Of a DNA stretch of 47,528 nucleotides, positions 1 through 47,528 are shown in pieces. The notes under the pieces are model-generated. The model did not search any database. It saw nothing but the letters and a program-made list of their open reading frames with translations, and had not been told where the DNA came from. The stretch lies in assembly GCA_022820675.1 (NCBI GenBank), contig JAJEFC010000315.1:1-47528 (forward strand). The letters are read 5' to 3'. This stretch comes from Vicinamibacteria bacterium. Lineage in GTDB: Bacteria > Acidobacteriota > Vicinamibacteria > Vicinamibacterales > UBA8438. Numbering within the stretch: position 1 is the first letter of the stretch; each line of letters starts with the position of its first letter. The position numbers and the translations under genes were made by a program.

Positions 1-638
1 CCCTGACGGCGGCGGCCGAGGCGGCGGCCGAGGCGCACCGCGCGGGGGGCGGCTACCCGGTGCGGGTGCGGGTGGGCGGCCTCAACGAGGACGGCCCCGA
101 GGCGCGCGGGGTGGCCGAGCGGTGCCTGCTCGGCTTCAGCACCGGGCCGCCGATGCTGCCGGGCGGCTACAACAACAACGTGCAGATCTTCCAGGCGCCC
201 GGCTACGTGGTCTTGCTCCACGAGATGGTGCACGACGTGCGGGTCGTGCCGATGGACGGGCGCGACGCGCTGCCGTCGGACGTCCGCCAGTGGCTGGGGA
301 GCTCGCGCGGCCGCTGGGAGGGCGACACCCTGGTGGTCGAGACGACCAACTTCACGAACGGGACCGGCAGCTTCAACACCTCGTTCGTCTCGTGGGGGTC
401 GGCCGAGAACACGCGCCTCGTCGAGCGGTTCACGCGGGTGGACGGCGACACCATCCGCTACGAGTTCACGGTGGACGATCCCGACACGTGGGCGGCGCCC
501 TTCACGGGCACGTTCCCGCTGAACCGGTCCGACGCGCCCCTCTACGAGTACGCCTGCCACGAGGGCAACCACGGCATGTTCAACCTGCTGAGCGGCGCGC
601 GGGCGGAGGAGCGGGCGGCGGCGACCGAGCAGCAGTAG
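1..638 (+). CDS. Secreted ACHEGN-family protein, 5'-truncated by window edge
   Basis: The frame is open from base 3, so the N-terminus lies outside the window; a GTG at 60 is not a convincing start. What remains is about 211 residues. It shares a block order with the gene at 17621-18907: a GG-Y-NNN-QIFQAPGYVVLLHE strand, a DGR-P-RQW-G-S-RG-WEGDTLVVETTNF block, an RLVERFTRVDGDTIRYEFTVDDP block and a closing YEYACHEGN motif. Proteins of this kind are common and uncharacterised in Acidobacteriota; full-length members have a signal peptide. Enzymatic function is unknown. The next gene starts 31 bases after the stop, so the two may be co-transcribed. Confidence 0.8.
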   Translation, partial: LTAAAEAAAEAHRAGGGYPVRVRVGGLNEDGPEARGVAERCLLGFSTGPPMLPGGYNNNVQIFQAPGYVVLLHEMVHDVRVVPMDGRDALPSDVRQWLGSSRGRWEGDTLVVETTNFTNGTGSFNTSFVSWGSAENTRLVERFTRVDGDTIRYEFTVDDPDTWAAPFTGTFPLNRSDAPLYEYACHEGNHGMFNLLSGARAEERAAATEQQ

Positions 639-669
639 CGGCGCGGCACCCGGGGGGAGGAAGACTGAC

Positions 670-1998
670 GTGACGCATCGGTTCCATGCAGGTGATGGGG
701 GTCGGGTCCGGACGGGAGTGCGGTTCGGTCGGGCGGCGTTGGCGCTGCTCGTCGGCCTGACCGCCCCGACCGCCGCCGGGGCCGGCGAGAACTGGCCGCA
801 CTGGCGGGGGCCGTCCGCCAACGGCATCAGTGCCGAGACGGGCCTGCCGGTGACGTGGGGGCCGGACACGAACGTGGCCTGGAAGGTGGAGATGCCCGCG
901 TGGACGGGGTCGACGCCGATCGTCTGGGGCGAGCGCATCTTCCTGAACGTCGCCGACGGCGAGAACATCAGCCTGTGGTGCCTCGACCGGAACGCCGGCG
1001 AGACGGTCTGGGTGCGCCACCTGAGCGACGGCGACCGCCGGCTGCGCAAGCAGAACATGTCGTCGCCGTCGCCGGTGACCAACGGCGAGCACGTCTACGT
1101 GATGACGGGGACGGGCCGGCTCACGGCGTTCGACTTCGACGGCGCCCAGCTCTGGCAGCGCGACATCCAGGCGTCGTACGGCCGGTTCGGGCTGAACTGG
1201 GGCTACGCGTCGTCGCCGCTCCTCGTCGACGACGCGCTGTTCGTCCAGGTCATCCACGGCATGCGCACCGACGACCCGTCCTACGTCCTGCGCATCGACC
1301 GGCACACCGGCGAGACCGTCTGGCGGGTCGAGCGGCCCACCGACGCCCGCCGCGAGTCGCCCGACTCGTACACCACGCCCGCCCTCCTCGAGTACGACGG
1401 CGCGCGCGAGATCGTCATCACCGGCGGCGACGTCGTGACCGGGCACGACCTCGCCACCGGGCGCGAGCTGTGGCGGGCCGACGGCCTCAACCCGCGCAAC
1501 AACGGCGCCTACCGCATCATCGCGTCGCCGGTCGTCCACGGCGACATGATCTACGCCCCGACGCGGGTCCGCCCCCTCCTCGCCCTCCGGGCCGGCGGCC
1601 GGGGCGACGTCACCACCTCGCACCTCGTGTGGAAGACCGACAACGGGCCGGACGTGCCGACCCCGGTGACCGACGGCGAGTACTTCTACGTCGTCAACGA
1701 CCAGGGCATCGTGTGGGTGCTCGACGCGCGGACGGGAGAGCAGATATACGGCCGCCAGCGCCTGCGCCCCGGCACCTACAGCGCCTCGCCGGTGCTGGCC
1801 GACGGCAAGGTCTACATCACCAGCGAGGGGGGCCTGACCAGCGTCTTCCGGGCGGGGCCCGAGTTCGAGCTGCTCGCCGAGAACGACATGGACGACTACG
1901 TGCTCAGCTCGATCGCGGTGTCCGAGGGGCAGATCTTCCTGCGCACCACCGGCCATCTCTACGCGATCGGCGAACGCCGACGGTCCGCGGGCGACTGA
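670..1998 (+). CDS. PQQ-binding-like beta-propeller protein (BamB-like), secreted
   Basis: A 442-residue protein with a hydrophobic signal segment at about residues 20-38 (ALALLVGLTAPTAAGA), then a propeller beginning ENWPHWRGP-NG, the usual opening of the BamB-like PQQ propellers of Acidobacteriota and Planctomycetota. Repeated blades carry the W-LDR-TGE--W pattern (for example LRIDRHTGETVWR and VLDARTGEQIYG). The role is probably periplasmic, either scaffold or cofactor-free propeller; no PQQ-dehydrogenase active site is evident. The start is GTG, with GGGGGAGGAAG about 8 bases upstream as ribosome site. A degraded copy of its last 20 codons follows the stop. Confidence 0.85.
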   Translation: MTHRFHAGDGGRVRTGVRFGRAALALLVGLTAPTAAGAGENWPHWRGPSANGISAETGLPVTWGPDTNVAWKVEMPAWTGSTPIVWGERIFLNVADGENISLWCLDRNAGETVWVRHLSDGDRRLRKQNMSSPSPVTNGEHVYVMTGTGRLTAFDFDGAQLWQRDIQASYGRFGLNWGYASSPLLVDDALFVQVIHGMRTDDPSYVLRIDRHTGETVWRVERPTDARRESPDSYTTPALLEYDGAREIVITGGDVVTGHDLATGRELWRADGLNPRNNGAYRIIASPVVHGDMIYAPTRVRPLLALRAGGRGDVTTSHLVWKTDNGPDVPTPVTDGEYFYVVNDQGIVWVLDARTGEQIYGRQRLRPGTYSASPVLADGKVYITSEGGLTSVFRAGPEFELLAENDMDDYVLSSIAVSEGQIFLRTTGHLYAIGERRRSAGD

Positions 1999-2106
1999 GG
2001 TCGACGTACGACGATGGGCTCCGCGTTCGGTCGCGGTGTCCGACGTGCGCACCACCGGTCCTCTTCTACGCGATCGGCGAACGTCGAGGGACGGGCGGCG
2101 ATTGAG
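1941..2106 (+). repeat. Tandem echo of the propeller gene's 3' end (period 106 bp)
   Basis: The last 59 bases of the propeller gene (1941-1999, starting GCGCACCACCGG and ending GGGCGACTGAG) recur at 2047-2106 with about 80% identity and one extra base. Similarity is traceable further upstream, from about 2017, with a short internal deletion. The copy can still be read as YAIGERRG-GGD-stop. It is either a tandem duplication or the remaining tail of a deleted paralogue. Confidence 0.8.
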
Positions 2107-2266
2107 GCCGCCCGTCGCGAGGCGCCGGCTCGGCGGCGAAGTGCCAAGTGTGCGGCGGGTCGGTCGCCGGTGCTGCTTCGGTGACGCTGTCGATGCCCGC
2201 CGGCGGTTCTCGGTGAGGCTCGGCCCGTCCGGTCCCCACTCGCTGTCGATTTCCCGCCGGCCCCGC

Positions 2267-3064
2267 TCAATCGCTCTCCCGCCGAAACCGTCCGTGCCGG
2301 AGAAAGTGCACCACTTCCTCGGCGACGTCGCGGCGGTTCATGATGAACGTGTGGGTGGCCGGCAGCACGAGGAACGACGCACCCTCGACCTTCGCCCGGT
2401 CGACGCCGACGGTGCCGTCGTCGGGGCCCGGGATGAGCCAGGATCCGATGGGGTTCATGCTGCGGCTGCCGGTGATGATGCCGAGGCTGAACCGGACCGG
2501 CGGGAGCTGGCTCGCGATGCCGTCGGGGGTGGTGCCGAGCCGCGACCCCGCCGGGCCGAGGAACGACCGCAGCAGCTCGGAGTCGGCGAACGCGTCGACG
2601 ATCTCGCTGCCCTGGTTGGGGGGGCTCAGCATGACCACGCGTCCCTGGTGCGGCTCGGGGCGCTCGGAGAGGTAGCTGCGCACCAGCACGCCGCCCATCG
2701 AGTGGGTGACGAAGTGCACGCGCCGGGGATCGTTCCCGCAGCAGCGCTCTACCTCGTCTCGCAGGCGATCGACCAGGGTCTCCACCGGCTCCGAACGCGA
2801 CGGGTACCCGAACCGGACGACCCGGAACCCGGCCTCCTCGAGACGGGCCGCGAGAATCGTCATCGACGCCGGGGTCCGGCCCAGACCGTGGGCCAGGACG
2901 ACCGCCGGCGCGTCGTCCGGCGCAGGCGATCCGCCCAGGAGGCCGGACGCGAGACCGGCGCCGACGAGGGCCGCGGCGCCGAGCAGGCCGCCGGCGAGCA
3001 GAATCGTCAGCCGGCGTCTTTTCAGCAGTCCGTAACAGCTCACCAGTGGGTGCGGAGTGGCCAT
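2267..3064 (-). CDS. Alpha/beta hydrolase, lipase-like, membrane anchored
   Basis: A 265-residue protein. The N-terminus KRRRLTILLAGGLLGAAALVGAGL is a positively charged signal anchor or signal peptide. The core opens with VVLAHGLGRTP (oxyanion loop), continues to the nucleophile elbow THSMGG (GxSxG type), then PGPDDGTVGVD (acid region) and ATHTFIMN (catalytic His). This order fits the DUF676/PGAP1-like lipase and esterase group; substrate unknown. ATG at 3064 is preferred over an in-frame ATG at 3097 because AGGG lies just upstream and the charged N-terminus follows directly. It is transcribed convergently with the preceding propeller gene. Confidence 0.8.
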   Translation of the reverse strand: MATPHPLVSCYGLLKRRRLTILLAGGLLGAAALVGAGLASGLLGGSPAPDDAPAVVLAHGLGRTPASMTILAARLEEAGFRVVRFGYPSRSEPVETLVDRLRDEVERCCGNDPRRVHFVTHSMGGVLVRSYLSERPEPHQGRVVMLSPPNQGSEIVDAFADSELLRSFLGPAGSRLGTTPDGIASQLPPVRFSLGIITGSRSMNPIGSWLIPGPDDGTVGVDRAKVEGASFLVLPATHTFIMNRRDVAEEVVHFLRHGRFRRESD

Positions 3065-3253
3065 GGTGCCCTGCAGTAGATTACGTTCGGAAGTCATCGG
3101 ACGTTCGCACCAGGGCCGGCCTCGGTTCCCCCGATCAACGACCGGTATCGGTCTGCCTTGCCTGGGGGGCGGGCGGTGCCGACAACGTCGAAGTCGTCGA
3201 CTGCCACTGGCGCCCCGACCCGAACCCGCGGCGTGTCGAACGTCGCCGGCGTC

Positions 3254-4690
3254 CTACCGCGAGCGCGCCGGCTCCAGCTTGCGGACCCAGCCGTCGCTCT
3301 TCGTCAGCAGATAGAGCTCTCCCGCCGAGTCGATGCCCAGACGGGCGTCGGCCCGGTCGCCCGGGGCGTACGTGTTGCGGATCCCGGCGGCCTCGACGAG
3401 GTCGCGCTCCTCGCCGTCGATGACCAGCCGCAGCTCCCGGATCTCGGCGAGCTCGCCGGGCACGAGCCCGTCGGCGTCGATGTAGAACACCCGGCCCCGC
3501 GGGAAGTCGGTGAAGACGTACTGGCCCCGCAGCTCGGGAATGGCCTCGCCGCGGTAGACGAACCCGCCGCTGACGGCGTAGCCCTCGTCGTGGTCGTACT
3601 GGGCCACGGGATACACGAAGGGACGGTCGTCCTCGGCCGGGGGCGGATACACCGGTCCCGGACGCCGGGGGGTGAGCGTGTAGCCGGTGGCGAACGTGCC
3701 CTCCCGGAGCCGCCAGCCGTAGTTGGCGCCGGGCACCCCCAGGTTGACCTCCTCAACGACGTTCTGGCCGATGTCGCCCATGAACATCCGGCCGTCCGTG
3801 TCCCACGAGAACTGCTGGGCGTGCCGCAGGCCGTAGGCCCAGATCTCGGGGGCGACGCCGGCCTCGCCCACGAAGGGATTGTCGGCGGGAACGCCGTACC
3901 CCCGGCTGCCGTCGCCGCCGAGAGGGTCGATGCGGATGATCGCGCCGTGGGGCGCGGCGAGGGACTGCCCGAAGTCGCGGGGATCGTGGGCCGCCCCGGC
4001 GTCCCCGAGGCTGGCGTAGAGCAGCCCGTACTCCGGCGACCCCGGGGTCGCGTTCGGATTGAACGCGATGGTGCCGACGTTGTGGTTGGGGGCGAACTGG
4101 CCGATGCGGAAGACCTCGCGCGAGGTGCCGCTGAACGCGTTCGCCGCCGGATCGTCGACCGTCCACTCCCGGATCACGCTCTCGTGGCTCTCCGCGTCGT
4201 CGTCCAGGTAGTCGGCGGTGCCGCTGTCCGACCGGGCGCTGTACGCCGTGTAGAACTTGCCGAACCCCGGCGTGCCGGCGTCGGCGAACTGCGGGTGGAA
4301 CGCCACCCCCACGAGGCCGGTCTCGTTGGGGAACATCGAGTCGTCGAAGCCGACGTCGAGGGTGCGGATGTCCATGTAGGTCACCGGCTCCGCCCCGTCT
4401 TCGTCGGTGATGTACAGCAGCCCGCGCAGGTCGTTGAGGACCAGCCGCCCCGAGCCGTCCCCGACCGGCGTCAGGTACTGGATGCGGGCGTATGCCTCGT
4501 TCGTCATCGCGTCCACGGCGGAATCCGAGGTGCGCGGCGCGCGGACGAACGGGGTCGCCTCCACGACCAGGTCGCCCTTCAGGATCGGGTCCGGAATGGG
4601 GTCGGCCAGGGGTTCCACCTGCGCCGCCGCCGGGAGGGCCGCGGCGGCGAGGATCAGGGCGGTCGTTCCGAGCGATCGTGCGAAGTGCAT
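3254..4690 (-). CDS. PQQ-dependent sugar dehydrogenase-like (glucose/sorbosone dehydrogenase family)
   Basis: A 478-residue protein starting MHFARSLGTTALILAAAALPAAAQ, a clear Sec signal peptide, which decides the ATG at 4690. The mature part is a six-bladed propeller of the GSDH/YliI family: ETGLVGVAFHP (blade 1, calcium/PQQ region), NHNVGTIAFNP, LLYASLGDAG, GAIIRIDPLGG-G, PEIWAYGLRHAQQFSWD (the conserved GLRNP-like motif, here GLRHA), FMGDIGQNVVEEVN, GANYGWR, and a late GGFVYRG-PEL-GQYVFTDF. A periplasmic soluble aldose dehydrogenase role is likely; electron acceptor and sugar cannot be read from sequence. Confidence 0.88.
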   Translation of the reverse strand: MHFARSLGTTALILAAAALPAAAQVEPLADPIPDPILKGDLVVEATPFVRAPRTSDSAVDAMTNEAYARIQYLTPVGDGSGRLVLNDLRGLLYITDEDGAEPVTYMDIRTLDVGFDDSMFPNETGLVGVAFHPQFADAGTPGFGKFYTAYSARSDSGTADYLDDDAESHESVIREWTVDDPAANAFSGTSREVFRIGQFAPNHNVGTIAFNPNATPGSPEYGLLYASLGDAGAAHDPRDFGQSLAAPHGAIIRIDPLGGDGSRGYGVPADNPFVGEAGVAPEIWAYGLRHAQQFSWDTDGRMFMGDIGQNVVEEVNLGVPGANYGWRLREGTFATGYTLTPRRPGPVYPPPAEDDRPFVYPVAQYDHDEGYAVSGGFVYRGEAIPELRGQYVFTDFPRGRVFYIDADGLVPGELAEIRELRLVIDGEERDLVEAAGIRNTYAPGDRADARLGIDSAGELYLLTKSDGWVRKLEPARSR

Positions 4691-4845
4691 AGCGGGCTCC
4701 GTTGGCGGTGTGGTGGATCGCGGGCGTCGCGGATGGCCGTAATGGGTCGTGGTTGACCGGTAGATCATATCGCCGGCGGCGCCGGCAGGGAACCCGTACG
4801 GCAACCGCGCCGGAGCATCGGACAGCGGCTGGTGACGCTCGCGCG

Positions 4846-5415
4846 TCAGCGATTTCGAAGATGCGCCGCGATTCGGTCGCGGAGGCGCTTCGTCTCCGGG
4901 CACAACCGGAGCAGTCGCGGAAGGTCCCTGAGAGACTTCGCGATCATCACATCCCTGCCTCTACCCGGCCGGCGCGGGTGTCCATGTTTCGCGAGGAGGG
5001 GCTCGAACACTTCCTCCTTCATCCGGGGATGGGTGCGAACGTCCTCCCACGTCTGGTGCAGCTCTTCGCGGAACGCGGCACAGGCATAGATCTCGACCTC
5101 GGGTTGGGCCGGACAGCAGAGTAGCGAGACTCCTCGGGAACGCGACCTGGCTTCCAGATCGTCCATGGCGTCGGACGGCGCACGGTCAGCGTCGGGAAAG
5201 AACAGCCAGAGGTCGTAGAACGCATAGCTGGCGTGGAGATCGTCGCTACGGATGGCCCGCACGGCGTGGTCGTACCCGCGGACGCGAGGGCTGTCGAGCA
5301 CTTTCACCTTGGCATTGGGCTTCCCCGCATCGTCCAGCAACGCCCCCGCCAAGGGCTTGAGGATGTGTCCGTTCAGGATCGGGTCTTCCGGGACGACGAG
5401 CACCTTGAAGCTCAC
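4846..5415 (-). CDS. DUF4276-like Toprim-fold protein, partner of the adjacent ATPase
   Basis: A 189-residue protein. First strand VLVVPEDP with Glu10, then YAFYDLWLFFPDADRA with Asp75 and Asp77 (DxD), then CPAQPEVEIYACAAF. This E...DxD order matches the Toprim-like fold of DUF4276 and OLD-type nuclease partners. The C-terminal half ends in a basic helix (LRDLPRLLRLCPETKRLRDRIAAHLRNR). It starts at a GTG that overlaps the stop of the upstream ATPase (GTGA), so the two are translationally coupled. Known ATPase-Toprim pairs act in anti-phage defence; that this pair does so is inference. Confidence 0.72.
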   Translation of the reverse strand: MSFKVLVVPEDPILNGHILKPLAGALLDDAGKPNAKVKVLDSPRVRGYDHAVRAIRSDDLHASYAFYDLWLFFPDADRAPSDAMDDLEARSRSRGVSLLCCPAQPEVEIYACAAFREELHQTWEDVRTHPRMKEEVFEPLLAKHGHPRRPGRGRDVMIAKSLRDLPRLLRLCPETKRLRDRIAAHLRNR

Positions 5416-6713
5416 AGCACCGCTTCCAGCCAGCCCTCCGAGAACAGCTCGGACACGGGGCGCTTCTTCACGACGTTCCCGAAATGCGGCACGTCCGCCA
5501 AGGCGCAGATCCGCGATTCGCCGGTCTCCTCGTCCCGCTTGCAGACGAACGTCGTCTTGTAGTCTTCCTCCCCGAGCCAGTCGAGGACCGTCGCCGAGTG
5601 CGTCGTCGCAACGACTTGCGTCTCCGCAGTCACGGACTGGCTGCGCAGCAGCTCGAGCAGCAGCCGCGCCCGGCTCGCGTGAACGCCGTTCTCGATCTCC
5701 TCCATCATCATGAGATCGGGCATGTCGGGCTGGAAGAACGCGGCCGTGAGTGCGGCGAAGCGCAGGGTGCCGTCGCTCAGGGCCACCGCGGGAAATGTTC
5801 TGCCCTTTTCTTGCAGCATGAACAGCGGTTCGTTGACCGCGCCGCGCAGCACCCCGACGTCGTCGATTTCCTCAGGACGAAGTTGCCGAAGCCACGCCAG
5901 ATAGGCGTCCTTGGCCTTTTCGTCCTCGCATATCGCGTGCACCAGGGCGGCAAAATTCTCCCCTCGGTCGCCCATCTGGCGGACTTGAGCCACTCGAGAG
6001 TACTCCCGCAGCAAACGCGATTCCGGGTCCACCTGCTGGATGTCGGCCAGCAATCCGACCACTTCGCCCGCCAGATGGCCCCAAACAAAGCCGATGTCTT
6101 CCGGCGCGTCAAGACTCGGATCGTCGTCTGCGCTTCCTGTGCTACTACCGTCGTGGCGCCACGGGCCGGCCAGTTGTCCCAGTGCCGGGCGCGTCCGCTG
6201 CAACTGGACGGCGAAGTCCGGCGCTGCCGCTATGGTGCACCATACCGGGTCTTTCTGCGAAAAGTCCTCAACGAGATCCGTATCGTAGATGACCGTCCCC
6301 CCTACTTGGAGGCGCTCGCGCGTCACCCGGCCCGACTTCGGCGAGAACGCGATCAGAAGGTCCCAGGGCAGGTCGTCCGGGCCGACCCGACCCCGACCGG
6401 GGCGGCTGGCCAGCCGTCCATGCACCCTGAAAGTCAAGTCACCGGTTCCGGCGTTTCCGCGGCCGTCGGCGAAGCAGGCCAGGCTGCTTCCCCCGCGAAT
6501 GCCCTCCCACGCCACGCTGGTCGCGCTCTTCGGCTTGCCGTCCAGAATCTCGCTGATCGTGAAGCCGCTGCCGATGCCCTGCAGCACCCGCAACGCGTCG
6601 AGCAGGTTCGACTTGCCGCTGCCGTTCGCGCCGACGAGGAGGTTCATCCGGCCGAGCGCCAGATCGACCCGCCGAAGGCTCTTGAAGTTCTCGATGACAA
6701 GGCGGTCGATCAC
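5412..6713 (-). CDS. SMC/RecF-like AAA ATPase (AAA_21), probable defence ATPase
   Basis: A 433-residue protein starting MIDRLVIENFKSLRRVDL, the classic opening of ABC/SMC-type ATPases of the AAA_15/AAA_21 group. Walker A is GANGSGKS at residues 28-35. A C-terminal lobe carries the ABC signature-like LSDGTLRF, then Walker B MPDLMMMEEIENGVH and the H-loop ATTHS. The middle is a divergent helical insertion. GTG start. The 3' end overlaps the Toprim-like gene by four bases. It is divergent from the AAA/DUF4143 gene at 6983, placing three nucleotide- and DNA-related genes together. Confidence 0.85.
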   Translation of the reverse strand: MIDRLVIENFKSLRRVDLALGRMNLLVGANGSGKSNLLDALRVLQGIGSGFTISEILDGKPKSATSVAWEGIRGGSSLACFADGRGNAGTGDLTFRVHGRLASRPGRGRVGPDDLPWDLLIAFSPKSGRVTRERLQVGGTVIYDTDLVEDFSQKDPVWCTIAAAPDFAVQLQRTRPALGQLAGPWRHDGSSTGSADDDPSLDAPEDIGFVWGHLAGEVVGLLADIQQVDPESRLLREYSRVAQVRQMGDRGENFAALVHAICEDEKAKDAYLAWLRQLRPEEIDDVGVLRGAVNEPLFMLQEKGRTFPAVALSDGTLRFAALTAAFFQPDMPDLMMMEEIENGVHASRARLLLELLRSQSVTAETQVVATTHSATVLDWLGEEDYKTTFVCKRDEETGESRICALADVPHFGNVVKKRPVSELFSEGWLEAVL

Positions 6714-6982
6714 GCCCGCAGCCCTCCTTCGGTCAGCGTCCGCATACCGTCGTTGCCGCGGACGGGGCGCCGCGCCTCGTGTCCCACCGGCAGAGTGCTG
6801 TTGCGCCTGACGGGGGCGCAGGCGGGGATGGAGCCGGCGGTGGAGCTAGCGCCCCCAGCCGTTCCGGCGAAGGTGTTCGTCCCGGGCGGCATGCACGTAT
6901 TGTAGCCGCCCATTGGATCGTTGGGTTGACCCGGCGTCGGGTTGGCGGGATTTTGTTGAAAATCTCACTACAATAGTCGGAT

Positions 6983-8152
6983 ATGCAACGACAAATCGCT
7001 CGTCAAACCCTGAGCGACGCCGTCGTCCGCGGGCTCTCCGAGGGGCCGGCGGTGGCCCTGCTGGGTGCCAGACAGGTGGGCAAGACGACGCTGGCCCGAC
7101 AGGTTCTGTCCGGCTGGCGGGGGCCGTCCGCGGTCTTCGATCTGGAGGTGACGGCAGACCGCGAGGCGCTGTCCGCCACGCCCGAACGGCTGCTCCGCGC
7201 CGGCGAGGGGCTGGTGGTTCTCGACGAGGTGCAGCGAATGCCGGGCCTGTTCGAGGTGTTGCGCCCGATCTGTGACGATCCCGGCCGGCGCGCCGTGTTC
7301 CTGCTGCTGGGCAGCGCGTCTCTGGATCTCGTCAAGGGGGTTTCCGAGACGCTGGCGGGGAGGTTGCTTTTCGTGGACGTCGGCGGCTTCTCTCTCGCCG
7401 AAGTCGGGCCGGGCCATCAGGATCGGCTGTGGATGCGGGGCGGCTTTCCCAGGGCCTTCCTGGCCGCGTCCGCCGCGGCGTGGGGCCGATGGATGGAGTC
7501 GTTCAGCCGAACGTTCCTGGAGCGGGACGTCCCCGGGCTGGGTTCGCGGGTGTCCGCCGGCGCCCTCGGCCGGTTCTGGCGGATGCTGGCCCACGGGCAC
7601 GGTCAGGTCTGGAACGCATCGGACCTGGCGCGCTCGATGGGCGTGAGCGTGACCGCGGTGAACCACTACCGCGATCTGCTGGCGGGGGCGTTCATGATTC
7701 GGGTGCTGCCGCCCTGGTTCGAGAACCTCGGCAAGCGTCTCGTCAAGTCGCCCAAGGTCTACCTGCGCGACAGCGGGGTGCTGCATTTCCTGCTGGGCGT
7801 GCAGGCGATGCGGGACCTCTTGGCGCACCCGCGCTACGGCGCGAGCTGGGAAGGGTTCGCCCTCGAGCAGACCCTGCTGGCGCACGGCGAGCGCGACGCA
7901 TACTTCTATGCCACTCACCGCGGCGCCGAGCTGGATCTGCTGTTGCTGCGGCGTGGCCGGCGCTGGGGCTTCGAGTTCAAGTGCACCGACGCGCCGCGCA
8001 CCACGAAGTCGATGCACGTCGTCATCGACGACCTGGGGCTGGAGCACCTGTGGGTGGTCTATCCCGGCGAGCGGGAGTACCCGCTCGCCGACGCCGTCAC
8101 CGCCCTGCCTCTGAGGTGTGTCGGCGCCATCGAACTTCGACCACCGTCATGA
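6983..8152 (+). CDS. AAA ATPase with DUF4143 domain (AAA_14)
   Basis: A 389-residue protein. Walker A LLGARQVGKTTL around residues 27-37, Walker B-like GLVVLDEVQRMP, sensor-type VFLLLGSASLD. The C-terminal DUF4143 part contains SVTAVNHYRDLL (winged-helix-like), KVYLRDSGVLHFLLG and a PD-(D/E)xK-like end (GAELDLLLL...GFEFKC). Members often occur as orphan genes or near toxin-antitoxin and mobile elements; biochemical function is not established. The ATG sits in an AT-rich patch unusual for this DNA. A paralogue lies at 31970-33325, and this copy is intact. Confidence 0.85.
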   Translation: MQRQIARQTLSDAVVRGLSEGPAVALLGARQVGKTTLARQVLSGWRGPSAVFDLEVTADREALSATPERLLRAGEGLVVLDEVQRMPGLFEVLRPICDDPGRRAVFLLLGSASLDLVKGVSETLAGRLLFVDVGGFSLAEVGPGHQDRLWMRGGFPRAFLAASAAAWGRWMESFSRTFLERDVPGLGSRVSAGALGRFWRMLAHGHGQVWNASDLARSMGVSVTAVNHYRDLLAGAFMIRVLPPWFENLGKRLVKSPKVYLRDSGVLHFLLGVQAMRDLLAHPRYGASWEGFALEQTLLAHGERDAYFYATHRGAELDLLLLRRGRRWGFEFKCTDAPRTTKSMHVVIDDLGLEHLWVVYPGEREYPLADAVTALPLRCVGAIELRPPS

Positions 8153-8351
8153 GGCAAGCGGGCTGTCGCCGTAGCCGCGCCCGCGCGGGCTCCGCGGGGT
8201 CCGGCGATGCTCGTCCGCCGTGTCGAGGCGGGTGCCCGAAGGCGTCTCGTATACTGTCGGGTGACCCGCGGGCGCCTTCGGCCGCTGTCGACAGGTCGAA
8301 GCGTCGGCGGCCGGGAACCGAGGCGTGACTCGCCCGCGACGACGGCCGACC

Positions 8352-9308
8352 ATGACGACAACGTCCTTTGCCGCCGGGACGCTCAACGACGCCCACTGCC
8401 ACTTCTTCTCGGCGGCGTTCTTCGAGACGCTGGCGAGGGACCCGGCGGCGCCGCCGGCGGCCGATCCCGCGGTGGATCTGCCGGAACGGTTGGGATGGGA
8501 TGCGCCGGGAAGTCCCGCCGCGCTCGCGGACCGCTGGGTGGAGGAGCTCGACCGGCACGGGGTGGCGCGCGCGGCGCTGATGGCGAGCGTCCCCGGCGAC
8601 GAGGCGTCGGTCGCGGCGGCGGTGGCGAGGCACCCGGCGCGGCTGGCCGGCAGCTTCATGTTCAACCCGACGGCGCCCGACGTGGCCGACCGCCTCGGGC
8701 GGGCGTTCGGCGAGCACCGGCTGCGCTGCGCCTGCCTCTTTCCCGCCATGCACCACTTCGCGCTCGACGACGCGCGGGTGTTCGCGGTCTTCGAGGCGGC
8801 GGCCGAGCACGGCCGGGCGGTGTTCGTGCACTGCGGGGTCCTGTCGGTCGGGGTCCGCCGCAAGCTCGGACTGCCGTGCCGGTTCGACGTGCGTCGGGGC
8901 AACCCGCTCGACCTCGTGCCCGCCGCGGCGGCGTTCCCGACGGTGCCGGTCGTCGTGCCCCACTTCGGGGCCGGCCTCTTCCGAGAGACGCTGATGGCGG
9001 CCGACCTCTGCGCGAACGTCCACGTCGACACGTCGAGCTCGAACGGCTGGGTGAAGTACCAGGCGCCGCCCCTGACGCTGGACGACGTGTTCCGGCAGGC
9101 CCTCGCCGTCCTCGGCCCCGAGCGGATCCTGTTCGGCTCGGACTCGTCGTTCTTTCCGCGGGGATGGCAGCGGCCGGTCTGGGCGGCGCAACGCGCGGTG
9201 ATGGACGCCCTCGGCCTCGACGCCACGGGGCAGGCCGCAATCTTCGGCGGAAACTTCGAACGCGTCTTCGGCGCCGTGCCGAACGCCGAGCCCGCCGACC
9301 CTTCCTGA
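8352..9308 (+). CDS. Amidohydrolase (TIM-barrel metal-dependent hydrolase, Amidohydro_2 type)
   Basis: A 318-residue protein. N-terminal metal motif DAHCHFF (His15, His17), then [24 protein letters not shown] and the closing [14 protein letters not shown] with a catalytic or metal-binding Asp. This order is that of the amidohydrolase-related (decarboxylase/hydratase) superfamily; the substrate is unknown. ATG at 8352 is chosen because the conserved fold begins within 13 residues; an in-frame GTG at 8325 would add only basic low-complexity residues. No strong ribosome site is visible. A TATACT hexamer lies upstream at 8250-8255 but no -35 partner is apparent. Confidence 0.8.
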
Positions 9309-9316
9309 CCGGCAGC

Positions 9317-9541
9317 GCGAAGCCGCCGCCGTCAGCGGGGCCGCTGCAGCACGAGGTGGCAGCTCGTGGCCAGGCCCGCCGACCCGGAAGATCATGCACA
9401 TCACGAGCACCCGGTAGCGCACCCGAGTGGTAGTCGCGAAGCCGACGCCGTCAGCGGGGCCGCTGCAGCACGAGGTAGCAGCTCGTGGCCAGGCCCGCCG
9501 ACCCGAAGATCATGCACATCACGAGCACCTGGTAGCGCACC
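9317..9541. repeat. Tandem echo of the permease gene's 3' end (period 119 bp)
   Basis: About 105 bases beginning GCGAAGCCG at 9317 recur beginning GCGAAGCCG at 9436 with only a few differences. The 9436 copy contains the real end of the minus-strand permease gene; the 9317 copy is an orphan downstream of it. The orphan has one extra G (ACCCGGAAG against ACCCGAAG), which breaks the frame. Confidence 0.9.
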
Positions 9542-10152
9542 GCCATGAGGGGGGCGACGCCGGACAGGATCTGGCCGGTCATCATCCCCGGCAGCGACAC
9601 CAGCCCCACCGCGAGCAGCGAGTTGGTCATCGGAATCAGCGCCGTGCTCATGGCCGCGTGCCGCGCTTCGGGGTAGGTGGCGCCGCGCCGGCGCTCGGCC
9701 TGGAACCTCTCGGCCGCGAGGCTGACGGTGTTCATCGAGTTGGCGATGATCATGCCGGCGAGGGGGACGACCAGGCCGGCGTCGTGCCACGGGTTCGCGC
9801 CGAGCACGCCCTGGGTCACCAGGGCCAGCACCGTCAGGGCGCCGACGCCGATGGCCGCGAGCACCGTCGGATAGCGGCCCGCCCGTTCGTCTCCGAGGGG
9901 CCGCAGCGCGATCCAGCCGGCCACGGCGAGCATCACGCCGACCACCGCGAGGGTCACCATCGCCCGCTCCGACCCGAAGATGAACGTCAGCACGTAGCCC
10001 ACCAGCAGGAGCTGGGTGACCATGCGCAGCACCGCGACCACCGCGGTGCGCGTGCCCAGCGACCAGCGGTGGATGATGACGAGGACGGCGAGGACGGGCA
10101 GGAACGCGAGGGCGAGCCGGGTCAGGGGGATGAGCTGGACGGACTCGTTCAT
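9451..10152 (-). CDS. fetB: FetB/UPF0014-family ABC transporter permease
   Basis: A 233-residue polytopic membrane protein with about six hydrophobic segments. It carries the family's signature blocks: NSMNTVSLAAERF in the middle and SLPGMMTGQILSG followed by VRYQVLVMCMIFG near the C-terminus, as in E. coli FetB (YbbM), the permease of a putative iron exporter. ATG at 10152 (MNESVQLIPLTRLA) is preferred over upstream in-frame starts. No FetA-like ATPase is seen nearby, so the partner is elsewhere or absent. The C-terminus is duplicated downstream. Confidence 0.85.
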   Translation of the reverse strand: MNESVQLIPLTRLALAFLPVLAVLVIIHRWSLGTRTAVVAVLRMVTQLLLVGYVLTFIFGSERAMVTLAVVGVMLAVAGWIALRPLGDERAGRYPTVLAAIGVGALTVLALVTQGVLGANPWHDAGLVVPLAGMIIANSMNTVSLAAERFQAERRRGATYPEARHAAMSTALIPMTNSLLAVGLVSLPGMMTGQILSGVAPLMAVRYQVLVMCMIFGSAGLATSCYLVLQRPR

Positions 10153-10329
10153 GGTCAACCTGTGGACATGGCCGGCGGGCGACCGGCGGGGGGCCGGCGT
10201 CGTCAAGTCGTGTGGGCAGTGGCGGAAGGGGCGCCCGGCGGACCGGGACGGGTCGCGGTCCGTTGGGGACCAGCAACAGGTAGCCGCCCATCGATCGGAA
10301 GGCAGGCCCCGGTCGAGCGGTCGGGTCGG

Positions 10330-10605
10330 TCAGGACTCGGCGGGCGGCTCCGCCGGCGGGTCGTCGATGGCGAGCTCGCCGCGCTCGGCCTGGGCCAGTA
10401 GGTCGCGGGCCTCCTCGGCCCGGTCCGCCGGCACCAGCACCTCGGCCGCGCCGATGCCGTCGACGGAGATGGCGTGCGTCACCCGCAACGCTTCGCCGCG
10501 AAGCACGCACGGGATGCCGTGGGCCTCGAGGAACGCCTTGATCTGGGCCTCGACGAACTGGCCCTGCACGATGGAGATGACGACGTATCCGTCCGCCTCG
10601 CTCAC
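10330..10605 (-). CDS. DUF2007-like small protein
   Basis: A 91-residue protein: VVISIVQGQFVEAQIKAFLEAHGIPCVLRGE followed by AEVLVPADRAEEARDLLAQA. This beta-alpha-beta arrangement with a final 'V-V---D--EA-ELL' stretch is that of DUF2007 (putative signal-transducing proteins, PII-like fold). An acidic Pro-rich tail (DDPPAEPPAES) follows. The GTG start is preceded by GAGGAGG at good distance. Function unknown. Confidence 0.7.
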   Translation of the reverse strand: MSEADGYVVISIVQGQFVEAQIKAFLEAHGIPCVLRGEALRVTHAISVDGIGAAEVLVPADRAEEARDLLAQAERGELAIDDPPAEPPAES

Positions 10606-10629
10606 GGGTCCTCCTCGGGGTGATCCCGG

Positions 10630-10667
10630 CCAGGAGCCCGCGCCGACGAAGGGGCGCGGGCTCCTGG
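10630..10667. repeat. Perfect 15-bp-arm palindrome (REP-like element)
   Basis: CCAGGAGCCCGCGCC, an 8-base spacer, then GGCGCGGGCTCCTGG: a perfect inverted repeat between the NIPSNAP and DUF2007 genes. It could terminate or stabilise the upstream minus-strand transcript, but no T-run follows. Similar imperfect palindromes occur at 30970, 31052 and 41296, so it looks like one member of an intergenic repeat family. Confidence 0.8.
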
Positions 10668-10711
10668 CGGGTCGGTTGCCCGGCGACGAGCCGCAGGGCG
10701 ACGCTGGCGGG

Positions 10712-11152
10712 CTACTTCAGGGGCGAGTAGTCGGTCGCGTCCATGAACACCGCTTCGACGCCGCTCACGATGCGGCCGTCGACCTGCGACGCGCGGGACA
10801 CCTCCGCCCACTCGGGGTCGGCGCGGAAGCTGTCCCAGTTCTCGGCCGCCTGCTCGCGGCTGTCGTGCGAGATGATGTAGATGAGCGTGTTGTCCGAGGC
10901 CGGGGCGTCCTGCGGCACCCAGTAGCCCACGTTGCTCATGCCGTGCTTCTCGAAGATCCGCATCGTGTGGTCGCGGAACCGGGCCTCGAGGTTCGGCAGC
11001 TTGCCCTCGGGGGCGGTGTAGGTCCTGAGCTCGAAGACCTTGCTCCCCTGGGCGTGAACGGCGTTGTCGGCCTGCCACAGCGTTCCGGCCGCGAAGCCGG
11101 CGACGAACACCGCGGTGACGAACACGACGAGATGGCGGGTCTTGATGGTCAT
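10712..11152 (-). CDS. NIPSNAP-family protein with N-terminal membrane signal
   Basis: A 146-residue protein. The first 30 residues (MTIKTRHLVVFVTAVFVAGFAAGTLW) form a signal peptide or anchor. The remainder is a dimeric alpha-beta barrel of NIPSNAP type: FELRTYTAPEGKLPNLEARFRDH, IFEKHGMSNVGYWVP and LIYIISHDSREQAAENWDSFRADPEW. Substrate unknown. The ATG overlaps the stop of the upstream Nudix gene (ATGA), so translation is probably coupled. Confidence 0.85.
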   Translation of the reverse strand: MTIKTRHLVVFVTAVFVAGFAAGTLWQADNAVHAQGSKVFELRTYTAPEGKLPNLEARFRDHTMRIFEKHGMSNVGYWVPQDAPASDNTLIYIISHDSREQAAENWDSFRADPEWAEVSRASQVDGRIVSGVEAVFMDATDYSPLK

Positions 11153-11592
11153 GATGGCTCCTTGCTGACGATTCGTGTCGACGCCTGCCGGAACACGGCC
11201 TCGACGGGCCGGCCGGCGAGCAGCTTCTCCGCGCGGCGGACGGAAACCCAGCGCCGTTGCCGGAGCGATTGCTCCTCCCAAGCGTCGTCCACCCGATCGA
11301 CATGCATCAGGTAGACGGCGACGCGGTAACGGCCGCCCTGCTTCGCGATGTCATAGTAACCGACCGGGCCGCCCACGACACGCCCGTGGATGCCCGCTTC
11401 CTCGCGAGCCTCCTTGACCGCGGTCTCCGGCGCGGTGTCGCCGGGCTCGATGAACCCCTTGGGAACGGTCCATCGGCCGGCCCTGACAGTCGTGATCAGG
11501 CAAATCTCGACCGCGCCTTCGCGGTGTCTGAACGGGACCGCCGCCGCCTGCTGCGAGGCCCGGTCGCCGGACGGATGCGCTTGCCGAGGCAT
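11149..11592 (-). CDS. Nudix hydrolase
   Basis: A 147-residue protein with a near-canonical Nudix box, GFIEPGDTAPETAVKEAREEAGI. The consensus Glu after Gly-x5 is Asp and the Arg of REUxEE is Lys, both tolerated changes. It begins MPRQAHPSGDRASQQAAAVPF, consistent with the AVP-type diphosphoinositol/NUDT family fold, and continues through RWTVPKG. ATG at 11592 is preferred because further upstream the frame runs into a tandem repeat. Its 3' end overlaps the NIPSNAP gene. The substrate, a nucleoside diphosphate derivative, cannot be specified. Confidence 0.85.
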   Translation of the reverse strand: MPRQAHPSGDRASQQAAAVPFRHREGAVEICLITTVRAGRWTVPKGFIEPGDTAPETAVKEAREEAGIHGRVVGGPVGYYDIAKQGGRYRVAVYLMHVDRVDDAWEEQSLRQRRWVSVRRAEKLLAGRPVEAVFRQASTRIVSKEPS

Positions 11593-11651
11593 CCCGCCCT
11601 CGTCAGGAGACGGCGACCGGCGACGGGACGAGGCGGCGGGGCGCGGAGGCC

Positions 11652-11745
11652 GGCGGCCGGGACGGGAGGAACGGCACGCGCCGACGGCGGGGCGCTGGGG
11701 CAGGCGGCCGGGACGGGAGGAACGGCACGCCGACGGCGGTCCGCG
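11652..11745. repeat. Short tandem duplication upstream of the Nudix gene (period 51 bp)
   Basis: GGCGGCCGGGACGGGAGGAA and the following CGGCACGC-CGACGGCGG recur at 11652 and 11703, almost identical apart from a two-base difference. It lies in the 248-base gap between the Nudix start and the DUF411 stop, where I see no gene. Confidence 0.8.
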
Positions 11746-11840
11746 CGGCGGCGTGTCGGATGCGTACAAAGAAACGTGCCCTCGAGGAACGGCGCTTCAC
11801 CATGGCTTCCCCGAGGGCGCGCTCCGGTCTGCGGCCGCCG

Positions 11841-12296
11841 CTATTGCGGCATGTGGGTGTTGTAGAGCGCCAGCTCGCCGTCGTCGGTGAACGAGATCAC
11901 CGGGTACTCGCGGTAGAGGGACTTCGGGCCCTCCATGCCCGGCGAGCCCATGGGCATGCCCGGCACCGAGATGCCCGCCACGTCGGGTCGCTCGTCGAGC
12001 AGCCGGCGGATGTCCTCGGCCGGCACGTGACCCTCGATGACGTAGCCGTCGACGAGGCCGGTGTGGCACGAGAAGAGCCGCTGCGGAATCCCCTTCTCCT
12101 GCTTGAGCGGCGTCACGTCAGGCACGTCGGTCGTCTTTACGTTGAAACCCGCTTCCTTGAGATGCAAGACCCATCCCACGCAGCACCCTCAGGTGGGTGA
12201 CTTGTAGACCTCGATGACCGGCTCCTGGGTCTGCACCGCGGTGTGGACCCCGAGGCCGACCACCAGCAACGAGAGAACGGCGAGCAGCGTGCGCAT
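11841..12296 (-). CDS. DUF411 (CopG-type copper protein), candidate selenoprotein with in-frame TGA at codon 36
   Basis: From ATG 12296, preceded by AAGGAG at five bases, the frame encodes a signal peptide (MRTLLAVLSLLVVGLGVHTAVQ), then EPVIEVYKSPT, a TGA at 12191-12189, GCC as Gly-Cys-Cys, and a complete DUF411 domain: LKEAGFNVKTTDVPDVTPLK, SCHTGLVDGYVIEGHVPAEDI, ISVPGMPMGSPGMEGP, ending at TAG. Total 151 codons. DUF411 normally has KSPTCGCC, so TGA stands exactly for the first Cys of the CxCC motif. Family knowledge: the DUF411 protein CopG binds a copper cluster through these cysteines in the periplasm. The frame is intact on both sides and a SECIS-like hairpin follows. Alternatives are a TGC-to-TGA mutation or sequencing error. 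It lies 32 bases downstream of plsC. Confidence 0.8.
12159..12191 (-). promoter_or_regulatory. Candidate bacterial SECIS element directly after the TGA codon
   Basis: Reading the minus strand after the TGA, 17 bases precede an apical loop GGTCTTG closed by GGGATG/CATCTC (six pairs, one G-U), with a further T-A pair below. The E. coli fdhF SECIS has loop AGGUCU starting at nearly the same distance from UGA. Loop sequence GGUCU, its position and the stem are what SelB recognises in that model. The folding was done by eye. Confidence 0.75.
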
Positions 12297-12328
12297 GAAG
12301 GCTCCTTCGTGGTTGTCGCCGTATCAGG

Positions 12329-13117
12329 CTACCCGTTGTGCGGGGGATTGGCAAGCCCGGCCGCTCCGACCACCGCGCGTCGCCCGTTCCGGCCGGGCGG
12401 ACCCGCTTCGAGCGTCTGCTGTATTACGGCCCGGGTGCGGTCGATCAGGCCGTCCACCCCCCGCTCACCGTAGTCGGTGGTGGCGATCGGCTCTCCGATG
12501 ATCACGTCGACCGGGCCGGGCCGCGGGGCCAGGGTGGTCCGGGGCAGGAGGGCGAACGTGCCCAGGATGGTGACGGGGACGACGGGCACGCCGGCCTTGA
12601 GGGCGATGCGGAAGAGGCCCGGCTGGAACGCCTGGAGACGGCCGTCGCGGGTCCGCGTGCCCTCGGGGAACCCGGCCAGCGACCGGCCGTTCCGCACCCC
12701 GTCGATGACCCGCCGCAGGCTGCGCGCGGTCTTGCGCGCATCGCCGCGGTCGATGGGGAAGTGGCCGGCCGTCCAGAGGTGCCAGCCCATGAACGGGACG
12801 TGGAAGAGGCTGCGCTTGGCCACGATGCGGAACGGGTGCGGCAGGTACGCGAACAGCGCCGGGGTGTCGATGAGGCTCGCGTGGTTCGCCACGTACACGT
12901 AGCTCCGGTCCCGCCGCACCCGCTCGGCGCCGTGCACCCGGATGCGGGCGAAGATGGACCACGCCACGAGCCGGCACCACCACCGCGCGCACCAGAACTG
13001 CCGGTCGCCGGTGCGGTCGAAGGGCCAGATGAGGAACGACAGGCTCGCCATGACCACCGTGTGGGCGTACCAGAGCAGGTTCGCGAACGGCGCCCACAGG
13101 TAGACGAGCAGCTTCAC
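12329..13117 (-). CDS. plsC: 1-acyl-sn-glycerol-3-phosphate acyltransferase-like (PlsC family)
   Basis: A 262-residue protein. The N-terminus has a hydrophobic anchor (LLWYAHTVVMASLSFLIWPF). The acyltransferase block I is NHASLID (H-x4-D), followed by FHVPFMGWHLWTAGHFPIDRGD, the substrate-binding FPEGTR block and a VPVTILGT block. It transfers an acyl chain to lysophosphatidic acid or a similar acceptor at the inner membrane. GTG at 13117 is selected because the sequence upstream is a degraded tandem copy of this gene's own 5' end. DUF411 follows after 32 bases. Confidence 0.88.
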   Translation of the reverse strand: MKLLVYLWAPFANLLWYAHTVVMASLSFLIWPFDRTGDRQFWCARWWCRLVAWSIFARIRVHGAERVRRDRSYVYVANHASLIDTPALFAYLPHPFRIVAKRSLFHVPFMGWHLWTAGHFPIDRGDARKTARSLRRVIDGVRNGRSLAGFPEGTRTRDGRLQAFQPGLFRIALKAGVPVVPVTILGTFALLPRTTLAPRPGPVDVIIGEPIATTDYGERGVDGLIDRTRAVIQQTLEAGPPGRNGRRAVVGAAGLANPPHNG

Positions 13118-13240
13118 GGACGGTCGCCGGTGCGGTCGAAGGGCCGGGCGGGGCGCGACGTGGGCGCCGCCGTCCGGACGCACCGGGGCAGGCTCGCGAT
13201 CGCCGCGCAACCGTGGACGAGCGGCCTCGCGGTCGTCGGC
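13002..13240. repeat. Tandem echo of the plsC 5' end (period 119 bp)
   Basis: CGGTCGCCGGTGCGGTCGAA (extending to GGGCC) occurs at 13002 inside plsC and again at 13121 just upstream of its start. The similarity continues, degraded, to about 13240: CAGGCTCGCGATCG near 13190 matches CAGGTTCGCGAACG near 13077, and GACGAGCGGCCTC matches GACGAGCAGCTTC. A 119-bp duplication has therefore placed a decayed copy of the gene's first 38 codons in front of it. Confidence 0.75.
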
Positions 13241-13242
13241 GT

Positions 13243-13938
13243 TCACTGCCGGAGGGCGGACCGGATGTAGATGAGGTCGATGAGCGCTTCCGCCCGCGCC
13301 AGCGGCCCCGGCTGTTCGAGCAGCCCCAGCCGGTCGGCGGGGGCGATGTCGATGAGCTGCGAGATGCCGTTGACGAGGTCCTCGTCGTCGAGGCCGTCGG
13401 GCACCTGCAGCCCGGGGATGCCGAGGGGAATCAGGGCCGCGAGGTCCTCCCGCACGTCGCGCAGCCGGTTGCGGTCGGCGGTGCTGATGGCGTCGCTGAC
13501 GGGCTCGATGTCGGCGAGCCGGTAGGCGCGGCTGTCGTCCTCGCGGAGGATGCGGAACTTGGTCAGGCCGCCGAGCAGGATGTTGTAGCGGCCGTCGGGG
13601 AGCTCGGTGGCCTCGGCGATGACCCCGACGCAGCCTATCGGATGGACGGGGGGGCGCCCCTCGTAGTCGGCCTCGTAGCCGGGCTGGAGCATCACCATCC
13701 CGATCAGGCGGTCGCCCTCCAGGGCGTCCGCGACCATCTCGCGGTAGCGCGCCTCGAAGATGTGCAGGGGGCGGGTGGCGCCGGGGAACAGCATGACGTC
13801 CGGCAGCGGGAAGATCGGGATCGTGCTCGGGAGCGTCGTGGGGGCGAACCCCCGGGTCGTCTCCTGCGCCCCGGCGGGGAGGGGCAGGCACAGCACGCTT
13901 GCGAGTGCGACCACGCCGAGCAGCCGTCTGGCGGTCAT
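13243..13938 (-). CDS. Secreted LON substrate-binding-domain protein
   Basis: A 231-residue protein with signal peptide MTARRLLGVVALASVLCLPLPAGAQ, then a stand-alone LON N-terminal domain: IPIFPLPDVMLFPGATRPLHIFEARYREMV, IGCVGVIAEATELPDGRYNILLGGLTKFRI and a C-terminal helical bundle. There is no AAA or protease domain. Most LON-domain singletons are cytoplasmic; the export signal here is unusual but seems common in Acidobacteriota. ATG at 13938 is chosen by the signal peptide. Role unknown, possibly peptide binding or envelope quality control. Confidence 0.82.
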   Translation of the reverse strand: MTARRLLGVVALASVLCLPLPAGAQETTRGFAPTTLPSTIPIFPLPDVMLFPGATRPLHIFEARYREMVADALEGDRLIGMVMLQPGYEADYEGRPPVHPIGCVGVIAEATELPDGRYNILLGGLTKFRILREDDSRAYRLADIEPVSDAISTADRNRLRDVREDLAALIPLGIPGLQVPDGLDDEDLVNGISQLIDIAPADRLGLLEQPGPLARAEALIDLIYIRSALRQ

Positions 13939-14092
13939 GCCGTGCTCCTTCTCTGGTTCCGGCGGCGGTCTCGATCGGGCGGCGCGTGGGAGGCGGCCCT
14001 CAAGCGGATCCAGGATCCCGTCAGGGCTTTCAACCCCCGTGCTCCGGGTCCGTCCCGGCTCGCAGCCTGCCCGCCAGCCTATCACGGAGCGG

Positions 14093-14228
14093 CAGTCGAT
14101 CCACGCCGCAACGCCGCGGTCTTGCTCGCGATCCCGGTCCCGGTGCAGGCGCGGACAGCTATCGGCGCCGCAACGGCGCAGCCCCGGTCGCGGTGCACGC
14201 GCTGACAGCTATCCACGCCGCAGCGCCG
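14093..14228. repeat. Repeated echoes of the cysteine desulfurase 3' end (about 50-60 bp units)
   Basis: The gene's terminal sequence GACAGCTATCCACGCCGCAG (14205) is echoed at 14154 as GACAGCTATCGGCGCCGCAA and at about 14093 as CAGTCGATCCACGCCGCAAC. The flanking CCCGGTC-CGGTGCA is also shared. The two orphan copies lie downstream of the minus-strand stop, in the gap before the LON gene's promoter region. Confidence 0.7.
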
Positions 14229-15339
14229 CCACCGCGGCGGCGACGGTCTCGATGGCGGTCTCGATCTCGTCGGCGGTGTTGAAGCGGCCGAGCGAGAAGC
14301 GGACGCTGCCGCGGATTCGGGCGTCGTCGCAGCCCATCGCCCCGAGGACGTAGCTGGGCTGGAGGGCGGCGCTGGTGCAGGCCGAGCTCGACGACACCGC
14401 CAGCGCCGGCATCGCCTTCATCAGCTTCGCCCCGTCCACTCCGGCGAAGCTGAGGTTCGTGGTGTTCGCGAGGCGCTCGGCCCGGCGGCCGTTGACCTCG
14501 ACGCCGTCCAACCGGGACTGCAAGGCGGATTCCAGCCGGTCCCGCAACGCGCGGGCGGCGCCGTCTTCAGCGGCCAGGGCGGCGGCGACCCCCATGCCCA
14601 CGATGCCGGGGACGTTGAGGGTGCCCGACCGCAGGCCGCGCTCGTGGCCGCCGCCGTGCAGCAGGGGCTCGCAGCGCACGCGGGGGCCGCGGCGCCGGAC
14701 GAAGAGCATGCCGACGCCCTTCGGCCCGTGGATCTTGTGGGCGCTGGCGCTCAGCAGGTCGACGTGCATGGCGTTCACGTCGATCCGCTCCTTGCCCCAG
14801 GACTGGGTGGCGTCGGTGTGGAACAGGACCCCGCGCTCGCGGCACAGGGCGCCGATGCGGGCGACGGGATGCAGGACGCCGGTCTCGTTGTTGGCGTGCA
14901 TGACCGAAACGAGCAGCGTCCGCTCGGTGATCGCCGCGGCGAGGCGGTCGAGGTCGAGGCGTCCATCGCGGTCGACGCCCAGGTAGGTGACGTCGATCCC
15001 CTCACCCTCCAGGTGCTCGCAGGCGTCGAGGACGGCGCGGTGCTCGGTCGTCACCGTCACCACGTGCCGCTTCTTCGCGTAGGCCGGCGCGTGCGCCACC
15101 CCCTGCAGGGCCAGGTTGTCCGACTCGGTCGCGCCGCTCGTCCACACGATCTCCCGCGGATCGGCGCCGATGACCGCCGCCACCTGCTCGCGTGCGGTCT
15201 CGACGGCGGTCGCCGCGTCGCAGCCCAGGGCGTGATGCCGGCTCGCCGCGTTGCCGAAGCGATCGGTGAGGAACGGCAGCATCGCGTCGAGGACCCGCGG
15301 GTCGAGGGGCGTCGTCGCGTTGTGGTCCAGGTAGATCAT
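14209..15339 (-). CDS. Cysteine desulfurase (NifS/IscS family)
   Basis: A 376-residue PLP enzyme. It opens MIYLDHNATTPLDPRVLDAM, with SGATESDNLAL (cofactor phosphate region), TEHRAVLDAC, MHANNETGVLHP, DATQSWGK and the Schiff-base lysine block SASAHKIHGPKG. The catalytic Cys is in SSSSACTSAALQPSYVL. It abstracts sulfur from cysteine as a persulfide for Fe-S cluster, thiolation or, in principle, selenium chemistry. The last is of interest because a candidate selenoprotein lies 2 kb downstream on the same strand, but the link is speculative. ATG at 15339 is decided by the family N-terminus. Confidence 0.93.
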   Translation of the reverse strand: MIYLDHNATTPLDPRVLDAMLPFLTDRFGNAASRHHALGCDAATAVETAREQVAAVIGADPREIVWTSGATESDNLALQGVAHAPAYAKKRHVVTVTTEHRAVLDACEHLEGEGIDVTYLGVDRDGRLDLDRLAAAITERTLLVSVMHANNETGVLHPVARIGALCRERGVLFHTDATQSWGKERIDVNAMHVDLLSASAHKIHGPKGVGMLFVRRRGPRVRCEPLLHGGGHERGLRSGTLNVPGIVGMGVAAALAAEDGAARALRDRLESALQSRLDGVEVNGRRAERLANTTNLSFAGVDGAKLMKAMPALAVSSSSACTSAALQPSYVLGAMGCDDARIRGSVRFSLGRFNTADEIETAIETVAAAVAALRRG

Positions 15340-15596
15340 CGGAATTATCGGGAGTTGGGCGGCCGCTTCGACGTGACGTGCCCGGAGGGTCTTCGCCGGC
15401 GGGCGGCGGGACTCGACGCAGCGTCGCCACCGGGAGCGTCGGGACCGGAGCACCCGCGGCTGACCACTCGAACGACAGCGTCCGCCTGACGGTGGCGTAC
15501 GGTTCCGCGTCGCTCTCACGTTCAGTGTATACGGTGTCGGGGGGTTCGAGCGTGCAGGGCGTGCAGGGCAGGAGCAGGGCCGGTCGCCCGGTCCGC

Positions 15597-15950
15597 AGGG
15601 CAGGCATCGCACCGATCGGAGACGCGCTCGCGCGCCGGGCATGGTCCACGTGGCCGACGAGACCGCCGGACTGCCCGCCGGGAGGGGTTCGGCACTATCA
15701 TGTGTCGGGACCATGCGGAGGCACCGGGAGGGCATGATGACGGCGAGCCGGAAGGCGGCGTGGTCGAGGGCGTGGCCATCCCCATCCAAGTCTTCACGCT
15801 CGTCGCCCTCGGCGTCCACCTGTTCGACAACCTCGGCCTCGAGGACTTGGCCCGGACCGCGAGCAAGTTGGGCCGCTGGGAGTTCCTCTTCACCGCGTCG
15901 CCCACGCGGTGCCGAACGGCACCGGGTCGGCGATGAACCCGATAGCCGTG
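15597..15950 (+). pseudogene. Truncated copy of the cyclase gene (5' flank joined to 3' end)
   Basis: Bases 15597-15750 match 19221-19370 (upstream region and first codons of the intact cyclase). Bases 15751-15950 match 20110-20310 (its last 65 codons, including VEGVAIPI-VFTLVALGVHLFDN). About 740 bases between are missing. The remaining open piece ends out of frame. Downstream similarity to the intact copy resumes at about 16043-16113 after a roughly 90-base unmatched insert. Confidence 0.88.
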
Positions 15951-16116
15951 TTCCAGCAGCCCGTGTTGGAACCCCGCGTTGCACGGACAGTGGCGGGATG
16001 CATCGCCGCTCGAAATGCGGCGGGGTCTTCCGCCACGGTTGCCAGCCGCGTTCACCTCGTCGGGGTTGGCACTGCCATAGTCGTGGCCCTCGTGTTGCGA
16101 GGGGAGGGAGGTCGTA

Positions 16117-17247
16117 ATGCTGAGCAAGAGACTGTCTCGTGCGGTTCTCATGGCCCTGGTCGCGGTGGCGGGCGCCGCCGCGGCGCCGGCATGGCTGTCC
16201 GGTTCCGAGCTGTCCCGCGAATCGGCCGCCGCGCAAGGTCGCAGCCTGCCGGTCTTCGAGGTCGATGCGGCGTGGCCCACGATTCCTGAGGGAATGAGGC
16301 TGGGCGCGCCGTCCAGCATCGCCATCGACGCGGCGGACAACGTCTGGGTCCTGCACCGCCCGCTGACGCTTCCGGCCGAGGAGGACGCGATGGCGGCGCC
16401 GCCGGTCGTCGTCTTCGATGCGGAAGGCAACTTCATCCGGGCCTGGGGCGGTCCGGGCGACGGGTACGAGTGGCCCCAGCGGGAGCACGGTCTCCACATC
16501 GACCACGAGGGCTTCGTCTGGCTGGGCGGCAACAATTGCCCGACCAACGGCGTGGCCAGGGTCGAGCCGGTCAACGACGACCAGTTGCTGAAGTTCACCC
16601 GGGACGGCGAGCTCGTCATGCAGATCGGCCGCACCGACGGCAGCCGGGGCAACGCCGACATGATGAACGTCCACCGGCCGGCGGACCAGCAGGTCCATCC
16701 TCCGACCAACGAGCTGTTCGTGGCCGACGGCTACGGCAACCGCCGCGTCGCCGTGTTCGACGCCGGGACCGGCCGCTTCAAGCGCAGGTGGGGAGCCTTC
16801 GGCGACACGCCGGTGGACGACGACCAGTGCCAGGTGCAGAACCCGACCAGCTTCTCCGATCCGGGCCCTTCGTACTTCAACGTCCTCCACGCCATCCGGG
16901 TGTCGAACGACGGCCTGGTGTACGCGGCCGACCGCGAGCACCGCCGCGTGCAGGTGTTCACGCTCGGGGGCGCGTTCGTGAGCCAGGTAGTCACGCCCGA
17001 CGCACCCTTCGCGCGCAACCTGGCCCTGTCCCCCGACCCCGAGCAGCAGTTCCTCTACGTCGGCGGCGACGACGGCATCGCCGTCGTCGACCGCGCGACG
17101 CTCGAGATACTCGGAACCGTCCGCCCCGAGGGCATCCTGGGCGCCGGCCACCACATCGCGACCGATTCCCGGGGCAATCTCTACGTCGCGGCGACGGGCG
17201 CGGGCATGCAGAAGCTGACATTCACGGGGATGTCCGGCGCGCAGTGA
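16117..17247 (+). CDS. NHL-repeat beta-propeller protein, secreted
   Basis: A 376-residue protein with signal peptide (LSRAVLMALVAVAGAAAAPAW). It has NHL/peptidyl-amidating-lyase-like blades: PSSIAIDAADNVWVLHR, VVVFDAEGNFIRAWGGPG, HGLHIDHEGFVWLGGNN, ELFVADGYGNRRVAVFDA, LVYAADREHRRVQVFTLGG and NLYVAATGAGMQKL. The fold is a six-bladed propeller; catalytic activity is not evident. Start ATG at 16117 with GGGAGGGAGG upstream. It sits exactly between the truncated cyclase and truncated ligase copies, where the intact block has no gene. Confidence 0.85.
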   Translation: MLSKRLSRAVLMALVAVAGAAAAPAWLSGSELSRESAAAQGRSLPVFEVDAAWPTIPEGMRLGAPSSIAIDAADNVWVLHRPLTLPAEEDAMAAPPVVVFDAEGNFIRAWGGPGDGYEWPQREHGLHIDHEGFVWLGGNNCPTNGVARVEPVNDDQLLKFTRDGELVMQIGRTDGSRGNADMMNVHRPADQQVHPPTNELFVADGYGNRRVAVFDAGTGRFKRRWGAFGDTPVDDDQCQVQNPTSFSDPGPSYFNVLHAIRVSNDGLVYAADREHRRVQVFTLGGAFVSQVVTPDAPFARNLALSPDPEQQFLYVGGDDGIAVVDRATLEILGTVRPEGILGAGHHIATDSRGNLYVAATGAGMQKLTFTGMSGAQ

Positions 17248-17288
17248 CGAGTCGAGCGGACGTTCCTCGGCACCGAGGGCGGTCGGGC

Positions 17289-17619
17289 CTGCGGCTCGCT
17301 TCTGCAGGGACGCAGCGGCGTCAGCTTCGCCGCGCGTCGCGAGGCGCGCTCCACGCCGGCTGCACCCGTGCCGGGCCTTACCCTGGCGGAGGTCGACCCT
17401 GCGTTCGAGCGAGTGGCCGCGACCCGGGGGGCCGGCTCGACGGCGGCCCGCGTCCGGCAACTTCGCGACCTGCCGGCGCGCGCGACGTCCGACGAGCAGG
17501 GCTTCTGGCCAGGCTGATCTTCGGCGAGATTCGCCAGGGTGCGCTCGAGAGCGTGATCACCGACGCCGTGGCGCGCGCCGCCGGGCTGCCGGCGGCCCGC
17601 GTCCGCCGCGCGGTGATGA
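17289..17619 (+). pseudogene. Internal fragment of the ATP-dependent DNA ligase gene
   Basis: These 331 bases match 20549-20880 of the intact ligase gene at about 93% identity. Both ends of the gene are missing. One T is lost (GGCTTCTGG against GGCTTTCTGG), which shifts the frame, and CTGCTC has become CTGATC. The fragment ends abruptly at GTGATGA, two bases from the stop of the convergent gene at 17621. Confidence 0.9.
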
Positions 17620-17620
17620 A

Positions 17621-18907
17621 CTAGCGATGACGCTGCCAGGTGGCGCGGCTCTCGACTCCGTCGTCACCCATCAGCGACAGCACCAGCGTGTCGCCGTCGT
17701 CCGCGAGGTCGTACGAGTAGCTCAGCGTCCCGCCCCGCACATCCGGTCGAGACCCGCCCTCGACCTCATGCTCGACCACTTTCCGAGTGACGTTCACGTC
17801 ATATCGGCCGTAGTAGGCCAGATAGCTCTCACGGCCTGAAAGCTGGACCGACACCCGGCCGCTGGCGTCATGCGACAGCATCCCGTCGGTGAACGCCGAA
17901 CCGTCCGCGGCCGCCCCACCGACCCGCTCGAACGACGAGAGACCGAACGCGCCGACGAACCGGGCCATCTGCTCGGTGGCCCGCGCGCCGTTCAACAGCA
18001 GCGTCATGCTCCGATTGCCTTCGTGACAGGCAAACTCGTAGATCGGCTCCTCGGTGTTGGTCAGAGGGTACTCCGCCGACCACGGCTCCGTGAACGAGTC
18101 CGGGTCGTAGACGGTGTACTCCTGATGCATCGTGGCCTGGTCGATCCGCGTCAGACGCTGCACCAGACGCATACCCGCCCCGGACCCCGCAAAGGTCCAG
18201 CGCGGGTCGAAGTTCGTCGATTCGATCACCAGGGTGTCGCCGTCCCAGGAGCCGCGCGAGGTCCCGGTCCACTGCTGGATGGCGCTGGACACCTGCGGCC
18301 GGTCGTCCAGCGGGACCGTGATCGTGGCGTTGACGAACTCGTAGTGGATGACCACATGATCCGGGGTCTGGAAGATCCGGGCCGGGAACGCACTCCCTCG
18401 GAGCGGCAGCATCCCGCCCACCAGGCAGCGTTCGTCCAGTGCCCGGTCCTCGGGGCCCTCCGGGATGCCGCTCATGCGCCGACCTGGCATGCCCACCCGG
18501 TAGCGGCCTTCCTCGGTGCGTGGAATCCGCCCGTTCTCGGGTGAGACGACGAGCGACGTGCGCCCGTCCAGCAGCGGATGGTCGTAGATGGACTGGTCGA
18601 CCCCGCCATCGCCCAGCTCGAAGTCGGCGCTCAGGGCCCGAGCGAGCCCCTCTCGGATGCGGCTCCGCCGCGCGGCGAGAAACTCCGCCTCTTCTTCTTC
18701 CGTGAGACGAAGTCTGTCCTCGAATTCGGCCGGTCGCTCGAGGGGCGTCATCGTGGGAAGCGACCAGGTCCCCTGGAGATCCGGCGCGCCCCAGGGCGTA
18801 CGGGGCGGGCCCGCCTCGTCGGCCGGCTGCGCCGGCGCCGAGCACGGAAGCGCCGCGAGGGCACCGGCCAGCCCGAGGCATCGCACGACGTACTGAGCCA
18901 TGCTCAT
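17621..18907 (-). CDS. Secreted ACHEGN-family protein
   Basis: A 428-residue protein with a signal peptide near the start (MSMAQYVVRCLGLAGALAALPCSAPAQ), then TPWGAPDLQGTWS, the usual opening of this family. A charged helix with EEEEAEFLAARR follows, then LDERCLVGGMLP, ARIFQTPDHVVIHYEF, RGSWDGDTLVIESTNFDPR, RLVQRLTRIDQATMHQEYTVYDP and YEFACHEGNRSM. It is homologous to the truncated gene at the window start. The C-terminus adds a beta-rich domain absent from that copy. Function unknown. The ATG overlaps the stop of the small upstream frame (ATGA). Confidence 0.85.
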   Translation of the reverse strand: MSMAQYVVRCLGLAGALAALPCSAPAQPADEAGPPRTPWGAPDLQGTWSLPTMTPLERPAEFEDRLRLTEEEEAEFLAARRSRIREGLARALSADFELGDGGVDQSIYDHPLLDGRTSLVVSPENGRIPRTEEGRYRVGMPGRRMSGIPEGPEDRALDERCLVGGMLPLRGSAFPARIFQTPDHVVIHYEFVNATITVPLDDRPQVSSAIQQWTGTSRGSWDGDTLVIESTNFDPRWTFAGSGAGMRLVQRLTRIDQATMHQEYTVYDPDSFTEPWSAEYPLTNTEEPIYEFACHEGNRSMTLLLNGARATEQMARFVGAFGLSSFERVGGAAADGSAFTDGMLSHDASGRVSVQLSGRESYLAYYGRYDVNVTRKVVEHEVEGGSRPDVRGGTLSYSYDLADDGDTLVLSLMGDDGVESRATWQRHR

Positions 18908-19167
18908 GGTCTCGTCTCCGCTTTCAGTCGCTGCAGCTCCTCCCGCGGCCGGAACTCCAGCTTCGCCACCTTCCCGGCCCCAAGGTAGCCCATGCCGATC
19001 TGGGTGCGGCCATTCACCGTCACCGCCTGCAGCCCGTGGGTCTTGGTCCCGATCGTCGGCAGGCAAAGCTGGTCCACTCTTCCGTGCCGGGATCGAACTT
19101 CGCGATTCGCACCCGTTTGGCTCCCCAGCCGCGGCTCGTCACCGACCAGCAGGGGTTCGAGGGGCAT
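18904..19167 (-). CDS. Small uncharacterised protein, coupled to the ACHEGN-family gene
   Basis: An 87-residue frame whose TGA overlaps the ATG of the next gene. It contains GLQAVTVNGRTQIGMGYLGAGKVAKLEF and a basic helix at the end. I do not recognise it. The four-base overlap argues that it is translated. It could also be the 3' remnant of a longer gene cut off by the duplicated block beginning at 19221, because it has no signal peptide or recognisable start of a domain. A perfect TATAAT lies on this strand 21-27 bases before the ATG. Confidence 0.5.
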   Translation of the reverse strand: MPLEPLLVGDEPRLGSQTGANREVRSRHGRVDQLCLPTIGTKTHGLQAVTVNGRTQIGMGYLGAGKVAKLEFRPREELQRLKAETRP

Positions 19168-19188
19168 GAGCTGCTGCGAGTCAGCAGA

Positions 19189-19194
19189 TTATAC
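19189..19194 (-). promoter_or_regulatory. Possible -10 element (TATAAT)
   Basis: A perfect TATAAT on the minus strand ahead of the 87-residue frame, in an AT-richer patch. No convincing -35 hexamer is present 16-18 bases upstream, so only the -10 is claimed. Confidence 0.35.
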
Positions 19195-19292
19195 CTGGAG
19201 GGTGTCTCCGACGATTGTAGAGGGCAGGCATCGCACCGATCGGAGAACCGCTCGCGCCGGGCGTGAGCTGCGCGGCCGACGAGGTCGCCGGA

Positions 19293-19323
19293 CTGCCCGC
19301 TGGACGGGGTTCGGCACTATCAT
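19293..19323 (+). promoter_or_regulatory. Possible promoter of the cyclase gene, conserved in the degraded copy
   Basis: CTGCCC, 19 bases, then TATCAT, with a start ATG 33 bases later. Exactly the same elements and spacing occur at 15671-15701 in front of the truncated copy. Flanking bases have diverged, so conservation is only mild support. The spacing is longer than ideal for sigma-70. Confidence 0.3.
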
Positions 19324-19355
19324 GTGTCGGGACCATGCGCAGATACCGGGAGGGC

Positions 19356-20315
19356 ATGATGACGGCGAGCCACGGTTCACGCGTGCTGGCGGGTCTGGCG
19401 GCGGTGGTGCTGGCGTGCGCGGGACTCGGCGCCCAGGAGCCGCCTCCGGAGGTGACCAGGGCGCAGTTCGACGCCTGGATGACCGATCTCTCGAACTGGG
19501 GCCGCTGGGGCGACGACGACCAGCTCGGCGCCCTCAACCTCATCACGCCGGCCAAGCGGGTCGAGGCGGCGAAGCTCGTCCGGACGGGGCAGGTCGTGTC
19601 GATGGCCCGGCCCATCGAGCTCCAGGTCCTCGACGACGCCGACGCGGCCAGCGCGAACCGGAAGCCGGTGCTCATGGGCGCCGTCCGCAACGTGTTCGAC
19701 ATCGACACCGGGAACGGCTACTTCTGGGAGCGCTACGAGGTCGAGTACCACGGGCTCCTGGTGTCGCATCTCGACGCGCTGTGCCACGTGGCGTACGAGG
19801 GCCAGGTCTACAACGGCCGCGCCTTCGAGGAGGTCGCCACCGTCGAGGGCGGCTGCACGGCCATGGGCGTCATCAACGCGAAGGACGGGCTGGTGACGCG
19901 CGGCGTCCTCGTCGACATGCCCGGGAAGGCGGTCACGCGCGCGGACCTCGAGGCGTGGGAGGCCGAGACCGGCGTCACCATATCGTCCGGCGACGCCCTG
20001 TTCCTGCGCACGGGCCGCGATATCGGGCAGCAGGGGGGCTACCACCCGTCGTTGATCCCGTTCCTCAAGGAGCGCGACATCGCGCTGCTCGGCTCGGACG
20101 TGCCCCAGGAAGGCGGCGCGGTCGAGGGCGTGGCCATCCCCATCCACGTCTTCACGCTCGTCGCCCTCGGCGTCCATCTGTTCGACAACCTCGGCCTCGA
20201 GGATCTGGCCCGGACCGCGAGCGAGCTGGGCCGCTGGGAGTTCCTCTTCACCGCGTCGCCCCACGCGGTGCCGAACGGCGCCGGGTCGGCGATGAACCCG
20301 ATAGCCGTGTTCTAG
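19356..20315 (+). CDS. Cyclase-family metal-dependent hydrolase (kynurenine formamidase-like), secreted
   Basis: A 319-residue protein with signal peptide (RVLAGLAAVVLACAGLGAQ). The mature part has DDDQLGALNLITPAKR and the metal-binding block HGLLVSHLDALCHV, the counterpart of HxGTHxDxPxHF in the PF04199 cyclase/arylformamidase family, then GVLVDMPG and GDALFLRTGRD. It ends VEGVAIPIHVFTLVALGVHL. The substrate is unknown; export argues against tryptophan catabolism. Two adjacent ATGs (19356, 19359) follow GGGAGG. The ligase gene starts 90 bases after its stop. Confidence 0.85.
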   Translation: MMTASHGSRVLAGLAAVVLACAGLGAQEPPPEVTRAQFDAWMTDLSNWGRWGDDDQLGALNLITPAKRVEAAKLVRTGQVVSMARPIELQVLDDADAASANRKPVLMGAVRNVFDIDTGNGYFWERYEVEYHGLLVSHLDALCHVAYEGQVYNGRAFEEVATVEGGCTAMGVINAKDGLVTRGVLVDMPGKAVTRADLEAWEAETGVTISSGDALFLRTGRDIGQQGGYHPSLIPFLKERDIALLGSDVPQEGGAVEGVAIPIHVFTLVALGVHLFDNLGLEDLARTASELGRWEFLFTASPHAVPNGAGSAMNPIAVF

Positions 20316-20405
20316 CCGCATCCACCCCGTCGGGCTGATGCTGCGATAGCCGTCGCCCTCGTTTGCGAGGCAGGGCAATCCTCGTCACCGTCCTGGTCGT
20401 CGACC

Positions 20406-21971
20406 ATGACCGATACCCTGCTGGCCGACCTCGTTGCGGCCTCGCGCGGCGTGGGCGCGGCCGGCCGACGACTCGACAAGACGAACCGCCTCGCCGCGTT
20501 TCTCGGTCATCTCGCGCCGCACGAAGTCGAAATCGGGGTGGCGTTTCTCTGCGGCTCGCTTCTGCAGGGACGCATCGGGGTCGGGTTCGCCGCGCTTCGC
20601 GAAGCGCTTACCACGCCGGCTTCACCCGCGCCGGGCCTCACCCTGGCGGAGGTCGACCGTGCGTTCGAGCGAGTGGCCGCGACCCGGGGGGCCGGCTCGA
20701 CGGCGGCCCGCGTCCGGCAGCTCCGAGACCTGCTGGCGCGCGCGACGTCCGACGAGCAGGGCTTTCTGGCCAGGCTGCTCTTCGGCGAGATTCGCCAGGG
20801 TGCGCTCGAGAGCGTGATCACCGACGCCGTGGCGCGCGCCGCCGGACTGCCGGCGGCCCGCGTCCGCCGCGCGGTGATGATGGCCGGCGGTCTCGGGCCG
20901 GTGGCGCGGGTCGCACTGGCCGGCACCGACCCGAACCTGTCGCAGTTCTCGCTACGCGTGTTCCACCCGGTGCAGCCGATGCTGGCCCGGTCCGCGGACG
21001 GCGTGGAGGAGGCCCGGGCGCGTCTGGGGGCGATGGTCCTCGACTACAAGCTCGATGGCGCCCGCATCCAGGTGCACAAGGACGCGACCGAGGTCAGGGT
21101 GTTCACACGCCACCTGCGCGACGTGACGGCGGCGGTTCCCGAGGTGGTCGAGGCAGCAGGCATGATGCCGGCGCGGCGGCTGATCCTCGACGGGGAAGTC
21201 CTGGCTGTTCGGCCCGAGGGGACGCCGCTTCCGTTCCAGGTGACGATGCGCCGTTTCGGCCGCAAGCTCGACGTCGACGAGCTGCGGCGGCAACTGCCGC
21301 TGACCCCGTTCTTCTTCGACTGTCTGGCCGTGGACGCGCAAGATCTGATTGACGACCCGCTGAGCCGGCGCGCGGCCGTGCTGGCGGACGTCACCGGCGG
21401 CCGGTCGCTGGTGCCCCGCACCGTCTCGCCCGGCATCGACGAGGCGGCCGCGTTCGTCGACGAGGCCCGCCGCGCCGGCCACGAAGGGGTGATGGCCAAG
21501 GCTCTCGATGCGGGCTACGCCTCCGGAAGCCGGGGCGCGGGCTGGCTGAAGATCAAGGAGGCGGCGACGCTCGACCTCATCGTGCTGGCCGCGGAATGGG
21601 GGAGCGGGCGCCGCCGCGGGTGGTTGAGCAACCTGCACCTGGGCGCGCGCGACCCCGCGCGCAACAGCTTCGTCATGCTCGGCAAGACCTTCAAGGGGCT
21701 GACCGACGAGCGGCTGGAATGGCAGACCCGCCGGTTTCTCGAGCTGGAGATCGGGCGCGACCAGTACACGGTCCACGTGCGGCCGGAGGTCGTGGTCGAG
21801 GTGGCCTTCAACGACGTCCAGGCCAGCCCGCAGTACCCCGGCGGTGTCGCGCTGCGCTTCGCCCGCGTCAAGCGCTACCGGGAGGACAAGACGCCGGCGG
21901 AGGCGGACACCATCGAGACGGTGCGGGCCATGCATCGGCGGGCGACGGGGCGGGACCGGCCATCCTCTTGA
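20406..21971 (+). CDS. ATP-dependent DNA ligase
   Basis: A 521-residue ligase of the archaeal LigB/LIG1 type. The N-terminal helical DNA-binding domain covers about residues 1-195. The nucleotidyltransferase motif I is YKLDGARIQVH with Lys as the AMP-accepting residue. Motif III LILDGEVLA, motif IIIa FFFDCLAVD, motif IV HEGVMAKAL and motif V WLKIKE follow. The C-terminal OB domain is PEVVVEVAFNDVQASPQYPGG. It is probably an accessory repair ligase beside NAD-dependent LigA. The intact copy contrasts with the fragment at 17289-17619. Confidence 0.93.
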   Translation: MTDTLLADLVAASRGVGAAGRRLDKTNRLAAFLGHLAPHEVEIGVAFLCGSLLQGRIGVGFAALREALTTPASPAPGLTLAEVDRAFERVAATRGAGSTAARVRQLRDLLARATSDEQGFLARLLFGEIRQGALESVITDAVARAAGLPAARVRRAVMMAGGLGPVARVALAGTDPNLSQFSLRVFHPVQPMLARSADGVEEARARLGAMVLDYKLDGARIQVHKDATEVRVFTRHLRDVTAAVPEVVEAAGMMPARRLILDGEVLAVRPEGTPLPFQVTMRRFGRKLDVDELRRQLPLTPFFFDCLAVDAQDLIDDPLSRRAAVLADVTGGRSLVPRTVSPGIDEAAAFVDEARRAGHEGVMAKALDAGYASGSRGAGWLKIKEAATLDLIVLAAEWGSGRRRGWLSNLHLGARDPARNSFVMLGKTFKGLTDERLEWQTRRFLELEIGRDQYTVHVRPEVVVEVAFNDVQASPQYPGGVALRFARVKRYREDKTPAEADTIETVRAMHRRATGRDRPSS

Positions 21972-22075
21972 CAGCGCCCGGCACAGGGCCGGCGGGATGG
22001 TCCGTGCGGCGGCCGACGGCGAGGTTCTCGCCGCCGGGGCCGTGCTGCATCCCGACCGTCGCCGCGTCGCAGGCC

Positions 22076-22480
22076 AGCCGCCTCGTTCGCGGGCAGGAAC
22101 GGACGCGCTCGGAAGTCCTCGAAGATGCCCTGCGCGCAGGCGTGTTGCGCGTCGGACATCGCGCGCGAATCGAGGGCCGGCAGATTGGGTAGGCGGCTGA
22201 TGGTCAGGTTGCTGCGCCCGGCCTGCTGTGTCGTTCCGAACCACCAGAAGAGCATCAGCCCGAGCGTCGTGTTGGCCCACAGAACGGTGGCGGTCTCGTC
22301 GCGGCGGTCCGTCATCAGGAAATTGGGCCATGCCCGGCCGCCCAAGGCGGATGTCGGGGTCAGGCACGCGGCGAGGCTCTGCGAATTGAGTCGGAAGTCA
22401 CGGTTGAAGTGCAGACGCGTCGCAGTTTGCCAAACGGTATGCGCGCGATCGTATGGGAAGAATGAACTCCAGCGGGAACT
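22076..22480 (-). pseudogene. C-terminal remnant of a restriction-modification methylase-like protein
   Basis: The minus-strand frame (open 21875-22675) contains RWSSFFPYDRAHTVWQTATR, then LHFNRDFRLNSQSLA, GGRAWPNFLM, FWWFGTTQQAGRSNLTISRLP and FEDFRARPFLPANEA. The 'hNRdfRlnSQSLa ... WWfGtrQQ-GRsnLTiSRLP-LPvLD' pattern is what I recall from C-termini of type II/Eco57I-like DNA methylases. No methylase catalytic motif is present upstream, and past residue 200 the frame becomes low-complexity. GC content is visibly lower around 22200-22640, suggesting transferred DNA. The rest of 21972-22684 has no gene I can support. Confidence 0.5.
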
Positions 22481-22684
22481 TCGGACCGAGCCGTGGCTTG
22501 TCAAGCACTTGAACGAGGTGATGAGAGTACTGCGCAGGAACGGGCAGATAGACCAGTCGTCAGGGGTGATTGCCCTGACGGCCTCTCGGCGGCTTCCGGG
22601 GCTGATCCGAGGAGCTGACAGGAAGGAGTGAAGCACGATTCGAGGATCATCCCGGAATGAACGGGAGGCGCCCATCCGGAGCCG

Positions 22685-24535
22685 TCATCGGTGGTTCTCG
22701 GCGGCAAGCGCGCCGATCGTGAAGATCAGCGGGTAGAGCTTCTCGAAATACCACAGCTTCGCGAAGTAGAGCCCGATGGGGGCGGGTTCCAACTCGGCGC
22801 GCGTCAGGAGCCACTGTCGTCTGCGGGGGTCGCCGGTGGCGGCGGCCGCGAGGGCGGTCTCCTCGATGGTGCCGAAGCCGCCGTCTTCCTGCTGCATCGT
22901 CCTCAGGAACGCTTCGCCGCGCCGTCTCGCGGTCGCTGGCAGGAGGTCCCGGCACTCCAGGACCCGCGCCGTGCCGTAGACGGGGTTGGTCTGGTCCGGG
23001 GTCCACGGGTTGCCGAACCACAGGGGAATCCACGACCCGTTGGCGCGCTGGTGGCGCACCAGGTACGCGACCGCCCTTTCCATCGCCCGGTCGACACGCG
23101 GGTCCACGTCGCGCCACGCGCGCCACGCGCGCAGGGCATGGGCGGTCAGGTCAGGGCTGCTCCGGTCGAACGGCAGCCGGCCCCAGCCGCGGCAGAACGT
23201 CGGGATGCCGCCGTCGTCGTTCTGCAGGTCGATCAGCCAGCCGACCCCGGCCGTGGCCGCCGCCAGGAGCTCGGCATCATGGGCCGGGAGCCCGTGGCGG
23301 GAGTGCCGCCGCATTCGACCCGCGCGGTGTACCGCGTGGGCAGTCGCCCTGCGCTCGGTCCCGGGTCTTCCAGGTTCCGCGGAGGCCGCGGTCGCGCCCT
23401 GCGACGCCGGCGCCGTTTCTCCGCCGACGCTTTCACCGGTCTCGGCACGACGCCGCGCGCCATCGTCCGCCGCTGCCAGCTCGGCCAGCGCGAGGAGGGC
23501 GCCGGGGGTGTCGTCGCCGTCGGGCACGCCGCCCGACAGGTCGGTCCAGGCCCAGCCGCCGGGGGCCGACCGGGTGTAGGGATGGACGACGCGGTACTGC
23601 TGGTCGAGCAGCCAGCGCCGCAGGTAGCGCCGTTCCTCCGGGCTGAACGCGCCCCCCCCGAGGGCGTTGATCGACAGCGTGGTCAGCCAGGTGGCGAGGT
23701 TGGTGTCGATGGGCCAGCTTCCGTCGGCGCGGGCCGAGTCGGTGAGGAAGGCGACGCCCTGCCGGGCCACGGGGTGGCCGGCGAGCCCGCTCCCGGCGAG
23801 GGCCATGGTGACGAAGCTCGTCAGGGGGGCGGCCTCGAGGAACCCGCCCGACGCGGGCTGGATCGACTCGAGGATGCGCAGGGTGCGCGCGCGGACCGCG
23901 TCGCGCACCGCGCGGCCGGTCCGGCTCGCAGTCGGGTGGTGGTGATGCTGCGCCTGTCCGATCGCGATCAGGGCGGGCAGCGCGTAGCTCACCACCGGCA
24001 GGCCGATCCACTTGAACCAGGCGTGGGGCAGGGCGGCCAGCTCGAACGGCAGCACCGGGACGTGCTCCCAGCCGAAGCGTCCGGCCAATGCGCAGTGGGT
24101 GAGGATGGGGACCGCGAAGGTGCGGTCGTCGCCGTAGACGTGGGTGATGGCGGCGGCCAGCGACTCGGCGGTCAGGGGGCCGACGCGCCGCGTGAGCCAC
24201 GCTTCGGCGCGCTCCCGCCCCGCCGCGCGGTGCTGCCCGAGGGTGGCCCACGCCAGCGTGGTGGTGCTGATGTTGCTGGGACAGCCGTCGGCGTCGCCGA
24301 AGCCGCCGTCCGCGTTCTGGTGGGCGGCCAGCCAGCGGAGCCCGTCGCGCACGAGCCCCTCGTGCCCGCCCGCGAGGGTCAGGGCGGTGACCGCGGTGGC
24401 GGTCGAGAGGGGACTCGACGACAGCTCGCCCTCCCAGTGGCCGGCCGGCGTGCGCGCGGCGAGCAGCCGCTCACGCAAGGCCGAGGCGGTCCATGGTGAG
24501 GAGCGCGTACCGGGTGTGGCGGGCGTCGGGTTCAT
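22685..24535 (-). CDS. Squalene-hopene-cyclase-like class II terpene cyclase
   Basis: A 616-residue alpha/alpha-barrel protein. Repeats with QW character: HQNADGGFGD (72-81), PASGGFLEA, RADGSWPIDTN (269-279), GGWAWTDLSGG (326-336), LQNDDGGIP, HQRANGSWIPLWFG and QQEDGGFGT. The class II catalytic motif DxDD is D339-G-D341-D342 followed by TPGALLAL, near the usual SHC position. Residues about 352-416 are a low-complexity insert rich in Ala, Glu and Arg. It would protonate and cyclise a polyprenyl substrate. It is the last gene of the isoprenoid cluster. Its first 20 codons lie in a repeat derived from the previous gene's 3' end. Identity of the product is unknown. Confidence 0.82.
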   Translation of the reverse strand: MNPTPATPGTRSSPWTASALRERLLAARTPAGHWEGELSSSPLSTATAVTALTLAGGHEGLVRDGLRWLAAHQNADGGFGDADGCPSNISTTTLAWATLGQHRAAGRERAEAWLTRRVGPLTAESLAAAITHVYGDDRTFAVPILTHCALAGRFGWEHVPVLPFELAALPHAWFKWIGLPVVSYALPALIAIGQAQHHHHPTASRTGRAVRDAVRARTLRILESIQPASGGFLEAAPLTSFVTMALAGSGLAGHPVARQGVAFLTDSARADGSWPIDTNLATWLTTLSINALGGGAFSPEERRYLRRWLLDQQYRVVHPYTRSAPGGWAWTDLSGGVPDGDDTPGALLALAELAAADDGARRRAETGESVGGETAPASQGATAASAEPGRPGTERRATAHAVHRAGRMRRHSRHGLPAHDAELLAAATAGVGWLIDLQNDDGGIPTFCRGWGRLPFDRSSPDLTAHALRAWRAWRDVDPRVDRAMERAVAYLVRHQRANGSWIPLWFGNPWTPDQTNPVYGTARVLECRDLLPATARRRGEAFLRTMQQEDGGFGTIEETALAAAATGDPRRRQWLLTRAELEPAPIGLYFAKLWYFEKLYPLIFTIGALAAENHR

Positions 24536-24790
24536 CGTCGGTCCGGGCGCCGCGGAACGCCCCGCCGGGGCCACGGCTCAGGCAAGGCTGAGGTGGCCCA
24601 TGGCGGGGAGCGCGTACCAGGTGTGCTCGGCGTCCGGTTCATCGTCGTTCCGGGCGCCGCGGAACGCCCCGCCGGGTCCACGGCTCAAGCGAGGCTGAGG
24701 TGGCCCATGGCGAGGAGCGCGTACCACGTGTACTCGGCGTCGGGTTCATCGTCGGCCCAGGTGCCGCAGAACGCCCGGCCGGTCCACAGC
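24476..24790. repeat. Triplicated 3' end of the prenyltransferase-repeat gene (period 107 bp)
   Basis: Three tandem copies start at CCATGG positions 24491, 24598 and 24705. The 24705 copy is the real end of the minus-strand gene (DDEPDAEYTWYALLAMGHLSLA-stop without break). The other two still encode DDEPDAEHTWYALPAMGHLS and DDEPDARHTRYALLTMDRLG, each ending LA-stop. The next gene's ATG (24535) is inside the 24491 copy, read one base out of frame. Confidence 0.92.
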
Positions 24791-25449
24791 GTGTCGAGGA
24801 AGTCGAGGGTCTTGTCCTTCAGGTGCGCGAACGGGACGTGCTCGCCCGCGAGGGCGTGCAGGGCGGTGGCGGTCGACAGCAGGTCGGGCATGGGCGCCGC
24901 CTCGGTGGCCAGAAACCCGCCCTCGGGATGCGCCCGCGCCAGCAGCCACCGGGTCGCCTCCGGGGGCGCCGGGACGCCCATCCGGCGGAGCAGGGTCACC
25001 GCCGCCGCCGTCGTCGGCGTGGTCCGGACCCCCGCGTCTCCCGGCCCCGGCATGGGGAACGGCTCGGGCCGCAGCCCCAGGTCCTCCAGGGCGCCCCACG
25101 CCAGGAAGCTGTGGTACACGCTGCCGCGGTCCCATTGCGCGCGGATGCGGGGGGCGAGGTCGGGGCCCGGCTGCTTGACCGCGGCCCAGCAACGGGCGAG
25201 GCAGCACAGGTGCACGAGGTCGAGATCCTCCCCGTCCTCGAACGACTCGAGGAAGCCGGCGACCGCCGCCGGCGGCTCGTGCTGCAGCGCGATGAGGCCC
25301 TCGAGCGCGAAGACGGTGTAGTAGAGGTCGCTCTGCCCCGAGCGGTCGGCGGCGCCGCCGTCGTCGTTGAACCGGGAGTGGAGGAACCGGGCGACCGGAT
25401 CAGAGGCTTCCTGCAGCAGCTTCGGCGCCAGCCGTGCGACTTGCAGCAT
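24685..25449 (-). CDS. Prenyltransferase/squalene-oxidase-repeat protein
   Basis: A 254-residue all-helical protein: DLYYTVFALEGLIAL, LDLVHLCCLARCWAAV, SVYHSFLAWGALEDLG, TTPTTAAAVTLLRRMG, HPEGGFLATEAAPMPDLLSTATALHALAG and EYTWYALLAMGHLSLA. The alpha/alpha-toroid repeats with a GGF turn fit protein-prenyltransferase beta subunits and half-size terpene cyclases. There is no DxDD motif. It may be a small partner of the downstream cyclase. ATG 25449 is preferred; a GTG at 25467 is possible. Both overlap the 3' end of the polyprenyl synthase fusion by about 50-68 bases. Confidence 0.75.
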   Translation of the reverse strand: MLQVARLAPKLLQEASDPVARFLHSRFNDDGGAADRSGQSDLYYTVFALEGLIALQHEPPAAVAGFLESFEDGEDLDLVHLCCLARCWAAVKQPGPDLAPRIRAQWDRGSVYHSFLAWGALEDLGLRPEPFPMPGPGDAGVRTTPTTAAAVTLLRRMGVPAPPEATRWLLARAHPEGGFLATEAAPMPDLLSTATALHALAGEHVPFAHLKDKTLDFLDTLWTGRAFCGTWADDEPDAEYTWYALLAMGHLSLA

Positions 25450-27160
25450 TTCGAGTCTCAAACTCACTGCAGTAGCCCTCGATCAACGTCTCGCCGAAGA
25501 TCTTGCCGACGATGCGGCGCATCAGGCCCTTGAGGGTCGGGCTCGCCAGGAAACGCAGCGACCGCACCGCGTCCTCGCGGTAGGCGGCCAGCAGGTCCTC
25601 GGCCTTGTCGAGCGCGCCGACCCGCTCGGCGATGCCGCGCAGATCGTCCGCCCCGTCGGGGGCGCCCGCCCGGATGGCCGCCGCCACGCGATCGCGGTCG
25701 GCGCCCTCGGCGCGCTTGTGGGCGATGGTCAGGATGAGCGACAGGCGCACCTGGTCGAGGTCGTTCGAGTCGGCCTCGCCCCTGAAGTCGTCGATGTCGT
25801 CCTTGATCTGGTAGGCGATGCCCAGCGACTCGCTGTACTTGCGGAGCACGTCGTGGGTCGCCGCGTCGGCGCCGCCGAGGACGGCCCCGATGCGCAGCGC
25901 GACCTCGAACGCCGCCGCCGTCTTCTCGCGGAAGATGTCGAGCACCTGCAGCGACGCCAGCGGCTGCGGGTCGCGCGCCCACAGCAGCTCGCGGCCCTGG
26001 CCGCGGCTCAGGGTCACGTGGCCCTCGGCCGCGATGGCGACGGCCTCGGGGTGGCCGGCCTCGGCGAGCAGCCGGTAGCCCTCGCCCACCAGGAAGTCGC
26101 CGGCGTTGAGGGCGACCGGCACGCCGACCTCGGCGTGCAGGGCGGGGCTGTCGTAGCGGCGCTCGTCGCCGTCCTCGATGTCGTCGTGGATGAGCGAGGC
26201 CTTGTGGAAGCACTCGATGGCGACGGCCGCCTTCCGGACCGCCGCCGTCAGCTCGGGCTCGGTGTCGCGGCGGTCGGTCTCGAGGGCCATGTACGCGCAC
26301 GCCGCGAGGTACGGCCGCCAGCGCTTGCCGCCCTTCTCGAGATAGTCGCGGGCGATGCGGGCGGTGGCGTCGTCGGCGTCCACCGGGCCCATGATCGCGT
26401 CGAGCTCGCCGGCGGCGAACCAGCCCCGCACCCTCGTCTTCAGCGCGTCGAGGTCGAGGCGGTAGGTCTTGTCGTCGCTCGTCAGGTGAATCAGGTCCCA
26501 GACCCAGTCGAGGTCCACGGTGGTGTTGACGCAGTCGTCCTGCAGCAGGGGGATGGCCACGCCGGGGATGGCCGCCGCCTCCATGTGGGGGAAGCACTTC
26601 TCGAGCACGTTGATGCAGCTCACCCCGACGATCGCCTCGATCTTGCCGGTCTCGATCATCGAGCGGACGATGGCCGAGCCCTCGGCCACGAGCACCGCGT
26701 ACCCGAGCCGCTCCGCCTCCACCGTCAGGTCCTGGATCGAGCACAGCCCGCACTCCTTGCAGAGCAGGCCGAACTCGTCGAACGGGGCGGGGCACTTCTC
26801 CTCGACCCGGAGGCACTTCGGAATGAGCAGGAGCCGGCGCTCGTAGGGAATCCGGGCCAGCGAGTCGCGCCACGCGGCGTTGCTGACGAGAATCGAGGTG
26901 TAGTCGCCGTAGATCGGGTCGAGCCCCGCCTCGGCGAGCACCGCCGCGGTGTGCTCGGTCAGCTCGTCGAGCGTGAGGGGGGGGACCGCCCCCGTCCGCT
27001 TGACGCGCTCCTCGGTGATCTGCTTCAGCCGGACCCGCACCGCCTTGTCGTCCGGGATGTTCGACTGCGCCTGCCGGTAGGTCTGCCGGGGCACCTGCAC
27101 CGGGAGCTGCAGCAGGGGGATGACCTGGGGCTCGGCGTAGCTGGAAGTGTCGGTGGCCAT
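25400..27160 (-). CDS. DUF116-polyprenyl diphosphate synthase fusion
   Basis: A 586-residue protein. The N-terminal part (about 85-225) is a DUF116 domain with Cys116, Cys123, Cys134, Cys137, Cys140, then VGVSCINVLEKCFP and PLLQDDCVNTTVDLDWV. The C-terminal part (about 260-560) is a trans-isoprenyl diphosphate synthase: GGKRWRP, first Asp-rich motif DDIED (326-330) in SLIHDDIEDGDERR, GDFLVGEGYRLL, and second motif DDIDD (454-458) in QIKDDIDDFRGE. It condenses isopentenyl diphosphate onto an allylic diphosphate. DUF116 carries conserved Cys and often lies beside radical SAM and lipoate genes, so the fusion suggests a metal- or redox-linked control of chain synthesis (inference). ATG 27160 is 16 bases after the radical SAM stop. 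Confidence 0.85.
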   Translation of the reverse strand: MATDTSSYAEPQVIPLLQLPVQVPRQTYRQAQSNIPDDKAVRVRLKQITEERVKRTGAVPPLTLDELTEHTAAVLAEAGLDPIYGDYTSILVSNAAWRDSLARIPYERRLLLIPKCLRVEEKCPAPFDEFGLLCKECGLCSIQDLTVEAERLGYAVLVAEGSAIVRSMIETGKIEAIVGVSCINVLEKCFPHMEAAAIPGVAIPLLQDDCVNTTVDLDWVWDLIHLTSDDKTYRLDLDALKTRVRGWFAAGELDAIMGPVDADDATARIARDYLEKGGKRWRPYLAACAYMALETDRRDTEPELTAAVRKAAVAIECFHKASLIHDDIEDGDERRYDSPALHAEVGVPVALNAGDFLVGEGYRLLAEAGHPEAVAIAAEGHVTLSRGQGRELLWARDPQPLASLQVLDIFREKTAAAFEVALRIGAVLGGADAATHDVLRKYSESLGIAYQIKDDIDDFRGEADSNDLDQVRLSLILTIAHKRAEGADRDRVAAAIRAGAPDGADDLRGIAERVGALDKAEDLLAAYREDAVRSLRFLASPTLKGLMRRIVGKIFGETLIEGYCSEFETRNAASRTAGAEAAAGSL

Positions 27161-27176
27161 GGATCTCGCTGATCCT

Positions 27177-28382
27177 CTATGTATAAGCACCGAATCCGAA
27201 GAACCAGTGCTTCTTGGCGAAGCGGTACACCCAGTTCTCCTCGGGAATCTCGTTCCCGGGGTTGTGCTGGCTCGGCCGCGACCGCAGGGCCTCGAGCTCG
27301 GGGCCCGCGGTCCGGCGTATCGTCGTGTCGTCGGCGCCGTGGCGCTCGACGATCTCCCGCAGGAGGTCGGGGCGCTCGAGCACGATGCAGCCCCGCGTCG
27401 CGTCGGCCGCGGTCCGCCGGAAGTCGGCGAGGAGCGGCGACTCCGTCATCGTTTTGTAGATGTCGCCGTCGTTGTCCTGGATCTTCTCGTTCGCGAACTG
27501 GATGATGGGGCACGGCTCGACGTCGCCGAAGGGGCCGATGTGGTGGCTGATGCCGGTGGCGGCCGGGCACAGCGCCTGCCCCTTGTCGTCCCAGTAGGCG
27601 TCGATGAGGCCGATGGGCTTGCGGTTGCGCATGTCCATCACGAAGCGCCGCACCGACAGCACCTGCTCGGGGGTCAAGGCGAGCTGGGGATTGGGCACCG
27701 GCCCCACCACCCGGTACGTGTGGAACCAGCAGTAGTGCACCCCCATGCCGATCAGCTCGTCGATCCACGCCTCGCGCACGAGGTCGTCGATGTTGGTCTG
27801 GCAGACGCTGGTGGCGACGCCGGTGAGCAGCCCGTGGCGCACGCTGGCCCGGATGCCCTCGAGGGTGCGGTTCAGCACCCCCTCGCGGCCGCGCCGCTCG
27901 TCGCTGATCGACTCCGTCCCCTCGACGCTGATGAGCGGGGTCGCGTTGCCCGCCTTGCGCAGCCGCTCGGCGGTGGCGTCGGTGATGGGGTGTCCGTTGG
28001 TGAAGATCTGGAAGTAGCAGTCGGGGTGCGCCTCGAGGACCCGGAGGAGGTCGGGGTGCATGAACGGCTCGCCCCCGAGGATGCCGAAGAAGCTGTTGCC
28101 GTGCGCCTTGGCGCTGTCGATGAGCCGGTTGAGATCGTCGTAGCTGATCACGTGCTGCGGCTTGTCGACGTCGACCCAGCACCCCTGGCAGCGCAGGTTG
28201 CAGGCGTTGGTGATGGAGATGTAGAGGAACGGGGGGAACGACACCCCGGCCTTCAGGCGCTTCTTGAACTTCTGGACCGAGCGGACGCCCTTGTAGCCGA
28301 AGTTCCAGGCGAACTTCCGCAGCACGCGCGCGTCGGTCGAGCGCACCGTGCGATAGCCGAGGCCGGCCGCCGCCCTCAACAT
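27177..28382 (-). CDS. Radical SAM enzyme of the isoprenoid cluster
   Basis: A 401-residue protein. Basic N-terminal region, then FPPFLYISITNACNLRCQGC with the CxxxCxxC cluster ligands Cys61, Cys65, Cys68. GILGGEPFMHPDLL is the GGEP SAM-binding motif. The radical SAM barrel continues with FQIFTNGHPI, LISVEGTE and GVATSVCQTN. Near the C-terminus, GPFGDVEPCPIIQFA and RGCIVLERPDLL provide further Cys that could bind an auxiliary cluster (twitch/SPASM-like). ATG 28382 has GGGAG upstream; starts at 28409 and 28463 are in frame but lack ribosome sites. Its reaction is unknown; it is not obviously HpnH. Confidence 0.85.
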   Translation of the reverse strand: MLRAAAGLGYRTVRSTDARVLRKFAWNFGYKGVRSVQKFKKRLKAGVSFPPFLYISITNACNLRCQGCWVDVDKPQHVISYDDLNRLIDSAKAHGNSFFGILGGEPFMHPDLLRVLEAHPDCYFQIFTNGHPITDATAERLRKAGNATPLISVEGTESISDERRGREGVLNRTLEGIRASVRHGLLTGVATSVCQTNIDDLVREAWIDELIGMGVHYCWFHTYRVVGPVPNPQLALTPEQVLSVRRFVMDMRNRKPIGLIDAYWDDKGQALCPAATGISHHIGPFGDVEPCPIIQFANEKIQDNDGDIYKTMTESPLLADFRRTAADATRGCIVLERPDLLREIVERHGADDTTIRRTAGPELEALRSRPSQHNPGNEIPEENWVYRFAKKHWFFGFGAYT

Positions 28383-28444
28383 GGTCGTTCTGCTCCCGTT
28401 CGTTTCCATCGGTCCCGGCTCGCGGCCGGCACTGCCGTTCGGCG

Positions 28445-28583
28445 CCTCTGTCCGCCCGGCCAATCCCGCGAGAGCCGGCGCCGCTCTACGCTGCGCGCGT
28501 CCCGCCGCGCGCGGTCGGTCCTGCCAGAGTCGCCGCCGCTCTACGGCGCGGGCTCCTGCGCACGCGCATCGCGCCGCCTGCGG
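28445..28583. repeat. Degenerate intergenic repeats with CCGCTCTACG cores
   Basis: CCGCTCTACG occurs at 28481 and again at 28536 (period 55), each flanked by CAGAG/GAGAG-type and GCGCG bases. Halves such as GGGCTCCTG resemble the arms of the palindromes at 10630 and 30970. I read these as decayed members of that element family rather than a gene. Confidence 0.55.
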
Positions 28584-29459
28584 TCAGATGCCCCAGTCCC
28601 GCTCCGTCGGCGCCGGCCGGGCGTCCTGCACCGTCTGCGAGCGCGCGAGCCGCTTCTCCATCTTGGCCTTGGCCCGGGCCGCCCGCTCCTCGATGTCCTC
28701 GGCCGACGGCAGGGTCATCAGCACCTCGTCGGGGATGTCGAGGTCCTTCTTGAGCTTGCCGAGGCAGCGCTTGCGCTCGAGCAGGGCCTTCGACTCGTCG
28801 CGCTCGGTCGAGAAGCGTTTCCGGGCCTCGCGCTGCCGCGTGCGGAGCGACCCGTAGAGGTCTCCGCCGAGAAGGGTGGAGATGTCCACCTTCATCGCCT
28901 CGCGCTGCACGTCCTGCTCGCGGACGACGTCGCCGTTGATGGGCCCCTTGCCGTACTTCGGGAACAGGATCGCGACCTCGGGGCAGACGCGAGAGCAGGC
29001 CGGGCAGTCGGTCTTGCAGTTGTCCTGGTTCTGCACCGTGATCTGCTTCTTCTCGTCGACCCCGTACACGTCGAAGAGGCAGAACGTCAGGCACTGCATG
29101 CAGTTGGTGCAGCGGTCGAAGTCGATCACCGGGAACCACGGCTTCCACGCTTCGAGCTTCCGGGCGCCGGCCGCCTCCCGCACCTCGCGCGCCGCCGCCA
29201 GCGCGTCGACCTCGCCGAGGTCGCGGAAGTGCACCTCCTGCTCCGGGTCCGCGGCCGGCGCCTCGTCGAGCCGGCCCAGCACCAGCATCGGGGCGCCGTC
29301 GGCCGGGGCCACGTCCTGCCCGGCCATCGGGCGGGTGACCTCGAAGCCGTTGTCGAGCAGGGCCGACAGGGCCTGGAAGCGCTCCTCGCCGTCGAGGGCC
29401 CGGCTGCCCGGGCCCTCGTACAGCACCACCCGCAGGTTGCGTCCCTCGATGCGGCTCAT
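28584..29459 (-). CDS. Dicluster [4Fe-4S] ferredoxin-like protein
   Basis: A 291-residue protein. Two cluster motifs: CTNCMQCLTFC (Cys117, 120, 123, 127) and CKTDCPACSRVCP (Cys148, 152, 155, 159), in a 2[4Fe-4S] ferredoxin fold preceded by a roughly 110-residue unknown domain and followed by a basic helical tail (about 190-291) with KRCLGKLKKDLDIP. It probably donates electrons to the radical SAM enzyme or another redox step of the cluster. It is cytoplasmic with no signal peptide. The stop-to-start spacing to the upstream small gene is about 34 bases. Confidence 0.85.
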   Translation of the reverse strand: MSRIEGRNLRVVLYEGPGSRALDGEERFQALSALLDNGFEVTRPMAGQDVAPADGAPMLVLGRLDEAPAADPEQEVHFRDLGEVDALAAAREVREAAGARKLEAWKPWFPVIDFDRCTNCMQCLTFCLFDVYGVDEKKQITVQNQDNCKTDCPACSRVCPEVAILFPKYGKGPINGDVVREQDVQREAMKVDISTLLGGDLYGSLRTRQREARKRFSTERDESKALLERKRCLGKLKKDLDIPDEVLMTLPSAEDIEERAARAKAKMEKRLARSQTVQDARPAPTERDWGI

Positions 29460-29493
29460 GCGGGCGACTCCCCCGTGGCGTGGTCCGTGCGGC

Positions 29494-29808
29494 TCATGCG
29501 AGCAGCTCCTTCGCGATGTCCTCGGCCGAGTCCTCGCGCATGTTCAGCACGTCGACCCCCTCGCTCGGCAGCGGCGTGCCCGCCGCGTGGAACAGCCACT
29601 TCACGGCGCGCGGATAGCAGGCCGCGATCTTCGTGTCCCCGCCCTCGGCGATCTTGCGCAACGCCGCGTCCTTGCGCGCCGACATGTCGCAGAGGTCGGC
29701 CACCGCGTCGAAGGCCTGGCCCGAGTCGCAGAGGCGGCGCAGCACGTCCTTCTTGACGTCGGCGGGCACGACCTTGGCGTACGTGCAGTTGCAGTACAGG
29801 ATCTTCAT
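29494..29808 (-). CDS. Small cysteine-rich protein of the isoprenoid cluster
   Basis: A 104-residue protein MKILYCNCTYAKVVPADVKK... with Cys6 and Cys8 in a CxC pair, then Cys27, Cys40 and Cys64 (IAACYPRAVKWLF). The pattern resembles small Fe-S-handling or HdrA/F420-hydrogenase-delta-like fragments, but I cannot assign a family. It starts seven bases after the GTPase stop and precedes the ferredoxin, so it most likely works with that electron carrier. Confidence 0.65.
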   Translation of the reverse strand: MKILYCNCTYAKVVPADVKKDVLRRLCDSGQAFDAVADLCDMSARKDAALRKIAEGGDTKIAACYPRAVKWLFHAAGTPLPSEGVDVLNMREDSAEDIAKELLA

Positions 29809-29815
29809 CGCGCCG

Positions 29816-30910
29816 TCACGCCATCCTGTGCGTGGGAACCGGCCGTCCCGGCCGCAACTGCTCAAGGTGCTCGACCCGCGCCTCGACGCCGTCGAGGGCG
29901 GCCAGGGTCTCGCGCAGCACCGCCTCGAGCCGCGCCGGGTCGGTCTCGGCCCGCAGGTTCACGACCAGCTCGCCCGCGTCGACCCGGTCAAGCAGCGACT
30001 CGCGCAAGTCGGGCTCCTGGTCGCTGCCGACGAGGCTCACCACCGACAGCGTGCCCGACCCGTCCCGCGCGTCGAGCGTCATCTTGAGATGGGCAATCTC
30101 CTCCCCGGCGGCGGCGAGGCGCTCGCGCACCTGCCGGGCCAGATCGACCAGCGTCCGGTTGCCGTCGAACGGGCTTTCCGCGCGGAGCTGGACGGTACAG
30201 TTCAGCCAGCCGAGCAGGGCCTCGCCCTCGGCGTATATATCGTAGTCGATCTCCAGCGACCGGGACGCGGGATTCTCGGCGAGCACCGTCTCGAACCACG
30301 CGTCGACGCCGGCGCCGGTCCGGGCCGAGCAGGCGAGGACCGTGGCCTGCGGGAACTCCGCCGCGAGGGCCGCCGACAGCCGGTCGAGCAGATCGGCGGG
30401 GTGCGCGTCGCACTTGTTGACGACGATGACGTCCGCTTCCTGCAACTGCTTGCGGTAGACGTAGGTCACCTTCTCCGAGAAGCTGCGGCCCTCGACGAGG
30501 CCCACCATGCGGGCCGCCCGCAGCGGATCGACCATGACGCTCAGGGGCGCCACCGTGAACCGGTCGCCGTAGATGCGGCGCAGCGGATAGGAGACGGTGG
30601 CCACGAGGTCGGTGCAGCTTCCCACCGGCTCGGCGAGGAAGAGGTCGGGCCGCGAGTTGCGGGTCAGGGCCTCTGCCGCCTCGAGCAGCGAGTCGAAGCG
30701 GCAGCAGAAGCAGCCGCCGGTGATCTCCTCGACCGGAAAGCCCTGCGACCGCAGCAGGGTGGTGTCGACGAGCCCGCTGCTCTGGTCGTTGCAGATCAGC
30801 CCCACCCGCTTGCCCCGGTCCGTCAGGTGCCGGGCGAGCCGCGCCACCGCGGTCGTCTTCCCCGCGCCGAGAAAGCCGCCGATCATGACGTAACGCGCCG
30901 GCTCAGCCAT
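29816..30910 (-). CDS. G3E-family GTPase (CobW/metallochaperone type)
   Basis: A 364-residue protein. Walker A GGFLGAGKTT (11-20), then the metal-binding GGCFCC (Cys67, 69, 70; the CxCC hallmark of COG0523/CobW), EPVGSCTDLVATV, and NKCD as the G4 guanine motif. A C-terminal domain of about 130 residues carries LKMTLDARDGSG. The family delivers metals to target enzymes under GTP control. Within this cluster the target could be a metalloenzyme such as the radical SAM, DUF116 or ferredoxin partner (inference). ATG at 30910 is adjacent to the Walker A; the longer upstream frame is the palindrome region. Confidence 0.85.
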   Translation of the reverse strand: MAEPARYVMIGGFLGAGKTTAVARLARHLTDRGKRVGLICNDQSSGLVDTTLLRSQGFPVEEITGGCFCCRFDSLLEAAEALTRNSRPDLFLAEPVGSCTDLVATVSYPLRRIYGDRFTVAPLSVMVDPLRAARMVGLVEGRSFSEKVTYVYRKQLQEADVIVVNKCDAHPADLLDRLSAALAAEFPQATVLACSARTGAGVDAWFETVLAENPASRSLEIDYDIYAEGEALLGWLNCTVQLRAESPFDGNRTLVDLARQVRERLAAAGEEIAHLKMTLDARDGSGTLSVVSLVGSDQEPDLRESLLDRVDAGELVVNLRAETDPARLEAVLRETLAALDGVEARVEHLEQLRPGRPVPTHRMA

Positions 30911-30969
30911 GCTCGCACCCAGCCCGCCAATCGTCGCCTTCGGCTCCACCCGGCGCCCAACCAACCCTG

Positions 30970-31006
30970 CCAGGAGTCTGCACCGTTCTACGGCGCAGAC
31001 TTCTGG
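30970..31006. repeat. Intergenic palindrome, CCAGGAGTCTGCACCG family
   Basis: CCAGGAGTCTGCACCG, loop TTCTA, CGGCGCAGACTTCTGG: a 16-bp-arm inverted repeat with two mismatches, in the gap upstream of the GTPase start and downstream of the H-like gene. Confidence 0.75.
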
Positions 31007-31051
31007 CCCGGCGCACGTCGCCTGCGGCTCCGCCAACCGCCCGGCCAACGT

Positions 31052-31087
31052 CAGGAGCCCGCGCCGCTCTACGGTGCAGACTCCCGG
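31052..31087. repeat. Second intergenic palindrome of the same family
   Basis: CAGGAGCCCGCGCCG, loop CTCTA, CGGTGCAGACTCCCGG: a more diverged member 82 bases from the previous one and in the same orientation. It is followed at about 31098-31146 by a 24-bp direct repeat with GGAGGCCCG-ATGGCGAG in both units. Confidence 0.65.
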
Positions 31088-31161
31088 CGCTCGACACCGG
31101 CCCGGAGGCCCGAATGGCGAGCCGGCTGGAGGCCCGGATGGCGAGCGCGATGCGACGCACC

Positions 31162-31620
31162 CTAGTCGTGCTCATGCCGTCGTCCCAGCATCTTGTCGAT
31201 GGTCGTATCGAGCAGGGCGATGTAGCCGTGCACGTCGAGGCAGTCGTCGCCCGGCTGCCCGCGCACCCGGAAGAGCCAGCCCCGCCGGTAGGGGTCGTTC
31301 GACAGCAACGCCGCCTGCTCGTCGACGGCGGGGTTGAACCCCTCGAACCGCCCCCCCAGGGGCGAGTACATGTCGGTCACCGCCTTGAAGCCTTCCAGCC
31401 AGCCGATGACCTGGCCGGTCTCGACCGTCGCCCCCGGCTCGGTCTCGAACCCGAGCTCGACGATCTCGCCCAGCATGCGCACCGCGAACTTCGTGAACCC
31501 GACCCGCCACACCTCCTCGTCCTCGCGCTCGAGCCAACTGTGGCCGGCCGTGTAGAGCCTGTCCTCGAGCAGGCGGGTCGAGAACCGCGAGCGATTATAG
31601 GGGATTTCGGCGGGGGGCAT
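31162..31620 (-). CDS. GcvH-like lipoyl carrier protein
   Basis: A 152-residue protein. The lipoyl domain runs from about residue 35: VGFTKFAVRMLGEIVELGFE, GATVETGQVIGWLEGFKAVTDMYSPL, where Lys79 corresponds to the lipoylated Lys of glycine-cleavage H protein (ESVKAVSDVYSP). The C-terminus has NDPYRRGWLFRVR in place of the usual GWL-KI. No other glycine-cleavage genes are present, so it is probably a dedicated lipoyl carrier for this cluster, as LbpA is for sHdr systems (inference). It is the first gene of the minus-strand cluster. Confidence 0.82.
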   Translation of the reverse strand: MPPAEIPYNRSRFSTRLLEDRLYTAGHSWLEREDEEVWRVGFTKFAVRMLGEIVELGFETEPGATVETGQVIGWLEGFKAVTDMYSPLGGRFEGFNPAVDEQAALLSNDPYRRGWLFRVRGQPGDDCLDVHGYIALLDTTIDKMLGRRHEHD

Positions 31621-31969
31621 GGGGTAGGGCGGCGGGTCGTGGCGTTGCGTTGATCCTATCAGGTGTCGTCCGTCTCCGCTGGCGCCGTCCGGCCGGTTCG
31701 TTCTTCCCGCGTGGTCGTCACGCGCCGCGAACGAGCGAACGGCGGGTCGAGCGGCGGCGATGCGCGTTGGCAGCAACGGCTCGTCGGCAATCACGCCTGC
31801 AAGGCTGTCGAACGAGCGAGCCCGTGGATCGTGTGGTCGTGACGACATGTCGGCAGTCTTCTGCGACGCTGTCGATGTCGTTCGCGGCTTTCGGTGCCAA
31901 GGGGTGGGTGTCTTTTTGATGATCGGATCATGAATTTGACGTATCCGGATGGGCATGTCAGGATGAGAC
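31621..31969. other. Intergenic region between divergent genes, no gene seen
   Basis: 349 bases between the lipoyl carrier (minus) and the second AAA/DUF4143 gene (plus). I see no supported gene. The last 60 bases are AT-richer; TTGATG at 31916, 17 bases and ACGTAT form at best a weak promoter for the plus gene, whose GTG has AGGA six bases upstream. Confidence 0.6.
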
Positions 31970-33325
31970 GTGCTGTCGCGGCATCTGACCGGCGCGTTGC
32001 AGGCCGCCGCCGCGTCGAACCCGGTCGTCACCCTCACCGGACCCCGCCAGTCAGGCAAGACGACGCTCGTGCGGGCGACGTTTCCCGCCCACCGCTACCT
32101 GTCGCTCGAAGCGCCGGACGAACGGTCGCGGGCGCTCGCCGACCCGCGGGGGGTGCTGGCCGAGGCCGAGGGCCGGGGCCTGATTCTCGACGAGATCCAG
32201 CGTGCGCCAGAGCTGCTGTCCTACATCCAGGGGCTCGTCGACGAACGTGACGAACCGGGCCGTTTCATCCTGACCGGCTCGCAGAACCTGCTGCTGATGG
32301 AGTCGGTCTCGCAGACGCTGGCGGGGCGGACCGCGCTCCTGCGTCTGCATCCCTTGTCGCTCGCGGAGCTCCACGGTCGGTCACCGCTGGATCCCTTCAA
32401 TCTCGACGGCGCCGCGGGTCCCCGGCGCGACACGTCGGGCGGCCCGCCGCCGCAGGAGCTGGCCGACACGTCGGGCGGCCCGCCGCCGCAGGAGTCGACC
32501 GTCACGTCGGGCGGCCCGCGGCCACAGGAGCCGGCCGTCACGTCGGGCGGTTTGGCCCCGCAGGAGCCGGCCGTCACGTCGGGTGGCCAGCCGCCGCAGG
32601 GTCTCTGGCAAACCCTCGTGAACGGGTTCTATCCGCGCATCCACGCCCGCAACCTGGCGGCGCAGCCGTGGCTGGCGGACTACGTGCGCACCTACGTCGA
32701 ACGCGACCTCCGCGAGGTGCTGCAGGTGTCGGATCCGCGCAGCTTCGAGAACTTTCTCCGCCTCGCGGCGGCGCGGACCGCGCAGGAGGTGAACTTCAGC
32801 GCCCTCGCCGCCGACGCCGGCGTGACCCAGCAGACCGCGAAACGCTGGCTCGCGGCCCTCGAGATCGGTTTCCTGGCGACGACGCTGCCGCCGCATCACG
32901 CGAGCTACCGCAAGCGCTTGCGCAAGCGGCGCCGCCTCCACTTCCTCGACACCGGCCTCGTCTGCTATCTCCTCGACATTCCCGACGCCCGGACCCTGGA
33001 GCGCCACCCGCTGCGGGGGGCCGTCTTCGAGTCGTTCGTCGTCTAGGAGCTGGTCAAGGCGTTCGCCGCCCGCCGCCGCGAGCCCCCGCTTTCGTGGTGG
33101 CGCGACGCGGCCGGCCGCGAGATCGACATCCTGATCGACGCCGGCGGCCGGATCGTCCCCGTCGAGGTGAAGTCGGGGCGGACGGTGCCGGCCGACGCCG
33201 TCGACACCCTCGCCTGGTGGACCGCGCTTCCCGGCAACCCCAACCGCGGCGGGGCCCTCGTCCATGGCGGAAATGAGCGCTTCGAGTTCCGGGGCTTCCG
33301 CGTGCTGCCGTGGTACCTGCAGTGA
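31970..33325 (+). pseudogene. AAA/DUF4143 ATPase interrupted by an in-frame TAG
   Basis: The frame encodes LTGPRQSGKTTLVRATF (Walker A), GLILDEIQRAPELL, FILTGSQNLLLME, an inserted repeat tract, then DUF4143 features RTYVERDLREVLQV, TQQTAKRWLAALE and FLDTGLVCYLLDIP. At FESFVV a TAG (33044-33046) interrupts. Translation past it continues without break: ELVKAFAARR, REIDILIDAGG, VPVEVKSG (PD-(D/E)xK-like) and LPWYLQ-stop. Family members usually have Gln or Glu at the stop position, one base from TAG. Either the protein is truncated (358 residues, nuclease-like end lost), suppressed, or this is a recent pseudogene. Confidence 0.85.
32429..32602 (+). repeat. In-frame 36-bp minisatellite inside the ATPase gene
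   Basis: Four full and one partial unit encode (D/V)TSGG-PPQE--: DTSGGPPPQELA, DTSGGPPPQEST, VTSGGPRPQEPA, VTSGGLAPQEPA, VTSGGQPPQG. They lie between the AAA domain and DUF4143 domain, where the paralogue at 6983-8152 has no counterpart. The tract is Gly/Pro-rich and probably an unstructured linker. Length is a multiple of three, so the frame is kept. Confidence 0.93.
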
Positions 33326-33524
33326 GCAGGGGGCGCGGCGTGCCGCGACCGGTGTCGTCTTTCGCCCGTGTTCGCCTGGCGACGGCGCTGGCTGGGTCGA
33401 AGAACACGAAGCGACCAGCCCGGGCCGGCGACACGGCCACCGGCCGGGCGGACACCCGGGTGCCGGCAACCAGAGCCGGTCAGCCGGCCGCCCCGTCCCC
33501 CCTTGCGTCGCGACCGGGAATCGC

Positions 33525-34304
33525 CTACCGGAACCGGCCGCCCTGGGGTCCCGTCCCCGAGTAGCTCAGCCGGGGGTCGTACCGCAGCACCGTGCGTTCG
33601 ACCGAGAGGACGACGCCAGCGAGGCCGGCCACGGTGTCGCCGGTCCGTGAGCCCAGGGCGAGCTGCATGATGGTGGGGCGTTCGAGCTCGGTGAAGCTCG
33701 AGTGATTCTCGACGAGCTGCCACACGGCCGCGCCGGAACCCAGGTAGCGTTCGTACATGCCGAAGACCGCGTTGCTGCCGCGGAACTGCGGCAGTCGATC
33801 CCGCATGAAGGCCTGCCAGTCGGCGAGGCGTCCCGGCGCCACCTCGAGCGTCGTGATCCAGGCCAGCGAGAGGCTGCCCGCGTTCTCGGCTTCCACGCTC
33901 AACTCGGGCCGGTAGCGCAAGGCGTAGCTCCGGTGGCCCGAGATGGTCCGTCGCACGCGTTCGTCGATGCGATCCAGATCCCGCCGATCGAGGGCGAGGG
34001 CCAGCGGGCCGCCGCGGTCGAGCTCGGCCAGGTCGTCCATCGGCGTCACGAACATCCACTCGTACAGGTTCCCGAACTCGGCCGTTCTCCATGCCGAACG
34101 CCAAGGCACCCCCGCGCGCTGCATGGCCTCGTTCACGTCCCTGCCCTGCACTTCGATGAACTGGTCCAGCTCACGGGGGAGGACCTCGATGATGTCGACG
34201 CGCATCCAGGGCATCGACTGCTGCGCGGGCGTCACGCGTGAGCTGGCGGGGACGAGAAGTACGACGGCGACGGCGATCACGAAACCTGCGACAAGGCGTT
34301 TCAT
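33525..34304 (-). CDS. Secreted uncharacterised protein (NIPSNAP-like blocks possible)
   Basis: A 259-residue protein with signal peptide MKRLVAGFVIAVAVVLLVPASSRVTPAQQ; GGAGG lies seven bases before the ATG. The mature part seems to contain two related halves: WMRVDIIEVLPRELDQFIEVQGRDVNEAM...YEWMFVTPMDD and LAWITTLEVAPGRLADWQAFMRDRLPQF...AVWQLVENHSSF. This 'V-PG---ework' pattern suggests two dimeric alpha-beta barrel units, but I cannot name the family. It is divergent from the DUF1330 gene. Confidence 0.75.
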   Translation of the reverse strand: MKRLVAGFVIAVAVVLLVPASSRVTPAQQSMPWMRVDIIEVLPRELDQFIEVQGRDVNEAMQRAGVPWRSAWRTAEFGNLYEWMFVTPMDDLAELDRGGPLALALDRRDLDRIDERVRRTISGHRSYALRYRPELSVEAENAGSLSLAWITTLEVAPGRLADWQAFMRDRLPQFRGSNAVFGMYERYLGSGAAVWQLVENHSSFTELERPTIMQLALGSRTGDTVAGLAGVVLSVERTVLRYDPRLSYSGTGPQGGRFR

Positions 34305-34466
34305 CGGCTTTCCTCCGCGGCTGACTGTATCATACGCACGCAGCGGTGCGCGTGTCATCGGCCCGTGGGGCCTCCGGGGGCACGGGAGCGGAAGCCGCAG
34401 GTCCGGTCGGGCCCGGCCCCGACCATGGTCTTCATCAGGTTTGGTGAGCATTCGGGAGGATTGCCG

Positions 34467-34751
34467 ATGGCAGCGTACTTCATCATGCGGGTCGACGTTC
34501 ACGACTCCGAGGTCTACGAGAAGCACATCCAGCAGGCCGCGGAGGCGGTGGAGCGGTTCGGCGGCGAGGTCCTGGCCCGAGGGGGCCGATGCGAGCAACT
34601 GGCCGGCGAAGGCCGAAGCCGCAACGTCGTCATCCGGTTCGCCGATTTCGCGACGGCGAAGGCGTTTGCCGCGGATCCGAAGTACCAGGAGTCCATGCGC
34701 CTGACGGCCGGTGTGTGCACGCGGGACGGGGCCATCGTGGAAGGGGTCTAG
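34467..34751 (+). CDS. DUF1330-family small protein
   Basis: A 94-residue protein: MAAYFIMRVDVHDSEVYEKHIQQA, GGEVLARGGRCEQLAGEG, NVVIRFADFATAKAFAADPKYQ. This is the DUF1330 dimeric ferredoxin-like fold (y-i-v-i---p--y--Y---- ... d---A--w--s-eYq). GGGAGGA lies seven bases before the ATG. Function unknown; the family is often linked to small-molecule metabolism. Confidence 0.85.
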   Translation: MAAYFIMRVDVHDSEVYEKHIQQAAEAVERFGGEVLARGGRCEQLAGEGRSRNVVIRFADFATAKAFAADPKYQESMRLTAGVCTRDGAIVEGV

Positions 34752-34951
34752 CCGTCCGGCCTGAACCCGCATCGCCGCGAGACCGGCGAGTTTCCAGAGG
34801 CGCGGCCGGTCGAATGCCGCGAGGGCTCTCGCCGCCCGGGGCCTGGTCGGGCCGGGGGCGTGCTTCCGCTACGGGCGTCGGTTGACGGCGACCGCGAGCG
34901 CATGCGCACGTCTCCATCTTCAACCCGTTCCGCCGCCGCCGGTCGGGTGAC

Positions 34952-36567
34952 ATGAGCGGAGCTCGCATCAATCGGCGCATTCGTTATGAGCCGGACGAAC
35001 CGTGTCCGCCCCTCGTGGCGCTCGGCGTCGCCCTGCAGGGCGTCGTTCTCGTCCTCGCCAACACCGTCCCTGATGGTGACCATCGTCGTCCGGGCGGCCG
35101 GCGAGGACCAGTCCTACCTCGCGTGGGCGGTCTTCGCGGCGCTGGTCGTCGCCGGCGTCTCCACCGCGCTGCAGGCCGCCCACGTCGGCCGGTGCGGCGC
35201 CGGCCATGTCCTCATGACCGGGGCCGGCCCCCACTTCATCGCGGTCTCGGTCGTCGCGCTGACGGCGGGCGGGCTTCCGACGCTGGCGAGCCTCATCGTC
35301 GTCTCGCCGCTGTTCCAGTTCGCCGTGGCCGCGTGGCTGCCGTTCCTGCGGCGGCTGGTCACGCCGATCGTGTCCGGCACCGCGCTCATGTTGATCGCGG
35401 TCACCGTGATGCCGATCGCCGTCGGCAGGATCGCCGATGCGCCCGAAGGCGCGCCGGCCGCCGGACCCCTGGTCGTCGCCGGCGCGACGCTCGTCGTCAC
35501 CACCGCGATGGCGTTGCGCGCCACGGGCGTCTGGCGGCTGTGGGCGCCGCTCAGCGGAATCCTGGCCGGCTGTGCCGTCGCCTCGTTCTTCGGGCTGTAC
35601 GACGTGCGACCCGTGACCGCGGCGTCCTGGTTCGACCTTCCGGAGGTCTCGGGCTGGCCGGGCTCGACCTGACCCCGGACACGCGGTTCTGGGCGCTCCT
35701 GCCGGTGTTCGTCATCGTGGCCGTCGTCGCCGCCATCAAGACGAGCAGCGACGGCGTGGTCATTCAGCGGGACTCGTCGCGCCGCCCCCGCGCCACCGAC
35801 TTCCGCCTCGTGCAGGGCGCGCTCAACGCCGGCGGCGTCGGGATTCTGCTCTCCGGCATCGCCGCGACGCCGCCCGTCATCGCCTACCTGCCGTCGAGCG
35901 TGTCGCTCATCAATCTCACCGGCGTCGCGGCCCGTTCCGTGGGGTACGCCATCGGCGGCATCATGTTCGCGCTGGCGTTCCTGCCGAAGCTGACGGCGGT
36001 GCTGCTCGCGGTTCCCGGCGCCGTCATGGGCGCCTTCCTGCTGATCATCATGGGGCTGCTCTTCGTGGAGGGCATCCGCACCGTCGTGCAGGACGGCCTC
36101 GATCCGCAGAAGGGCCTCGTGGCCCGCGGCGCCGGCGGCTGGAGGCGGCGCTCGACGCCTCGGCGCTGCCGGCGATCGACGCCCTCCTGCGCGAGATCGC
36201 GGGCCGGATTCGCTGGGACCCCGCGTCCGTCGAGCGGTTGCGGGCCGCCGGCGAGGAGGCGCTGACCTGTCTGCTGCAGGTCCGCGGGGACCCGGCCGCC
36301 GGCCGGCCGCCGCGCATGATTCTCGTGGCGCGTCCCGAGCGCGAGGCCGTGGAGATGGAGTTCCTGGCCGTCTTCGAGGAGCAGAACATCGAGGACCGGC
36401 TGACCTATCTGCGGGATCGCGCGGTGACCCCGGAGGAGAGCGAGTCCGAGATCTCGTTCCGGCTGCTGCGGCACTACGCGTCGTCGGTGCGCCACCGGAA
36501 GTATCACGGCCTCGACGTCGTCACGGTGAAGGTCGCGGGCTCGCGGCGGGAGGAAGGACGCGCGTGA
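34952..36567 (+). pseudogene. NCS2 (xanthine/uracil permease-like) gene with a C-terminal regulatory domain, three frame changes
   Basis: Conserved sequence is spread over shifting frames: YEPDEPCPPLVALGVALQGV in the first, then LMVTIVVRAAGEDQSYLAW through GHVLMTGAGPHFIAV and VTPIVSGTALMLIAVTVMP in a second, back to the first for TPDTRFWALLPVFVIVAVVAAIKTSSDG to VQDGLDPQKGLVARG, then a third for LEAALDASALPAIDALLREI and a domain ending HRKYHGLDVVTVKVAG. The shifts are at about 35068-35070 (one extra C in a C-run), 35640-35670 and 36120-36135 (one base lost each). The transporter part is a 12-TM nucleobase carrier; the tail resembles HATPase/anti-sigma-type domains. Multiple indels point to decay, although assembly errors could also produce them. 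Confidence 0.8.
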
Positions 36568-36678
36568 GGACCTGCCCGCGGACCGGGTGAGGGCAGCCCT
36601 GGCCCCGTGGTGGGTCCCCGCGTTGCACCGAGAGCAGCGAGGCGCCCGCCAGGCAAGGCTCCATGTCAAGCTGGAGCT

Positions 36679-36707
36679 TCGTCAGGCTGACTCGGCACGG
36701 CTATACT
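36679..36707 (+). promoter_or_regulatory. Probable promoter of the Uma2 gene, leaderless type
   Basis: TCGTCA (four of six to TTGACA), 17 bases, TATACT (five of six to TATAAT). The expected transcription start, about seven bases after the -10, falls on the GTG at 36714, so the mRNA would be leaderless. Confidence 0.5.
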
Positions 36708-36713
36708 CTCTTC

Positions 36714-37328
36714 GTGGCATCGACGAGCACCGTCGCGACGTCTCAGGAGGCACTCGACGCCATCCTCTGCGACACGCTGCCGCGCCAGGGCGACTGGAGC
36801 GACGAGGAGTACCTGTGGCTCACCGACCGGACCCGCCGCCTGATCGAGTTCACCGACGGCTACGTCGAGGAGCTGCCGATGCCGACCTCGAAGCACCAGG
36901 CGATCCTCGCGTTTCTCTATCGCCGGTTCTACGCGCACGTCGAGCCCGCCGGCGGCGTCGTCATGTTCTCGGCGTTGCGGCTTCGCGTGCGCGAGGGCAA
37001 GTTCCGCGAGCCCGACCTCCTGGTGCTGCGTGACGGTTCGGATCCCCGCTTTCAGGACCGCTTCTGGCTGGGTGCGGACCTGGTCGTGGAGGTCGTGAGC
37101 CCGGATGGCCCGGAGCGGGACCTGGTCGACAAACGTGTCGATTACGCCGAGGCGCACATTCCCGAGTACTGGATCGTCGACCCGCGGCACGACACCATCA
37201 CCGTGCTGACGCTCACGGGCGGCGGCTACGACGAGCACGGCGTCTTCTCGCGTGGAGAGTCGGCGACTTCTCCGCTGCTTGGAGGCATCTGCGTCGACGT
37301 GACGGCTACGTTCGACGCGCGGCGTTAG
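36714..37328 (+). CDS. Uma2-family PD-(D/E)xK endonuclease-like protein
   Basis: A 204-residue protein. RLIEFTDGYVEELPMPTSKHQ, then LRVREGKFREPDLLVL (acidic Asp of the nuclease core), LVVEVVSPDGPERDLVDKRVDYAEAHIPEYWIVDP (the E-V-x-S-P block with downstream Lys) and a beta-rich end. This is the DUF820/Uma2 family, abundant in cyanobacteria and some Acidobacteriota; nuclease activity is predicted, role unclear. GTG 36714 is chosen because of the promoter position and because residues upstream (MSSWSFVRLTRHGYTLF) are not family-like. Confidence 0.87.
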   Translation: MASTSTVATSQEALDAILCDTLPRQGDWSDEEYLWLTDRTRRLIEFTDGYVEELPMPTSKHQAILAFLYRRFYAHVEPAGGVVMFSALRLRVREGKFREPDLLVLRDGSDPRFQDRFWLGADLVVEVVSPDGPERDLVDKRVDYAEAHIPEYWIVDPRHDTITVLTLTGGGYDEHGVFSRGESATSPLLGGICVDVTATFDARR

Positions 37329-37399
37329 TCAACCGGGAACGACGCTCCGAACTGTTCCCCGACCATCTCGGGCCGGCGGTCGGTGCTTGGTGCCTGAGA

Positions 37400-37864
37400 T
37401 CAGTCGCCAGGGGCGGTTCGCTCGAGGGTGTCGATGAGCAGAGCGCGCAGTTCGCGGATGCTCGCTTGGAGGTCGTCGAAGCGGGCGTTCACGCTGGCGA
37501 ACTGCGCCGCGATGTCGGCGCGCAAGTCGTCGAAACGGGTGTTGACGTCGCTGAAGCGCGCGTTGACGTCGTCGAAGCGGGTGTTCACGCTGGCGTTGGC
37601 GTCGTCGAAGCGGGTGTTCACGCTGGCGTTGATGTCATCGAAGCGGGCGTTGACGTTGGCGTTGACGTCGCCGATGCGGGCGTTGACGTCGCCGATGCGG
37701 GCGTTCAAGGCGGCGTTCTGCTGAATCATCAGGCCGGCCAGCATCAACACCAATGTTGCGAGGCCGATTCCGGTGCCGATGATGCTTCTGATGATCGCCT
37801 TCGTTTCTTCGGTCGTGCGGGTCGCCCCGGCGGCGGACGGTTCCCGCATCGCGGCATCGCTCAT
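37400..37864 (-). CDS. Membrane-anchored coiled-coil protein with NARFDDV repeats
   Basis: A 154-residue protein. One transmembrane helix (IIGTGIGLATLVLMLAGLMI, about residues 28-47) precedes a long coiled coil made of 7- and 11-residue units: NARIGDV twice, then NASVNTRFDDA-type hendecads, then NARFSDV, NTRFDDL and NARFDDL. The mixture of heptads and hendecads predicts a parallel trimeric or tetrameric stalk in the periplasm or cytoplasm, like DUF1640/apolipoprotein-type membrane coiled coils. The DNA of the repeat (CGTCGAAGCGGGTGTTCACG type) is itself tandemly repeated. Confidence 0.8.
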   Translation of the reverse strand: MSDAAMREPSAAGATRTTEETKAIIRSIIGTGIGLATLVLMLAGLMIQQNAALNARIGDVNARIGDVNANVNARFDDINASVNTRFDDANASVNTRFDDVNARFSDVNTRFDDLRADIAAQFASVNARFDDLQASIRELRALLIDTLERTAPGD

Positions 37865-37925
37865 GTCCTCAGCTTAGCACGGTTCGTGCTGCCTTTCGTC
37901 CAGCGCCGGCCCGCGGCGGCTCGGC

Positions 37926-39902
37926 TCACCGCGCCCGGTTCATCGCGAAGATCGCCCCGAACAGGACCACGCCGGCCGCGTCGAGCACCGGCACCGGCAG
38001 GCCGGCCAGCGCGACGGTGGGGCCGGGCGCGAGCAGCAGCGCGGCGGCGGCGAACATCGCGAGCCGCAGGGGCAGAGTCAGGGCGGTCCGGAGCTGGCCG
38101 GTGATGCCAGAGGCGAAGCACAGCACCCCGAGGGTGCCGATGGCCACCGGGACCAGCATCGCGAGGGGCCCCGCCGTCTCGCCGGCCGGCGTCAGCATGA
38201 GGAGCTCGGGCCGGTAGACGAAGATGTACGGCAGCGTGAACCCGACGAGGGCGAAGCGGAAGGCGGCGAAGCTCGTCGCCATGATGTTGGTGCCGGCGAT
38301 GGAGGCGGCGGCGTAGCCGGCGAGGGCGACCGGCGGGGTCACCATGGACATCATGCCGAAGTAGAAGATGAACAGGTGGGCGGCGAGGGGAACCACCCCG
38401 AGGTTGCCGAGCACGGGTCCGATGAGGGTCGCGAGCAGCAGGTAGCAGACGGCCGACGGCAGGCCCATGCCGAGGACGATCGACGAGACCATGATGAGCA
38501 CGAGTGCGAGGAACAGGCTCTGCTCGGCCAGCGGCAGGATGGTCGCGGGAAGGCGGGTGCCGATGCCGGTCAGGGTCACGATGCCGATGATGATGCCCAC
38601 CGACGCGGAGGCGGCGACGAGGGAGACGACGTCGCGCGCCGACTTGACGAACGCCTTGACGACGTCCTGGACCGACAGGCGGGTCCGCTCGTTGAACGCC
38701 CCGACGACGACGATGCCCACCAGCGACGCGGTCACCGCCCGGAACGGCGTGTAGCCGAGGATGAGCAGCAGGATCAGGGTGCCGAGGGCGGTGGCGAAGA
38801 CGATGCCCTCGGGCCGCGACTCGGCCAGCGGGGAGGTACGCGCCTCACCCGCACCGGCCGGGTCGGGGTCGACGGGCGCGGTGCTGCGCCCCTGGAAGTG
38901 GGTGATCAGCAGCAGCGACAGGTAGTAGAGAATCGCCGGAATGAGCGCGGCCCGGATGATCTGGAGATAGGTCACCGGGGGGTCGACGATCTCGAGCATC
39001 ATGTAGGCGCCGGCCCCCATCACCGGGGGCATCAGCGCCCCGCCGGAGCTCGCCGCGGCCTGGATGCCCGCCGCCGTGGTCGCCCGGAACCCGGCGCTGC
39101 GCATCATCGGGATGGTGAACGACCCGGTGGTCGCGGTGTTGGCCACGGCGCTGCCGGACAGCGACCCCATCAGGCCGCTGGCCAGCACCGCCACCTTGGC
39201 GGGCCCCCCGGGGCTGCGGCCGAAGACCGCCTGCGCGAAGTCGATGATGAACAGGGTCGCGCCGCTCGCCGAGAGGAAGGCCCCGAAGATGACGAACAGG
39301 AAGACGTAGGTGAACATCACCCCCAGCGCGACCCCGAAGGTGCCCTGCGCCTGCAGGAACGCCTGGGCGACGATGCGCTCGACCGAGTACCCGCGGTGCG
39401 GGAAGAGCCAGTCGGGCATGCCGGCGCCGACGTACGCGTAGATCAGGAACAGGCCGCACAGGATTGGCAGGGCGAGTCCGAGCGAGCGTCGCGCCGCCTC
39501 GATGACGAGCAGCAGGCCGACGACCCCGATGGCGATGTCGGCCCCGGTCTCGAACCCCGCGCGGTTGCCGAGGCTCGAGCCGCCCTGCCACAGGCCCTCG
39601 AAGAACGGGTCGTTCTGGACGAGGATCCACCCGCAGCAGACGACGGTCAGCCCCGCGAGGACGAGGTCGCCCGCCCGCGCCGCGGGGTGGTTCTTCAGGT
39701 TCGGGTGGACGGGGACGTTCAGGAAGCAGATGACCAGCCCCAGCAGGGCGAAGACCGCGAGCTGCGGCTGGGGGGCCAGGATGGGGTAGTTCACCTGGAC
39801 GAGGGTGAACGCGCACAGGCCCACCGCGAGCACGCGGGTGACCGCCTGCCGCGGGGCGTCGGGTTCCGGCCCGGCTGGCGGGGTCGCGGGTGTCTCTGGC
39901 AT
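37926..39902 (-). CDS. TRAP transporter permease, fused DctQM (TAXI-associated 4TM/12TM type)
   Basis: A 658-residue polytopic membrane protein. The N-terminal four-helix small-subunit-like part is followed by a DctM-type large permease: FVIFGAFLSASGATLFIIDFAQAV, GGPAKVAVLASGLMGSLSGSAVANTATTGSFTIPMM (the conserved GSAVANVAATG motif), GGALMPPVMGAGAYMM and GLPSAVCYLL. It drives sodium- or proton-coupled uptake of an organic anion delivered by the binding protein encoded 260 bases upstream. The substrate cannot be predicted from sequence. Confidence 0.92.
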   Translation of the reverse strand: MPETPATPPAGPEPDAPRQAVTRVLAVGLCAFTLVQVNYPILAPQPQLAVFALLGLVICFLNVPVHPNLKNHPAARAGDLVLAGLTVVCCGWILVQNDPFFEGLWQGGSSLGNRAGFETGADIAIGVVGLLLVIEAARRSLGLALPILCGLFLIYAYVGAGMPDWLFPHRGYSVERIVAQAFLQAQGTFGVALGVMFTYVFLFVIFGAFLSASGATLFIIDFAQAVFGRSPGGPAKVAVLASGLMGSLSGSAVANTATTGSFTIPMMRSAGFRATTAAGIQAAASSGGALMPPVMGAGAYMMLEIVDPPVTYLQIIRAALIPAILYYLSLLLITHFQGRSTAPVDPDPAGAGEARTSPLAESRPEGIVFATALGTLILLLILGYTPFRAVTASLVGIVVVGAFNERTRLSVQDVVKAFVKSARDVVSLVAASASVGIIIGIVTLTGIGTRLPATILPLAEQSLFLALVLIMVSSIVLGMGLPSAVCYLLLATLIGPVLGNLGVVPLAAHLFIFYFGMMSMVTPPVALAGYAAASIAGTNIMATSFAAFRFALVGFTLPYIFVYRPELLMLTPAGETAGPLAMLVPVAIGTLGVLCFASGITGQLRTALTLPLRLAMFAAAALLLAPGPTVALAGLPVPVLDAAGVVLFGAIFAMNRAR

Positions 39903-40046
39903 GGTGCTCTCGGTCGCGTCGGCTCGCCCCCCGGCCGGTCACGGGGCGGCGGAAGATGCCGGGCTCGCGTCCCTCCGCGGCGGAGACGCCGGCCTCGCCA
40001 TCGCCGCCGGGCGGCTCGGCCTGCCGCCCATCCGTTCCCGAGGGAG

Positions 40047-40212
40047 TCTGCGCCCTCCGGCAGGGACGCGGTGCGGTTCTGCTGCGCCGGCTCCGGCCGC
40101 GGCCGGATGCCGATCGCCTTGGCCGGTGATCTGCGCCCTCCGGCAGTGGCGCGGAGCGGTTCTACTGTGCCGGTTCAGGCTGCGGCCAGATCCCGATCTC
40201 GCGGTAGAAGCG
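40047..40212. repeat. Tandem echo of the TAXI gene's 3' end (period 83 bp)
   Basis: TCTGCGCCCTCCGGCAG begins at 40047 and at 40130. The 40130 copy leads into the gene's real end (IGIWPQPEPAQ-stop); the orphan at 40047 would read IGIRPRPEPAQQ because the TAG has become CAG. Confidence 0.8.
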
Positions 40213-41160
40213 GATGGCGCCGGGATGGAACTCGGTCCCGGTGTCCCGCACGACGTTGCCGGGGTTGATGGCCCGGCCCGCGGCATGCTTCTCGACCACG
40301 CTCTCCCGCTGCTCGTAGAGGGTCTTCGTCACGTTGTAGACGAGGTCTTCGCTGACGGCGGCCGAGGTGATGAGGTGCATCGACCCCACGTCGAGCCCCT
40401 CGAACGGCTCGTCCTGCCCGCGATAGGTGCCGGCGGGGATCGTCGCGGGACGGAAGAAGAGGTACTCGTCGACGAGCCGCTGCCGCGCGTCCTCGTCGAA
40501 CGGGATGAAGTGGATGTCCTGCGAGGCCGAGGCCTGGGTGATCGAGGCCGTCGGCACCGCCCCGCCCACGAAGACCGCCGCCGCCGAGCCGTCCGCGATG
40601 AGGTCGACGGCGCCGGACTGGGTGGCGTTGAGCGGCGAGAAGTCGTCGTAGGTCAGGCCGTGCGCCCCGAGCAGCGGCCCCACGAAGTACTCGAACCCGG
40701 CCCCGGCGGGTCCCACCCCCACCCGCTCGCCGCGCAGGTCCTCGATGGTCTCGACCTCGGACCCCTCGGGGGTGATGAACAGGGCCACGTTCGGGGCGAG
40801 GGTCATCACCGTTCGCATCGGGTACGCCTTCTCCCAGCCGTCGCCGCCCCGGACCGCGAAGTAGGTGATGGCGGCGTTCGACATCGCGAAGTCGAGCTCG
40901 CCGCCGTCCAGCCGCCGGATGTTCTCCTGCGAGCCGCTGGTCGCCTCGGCCGTGGCGTTCCAGCCGAACCCGGCCCCGAACTCGTTCAGCACCTCGGCCA
41001 GCGCGCTGCCGACGACGAAGAAGGCGCCCCCCGGCGGCGCCGTGCCCATGCTCAGGAAGACGCGCTCCGGCGCCGCGTCCCCGCCTTCGCCGCCGCCCCC
41101 GCCGCACGACGCGGCCAGCGCGCACGCCAAGGCCACTGCCAACAGTCCGTTTCGACGCAT
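40162..41160 (-). CDS. TAXI-family TRAP transporter solute-binding lipoprotein
   Basis: A 332-residue protein. The N-terminus MRRNGLLAVALACALAASC has a lipobox (LAASC), followed by a Gly-rich linker, so it is probably a lipoprotein. It then has FLSMGTAPPGGAFFVVGSALAEVLNE (TAXI opening), TSGSQENIRRLDGGELDFAMSNA, RGERVGVGPAGAGFEYF and YLFFRPATIPAGTYRGQ. It captures substrate and hands it to the fused permease downstream. ATG 41160 is decided by the lipobox. Confidence 0.92.
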   Translation of the reverse strand: MRRNGLLAVALACALAASCGGGGGEGGDAAPERVFLSMGTAPPGGAFFVVGSALAEVLNEFGAGFGWNATAEATSGSQENIRRLDGGELDFAMSNAAITYFAVRGGDGWEKAYPMRTVMTLAPNVALFITPEGSEVETIEDLRGERVGVGPAGAGFEYFVGPLLGAHGLTYDDFSPLNATQSGAVDLIADGSAAAVFVGGAVPTASITQASASQDIHFIPFDEDARQRLVDEYLFFRPATIPAGTYRGQDEPFEGLDVGSMHLITSAAVSEDLVYNVTKTLYEQRESVVEKHAAGRAINPGNVVRDTGTEFHPGAIRFYREIGIWPQPEPAQ

Positions 41161-41295
41161 GCCTGCAACCTGCCTCTCGATCCGGCGCGCGCCCACGCGT
41201 TCCGCGCCGGGGATTCTCGCTGTTTGTCCGTGCGTGTGACCGAGGGAAGCCAACCCCGCCCGAGTGAGATTCTACTTCAGCCGCGCGAAGCCGGG

Positions 41296-41333
41296 CCAAG
41301 GAGTCTGCACCGCAGGGCGGCGCGGACTCCTGG
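41296..41333. repeat. Intergenic palindrome, CCAGGAGTCTGCACCG family
   Basis: AGGAGTCTGCACCG, spacer CAGGG, CGGCGCGGACTCCT, with outer CC/GG. Two mismatches in the arms. It sits between the TAXI gene start and the VWA gene's 3' echo, at the border of the 132-bp duplication. Confidence 0.7.
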
Positions 41334-41593
41334 AGGTTCGTGGACGCCGAGCGGCGCAGCCACGCGACGATTGGCGGGTTGGCGTCGCGCCGCCGGCCGG
41401 GACGTGCGCCGGGGCGGCTCAGTACGACGGCACGGCCAGGTACCCTTCCCGGGCCTGCACCCTGGAGGTTGGTGGACGCCGAGCGGCGCCGCCACGCGAC
41501 GATTGGCGGGTTGGCGTCGCGCCGCCGGTCAGGCCGTGCGCCGGGGCGGCTCAGTACGATGGCACGGCCAGGTACCCTTCCCGGGCCTGCACG
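41330..41593. repeat. Tandem echo of the VWA gene's 3' end (period 132 bp)
   Basis: Positions 41330-41461 and 41462-41593 are about 93% identical, beginning CTGGAGGTT. The real stop of the minus-strand VWA gene is in the right copy; the left, orphan copy still encodes VQAREGYLAVPSY-stop in a separate frame fragment. Confidence 0.93.
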
Positions 41594-42735
41594 GCGTGGC
41601 GGCGGTTCGCGGTGCGGACCTCGATGCGGCGCCACGTGCCATCCGAGCGGCGGTTCGAGGGTTCGTAGCCGAGAAGGTAGCGGTTCTCGAGATCTTCCCG
41701 AACGTACGTCAGGGCCTCGTCGAGGTCGTCGATGCGAGCGATGGCGAACGACTGACCCCCGCTGATCCGCGCCAGCGACCCCAACTGCGCCCGCACCCGC
41801 TCGACGGCCCGGCTCCGACCCATGGTGATGGCGTACAACGTCGCCCGGCTCGCCCGAATCCGCTGCTCGGCCGTCGCGACGTTCGTGAAGCTGTCCCGCT
41901 CGTCGCCGTCGCTGAACAGCACGACCGCCTTGTGTGCGACGTCGCCGTCATGGATCTCGAGGGCGTGGACGACGGCGTCGAGCAGCGACGTTCCCCCGTA
42001 CGGCCGCGGCAGGTCGTCCACCGCGGCCAGGAGCCTGTCGCGGTCCCGTTCGTGCCGGGCGACGACGAAGACCCGGTCGTTGAACGCCAGCAGGCTCAGG
42101 CGGGCGGCTCCCGGCAGCTCCCCGAGGAACCGCCGGACGGCGCTCCGCAGCAGCCGCATCGACGAGCCCATGCTGGCGCTGAAATCGACGGCCAGCACCA
42201 GGTCCATGTCCGCCGATTCGAAGAACGAGAGCTCCTGCCGGTCCCCGTCCTCGTAGAGGGCGAAGTCGTCGCGGGTCAACCCGTCGACGAAGCGCCCGCG
42301 CCGGTCCCGGACCGCCACCGGGACGAGCACCGCGCTGGTCCCGGTCGAGAAGAACGCGACGGGGCCGGCGCGCGTGAGGACGCTGCGCACCACCCGCCGC
42401 CCCCCGCCGAGGCGCGCCGCCACGCGGACCACGTGCGCCTCCGCCCGCCGCCCCGCGTCCCAGGCGCACTCGAACGGCGGGGCGGGGACCGCGCAGACCC
42501 GCGCCCCGTCGACGAAGAACTCGACCGCCTCGACCTCGTCCGCCGGGGCGACGTCGGCGCGCAGCCGCACCACGCCGGCGAGCTGGCTCTGGTCGTCGGG
42601 CTCCACGATGGTCAGCACGGGGTCGGCCTGGGCGGCGGCCCGGGCGCCGGCGGACCCGGGTTCGGGGGACGCGACGGCGCCCGGTGTCCAGGCGAGCGCG
42701 ATGCAGGCGGCGACGCACGGCGCGCGGACGTTCAT
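41551..42735 (-). CDS. VWFA-related secreted protein (Acidobacteriota type)
   Basis: A 394-residue protein with a signal peptide (MNVRAPCVAACIALAWTPGAVA). An Ig-like beta domain with VEFFVDGARVC comes first. A second segment, VPVAVRDRRGRFVDGLTRDDFALYEDGDRQELSFF, is the N-terminal block typical of VWFA-related acidobacterial proteins. The VWA domain has the MIDAS motif DFSASMGSS, RLSLLAFNDRVFV, PYGGTSLLDAVVHAL and KAVVLFSDGDERDS. ATG 42735 has GGAGGG eight bases upstream. Probably a surface or periplasmic metal-dependent adhesion or complex-assembly protein. Confidence 0.9.
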   Translation of the reverse strand: MNVRAPCVAACIALAWTPGAVASPEPGSAGARAAAQADPVLTIVEPDDQSQLAGVVRLRADVAPADEVEAVEFFVDGARVCAVPAPPFECAWDAGRRAEAHVVRVAARLGGGRRVVRSVLTRAGPVAFFSTGTSAVLVPVAVRDRRGRFVDGLTRDDFALYEDGDRQELSFFESADMDLVLAVDFSASMGSSMRLLRSAVRRFLGELPGAARLSLLAFNDRVFVVARHERDRDRLLAAVDDLPRPYGGTSLLDAVVHALEIHDGDVAHKAVVLFSDGDERDSFTNVATAEQRIRASRATLYAITMGRSRAVERVRAQLGSLARISGGQSFAIARIDDLDEALTYVREDLENRYLLGYEPSNRRSDGTWRRIEVRTANRRHAVQAREGYLAVPSY

Positions 42736-42938
42736 GTCGTTCACCCTCCCGGTCCTCCGTTCGGGCCCACCGGGCGCAGCGGGCGGCCCGGCCCGACGAG
42801 GACCGCCACGCAGTCCTCGATGCAGGCGGCGACGCACGGCGCGCGGACGTTCATGTCGTTCACCCTCCCGGCCCTCCGTCAGGGCCCACCGGGCGCAACG
42901 GACGGCCCGGCCCGACGAGGGCCGCCACGTAGTCCTCG
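42701..42938. repeat. 119-bp tandem duplication across a gene boundary
   Basis: 42701-42819 and 42820-42938 are about 93% identical. Each unit contains the VWA gene's first codons, the intergenic spacer and the upstream gene's last codons. Only the outer halves belong to the working genes; the inner halves form a chimeric mini-frame. Confidence 0.93.
42741..42854 (-). CDS. Chimeric 37-codon mini-frame created by the duplication
   Basis: It starts with the VWA signal-peptide codons (MNVRAPCVAACI), jumps to EDCVAVLVGPGRPLRPVGP, the tail of the gene at 42860, and ends at TGA. It has a copy of the VWA ribosome site (GGAGGG) eight bases before its ATG, so it may be translated. Function unlikely; listed because it is complete and has translation signals. 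Confidence 0.35.
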   Translation of the reverse strand: MNVRAPCVAACIEDCVAVLVGPGRPLRPVGPNGGPGG

Positions 42939-45034
42939 ATGCGCGTCCGCGGCAGCTCGTGGACGTAGCGCGCCAACGCGTGGAAGCGCCCCGCAAAGGT
43001 GAACTGGACGCCGTCGAGCATCTCGCGCGTCGCTATCGGCAGCAGGTCCCTGACGATCGGGGCGGGGAGGCCCATGTCGTCCACCGCCTCCGCCAGCGCG
43101 AGCTGCAGGTCGGCGAAGCGGGACGCGAGGCGGCCGGCCGGCGCGCGGAAGAGATCGGCGGCGTCGGGCAACGGCATCCGCGTGCACAGGCAGCCCGTCG
43201 GCCATGCCGCGGGCGCTCCCCAGCCGGCCGGCGGCCGGTCGTGCCGTCCGTCGCCGGGGCGCAGGCCCAGCCACAGGAGCTCGGACCGCGAGAAGAACTC
43301 GTCGAACTCGCCGGGGCGGCGGCGCAGCACCCAGGCCAGATCGTTGCGGCGCGCCGGATCGAGCCCCGCGGCGTCCGCGATCTCCGCGAGGCTCGCGGCG
43401 CCGGCGGTCAGTTGCCCCACCCGCGCCCGGCCCCGCCGGATGGCGGCGGCGAGCGCCGCCGCCTGCCCCCCGTCCGCGGCGGCCGGGTCGAACAGGGCCA
43501 CCGCCTGCGCGAAGTACTCCTCCTCGTCGGCCTGGAAGGCCGGGACCTCCGGGGGCATCACCCCGGCGAACCTGGGCAGGTACAGCGGGGCCAGCGCGAG
43601 ATCGAGCGAGAGCAGCGAGCCGTAGACGTGCCAGGCGGTCGAGAACCGATCCTCGCCGGGCGCCGCGGTCCACGGCTCGCCGATCCGGTCGAACGAGACG
43701 GGCGGGCCCACCCGTCCCTGCGGCGCCGCCCACGGGGCCTGGCCGCGGTGGCCCGGGTCCGCGAGGCGGACGCCGAACTCGTGGCGGGCCGCGACGTCGT
43801 TCCCCAGGGTCTCCGCGCCGTAGGCGTCCGCGAGATGGACGACGTAGGGCAGGGTCCTCAGGAGGTCGGCGAGCAGCACGTCGACCACGTAGCGCAGGCG
43901 CTCGGCGATGCCCGGCAGCCGGCGCAGGCGTCCCCGGTCCGTGATCGCCCGCAGGTCGTCCACGAGGGGTTGGATCTCTTCCGCGTACGGGACGCTTCGC
44001 GCGCCCGGCACGTGCAGCCCCAGCCGGGGGGTCCGGAGGGCGGTGACCGAGGTCTCCAACTGCTCGACGAGTGACGGCACGTCGCCGACGGCGACGGTTC
44101 CCGCCGCCAGCGTGTCGGCGACCTCCCACAGGGCGAGCACCGCGTCGAGCGAGTTGCCCCCCAACTGCGTGCGCGACCGCACGTAGCGCTCGAACTGCGC
44201 GGTGCGGCGGTCGAACCGATACGTCAGCCCCTCCCAGTCGACGACCGGCGTCTCGGCGTCGCGCGGGCCGGCGAGGGCCGCGAGCAGCCGCTGGTCCATC
44301 GTGACGCCGGTGAGCGACGGCGTCACCGGCACCCCCAGGCGGGGCAGCAGATCGCGGGCGAGCCAGTCGGCCAGCGCGCCGTCGAAGCCGTTGCGCGACA
44401 TCGGGACCGACGCCAGGGCCAGCAGCGCCGCCCCCGCGGCGTCCGGCGTCAGGCGGCTTGCGAGCCGCGCGCGCTCGACCAGCGCCATCCCCCCCTGGAA
44501 CTGCGACAGGGCGCGCCGCAGCCGCAGGGGATTGGCGATCCGCTCGAACCCGCGGGCGGCGCGCGCGAGGGCCGCGTGGACGCCGAGGTCCTCGACGCCC
44601 ATTCGCTCGACCGACAGCATCAGCATGGGGTAGCGCATGACCGCCCGCGCCGCCACGAGGAGCGCCGGCAGGTCCTCGCCGCCCCCGGCCGGAGCGACCC
44701 GCTGCACGAAAGCGAAGGCGCGCAGCCGGGCTCGCCCCGCCGCGGGCGGGCCGGTGCAGGTCGCGGCGAGGACGTACGCGGCGTCGACGAGGGGGTCGGG
44801 GTCGACGCGGCCCAGCGCCCGCCGGGGGTCGTCGGGAACCCGGTCGTCGCGGAACACCCGGTCCCAGAAGTCGCGCGCGGCGGGGCCGGCGAGGTTCCCC
44901 GACTCCTCGAAGGTCAGGGCGCGCAGCACCGTCGAGGGGTCGAGCGGCGTCGACCCGGCTCCTTGCCCGAGGGCCGGGGCGGCCGGCAACAGGAAAGCGC
45001 CGGCGATCAGCCATACGACGAGCAGTCTGTTCAC
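42860..45034 (-). CDS. Large secreted helical protein, function unknown
   Basis: A 724-residue protein with signal peptide (NRLLVVWLIAGAFLLPAAPALGQ) from GTG 45034. The body is Ala/Leu/Arg-rich and mainly helical: LRALTFEESGNLAGPAARDFWDRVF, MLMLSVERMGVEDLGVHAALARAARGF, DLLPRLGVPVTPSLTGV, FSTAWHVYGSLLSLDLALAPL, VPAFQADEEEYFAQAVALFD. No catalytic motif is recognised. Preceding and following genes are also secreted and on the same strand; it may be part of an envelope complex with the VWA protein. The upstream frame extension to 45253 is rejected because it lacks a signal. Confidence 0.7.
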   Translation of the reverse strand: MNRLLVVWLIAGAFLLPAAPALGQGAGSTPLDPSTVLRALTFEESGNLAGPAARDFWDRVFRDDRVPDDPRRALGRVDPDPLVDAAYVLAATCTGPPAAGRARLRAFAFVQRVAPAGGGEDLPALLVAARAVMRYPMLMLSVERMGVEDLGVHAALARAARGFERIANPLRLRRALSQFQGGMALVERARLASRLTPDAAGAALLALASVPMSRNGFDGALADWLARDLLPRLGVPVTPSLTGVTMDQRLLAALAGPRDAETPVVDWEGLTYRFDRRTAQFERYVRSRTQLGGNSLDAVLALWEVADTLAAGTVAVGDVPSLVEQLETSVTALRTPRLGLHVPGARSVPYAEEIQPLVDDLRAITDRGRLRRLPGIAERLRYVVDVLLADLLRTLPYVVHLADAYGAETLGNDVAARHEFGVRLADPGHRGQAPWAAPQGRVGPPVSFDRIGEPWTAAPGEDRFSTAWHVYGSLLSLDLALAPLYLPRFAGVMPPEVPAFQADEEEYFAQAVALFDPAAADGGQAAALAAAIRRGRARVGQLTAGAASLAEIADAAGLDPARRNDLAWVLRRRPGEFDEFFSRSELLWLGLRPGDGRHDRPPAGWGAPAAWPTGCLCTRMPLPDAADLFRAPAGRLASRFADLQLALAEAVDDMGLPAPIVRDLLPIATREMLDGVQFTFAGRFHALARYVHELPRTRIEDYVAALVGPGRPLRPVGPDGGPGG

Positions 45035-45257
45035 AGGAAGCGCGCGTCGCGTCGCGGCATTCGGGCCGGGACCGGGGGTTCGGCAGAGCGAGGACGTCGT
45101 TCCCGCGCTTGCGACTCGGGTCGGGGCGACGCCACGCTCCTGGGTTCGAGGTTGCTCGCGAGCGGTGGTGGCGACCGCGTCTGCCGCAGGGGGCGGGGTC
45201 AGACGCTCTATCGATCTCGGATCGACTCGGGAATCCCGGATGGTGATTGCCACGGTC

Positions 45258-46790
45258 CTATCGAGCGATGGACTGCCGCGGGTCCTGGTCGGCGCCCGTC
45301 ATCGGGTAGCCGAGTCTGTACAGATATGCAGTCCATTGCAAGCTCGGTATGCCCGTCATGATGACACCGTCGAACTGCAGCATCGGAACCCAGAATCCAG
45401 CGCGCGAGTACAACCGCGTTTCGACCCGACAGGCGTACACGGGTTCTCCGCGGTCGTGAACGAACTCCATGGCGCTCATCTCGTTCGGTTCCCCGGTGAT
45501 GCACATGCGAGGTCCGCACGCCGACCAGATGAGCCGGGAAGAGCCACCGCCGTCCTCGGGATGAAACCACGTGACGATCGTCGCCTCGTCGTCCGGCAGG
45601 TTGCAGATGTTCTCGTTCAGCCGGTCGCCGGACCGGAGGCCCGGCCTCGGCGTGAACACCCGGTCCGGGTCACGGGCGTCGGCGCGTTCGGCGAACCGGG
45701 GGTCGGGCAGCGGCAGCGTCTCGATGACCCGCCCGAGCAGGGCGAGACCGCGGCGCCAGTCGCGGGCATCGGGCTGTCCCGCGCCGGTCACGAACCGCCG
45801 CGAAGCCTCCGGCAGCCGCGCCACGAGGTCGTAGGCGTTGGCGGCCTGTTCCGAGGCGAACAGGCGGTCCACGAACCGTTCGGGCTCGGTGACGGGGACG
45901 CCGACGAGGGCCTCCCAGAAAGCGGCGCCGCCGGGCGCCTGCACTTCGCCGTCGCGCACGCGCAGGCCGGCGCCGTACTGGGCGAACGCCGTCAGATGCT
46001 CGTCGACGAGGCGCGCCAGGACCCGCGGATTCGCCTGCAGCCACGTCAGGGTCGAGTCGTCGAGAGCGGCCAGGCCGGCGTAGAACCGCGCCGCACGCGG
46101 GTTCGTCACCAGCCGTCCTACGAGTTCGGCGGCTCGTTCGGCCGCCAGCCCGGCCGCCCCCGCGCCGGGGTCGTCGCCGTACAGCACCTGCAGCCAGATA
46201 CGCGGCGACAGGGGTAGCGACACGTCGAAGCTCGGCACGTCCCAGGCGATCGTGTCCCCCGCGTTCAGGCTCCGCTCGATCTCGGCCGATCCCCAGCCGT
46301 CGCCAACGCCGCAGACGGCCCGCGGCTCCTCGTCGACCGTCTCATCGGCCTCTCGGCGGCGTGCCTCCGACGGGCTCGGGGCGACCCGGGGGGCGGCGCC
46401 GCCGGCGAGACGCAGGTCGAACAGATCGAGGAACGACTCCAGCAGCCGCCGTCCGTCTGCCGAGGCCGCCGCCCGAAGGCTCACTTCGCCCGCCGCTCCC
46501 TCGACCGCGCGCCAGCGGTCACGCAACCCCTGCACGTCGGCGAGACAGTCGCTAAACGCTCCCGCCGCCTGCGCGGGGTTGGCGATGGTGCCCGTCGGGT
46601 CGTGGAAGACGTCGATCAGCCGGCGCAGCAGGTGGGGCCCCTCCAGCGACCGGTTGGCGGTGCCCAGCATCTCCTCGATCGAGCCGGGCACGGCGAGGTC
46701 GAACCAGACGGGCTGCGCCGCGCCGATCACCGGCGACATGAGCAACCCGGCACACGCCGCGCCGGCGAGCGTGTGTCTCGCGTGTCTCAT
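45258..46790 (-). CDS. Secreted uncharacterised protein, helical, in VWA cluster
   Basis: A 510-residue protein with signal peptide MRHARHTLAGAACAGLLMSPVIGAAQ. The helical N-terminal two thirds contain DVSLPLSPRIWLQVLYGDDPG, RAARFYAGLAALDDSTLTWLQ, AAFWEALVGVPV and FVDRLFASEQAANAYDLV. The last 130 residues are Cys-containing (ICNLPDDEATIVTWFHPEDG, WSACGPRMCITGEP, VYACRVETRLY), suggesting disulfides. The helical style resembles the 724-residue neighbour, so they could be distant paralogues. ATG at 46790. Confidence 0.7.
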   Translation of the reverse strand: MRHARHTLAGAACAGLLMSPVIGAAQPVWFDLAVPGSIEEMLGTANRSLEGPHLLRRLIDVFHDPTGTIANPAQAAGAFSDCLADVQGLRDRWRAVEGAAGEVSLRAAASADGRRLLESFLDLFDLRLAGGAAPRVAPSPSEARRREADETVDEEPRAVCGVGDGWGSAEIERSLNAGDTIAWDVPSFDVSLPLSPRIWLQVLYGDDPGAGAAGLAAERAAELVGRLVTNPRAARFYAGLAALDDSTLTWLQANPRVLARLVDEHLTAFAQYGAGLRVRDGEVQAPGGAAFWEALVGVPVTEPERFVDRLFASEQAANAYDLVARLPEASRRFVTGAGQPDARDWRRGLALLGRVIETLPLPDPRFAERADARDPDRVFTPRPGLRSGDRLNENICNLPDDEATIVTWFHPEDGGGSSRLIWSACGPRMCITGEPNEMSAMEFVHDRGEPVYACRVETRLYSRAGFWVPMLQFDGVIMTGIPSLQWTAYLYRLGYPMTGADQDPRQSIAR

Positions 46791-46885
46791 GGTTCTTCCC
46801 CGGGTCGCCGCCCGTCGCCGCCGTGCGGGGGACGCCGCCCGCTTCCGCGACGGCGACCTGCGCGTGGATCTTCGCCGTCCGAGGG

Positions 46886-47395
46886 TCAGCGGCCGCCCAG
46901 CGGGAAGTAGGCCACGCTCACCGTCGGGCGACGGTTGCCCGGGAAGCCGTAGCCGCCGCTGCCGATGATCTTGAGTCCGGGGGCCACCGTGGCCGCGACC
47001 GCGAACTCGGCCCGGAAGATGGGGATGGGGATGCTCTCGTTCTGAAAGGCCAACAGCTCTCTGACGTCCGTGTCCTCGCCGCGATACTGGACCATGCCCC
47101 GGTACCAGCCGGCCCCGACACCGATGTGCATGCCGACCTGGATTCGGTCGCCTGCGAACGGTTCGCCGAACGCCAGGAACGAGCCGAACTCGAAGCCCTG
47201 CAGCGTCACGCCCGCCACGTCGGCGCAATCCATGTCCTGGCAGACCGACCCCTCGTCGATTCGCTGCCGGACCAGGGACAGGCCCCAGTGCCCCCCGGAC
47301 ATGCGTCCGCGCGCGAATCCGAAGGAGTACTCGGACCCGGAAAGCTCCACCTCGGCGACGTCCTTGAGCAGGTTCTTGAACTGGTCCGGGAAGGG
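46886..47395 (-). CDS. Outer-membrane beta-barrel-like protein, 5' end damaged
   Basis: About 169 residues of alternating hydrophobic strands: FKNLLKDVAEVELSGSEYSF, FARGRMSGGHWGLSLVRQRI, VTLQGFEFGSFLAFGEPF, IQVGMHIGVGAGWYRGMVQY, IFRAEFAVAATVAPGLKIIG and the end PTVSVAYFPLG. This is typical of small acidobacterial beta-barrel proteins, which should have about 20-40 more residues with a signal peptide. Upstream the frame is closed by TGA near 47440, and no signal peptide is found in any frame of 47396-47528. The only internal start, GTG at 47350, would remove the first strand. Likely 5'-truncated by rearrangement. Confidence 0.6.
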   Translation of the reverse strand, partial: PFPDQFKNLLKDVAEVELSGSEYSFGFARGRMSGGHWGLSLVRQRIDEGSVCQDMDCADVAGVTLQGFEFGSFLAFGEPFAGDRIQVGMHIGVGAGWYRGMVQYRGEDTDVRELLAFQNESIPIPIFRAEFAVAATVAPGLKIIGSGGYGFPGNRRPTVSVAYFPLGGR

Positions 47396-47528
47396 TGCGG
47401 CTCTTTTCCGTAGGTTGCTATCTCACTCATTCATAAGGGTTTATGCCCGTGGACACTCCCTCGTCAGTGCGTTTTGAGGGGTGACAGCGTTCGGTGAGGG
47501 CTCGGTCCGCCTCTCTCGGGCCGCCGCC

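Follow-up and report, generated by a model that had tools for sequence, protein, structure and literature searches.

A probable selenocysteine form of the copper protein CopG (DUF411) in a Vicinamibacteria bacterium

CopG is a periplasmic protein with a thioredoxin-like fold that binds four coppers via a CxCC motif and two methionines, and it has been proposed to oxidize Cu(I) and to hand copper on (PMC7558416, in the part of the paper accessible to us). Linkage to copper export or oxidase genes has been reported for some CopG proteins, but is no requirement. Here we describe a gene of the same family in a 47,528-nucleotide stretch of DNA from a Vicinamibacteria bacterium (the window), in which the codon for the first cysteine of the CxCC motif is UGA. 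We consider it highly probable that this gene encodes a selenocysteine (Sec) form of CopG, with the UGA decoded as Sec by means of a downstream hairpin and the machinery of the host.

The gene is a minus-strand open reading frame of 151 codons, from an ATG at 12296 to a TAG that ends at 11841, and it gives the single PF04214 (DUF411) match in the whole host assembly, a draft of 441 contigs. The Pfam match scores 6.3e-28 over residues 75–121, and we take COG3019 to be the COG of the DUF411 family. A sequence-only reading of the window had placed a gene at 11841..12296; the gene is real, and it lies on the minus strand. The same reading had described a good ribosome site, a signal peptide and a DUF411 frame interrupted by one TGA. 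A Shine-Dalgarno-like AGGAG precedes the ATG at 12306-12302, residues 1 to about 23 resemble a signal peptide when judged by eye, and the sole in-frame stop of the frame is the TGA at codon 36 (12191-12189). The elements of the locus are as follows.

11841..12296, minus strand: probable Sec-form DUF411/CopG gene, ATG to TAG with one in-frame TGA (ORF, Pfam, PDB sequence match)
12302..12306, minus strand: Shine-Dalgarno-like AGGAG, five bases 5' of the ATG (read from the sequence)
12228..12296, minus strand: signal-peptide-like N-terminus, residues 1 to about 23 (judged by eye; lower pLDDT, 63 and 71, over the first 20 residues)
12189..12191, minus strand: TGA codon 36, predicted selenocysteine at position 1 of CxCC, giving UGCC (homologue alignment, TGA conservation)
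12158..12178, minus strand: predicted bacterial SECIS hairpin, stem TGGGATG/CATCTCA, apical loop GGTCTTG (folding and comparison)
12180..12185, minus strand: codons of Cys38 and Cys39, the remaining two motif cysteines (translation, homologues)
12063..12068, minus strand: codons of Cys77-His78, SCHT motif, invariant in alignment A1 (translation, A1)
11934..11960, minus strand: GMPMGSPGM, residues 113-121, with Met114 and Met121 invariant in A1 (translation, A1)

The sole PDB sequence match at E 0.001 is 6WIS/6WJE (E 7.8e-30, residues 27–143), which we take to be CopG from Pseudomonas aeruginosa. In this alignment the TGA stands opposite the first Cys of CGCC, which is exactly where the sequence-only reading had placed it. 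The predicted model (pLDDT 91.7, from an alignment of 37 sequences) superimposes on 6WIS with a TM-score of 0.92 by target length and 0.77 by query length and an rmsd of 1.4. 6WIS and 6WJE are by far the top fold matches, and thioredoxin-type chains match weakly, with E values no better than 0.006. The model puts residue 36 between a strand (27–32) and a helix (37–48), the place of the thioredoxin active site. Cys38, Cys39, Cys77-His78, Met114 and Met121 are conserved, and if Sec is inserted the motif would read UxCC, with its position and the two other cysteines retained. Because these residues are kept and the model is CopG-like, the likeliest product is CopG with Sec in the cluster motif. 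A CopG-like role in copper handling is likely on the same comparison.

TGA at codon 36 is found in 47 genomes, this one included, spread over seven family codes. Among 60 relatives (this genome counted) the DUF411 gene is present in 42. In the host's taxonomic family it occurs in 25 of 28 genomes and has the TGA in 24, the sole member with a Cys form (TGC) being G005. Across the order the gene was found in 92 of the 162 genomes searched and the TGA in 42 genomes, which brings 18 more TGA genes from outside the host's family (L133-L135, L154-L161, L163-L169); this count was taken from loci with the TGA listed in the match, and the matches of G038 and G084 stop short of codon 36. From 396 sampled genomes of the phylum, of which 43 matched, came five more TGA genomes, all outside the order (G202, G245, G298, G359 and G374). 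A listed internal stop is sometimes the gene end, as in L049, L132, L148 and L150-L153, where codon 36 is Cys; we therefore read codon 36 individually in every TGA candidate.

Among the 110 loci examined at codon 36, of which 30 came from the 60-genome search and 80 from public matches, this codon is TGA in 26 (two of them duplicates, L052 and L053, which repeat L025 and L036), TGC in 61 and TGT in 23, giving 84 Cys loci. The public matches, from several phyla, are the best 80 of at least 582 confirmed, and the two duplicates are the only TGA among those 80. Every homologue without TGA whose codon 36 was read has Cys there. DUF411 homologues with the in-frame TGA, which the sequence-only reading had proposed looking for in related genomes, thus exist and carry it at the same codon, and with 47 genomes having it there, a base-call error is not a tenable explanation. 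One genome, G103, has three DUF411 copies, none with an internal stop; it belongs to family f10, where the Sec form was not seen.

The coding sequence after the TGA is under purifying selection, with Ka/Ks of 0.04–0.35 across 11 comparisons (one close to saturation); upstream of the TGA the ratio is 0.12–0.47 in the 6 of 7 pairs that were computable. The TGA-bearing relatives retain the frame to the protein end, and the frame decay that had been named as a contrary sign was not observed in them. In a quick tree of 98 rows (47 Sec and 51 Cys, position 36 masked, many forks unresolved), Sec and Cys forms appear interleaved in such a way that gain would look the same as loss. The tree calls for at least 11 changes between the two forms, where shuffled labels need about 33, and the strongly supported branches by themselves force 4.

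The sequence-only reading had also described a hairpin 3' of the TGA. Its stem GGGATG/CATCTC and loop GGTCTTG are present, but the stem starts 11 nt after the TGA and not 17, the latter being the position of the loop. The loop presumably resembles that of the E. coli fdhF SECIS. In this gene alone the hairpin is only mildly unusual and constitutes weak evidence: the stem energy is -7.0 kcal/mol (p = 0.073 against synonymous shuffles), the 45-nt fold reaches -12.4, and the same single-gene shuffles give p values of 0.013–0.198 over the 24 Sec genes of the family. At gathering scores Rfam gave no match anywhere in the window; by that threshold the hairpin belongs to no listed Rfam family. What lifts the hairpin above chance is comparative, namely the TGA in 47 genomes, the identical stem codons in 16 genes and the contrast between Sec and Cys genes.

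The published bSECIS model calls for a loop of 3–9 nt, a G in the first two loop bases, a distance of 16–37 nt from the UGA and an energy of -7.5 kcal/mol or lower (PMC13188914, accessible part). In 24/24 family genes there is a hairpin whose loop size, loop G and spacing fit this model. On stem energy alone, -7.5 or lower is reached by 9 of the 24 Sec genes of the family and by 7 of the 84 Cys genes, and under the published loop and spacing rules with -5 or better the counts are 24/24 versus 20/84. When one detector was run on all genes with loop G not required, a hairpin of -6 kcal/mol or better was present in 41 of 47 Sec genes versus 24 of 116 Cys genes (p 3e-15), a limit that, like the clade split and the compared columns used below, was chosen after the sequences were seen. 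Six of the 47 Sec genes miss -6, L196 and L197 reaching just -3.8. The Cys genes beside Sec clades are mostly without a good hairpin (L047 -1.5, L206 -2.9, L170 -5.1, L207 -4.6, L045 -1.4), and the Cys gene L162 has a different one, at -9.8 and closer to the codon.

All genes of clade 1 (L022-L037) share the block GGGATGGGTC-nnn-CATCTC, which differs among them at three loop bases only, even though the amino acid encoded in the loop varies (L, S, N, K). The stem-loop codons GGA, GTC, CAT and CTC are each identical in 16 of 16 genes; a single codon is thus used at 4/4 of the degenerate, invariant residues of the stem-loop versus 3/44 of the later comparable columns (Fisher p 1.8e-4). The pairs of clade 1 hardly vary, and a slid control (+2) outscores the structure in covariation. 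The hairpin is kept within its clade; a lack of such conservation had been named by the sequence-only reading as a contrary sign. A second group of seven genes has the hairpin GTGGGTG-GTT-CACCTGC, and L041 has a 9-bp stem enclosing GGTCG.

The f2/f6 group has yet another hairpin, GCCTGGA...TCCAGGC. In 15 of its 16 genes (L159 was excluded because its stem lies in a different register), 96.4% of cells are paired versus 23–52% in slid controls, and two pairs are changed on both sides; in L166 a C-G has become G-C via two third codon positions. Nine of the 16 genes have no G in the first two predicted loop bases. The f2/f6 Sec genes also carry a second, near-invariant hairpin, GGCTTC-CAGGTG-GAAGCC, with 100% of cells paired, 39 nt past the TGA and so beyond the usual SECIS distance (L133, L135, L155-L158, L160, L161, L163-L169). 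The profile of synonymous diversity over all 24 family genes has no clear dip at the hairpin (0.377 at codons 41–46 versus 0.437 later), because hairpins of different registers are mixed in it; its lowest windows begin at codons 134–136.

The sel genes that the sequence-only reading had proposed looking for are encoded in the host assembly: selA (536 bits), selB (342 bits, with its neighbour in frame), selD (292 bits) and tRNA-Sec (selC; 63 bits, anticodon TCA by ARAGORN) are all above cut-off. The GC content of the sel loci is 0.72–0.745 against 0.713 for the window, and contamination of the host bin is listed at 5.26%. In the relative G002, an assembly of three contigs, the Sec gene and the hits to selA, selB and tRNA-Sec all lie on contig C1. 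Together, the presence of sel genes, the frame kept in TGA-bearing relatives and the hairpin conserved in its clade support the selenoprotein interpretation first proposed from the window.

Among the Sec genomes, many of them incomplete drafts, selA is above cut-off in 25 of the 27 tested (the misses are G017 and G024), selB in 33 of the 42 from the order and in all 5 from elsewhere in the phylum, and tRNA-Sec reaches 55 bits or more in 31 of the 42 in the order. The 55-bit threshold is our own choice (that of Rfam is 47), because hits of about 47–51 bits are common beside or without a clear tRNA-Sec. G024 has selA and selB as fragments only, G121 (outside the set tested for selA) has just a 51.8-bit tRNA hit, and G017 has no selA match, yet has selB above cut-off. 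Since selA is above cut-off in 52 of the 60 relatives, it cannot separate Sec from Cys genomes. The eight below cut-off are G017 and G024, two genomes with partial hits (G048 and G056) and four with no or trace selA match, which served as controls (G032, G034, G036 and G054). None of the four controls has selB above cut-off or a tRNA-Sec of 55 bits or more; their best tRNA-Sec hits score 46.9–50.4 bits, three of them at 47–50. The two controls that carry DUF411, G036 (L137) and G054 (L174), have the Cys form. G005 possesses selA, selB and tRNA-Sec yet has the Cys form, so the Sec machinery does not force the Sec form.

The window neighbours that were scanned (8.3–17.2 kb) include no copper gene; they are acyltransferase, NUDIX, NIPSNAP, DUF2007, UPF0014, amidohydrolase, NHL-repeat, LON-domain and aminotransferase-V genes. 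The class V aminotransferase (NifS/IscS-like; 14260-15336, minus strand, 7.4e-82) is the third gene upstream of the Sec gene, and NifS/IscS-like enzymes are able to mobilize selenium. The UPF0014 membrane protein (9451-10206, minus strand, 1.1e-51) is found near the DUF411 gene also in L138, L139 and L140. Just 3' of the gene (window about 11640-11740), a sequence of some 35 bases, ggcggccgggacgggaggaacggcacg..., is present in two copies. ARAGORN found no tRNA in the whole window.

We infer that the UGA at codon 36 is read as Sec, a step we hold to be almost certain, with a likely SECIS hairpin just 3' of the UGA guiding decoding by SelA, SelB, SelD and tRNA-Sec encoded in the host assembly. 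This would yield an exported protein of thioredoxin fold with Sec in place of the first Cys of CxCC, the motif that holds the four-copper cluster in CopG, and it may function in periplasmic Cu(I)/Cu(II) handling or in copper delivery, with Sec36 as a cluster ligand and/or as a redox-active residue at the thioredoxin UxxC position. We lean slightly toward Sec as a direct copper ligand. The chances seem to us evenly balanced that this Acidobacteriota lineage has a natural copper-selenium cluster, in which the Sec36 selenolate would bridge coppers in a CopG-type Cu4 site, with several gains or losses relative to the all-Cys form. Alternatively, the protein may be a periplasmic oxidoreductase for which bound copper is incidental, with the inserted Sec36 serving as redox nucleophile in a thioredoxin-like UxxC pair with Cys39. 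We regard this as a tentative possibility: residue 36 sits at the thioredoxin active-site place in the model, UxxC is frequent in the accessible part of the selenoprotein catalogue (PMC13188914), and the scanned neighbours include no copper gene. Against it stand the retention of Cys38, Cys39, Cys77-His78, Met114 and Met121 and the wide lead of 6WIS/6WJE over thioredoxin-type chains in fold match.

The remaining alternatives do without Sec. That the TGA is a true stop, separating a 35-residue exported peptide from a truncated DUF411 protein started at an ATG or GTG at codon 40, is very unlikely. Such a start codon is present in 14 of the 24 family genes, and four of six public proteins examined begin at residue 40, but codon 40 is neither ATG nor GTG in the other 10 or in any of the 15 genes aligned for f2/f6. 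A protein begun at codon 40 would be missing the signal peptide, strand 1 and the CxCC motif, codons 37–39 (GCC) ahead of that start are kept in 24/24 family genes, and both the Cys found at the position elsewhere and the interleaving of Sec and Cys forms would be left unexplained. A frame open apart from the TGA would also be expected if an altered code or a suppressor tRNA read it as Cys, Trp or another residue, which we rate as highly improbable. Eight of the 24 family genes end in TGA, so these genomes use TGA for termination, a tRNA-Sec with a UCA anticodon is present, and the hairpin contrast between Sec and Cys genes would go unexplained; global TGA reassignment was rejected on these grounds. 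A sequencing error or a decaying pseudogene might be suspected in a draft of 441 contigs, but the same-codon TGA in 47 genomes and seven family codes and the low Ka/Ks downstream leave this a negligible probability, and the pseudogene was rejected on that evidence.

DUF411/PF04214 is absent from the 119-family selenoprotein table of the 2026 catalogue (PMC13188914), which agrees with the remark of the sequence-only reading on the listed selenoprotein families, and the word DUF411 does not occur in the accessible text of that paper or of PMC12013277. NCBIfam has no match for the gene product, and we found no paper in the open-licence PMC literature that treats selenoproteins and DUF411 together. 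The four public proteins that begin at residue 40, right after the UGA (P0002, P0005, P0006 and P0015), start where one would expect if annotation pipelines take UGA as a stop, and are likely mis-annotated starts of Sec genes. Several Sec genes would thus be on record, through annotation error, as proteins of 109–112 amino acids that lack the signal peptide and the metal motif. If our reading is true, another family joins the bacterial selenoproteins, and selenium use reaches a copper-cluster protein. Since Sec and Cys alternate within the order, and even within one family (G005), they offer natural pairs for asking what selenium gains at a copper site; candidate gains are tighter Cu(I) binding, faster redox and resistance to over-oxidation.

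The UxxC thioredoxin-fold selenoproteins in the accessible part of the catalogue (selenium Trx, Grx and DsbG-like; PMC13188914) share with the predicted product of this gene a thioredoxin-like fold in which Sec takes the N-terminal place of a CxxC-type motif, and a UGA followed by a hairpin; unlike them, it belongs to the DUF411/CopG family and has a third motif cysteine (UGCC) plus additional conserved Cys, His and Met. Sec is likewise combined with metal handling in predicted selenoproteins from the same source (a putative mercuric transport protein, the SO_0444 Cu/Zn efflux transporter and CopZ-family), but none of these entries is DUF411, the CopZ-family being a 2Fe-2S protein and SO_0444 a transporter. 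From CopG itself (PF04214, 6WIS/6WJE) the predicted protein differs in having UGA, with Sec as its predicted reading, at the place of the first CxCC cysteine, and in its scanned neighbours, which have no copper gene, whereas it is like CopG in sequence, in fold, in the position of CxCC, in the Cys-His and Met residues and in an export signal judged by eye.
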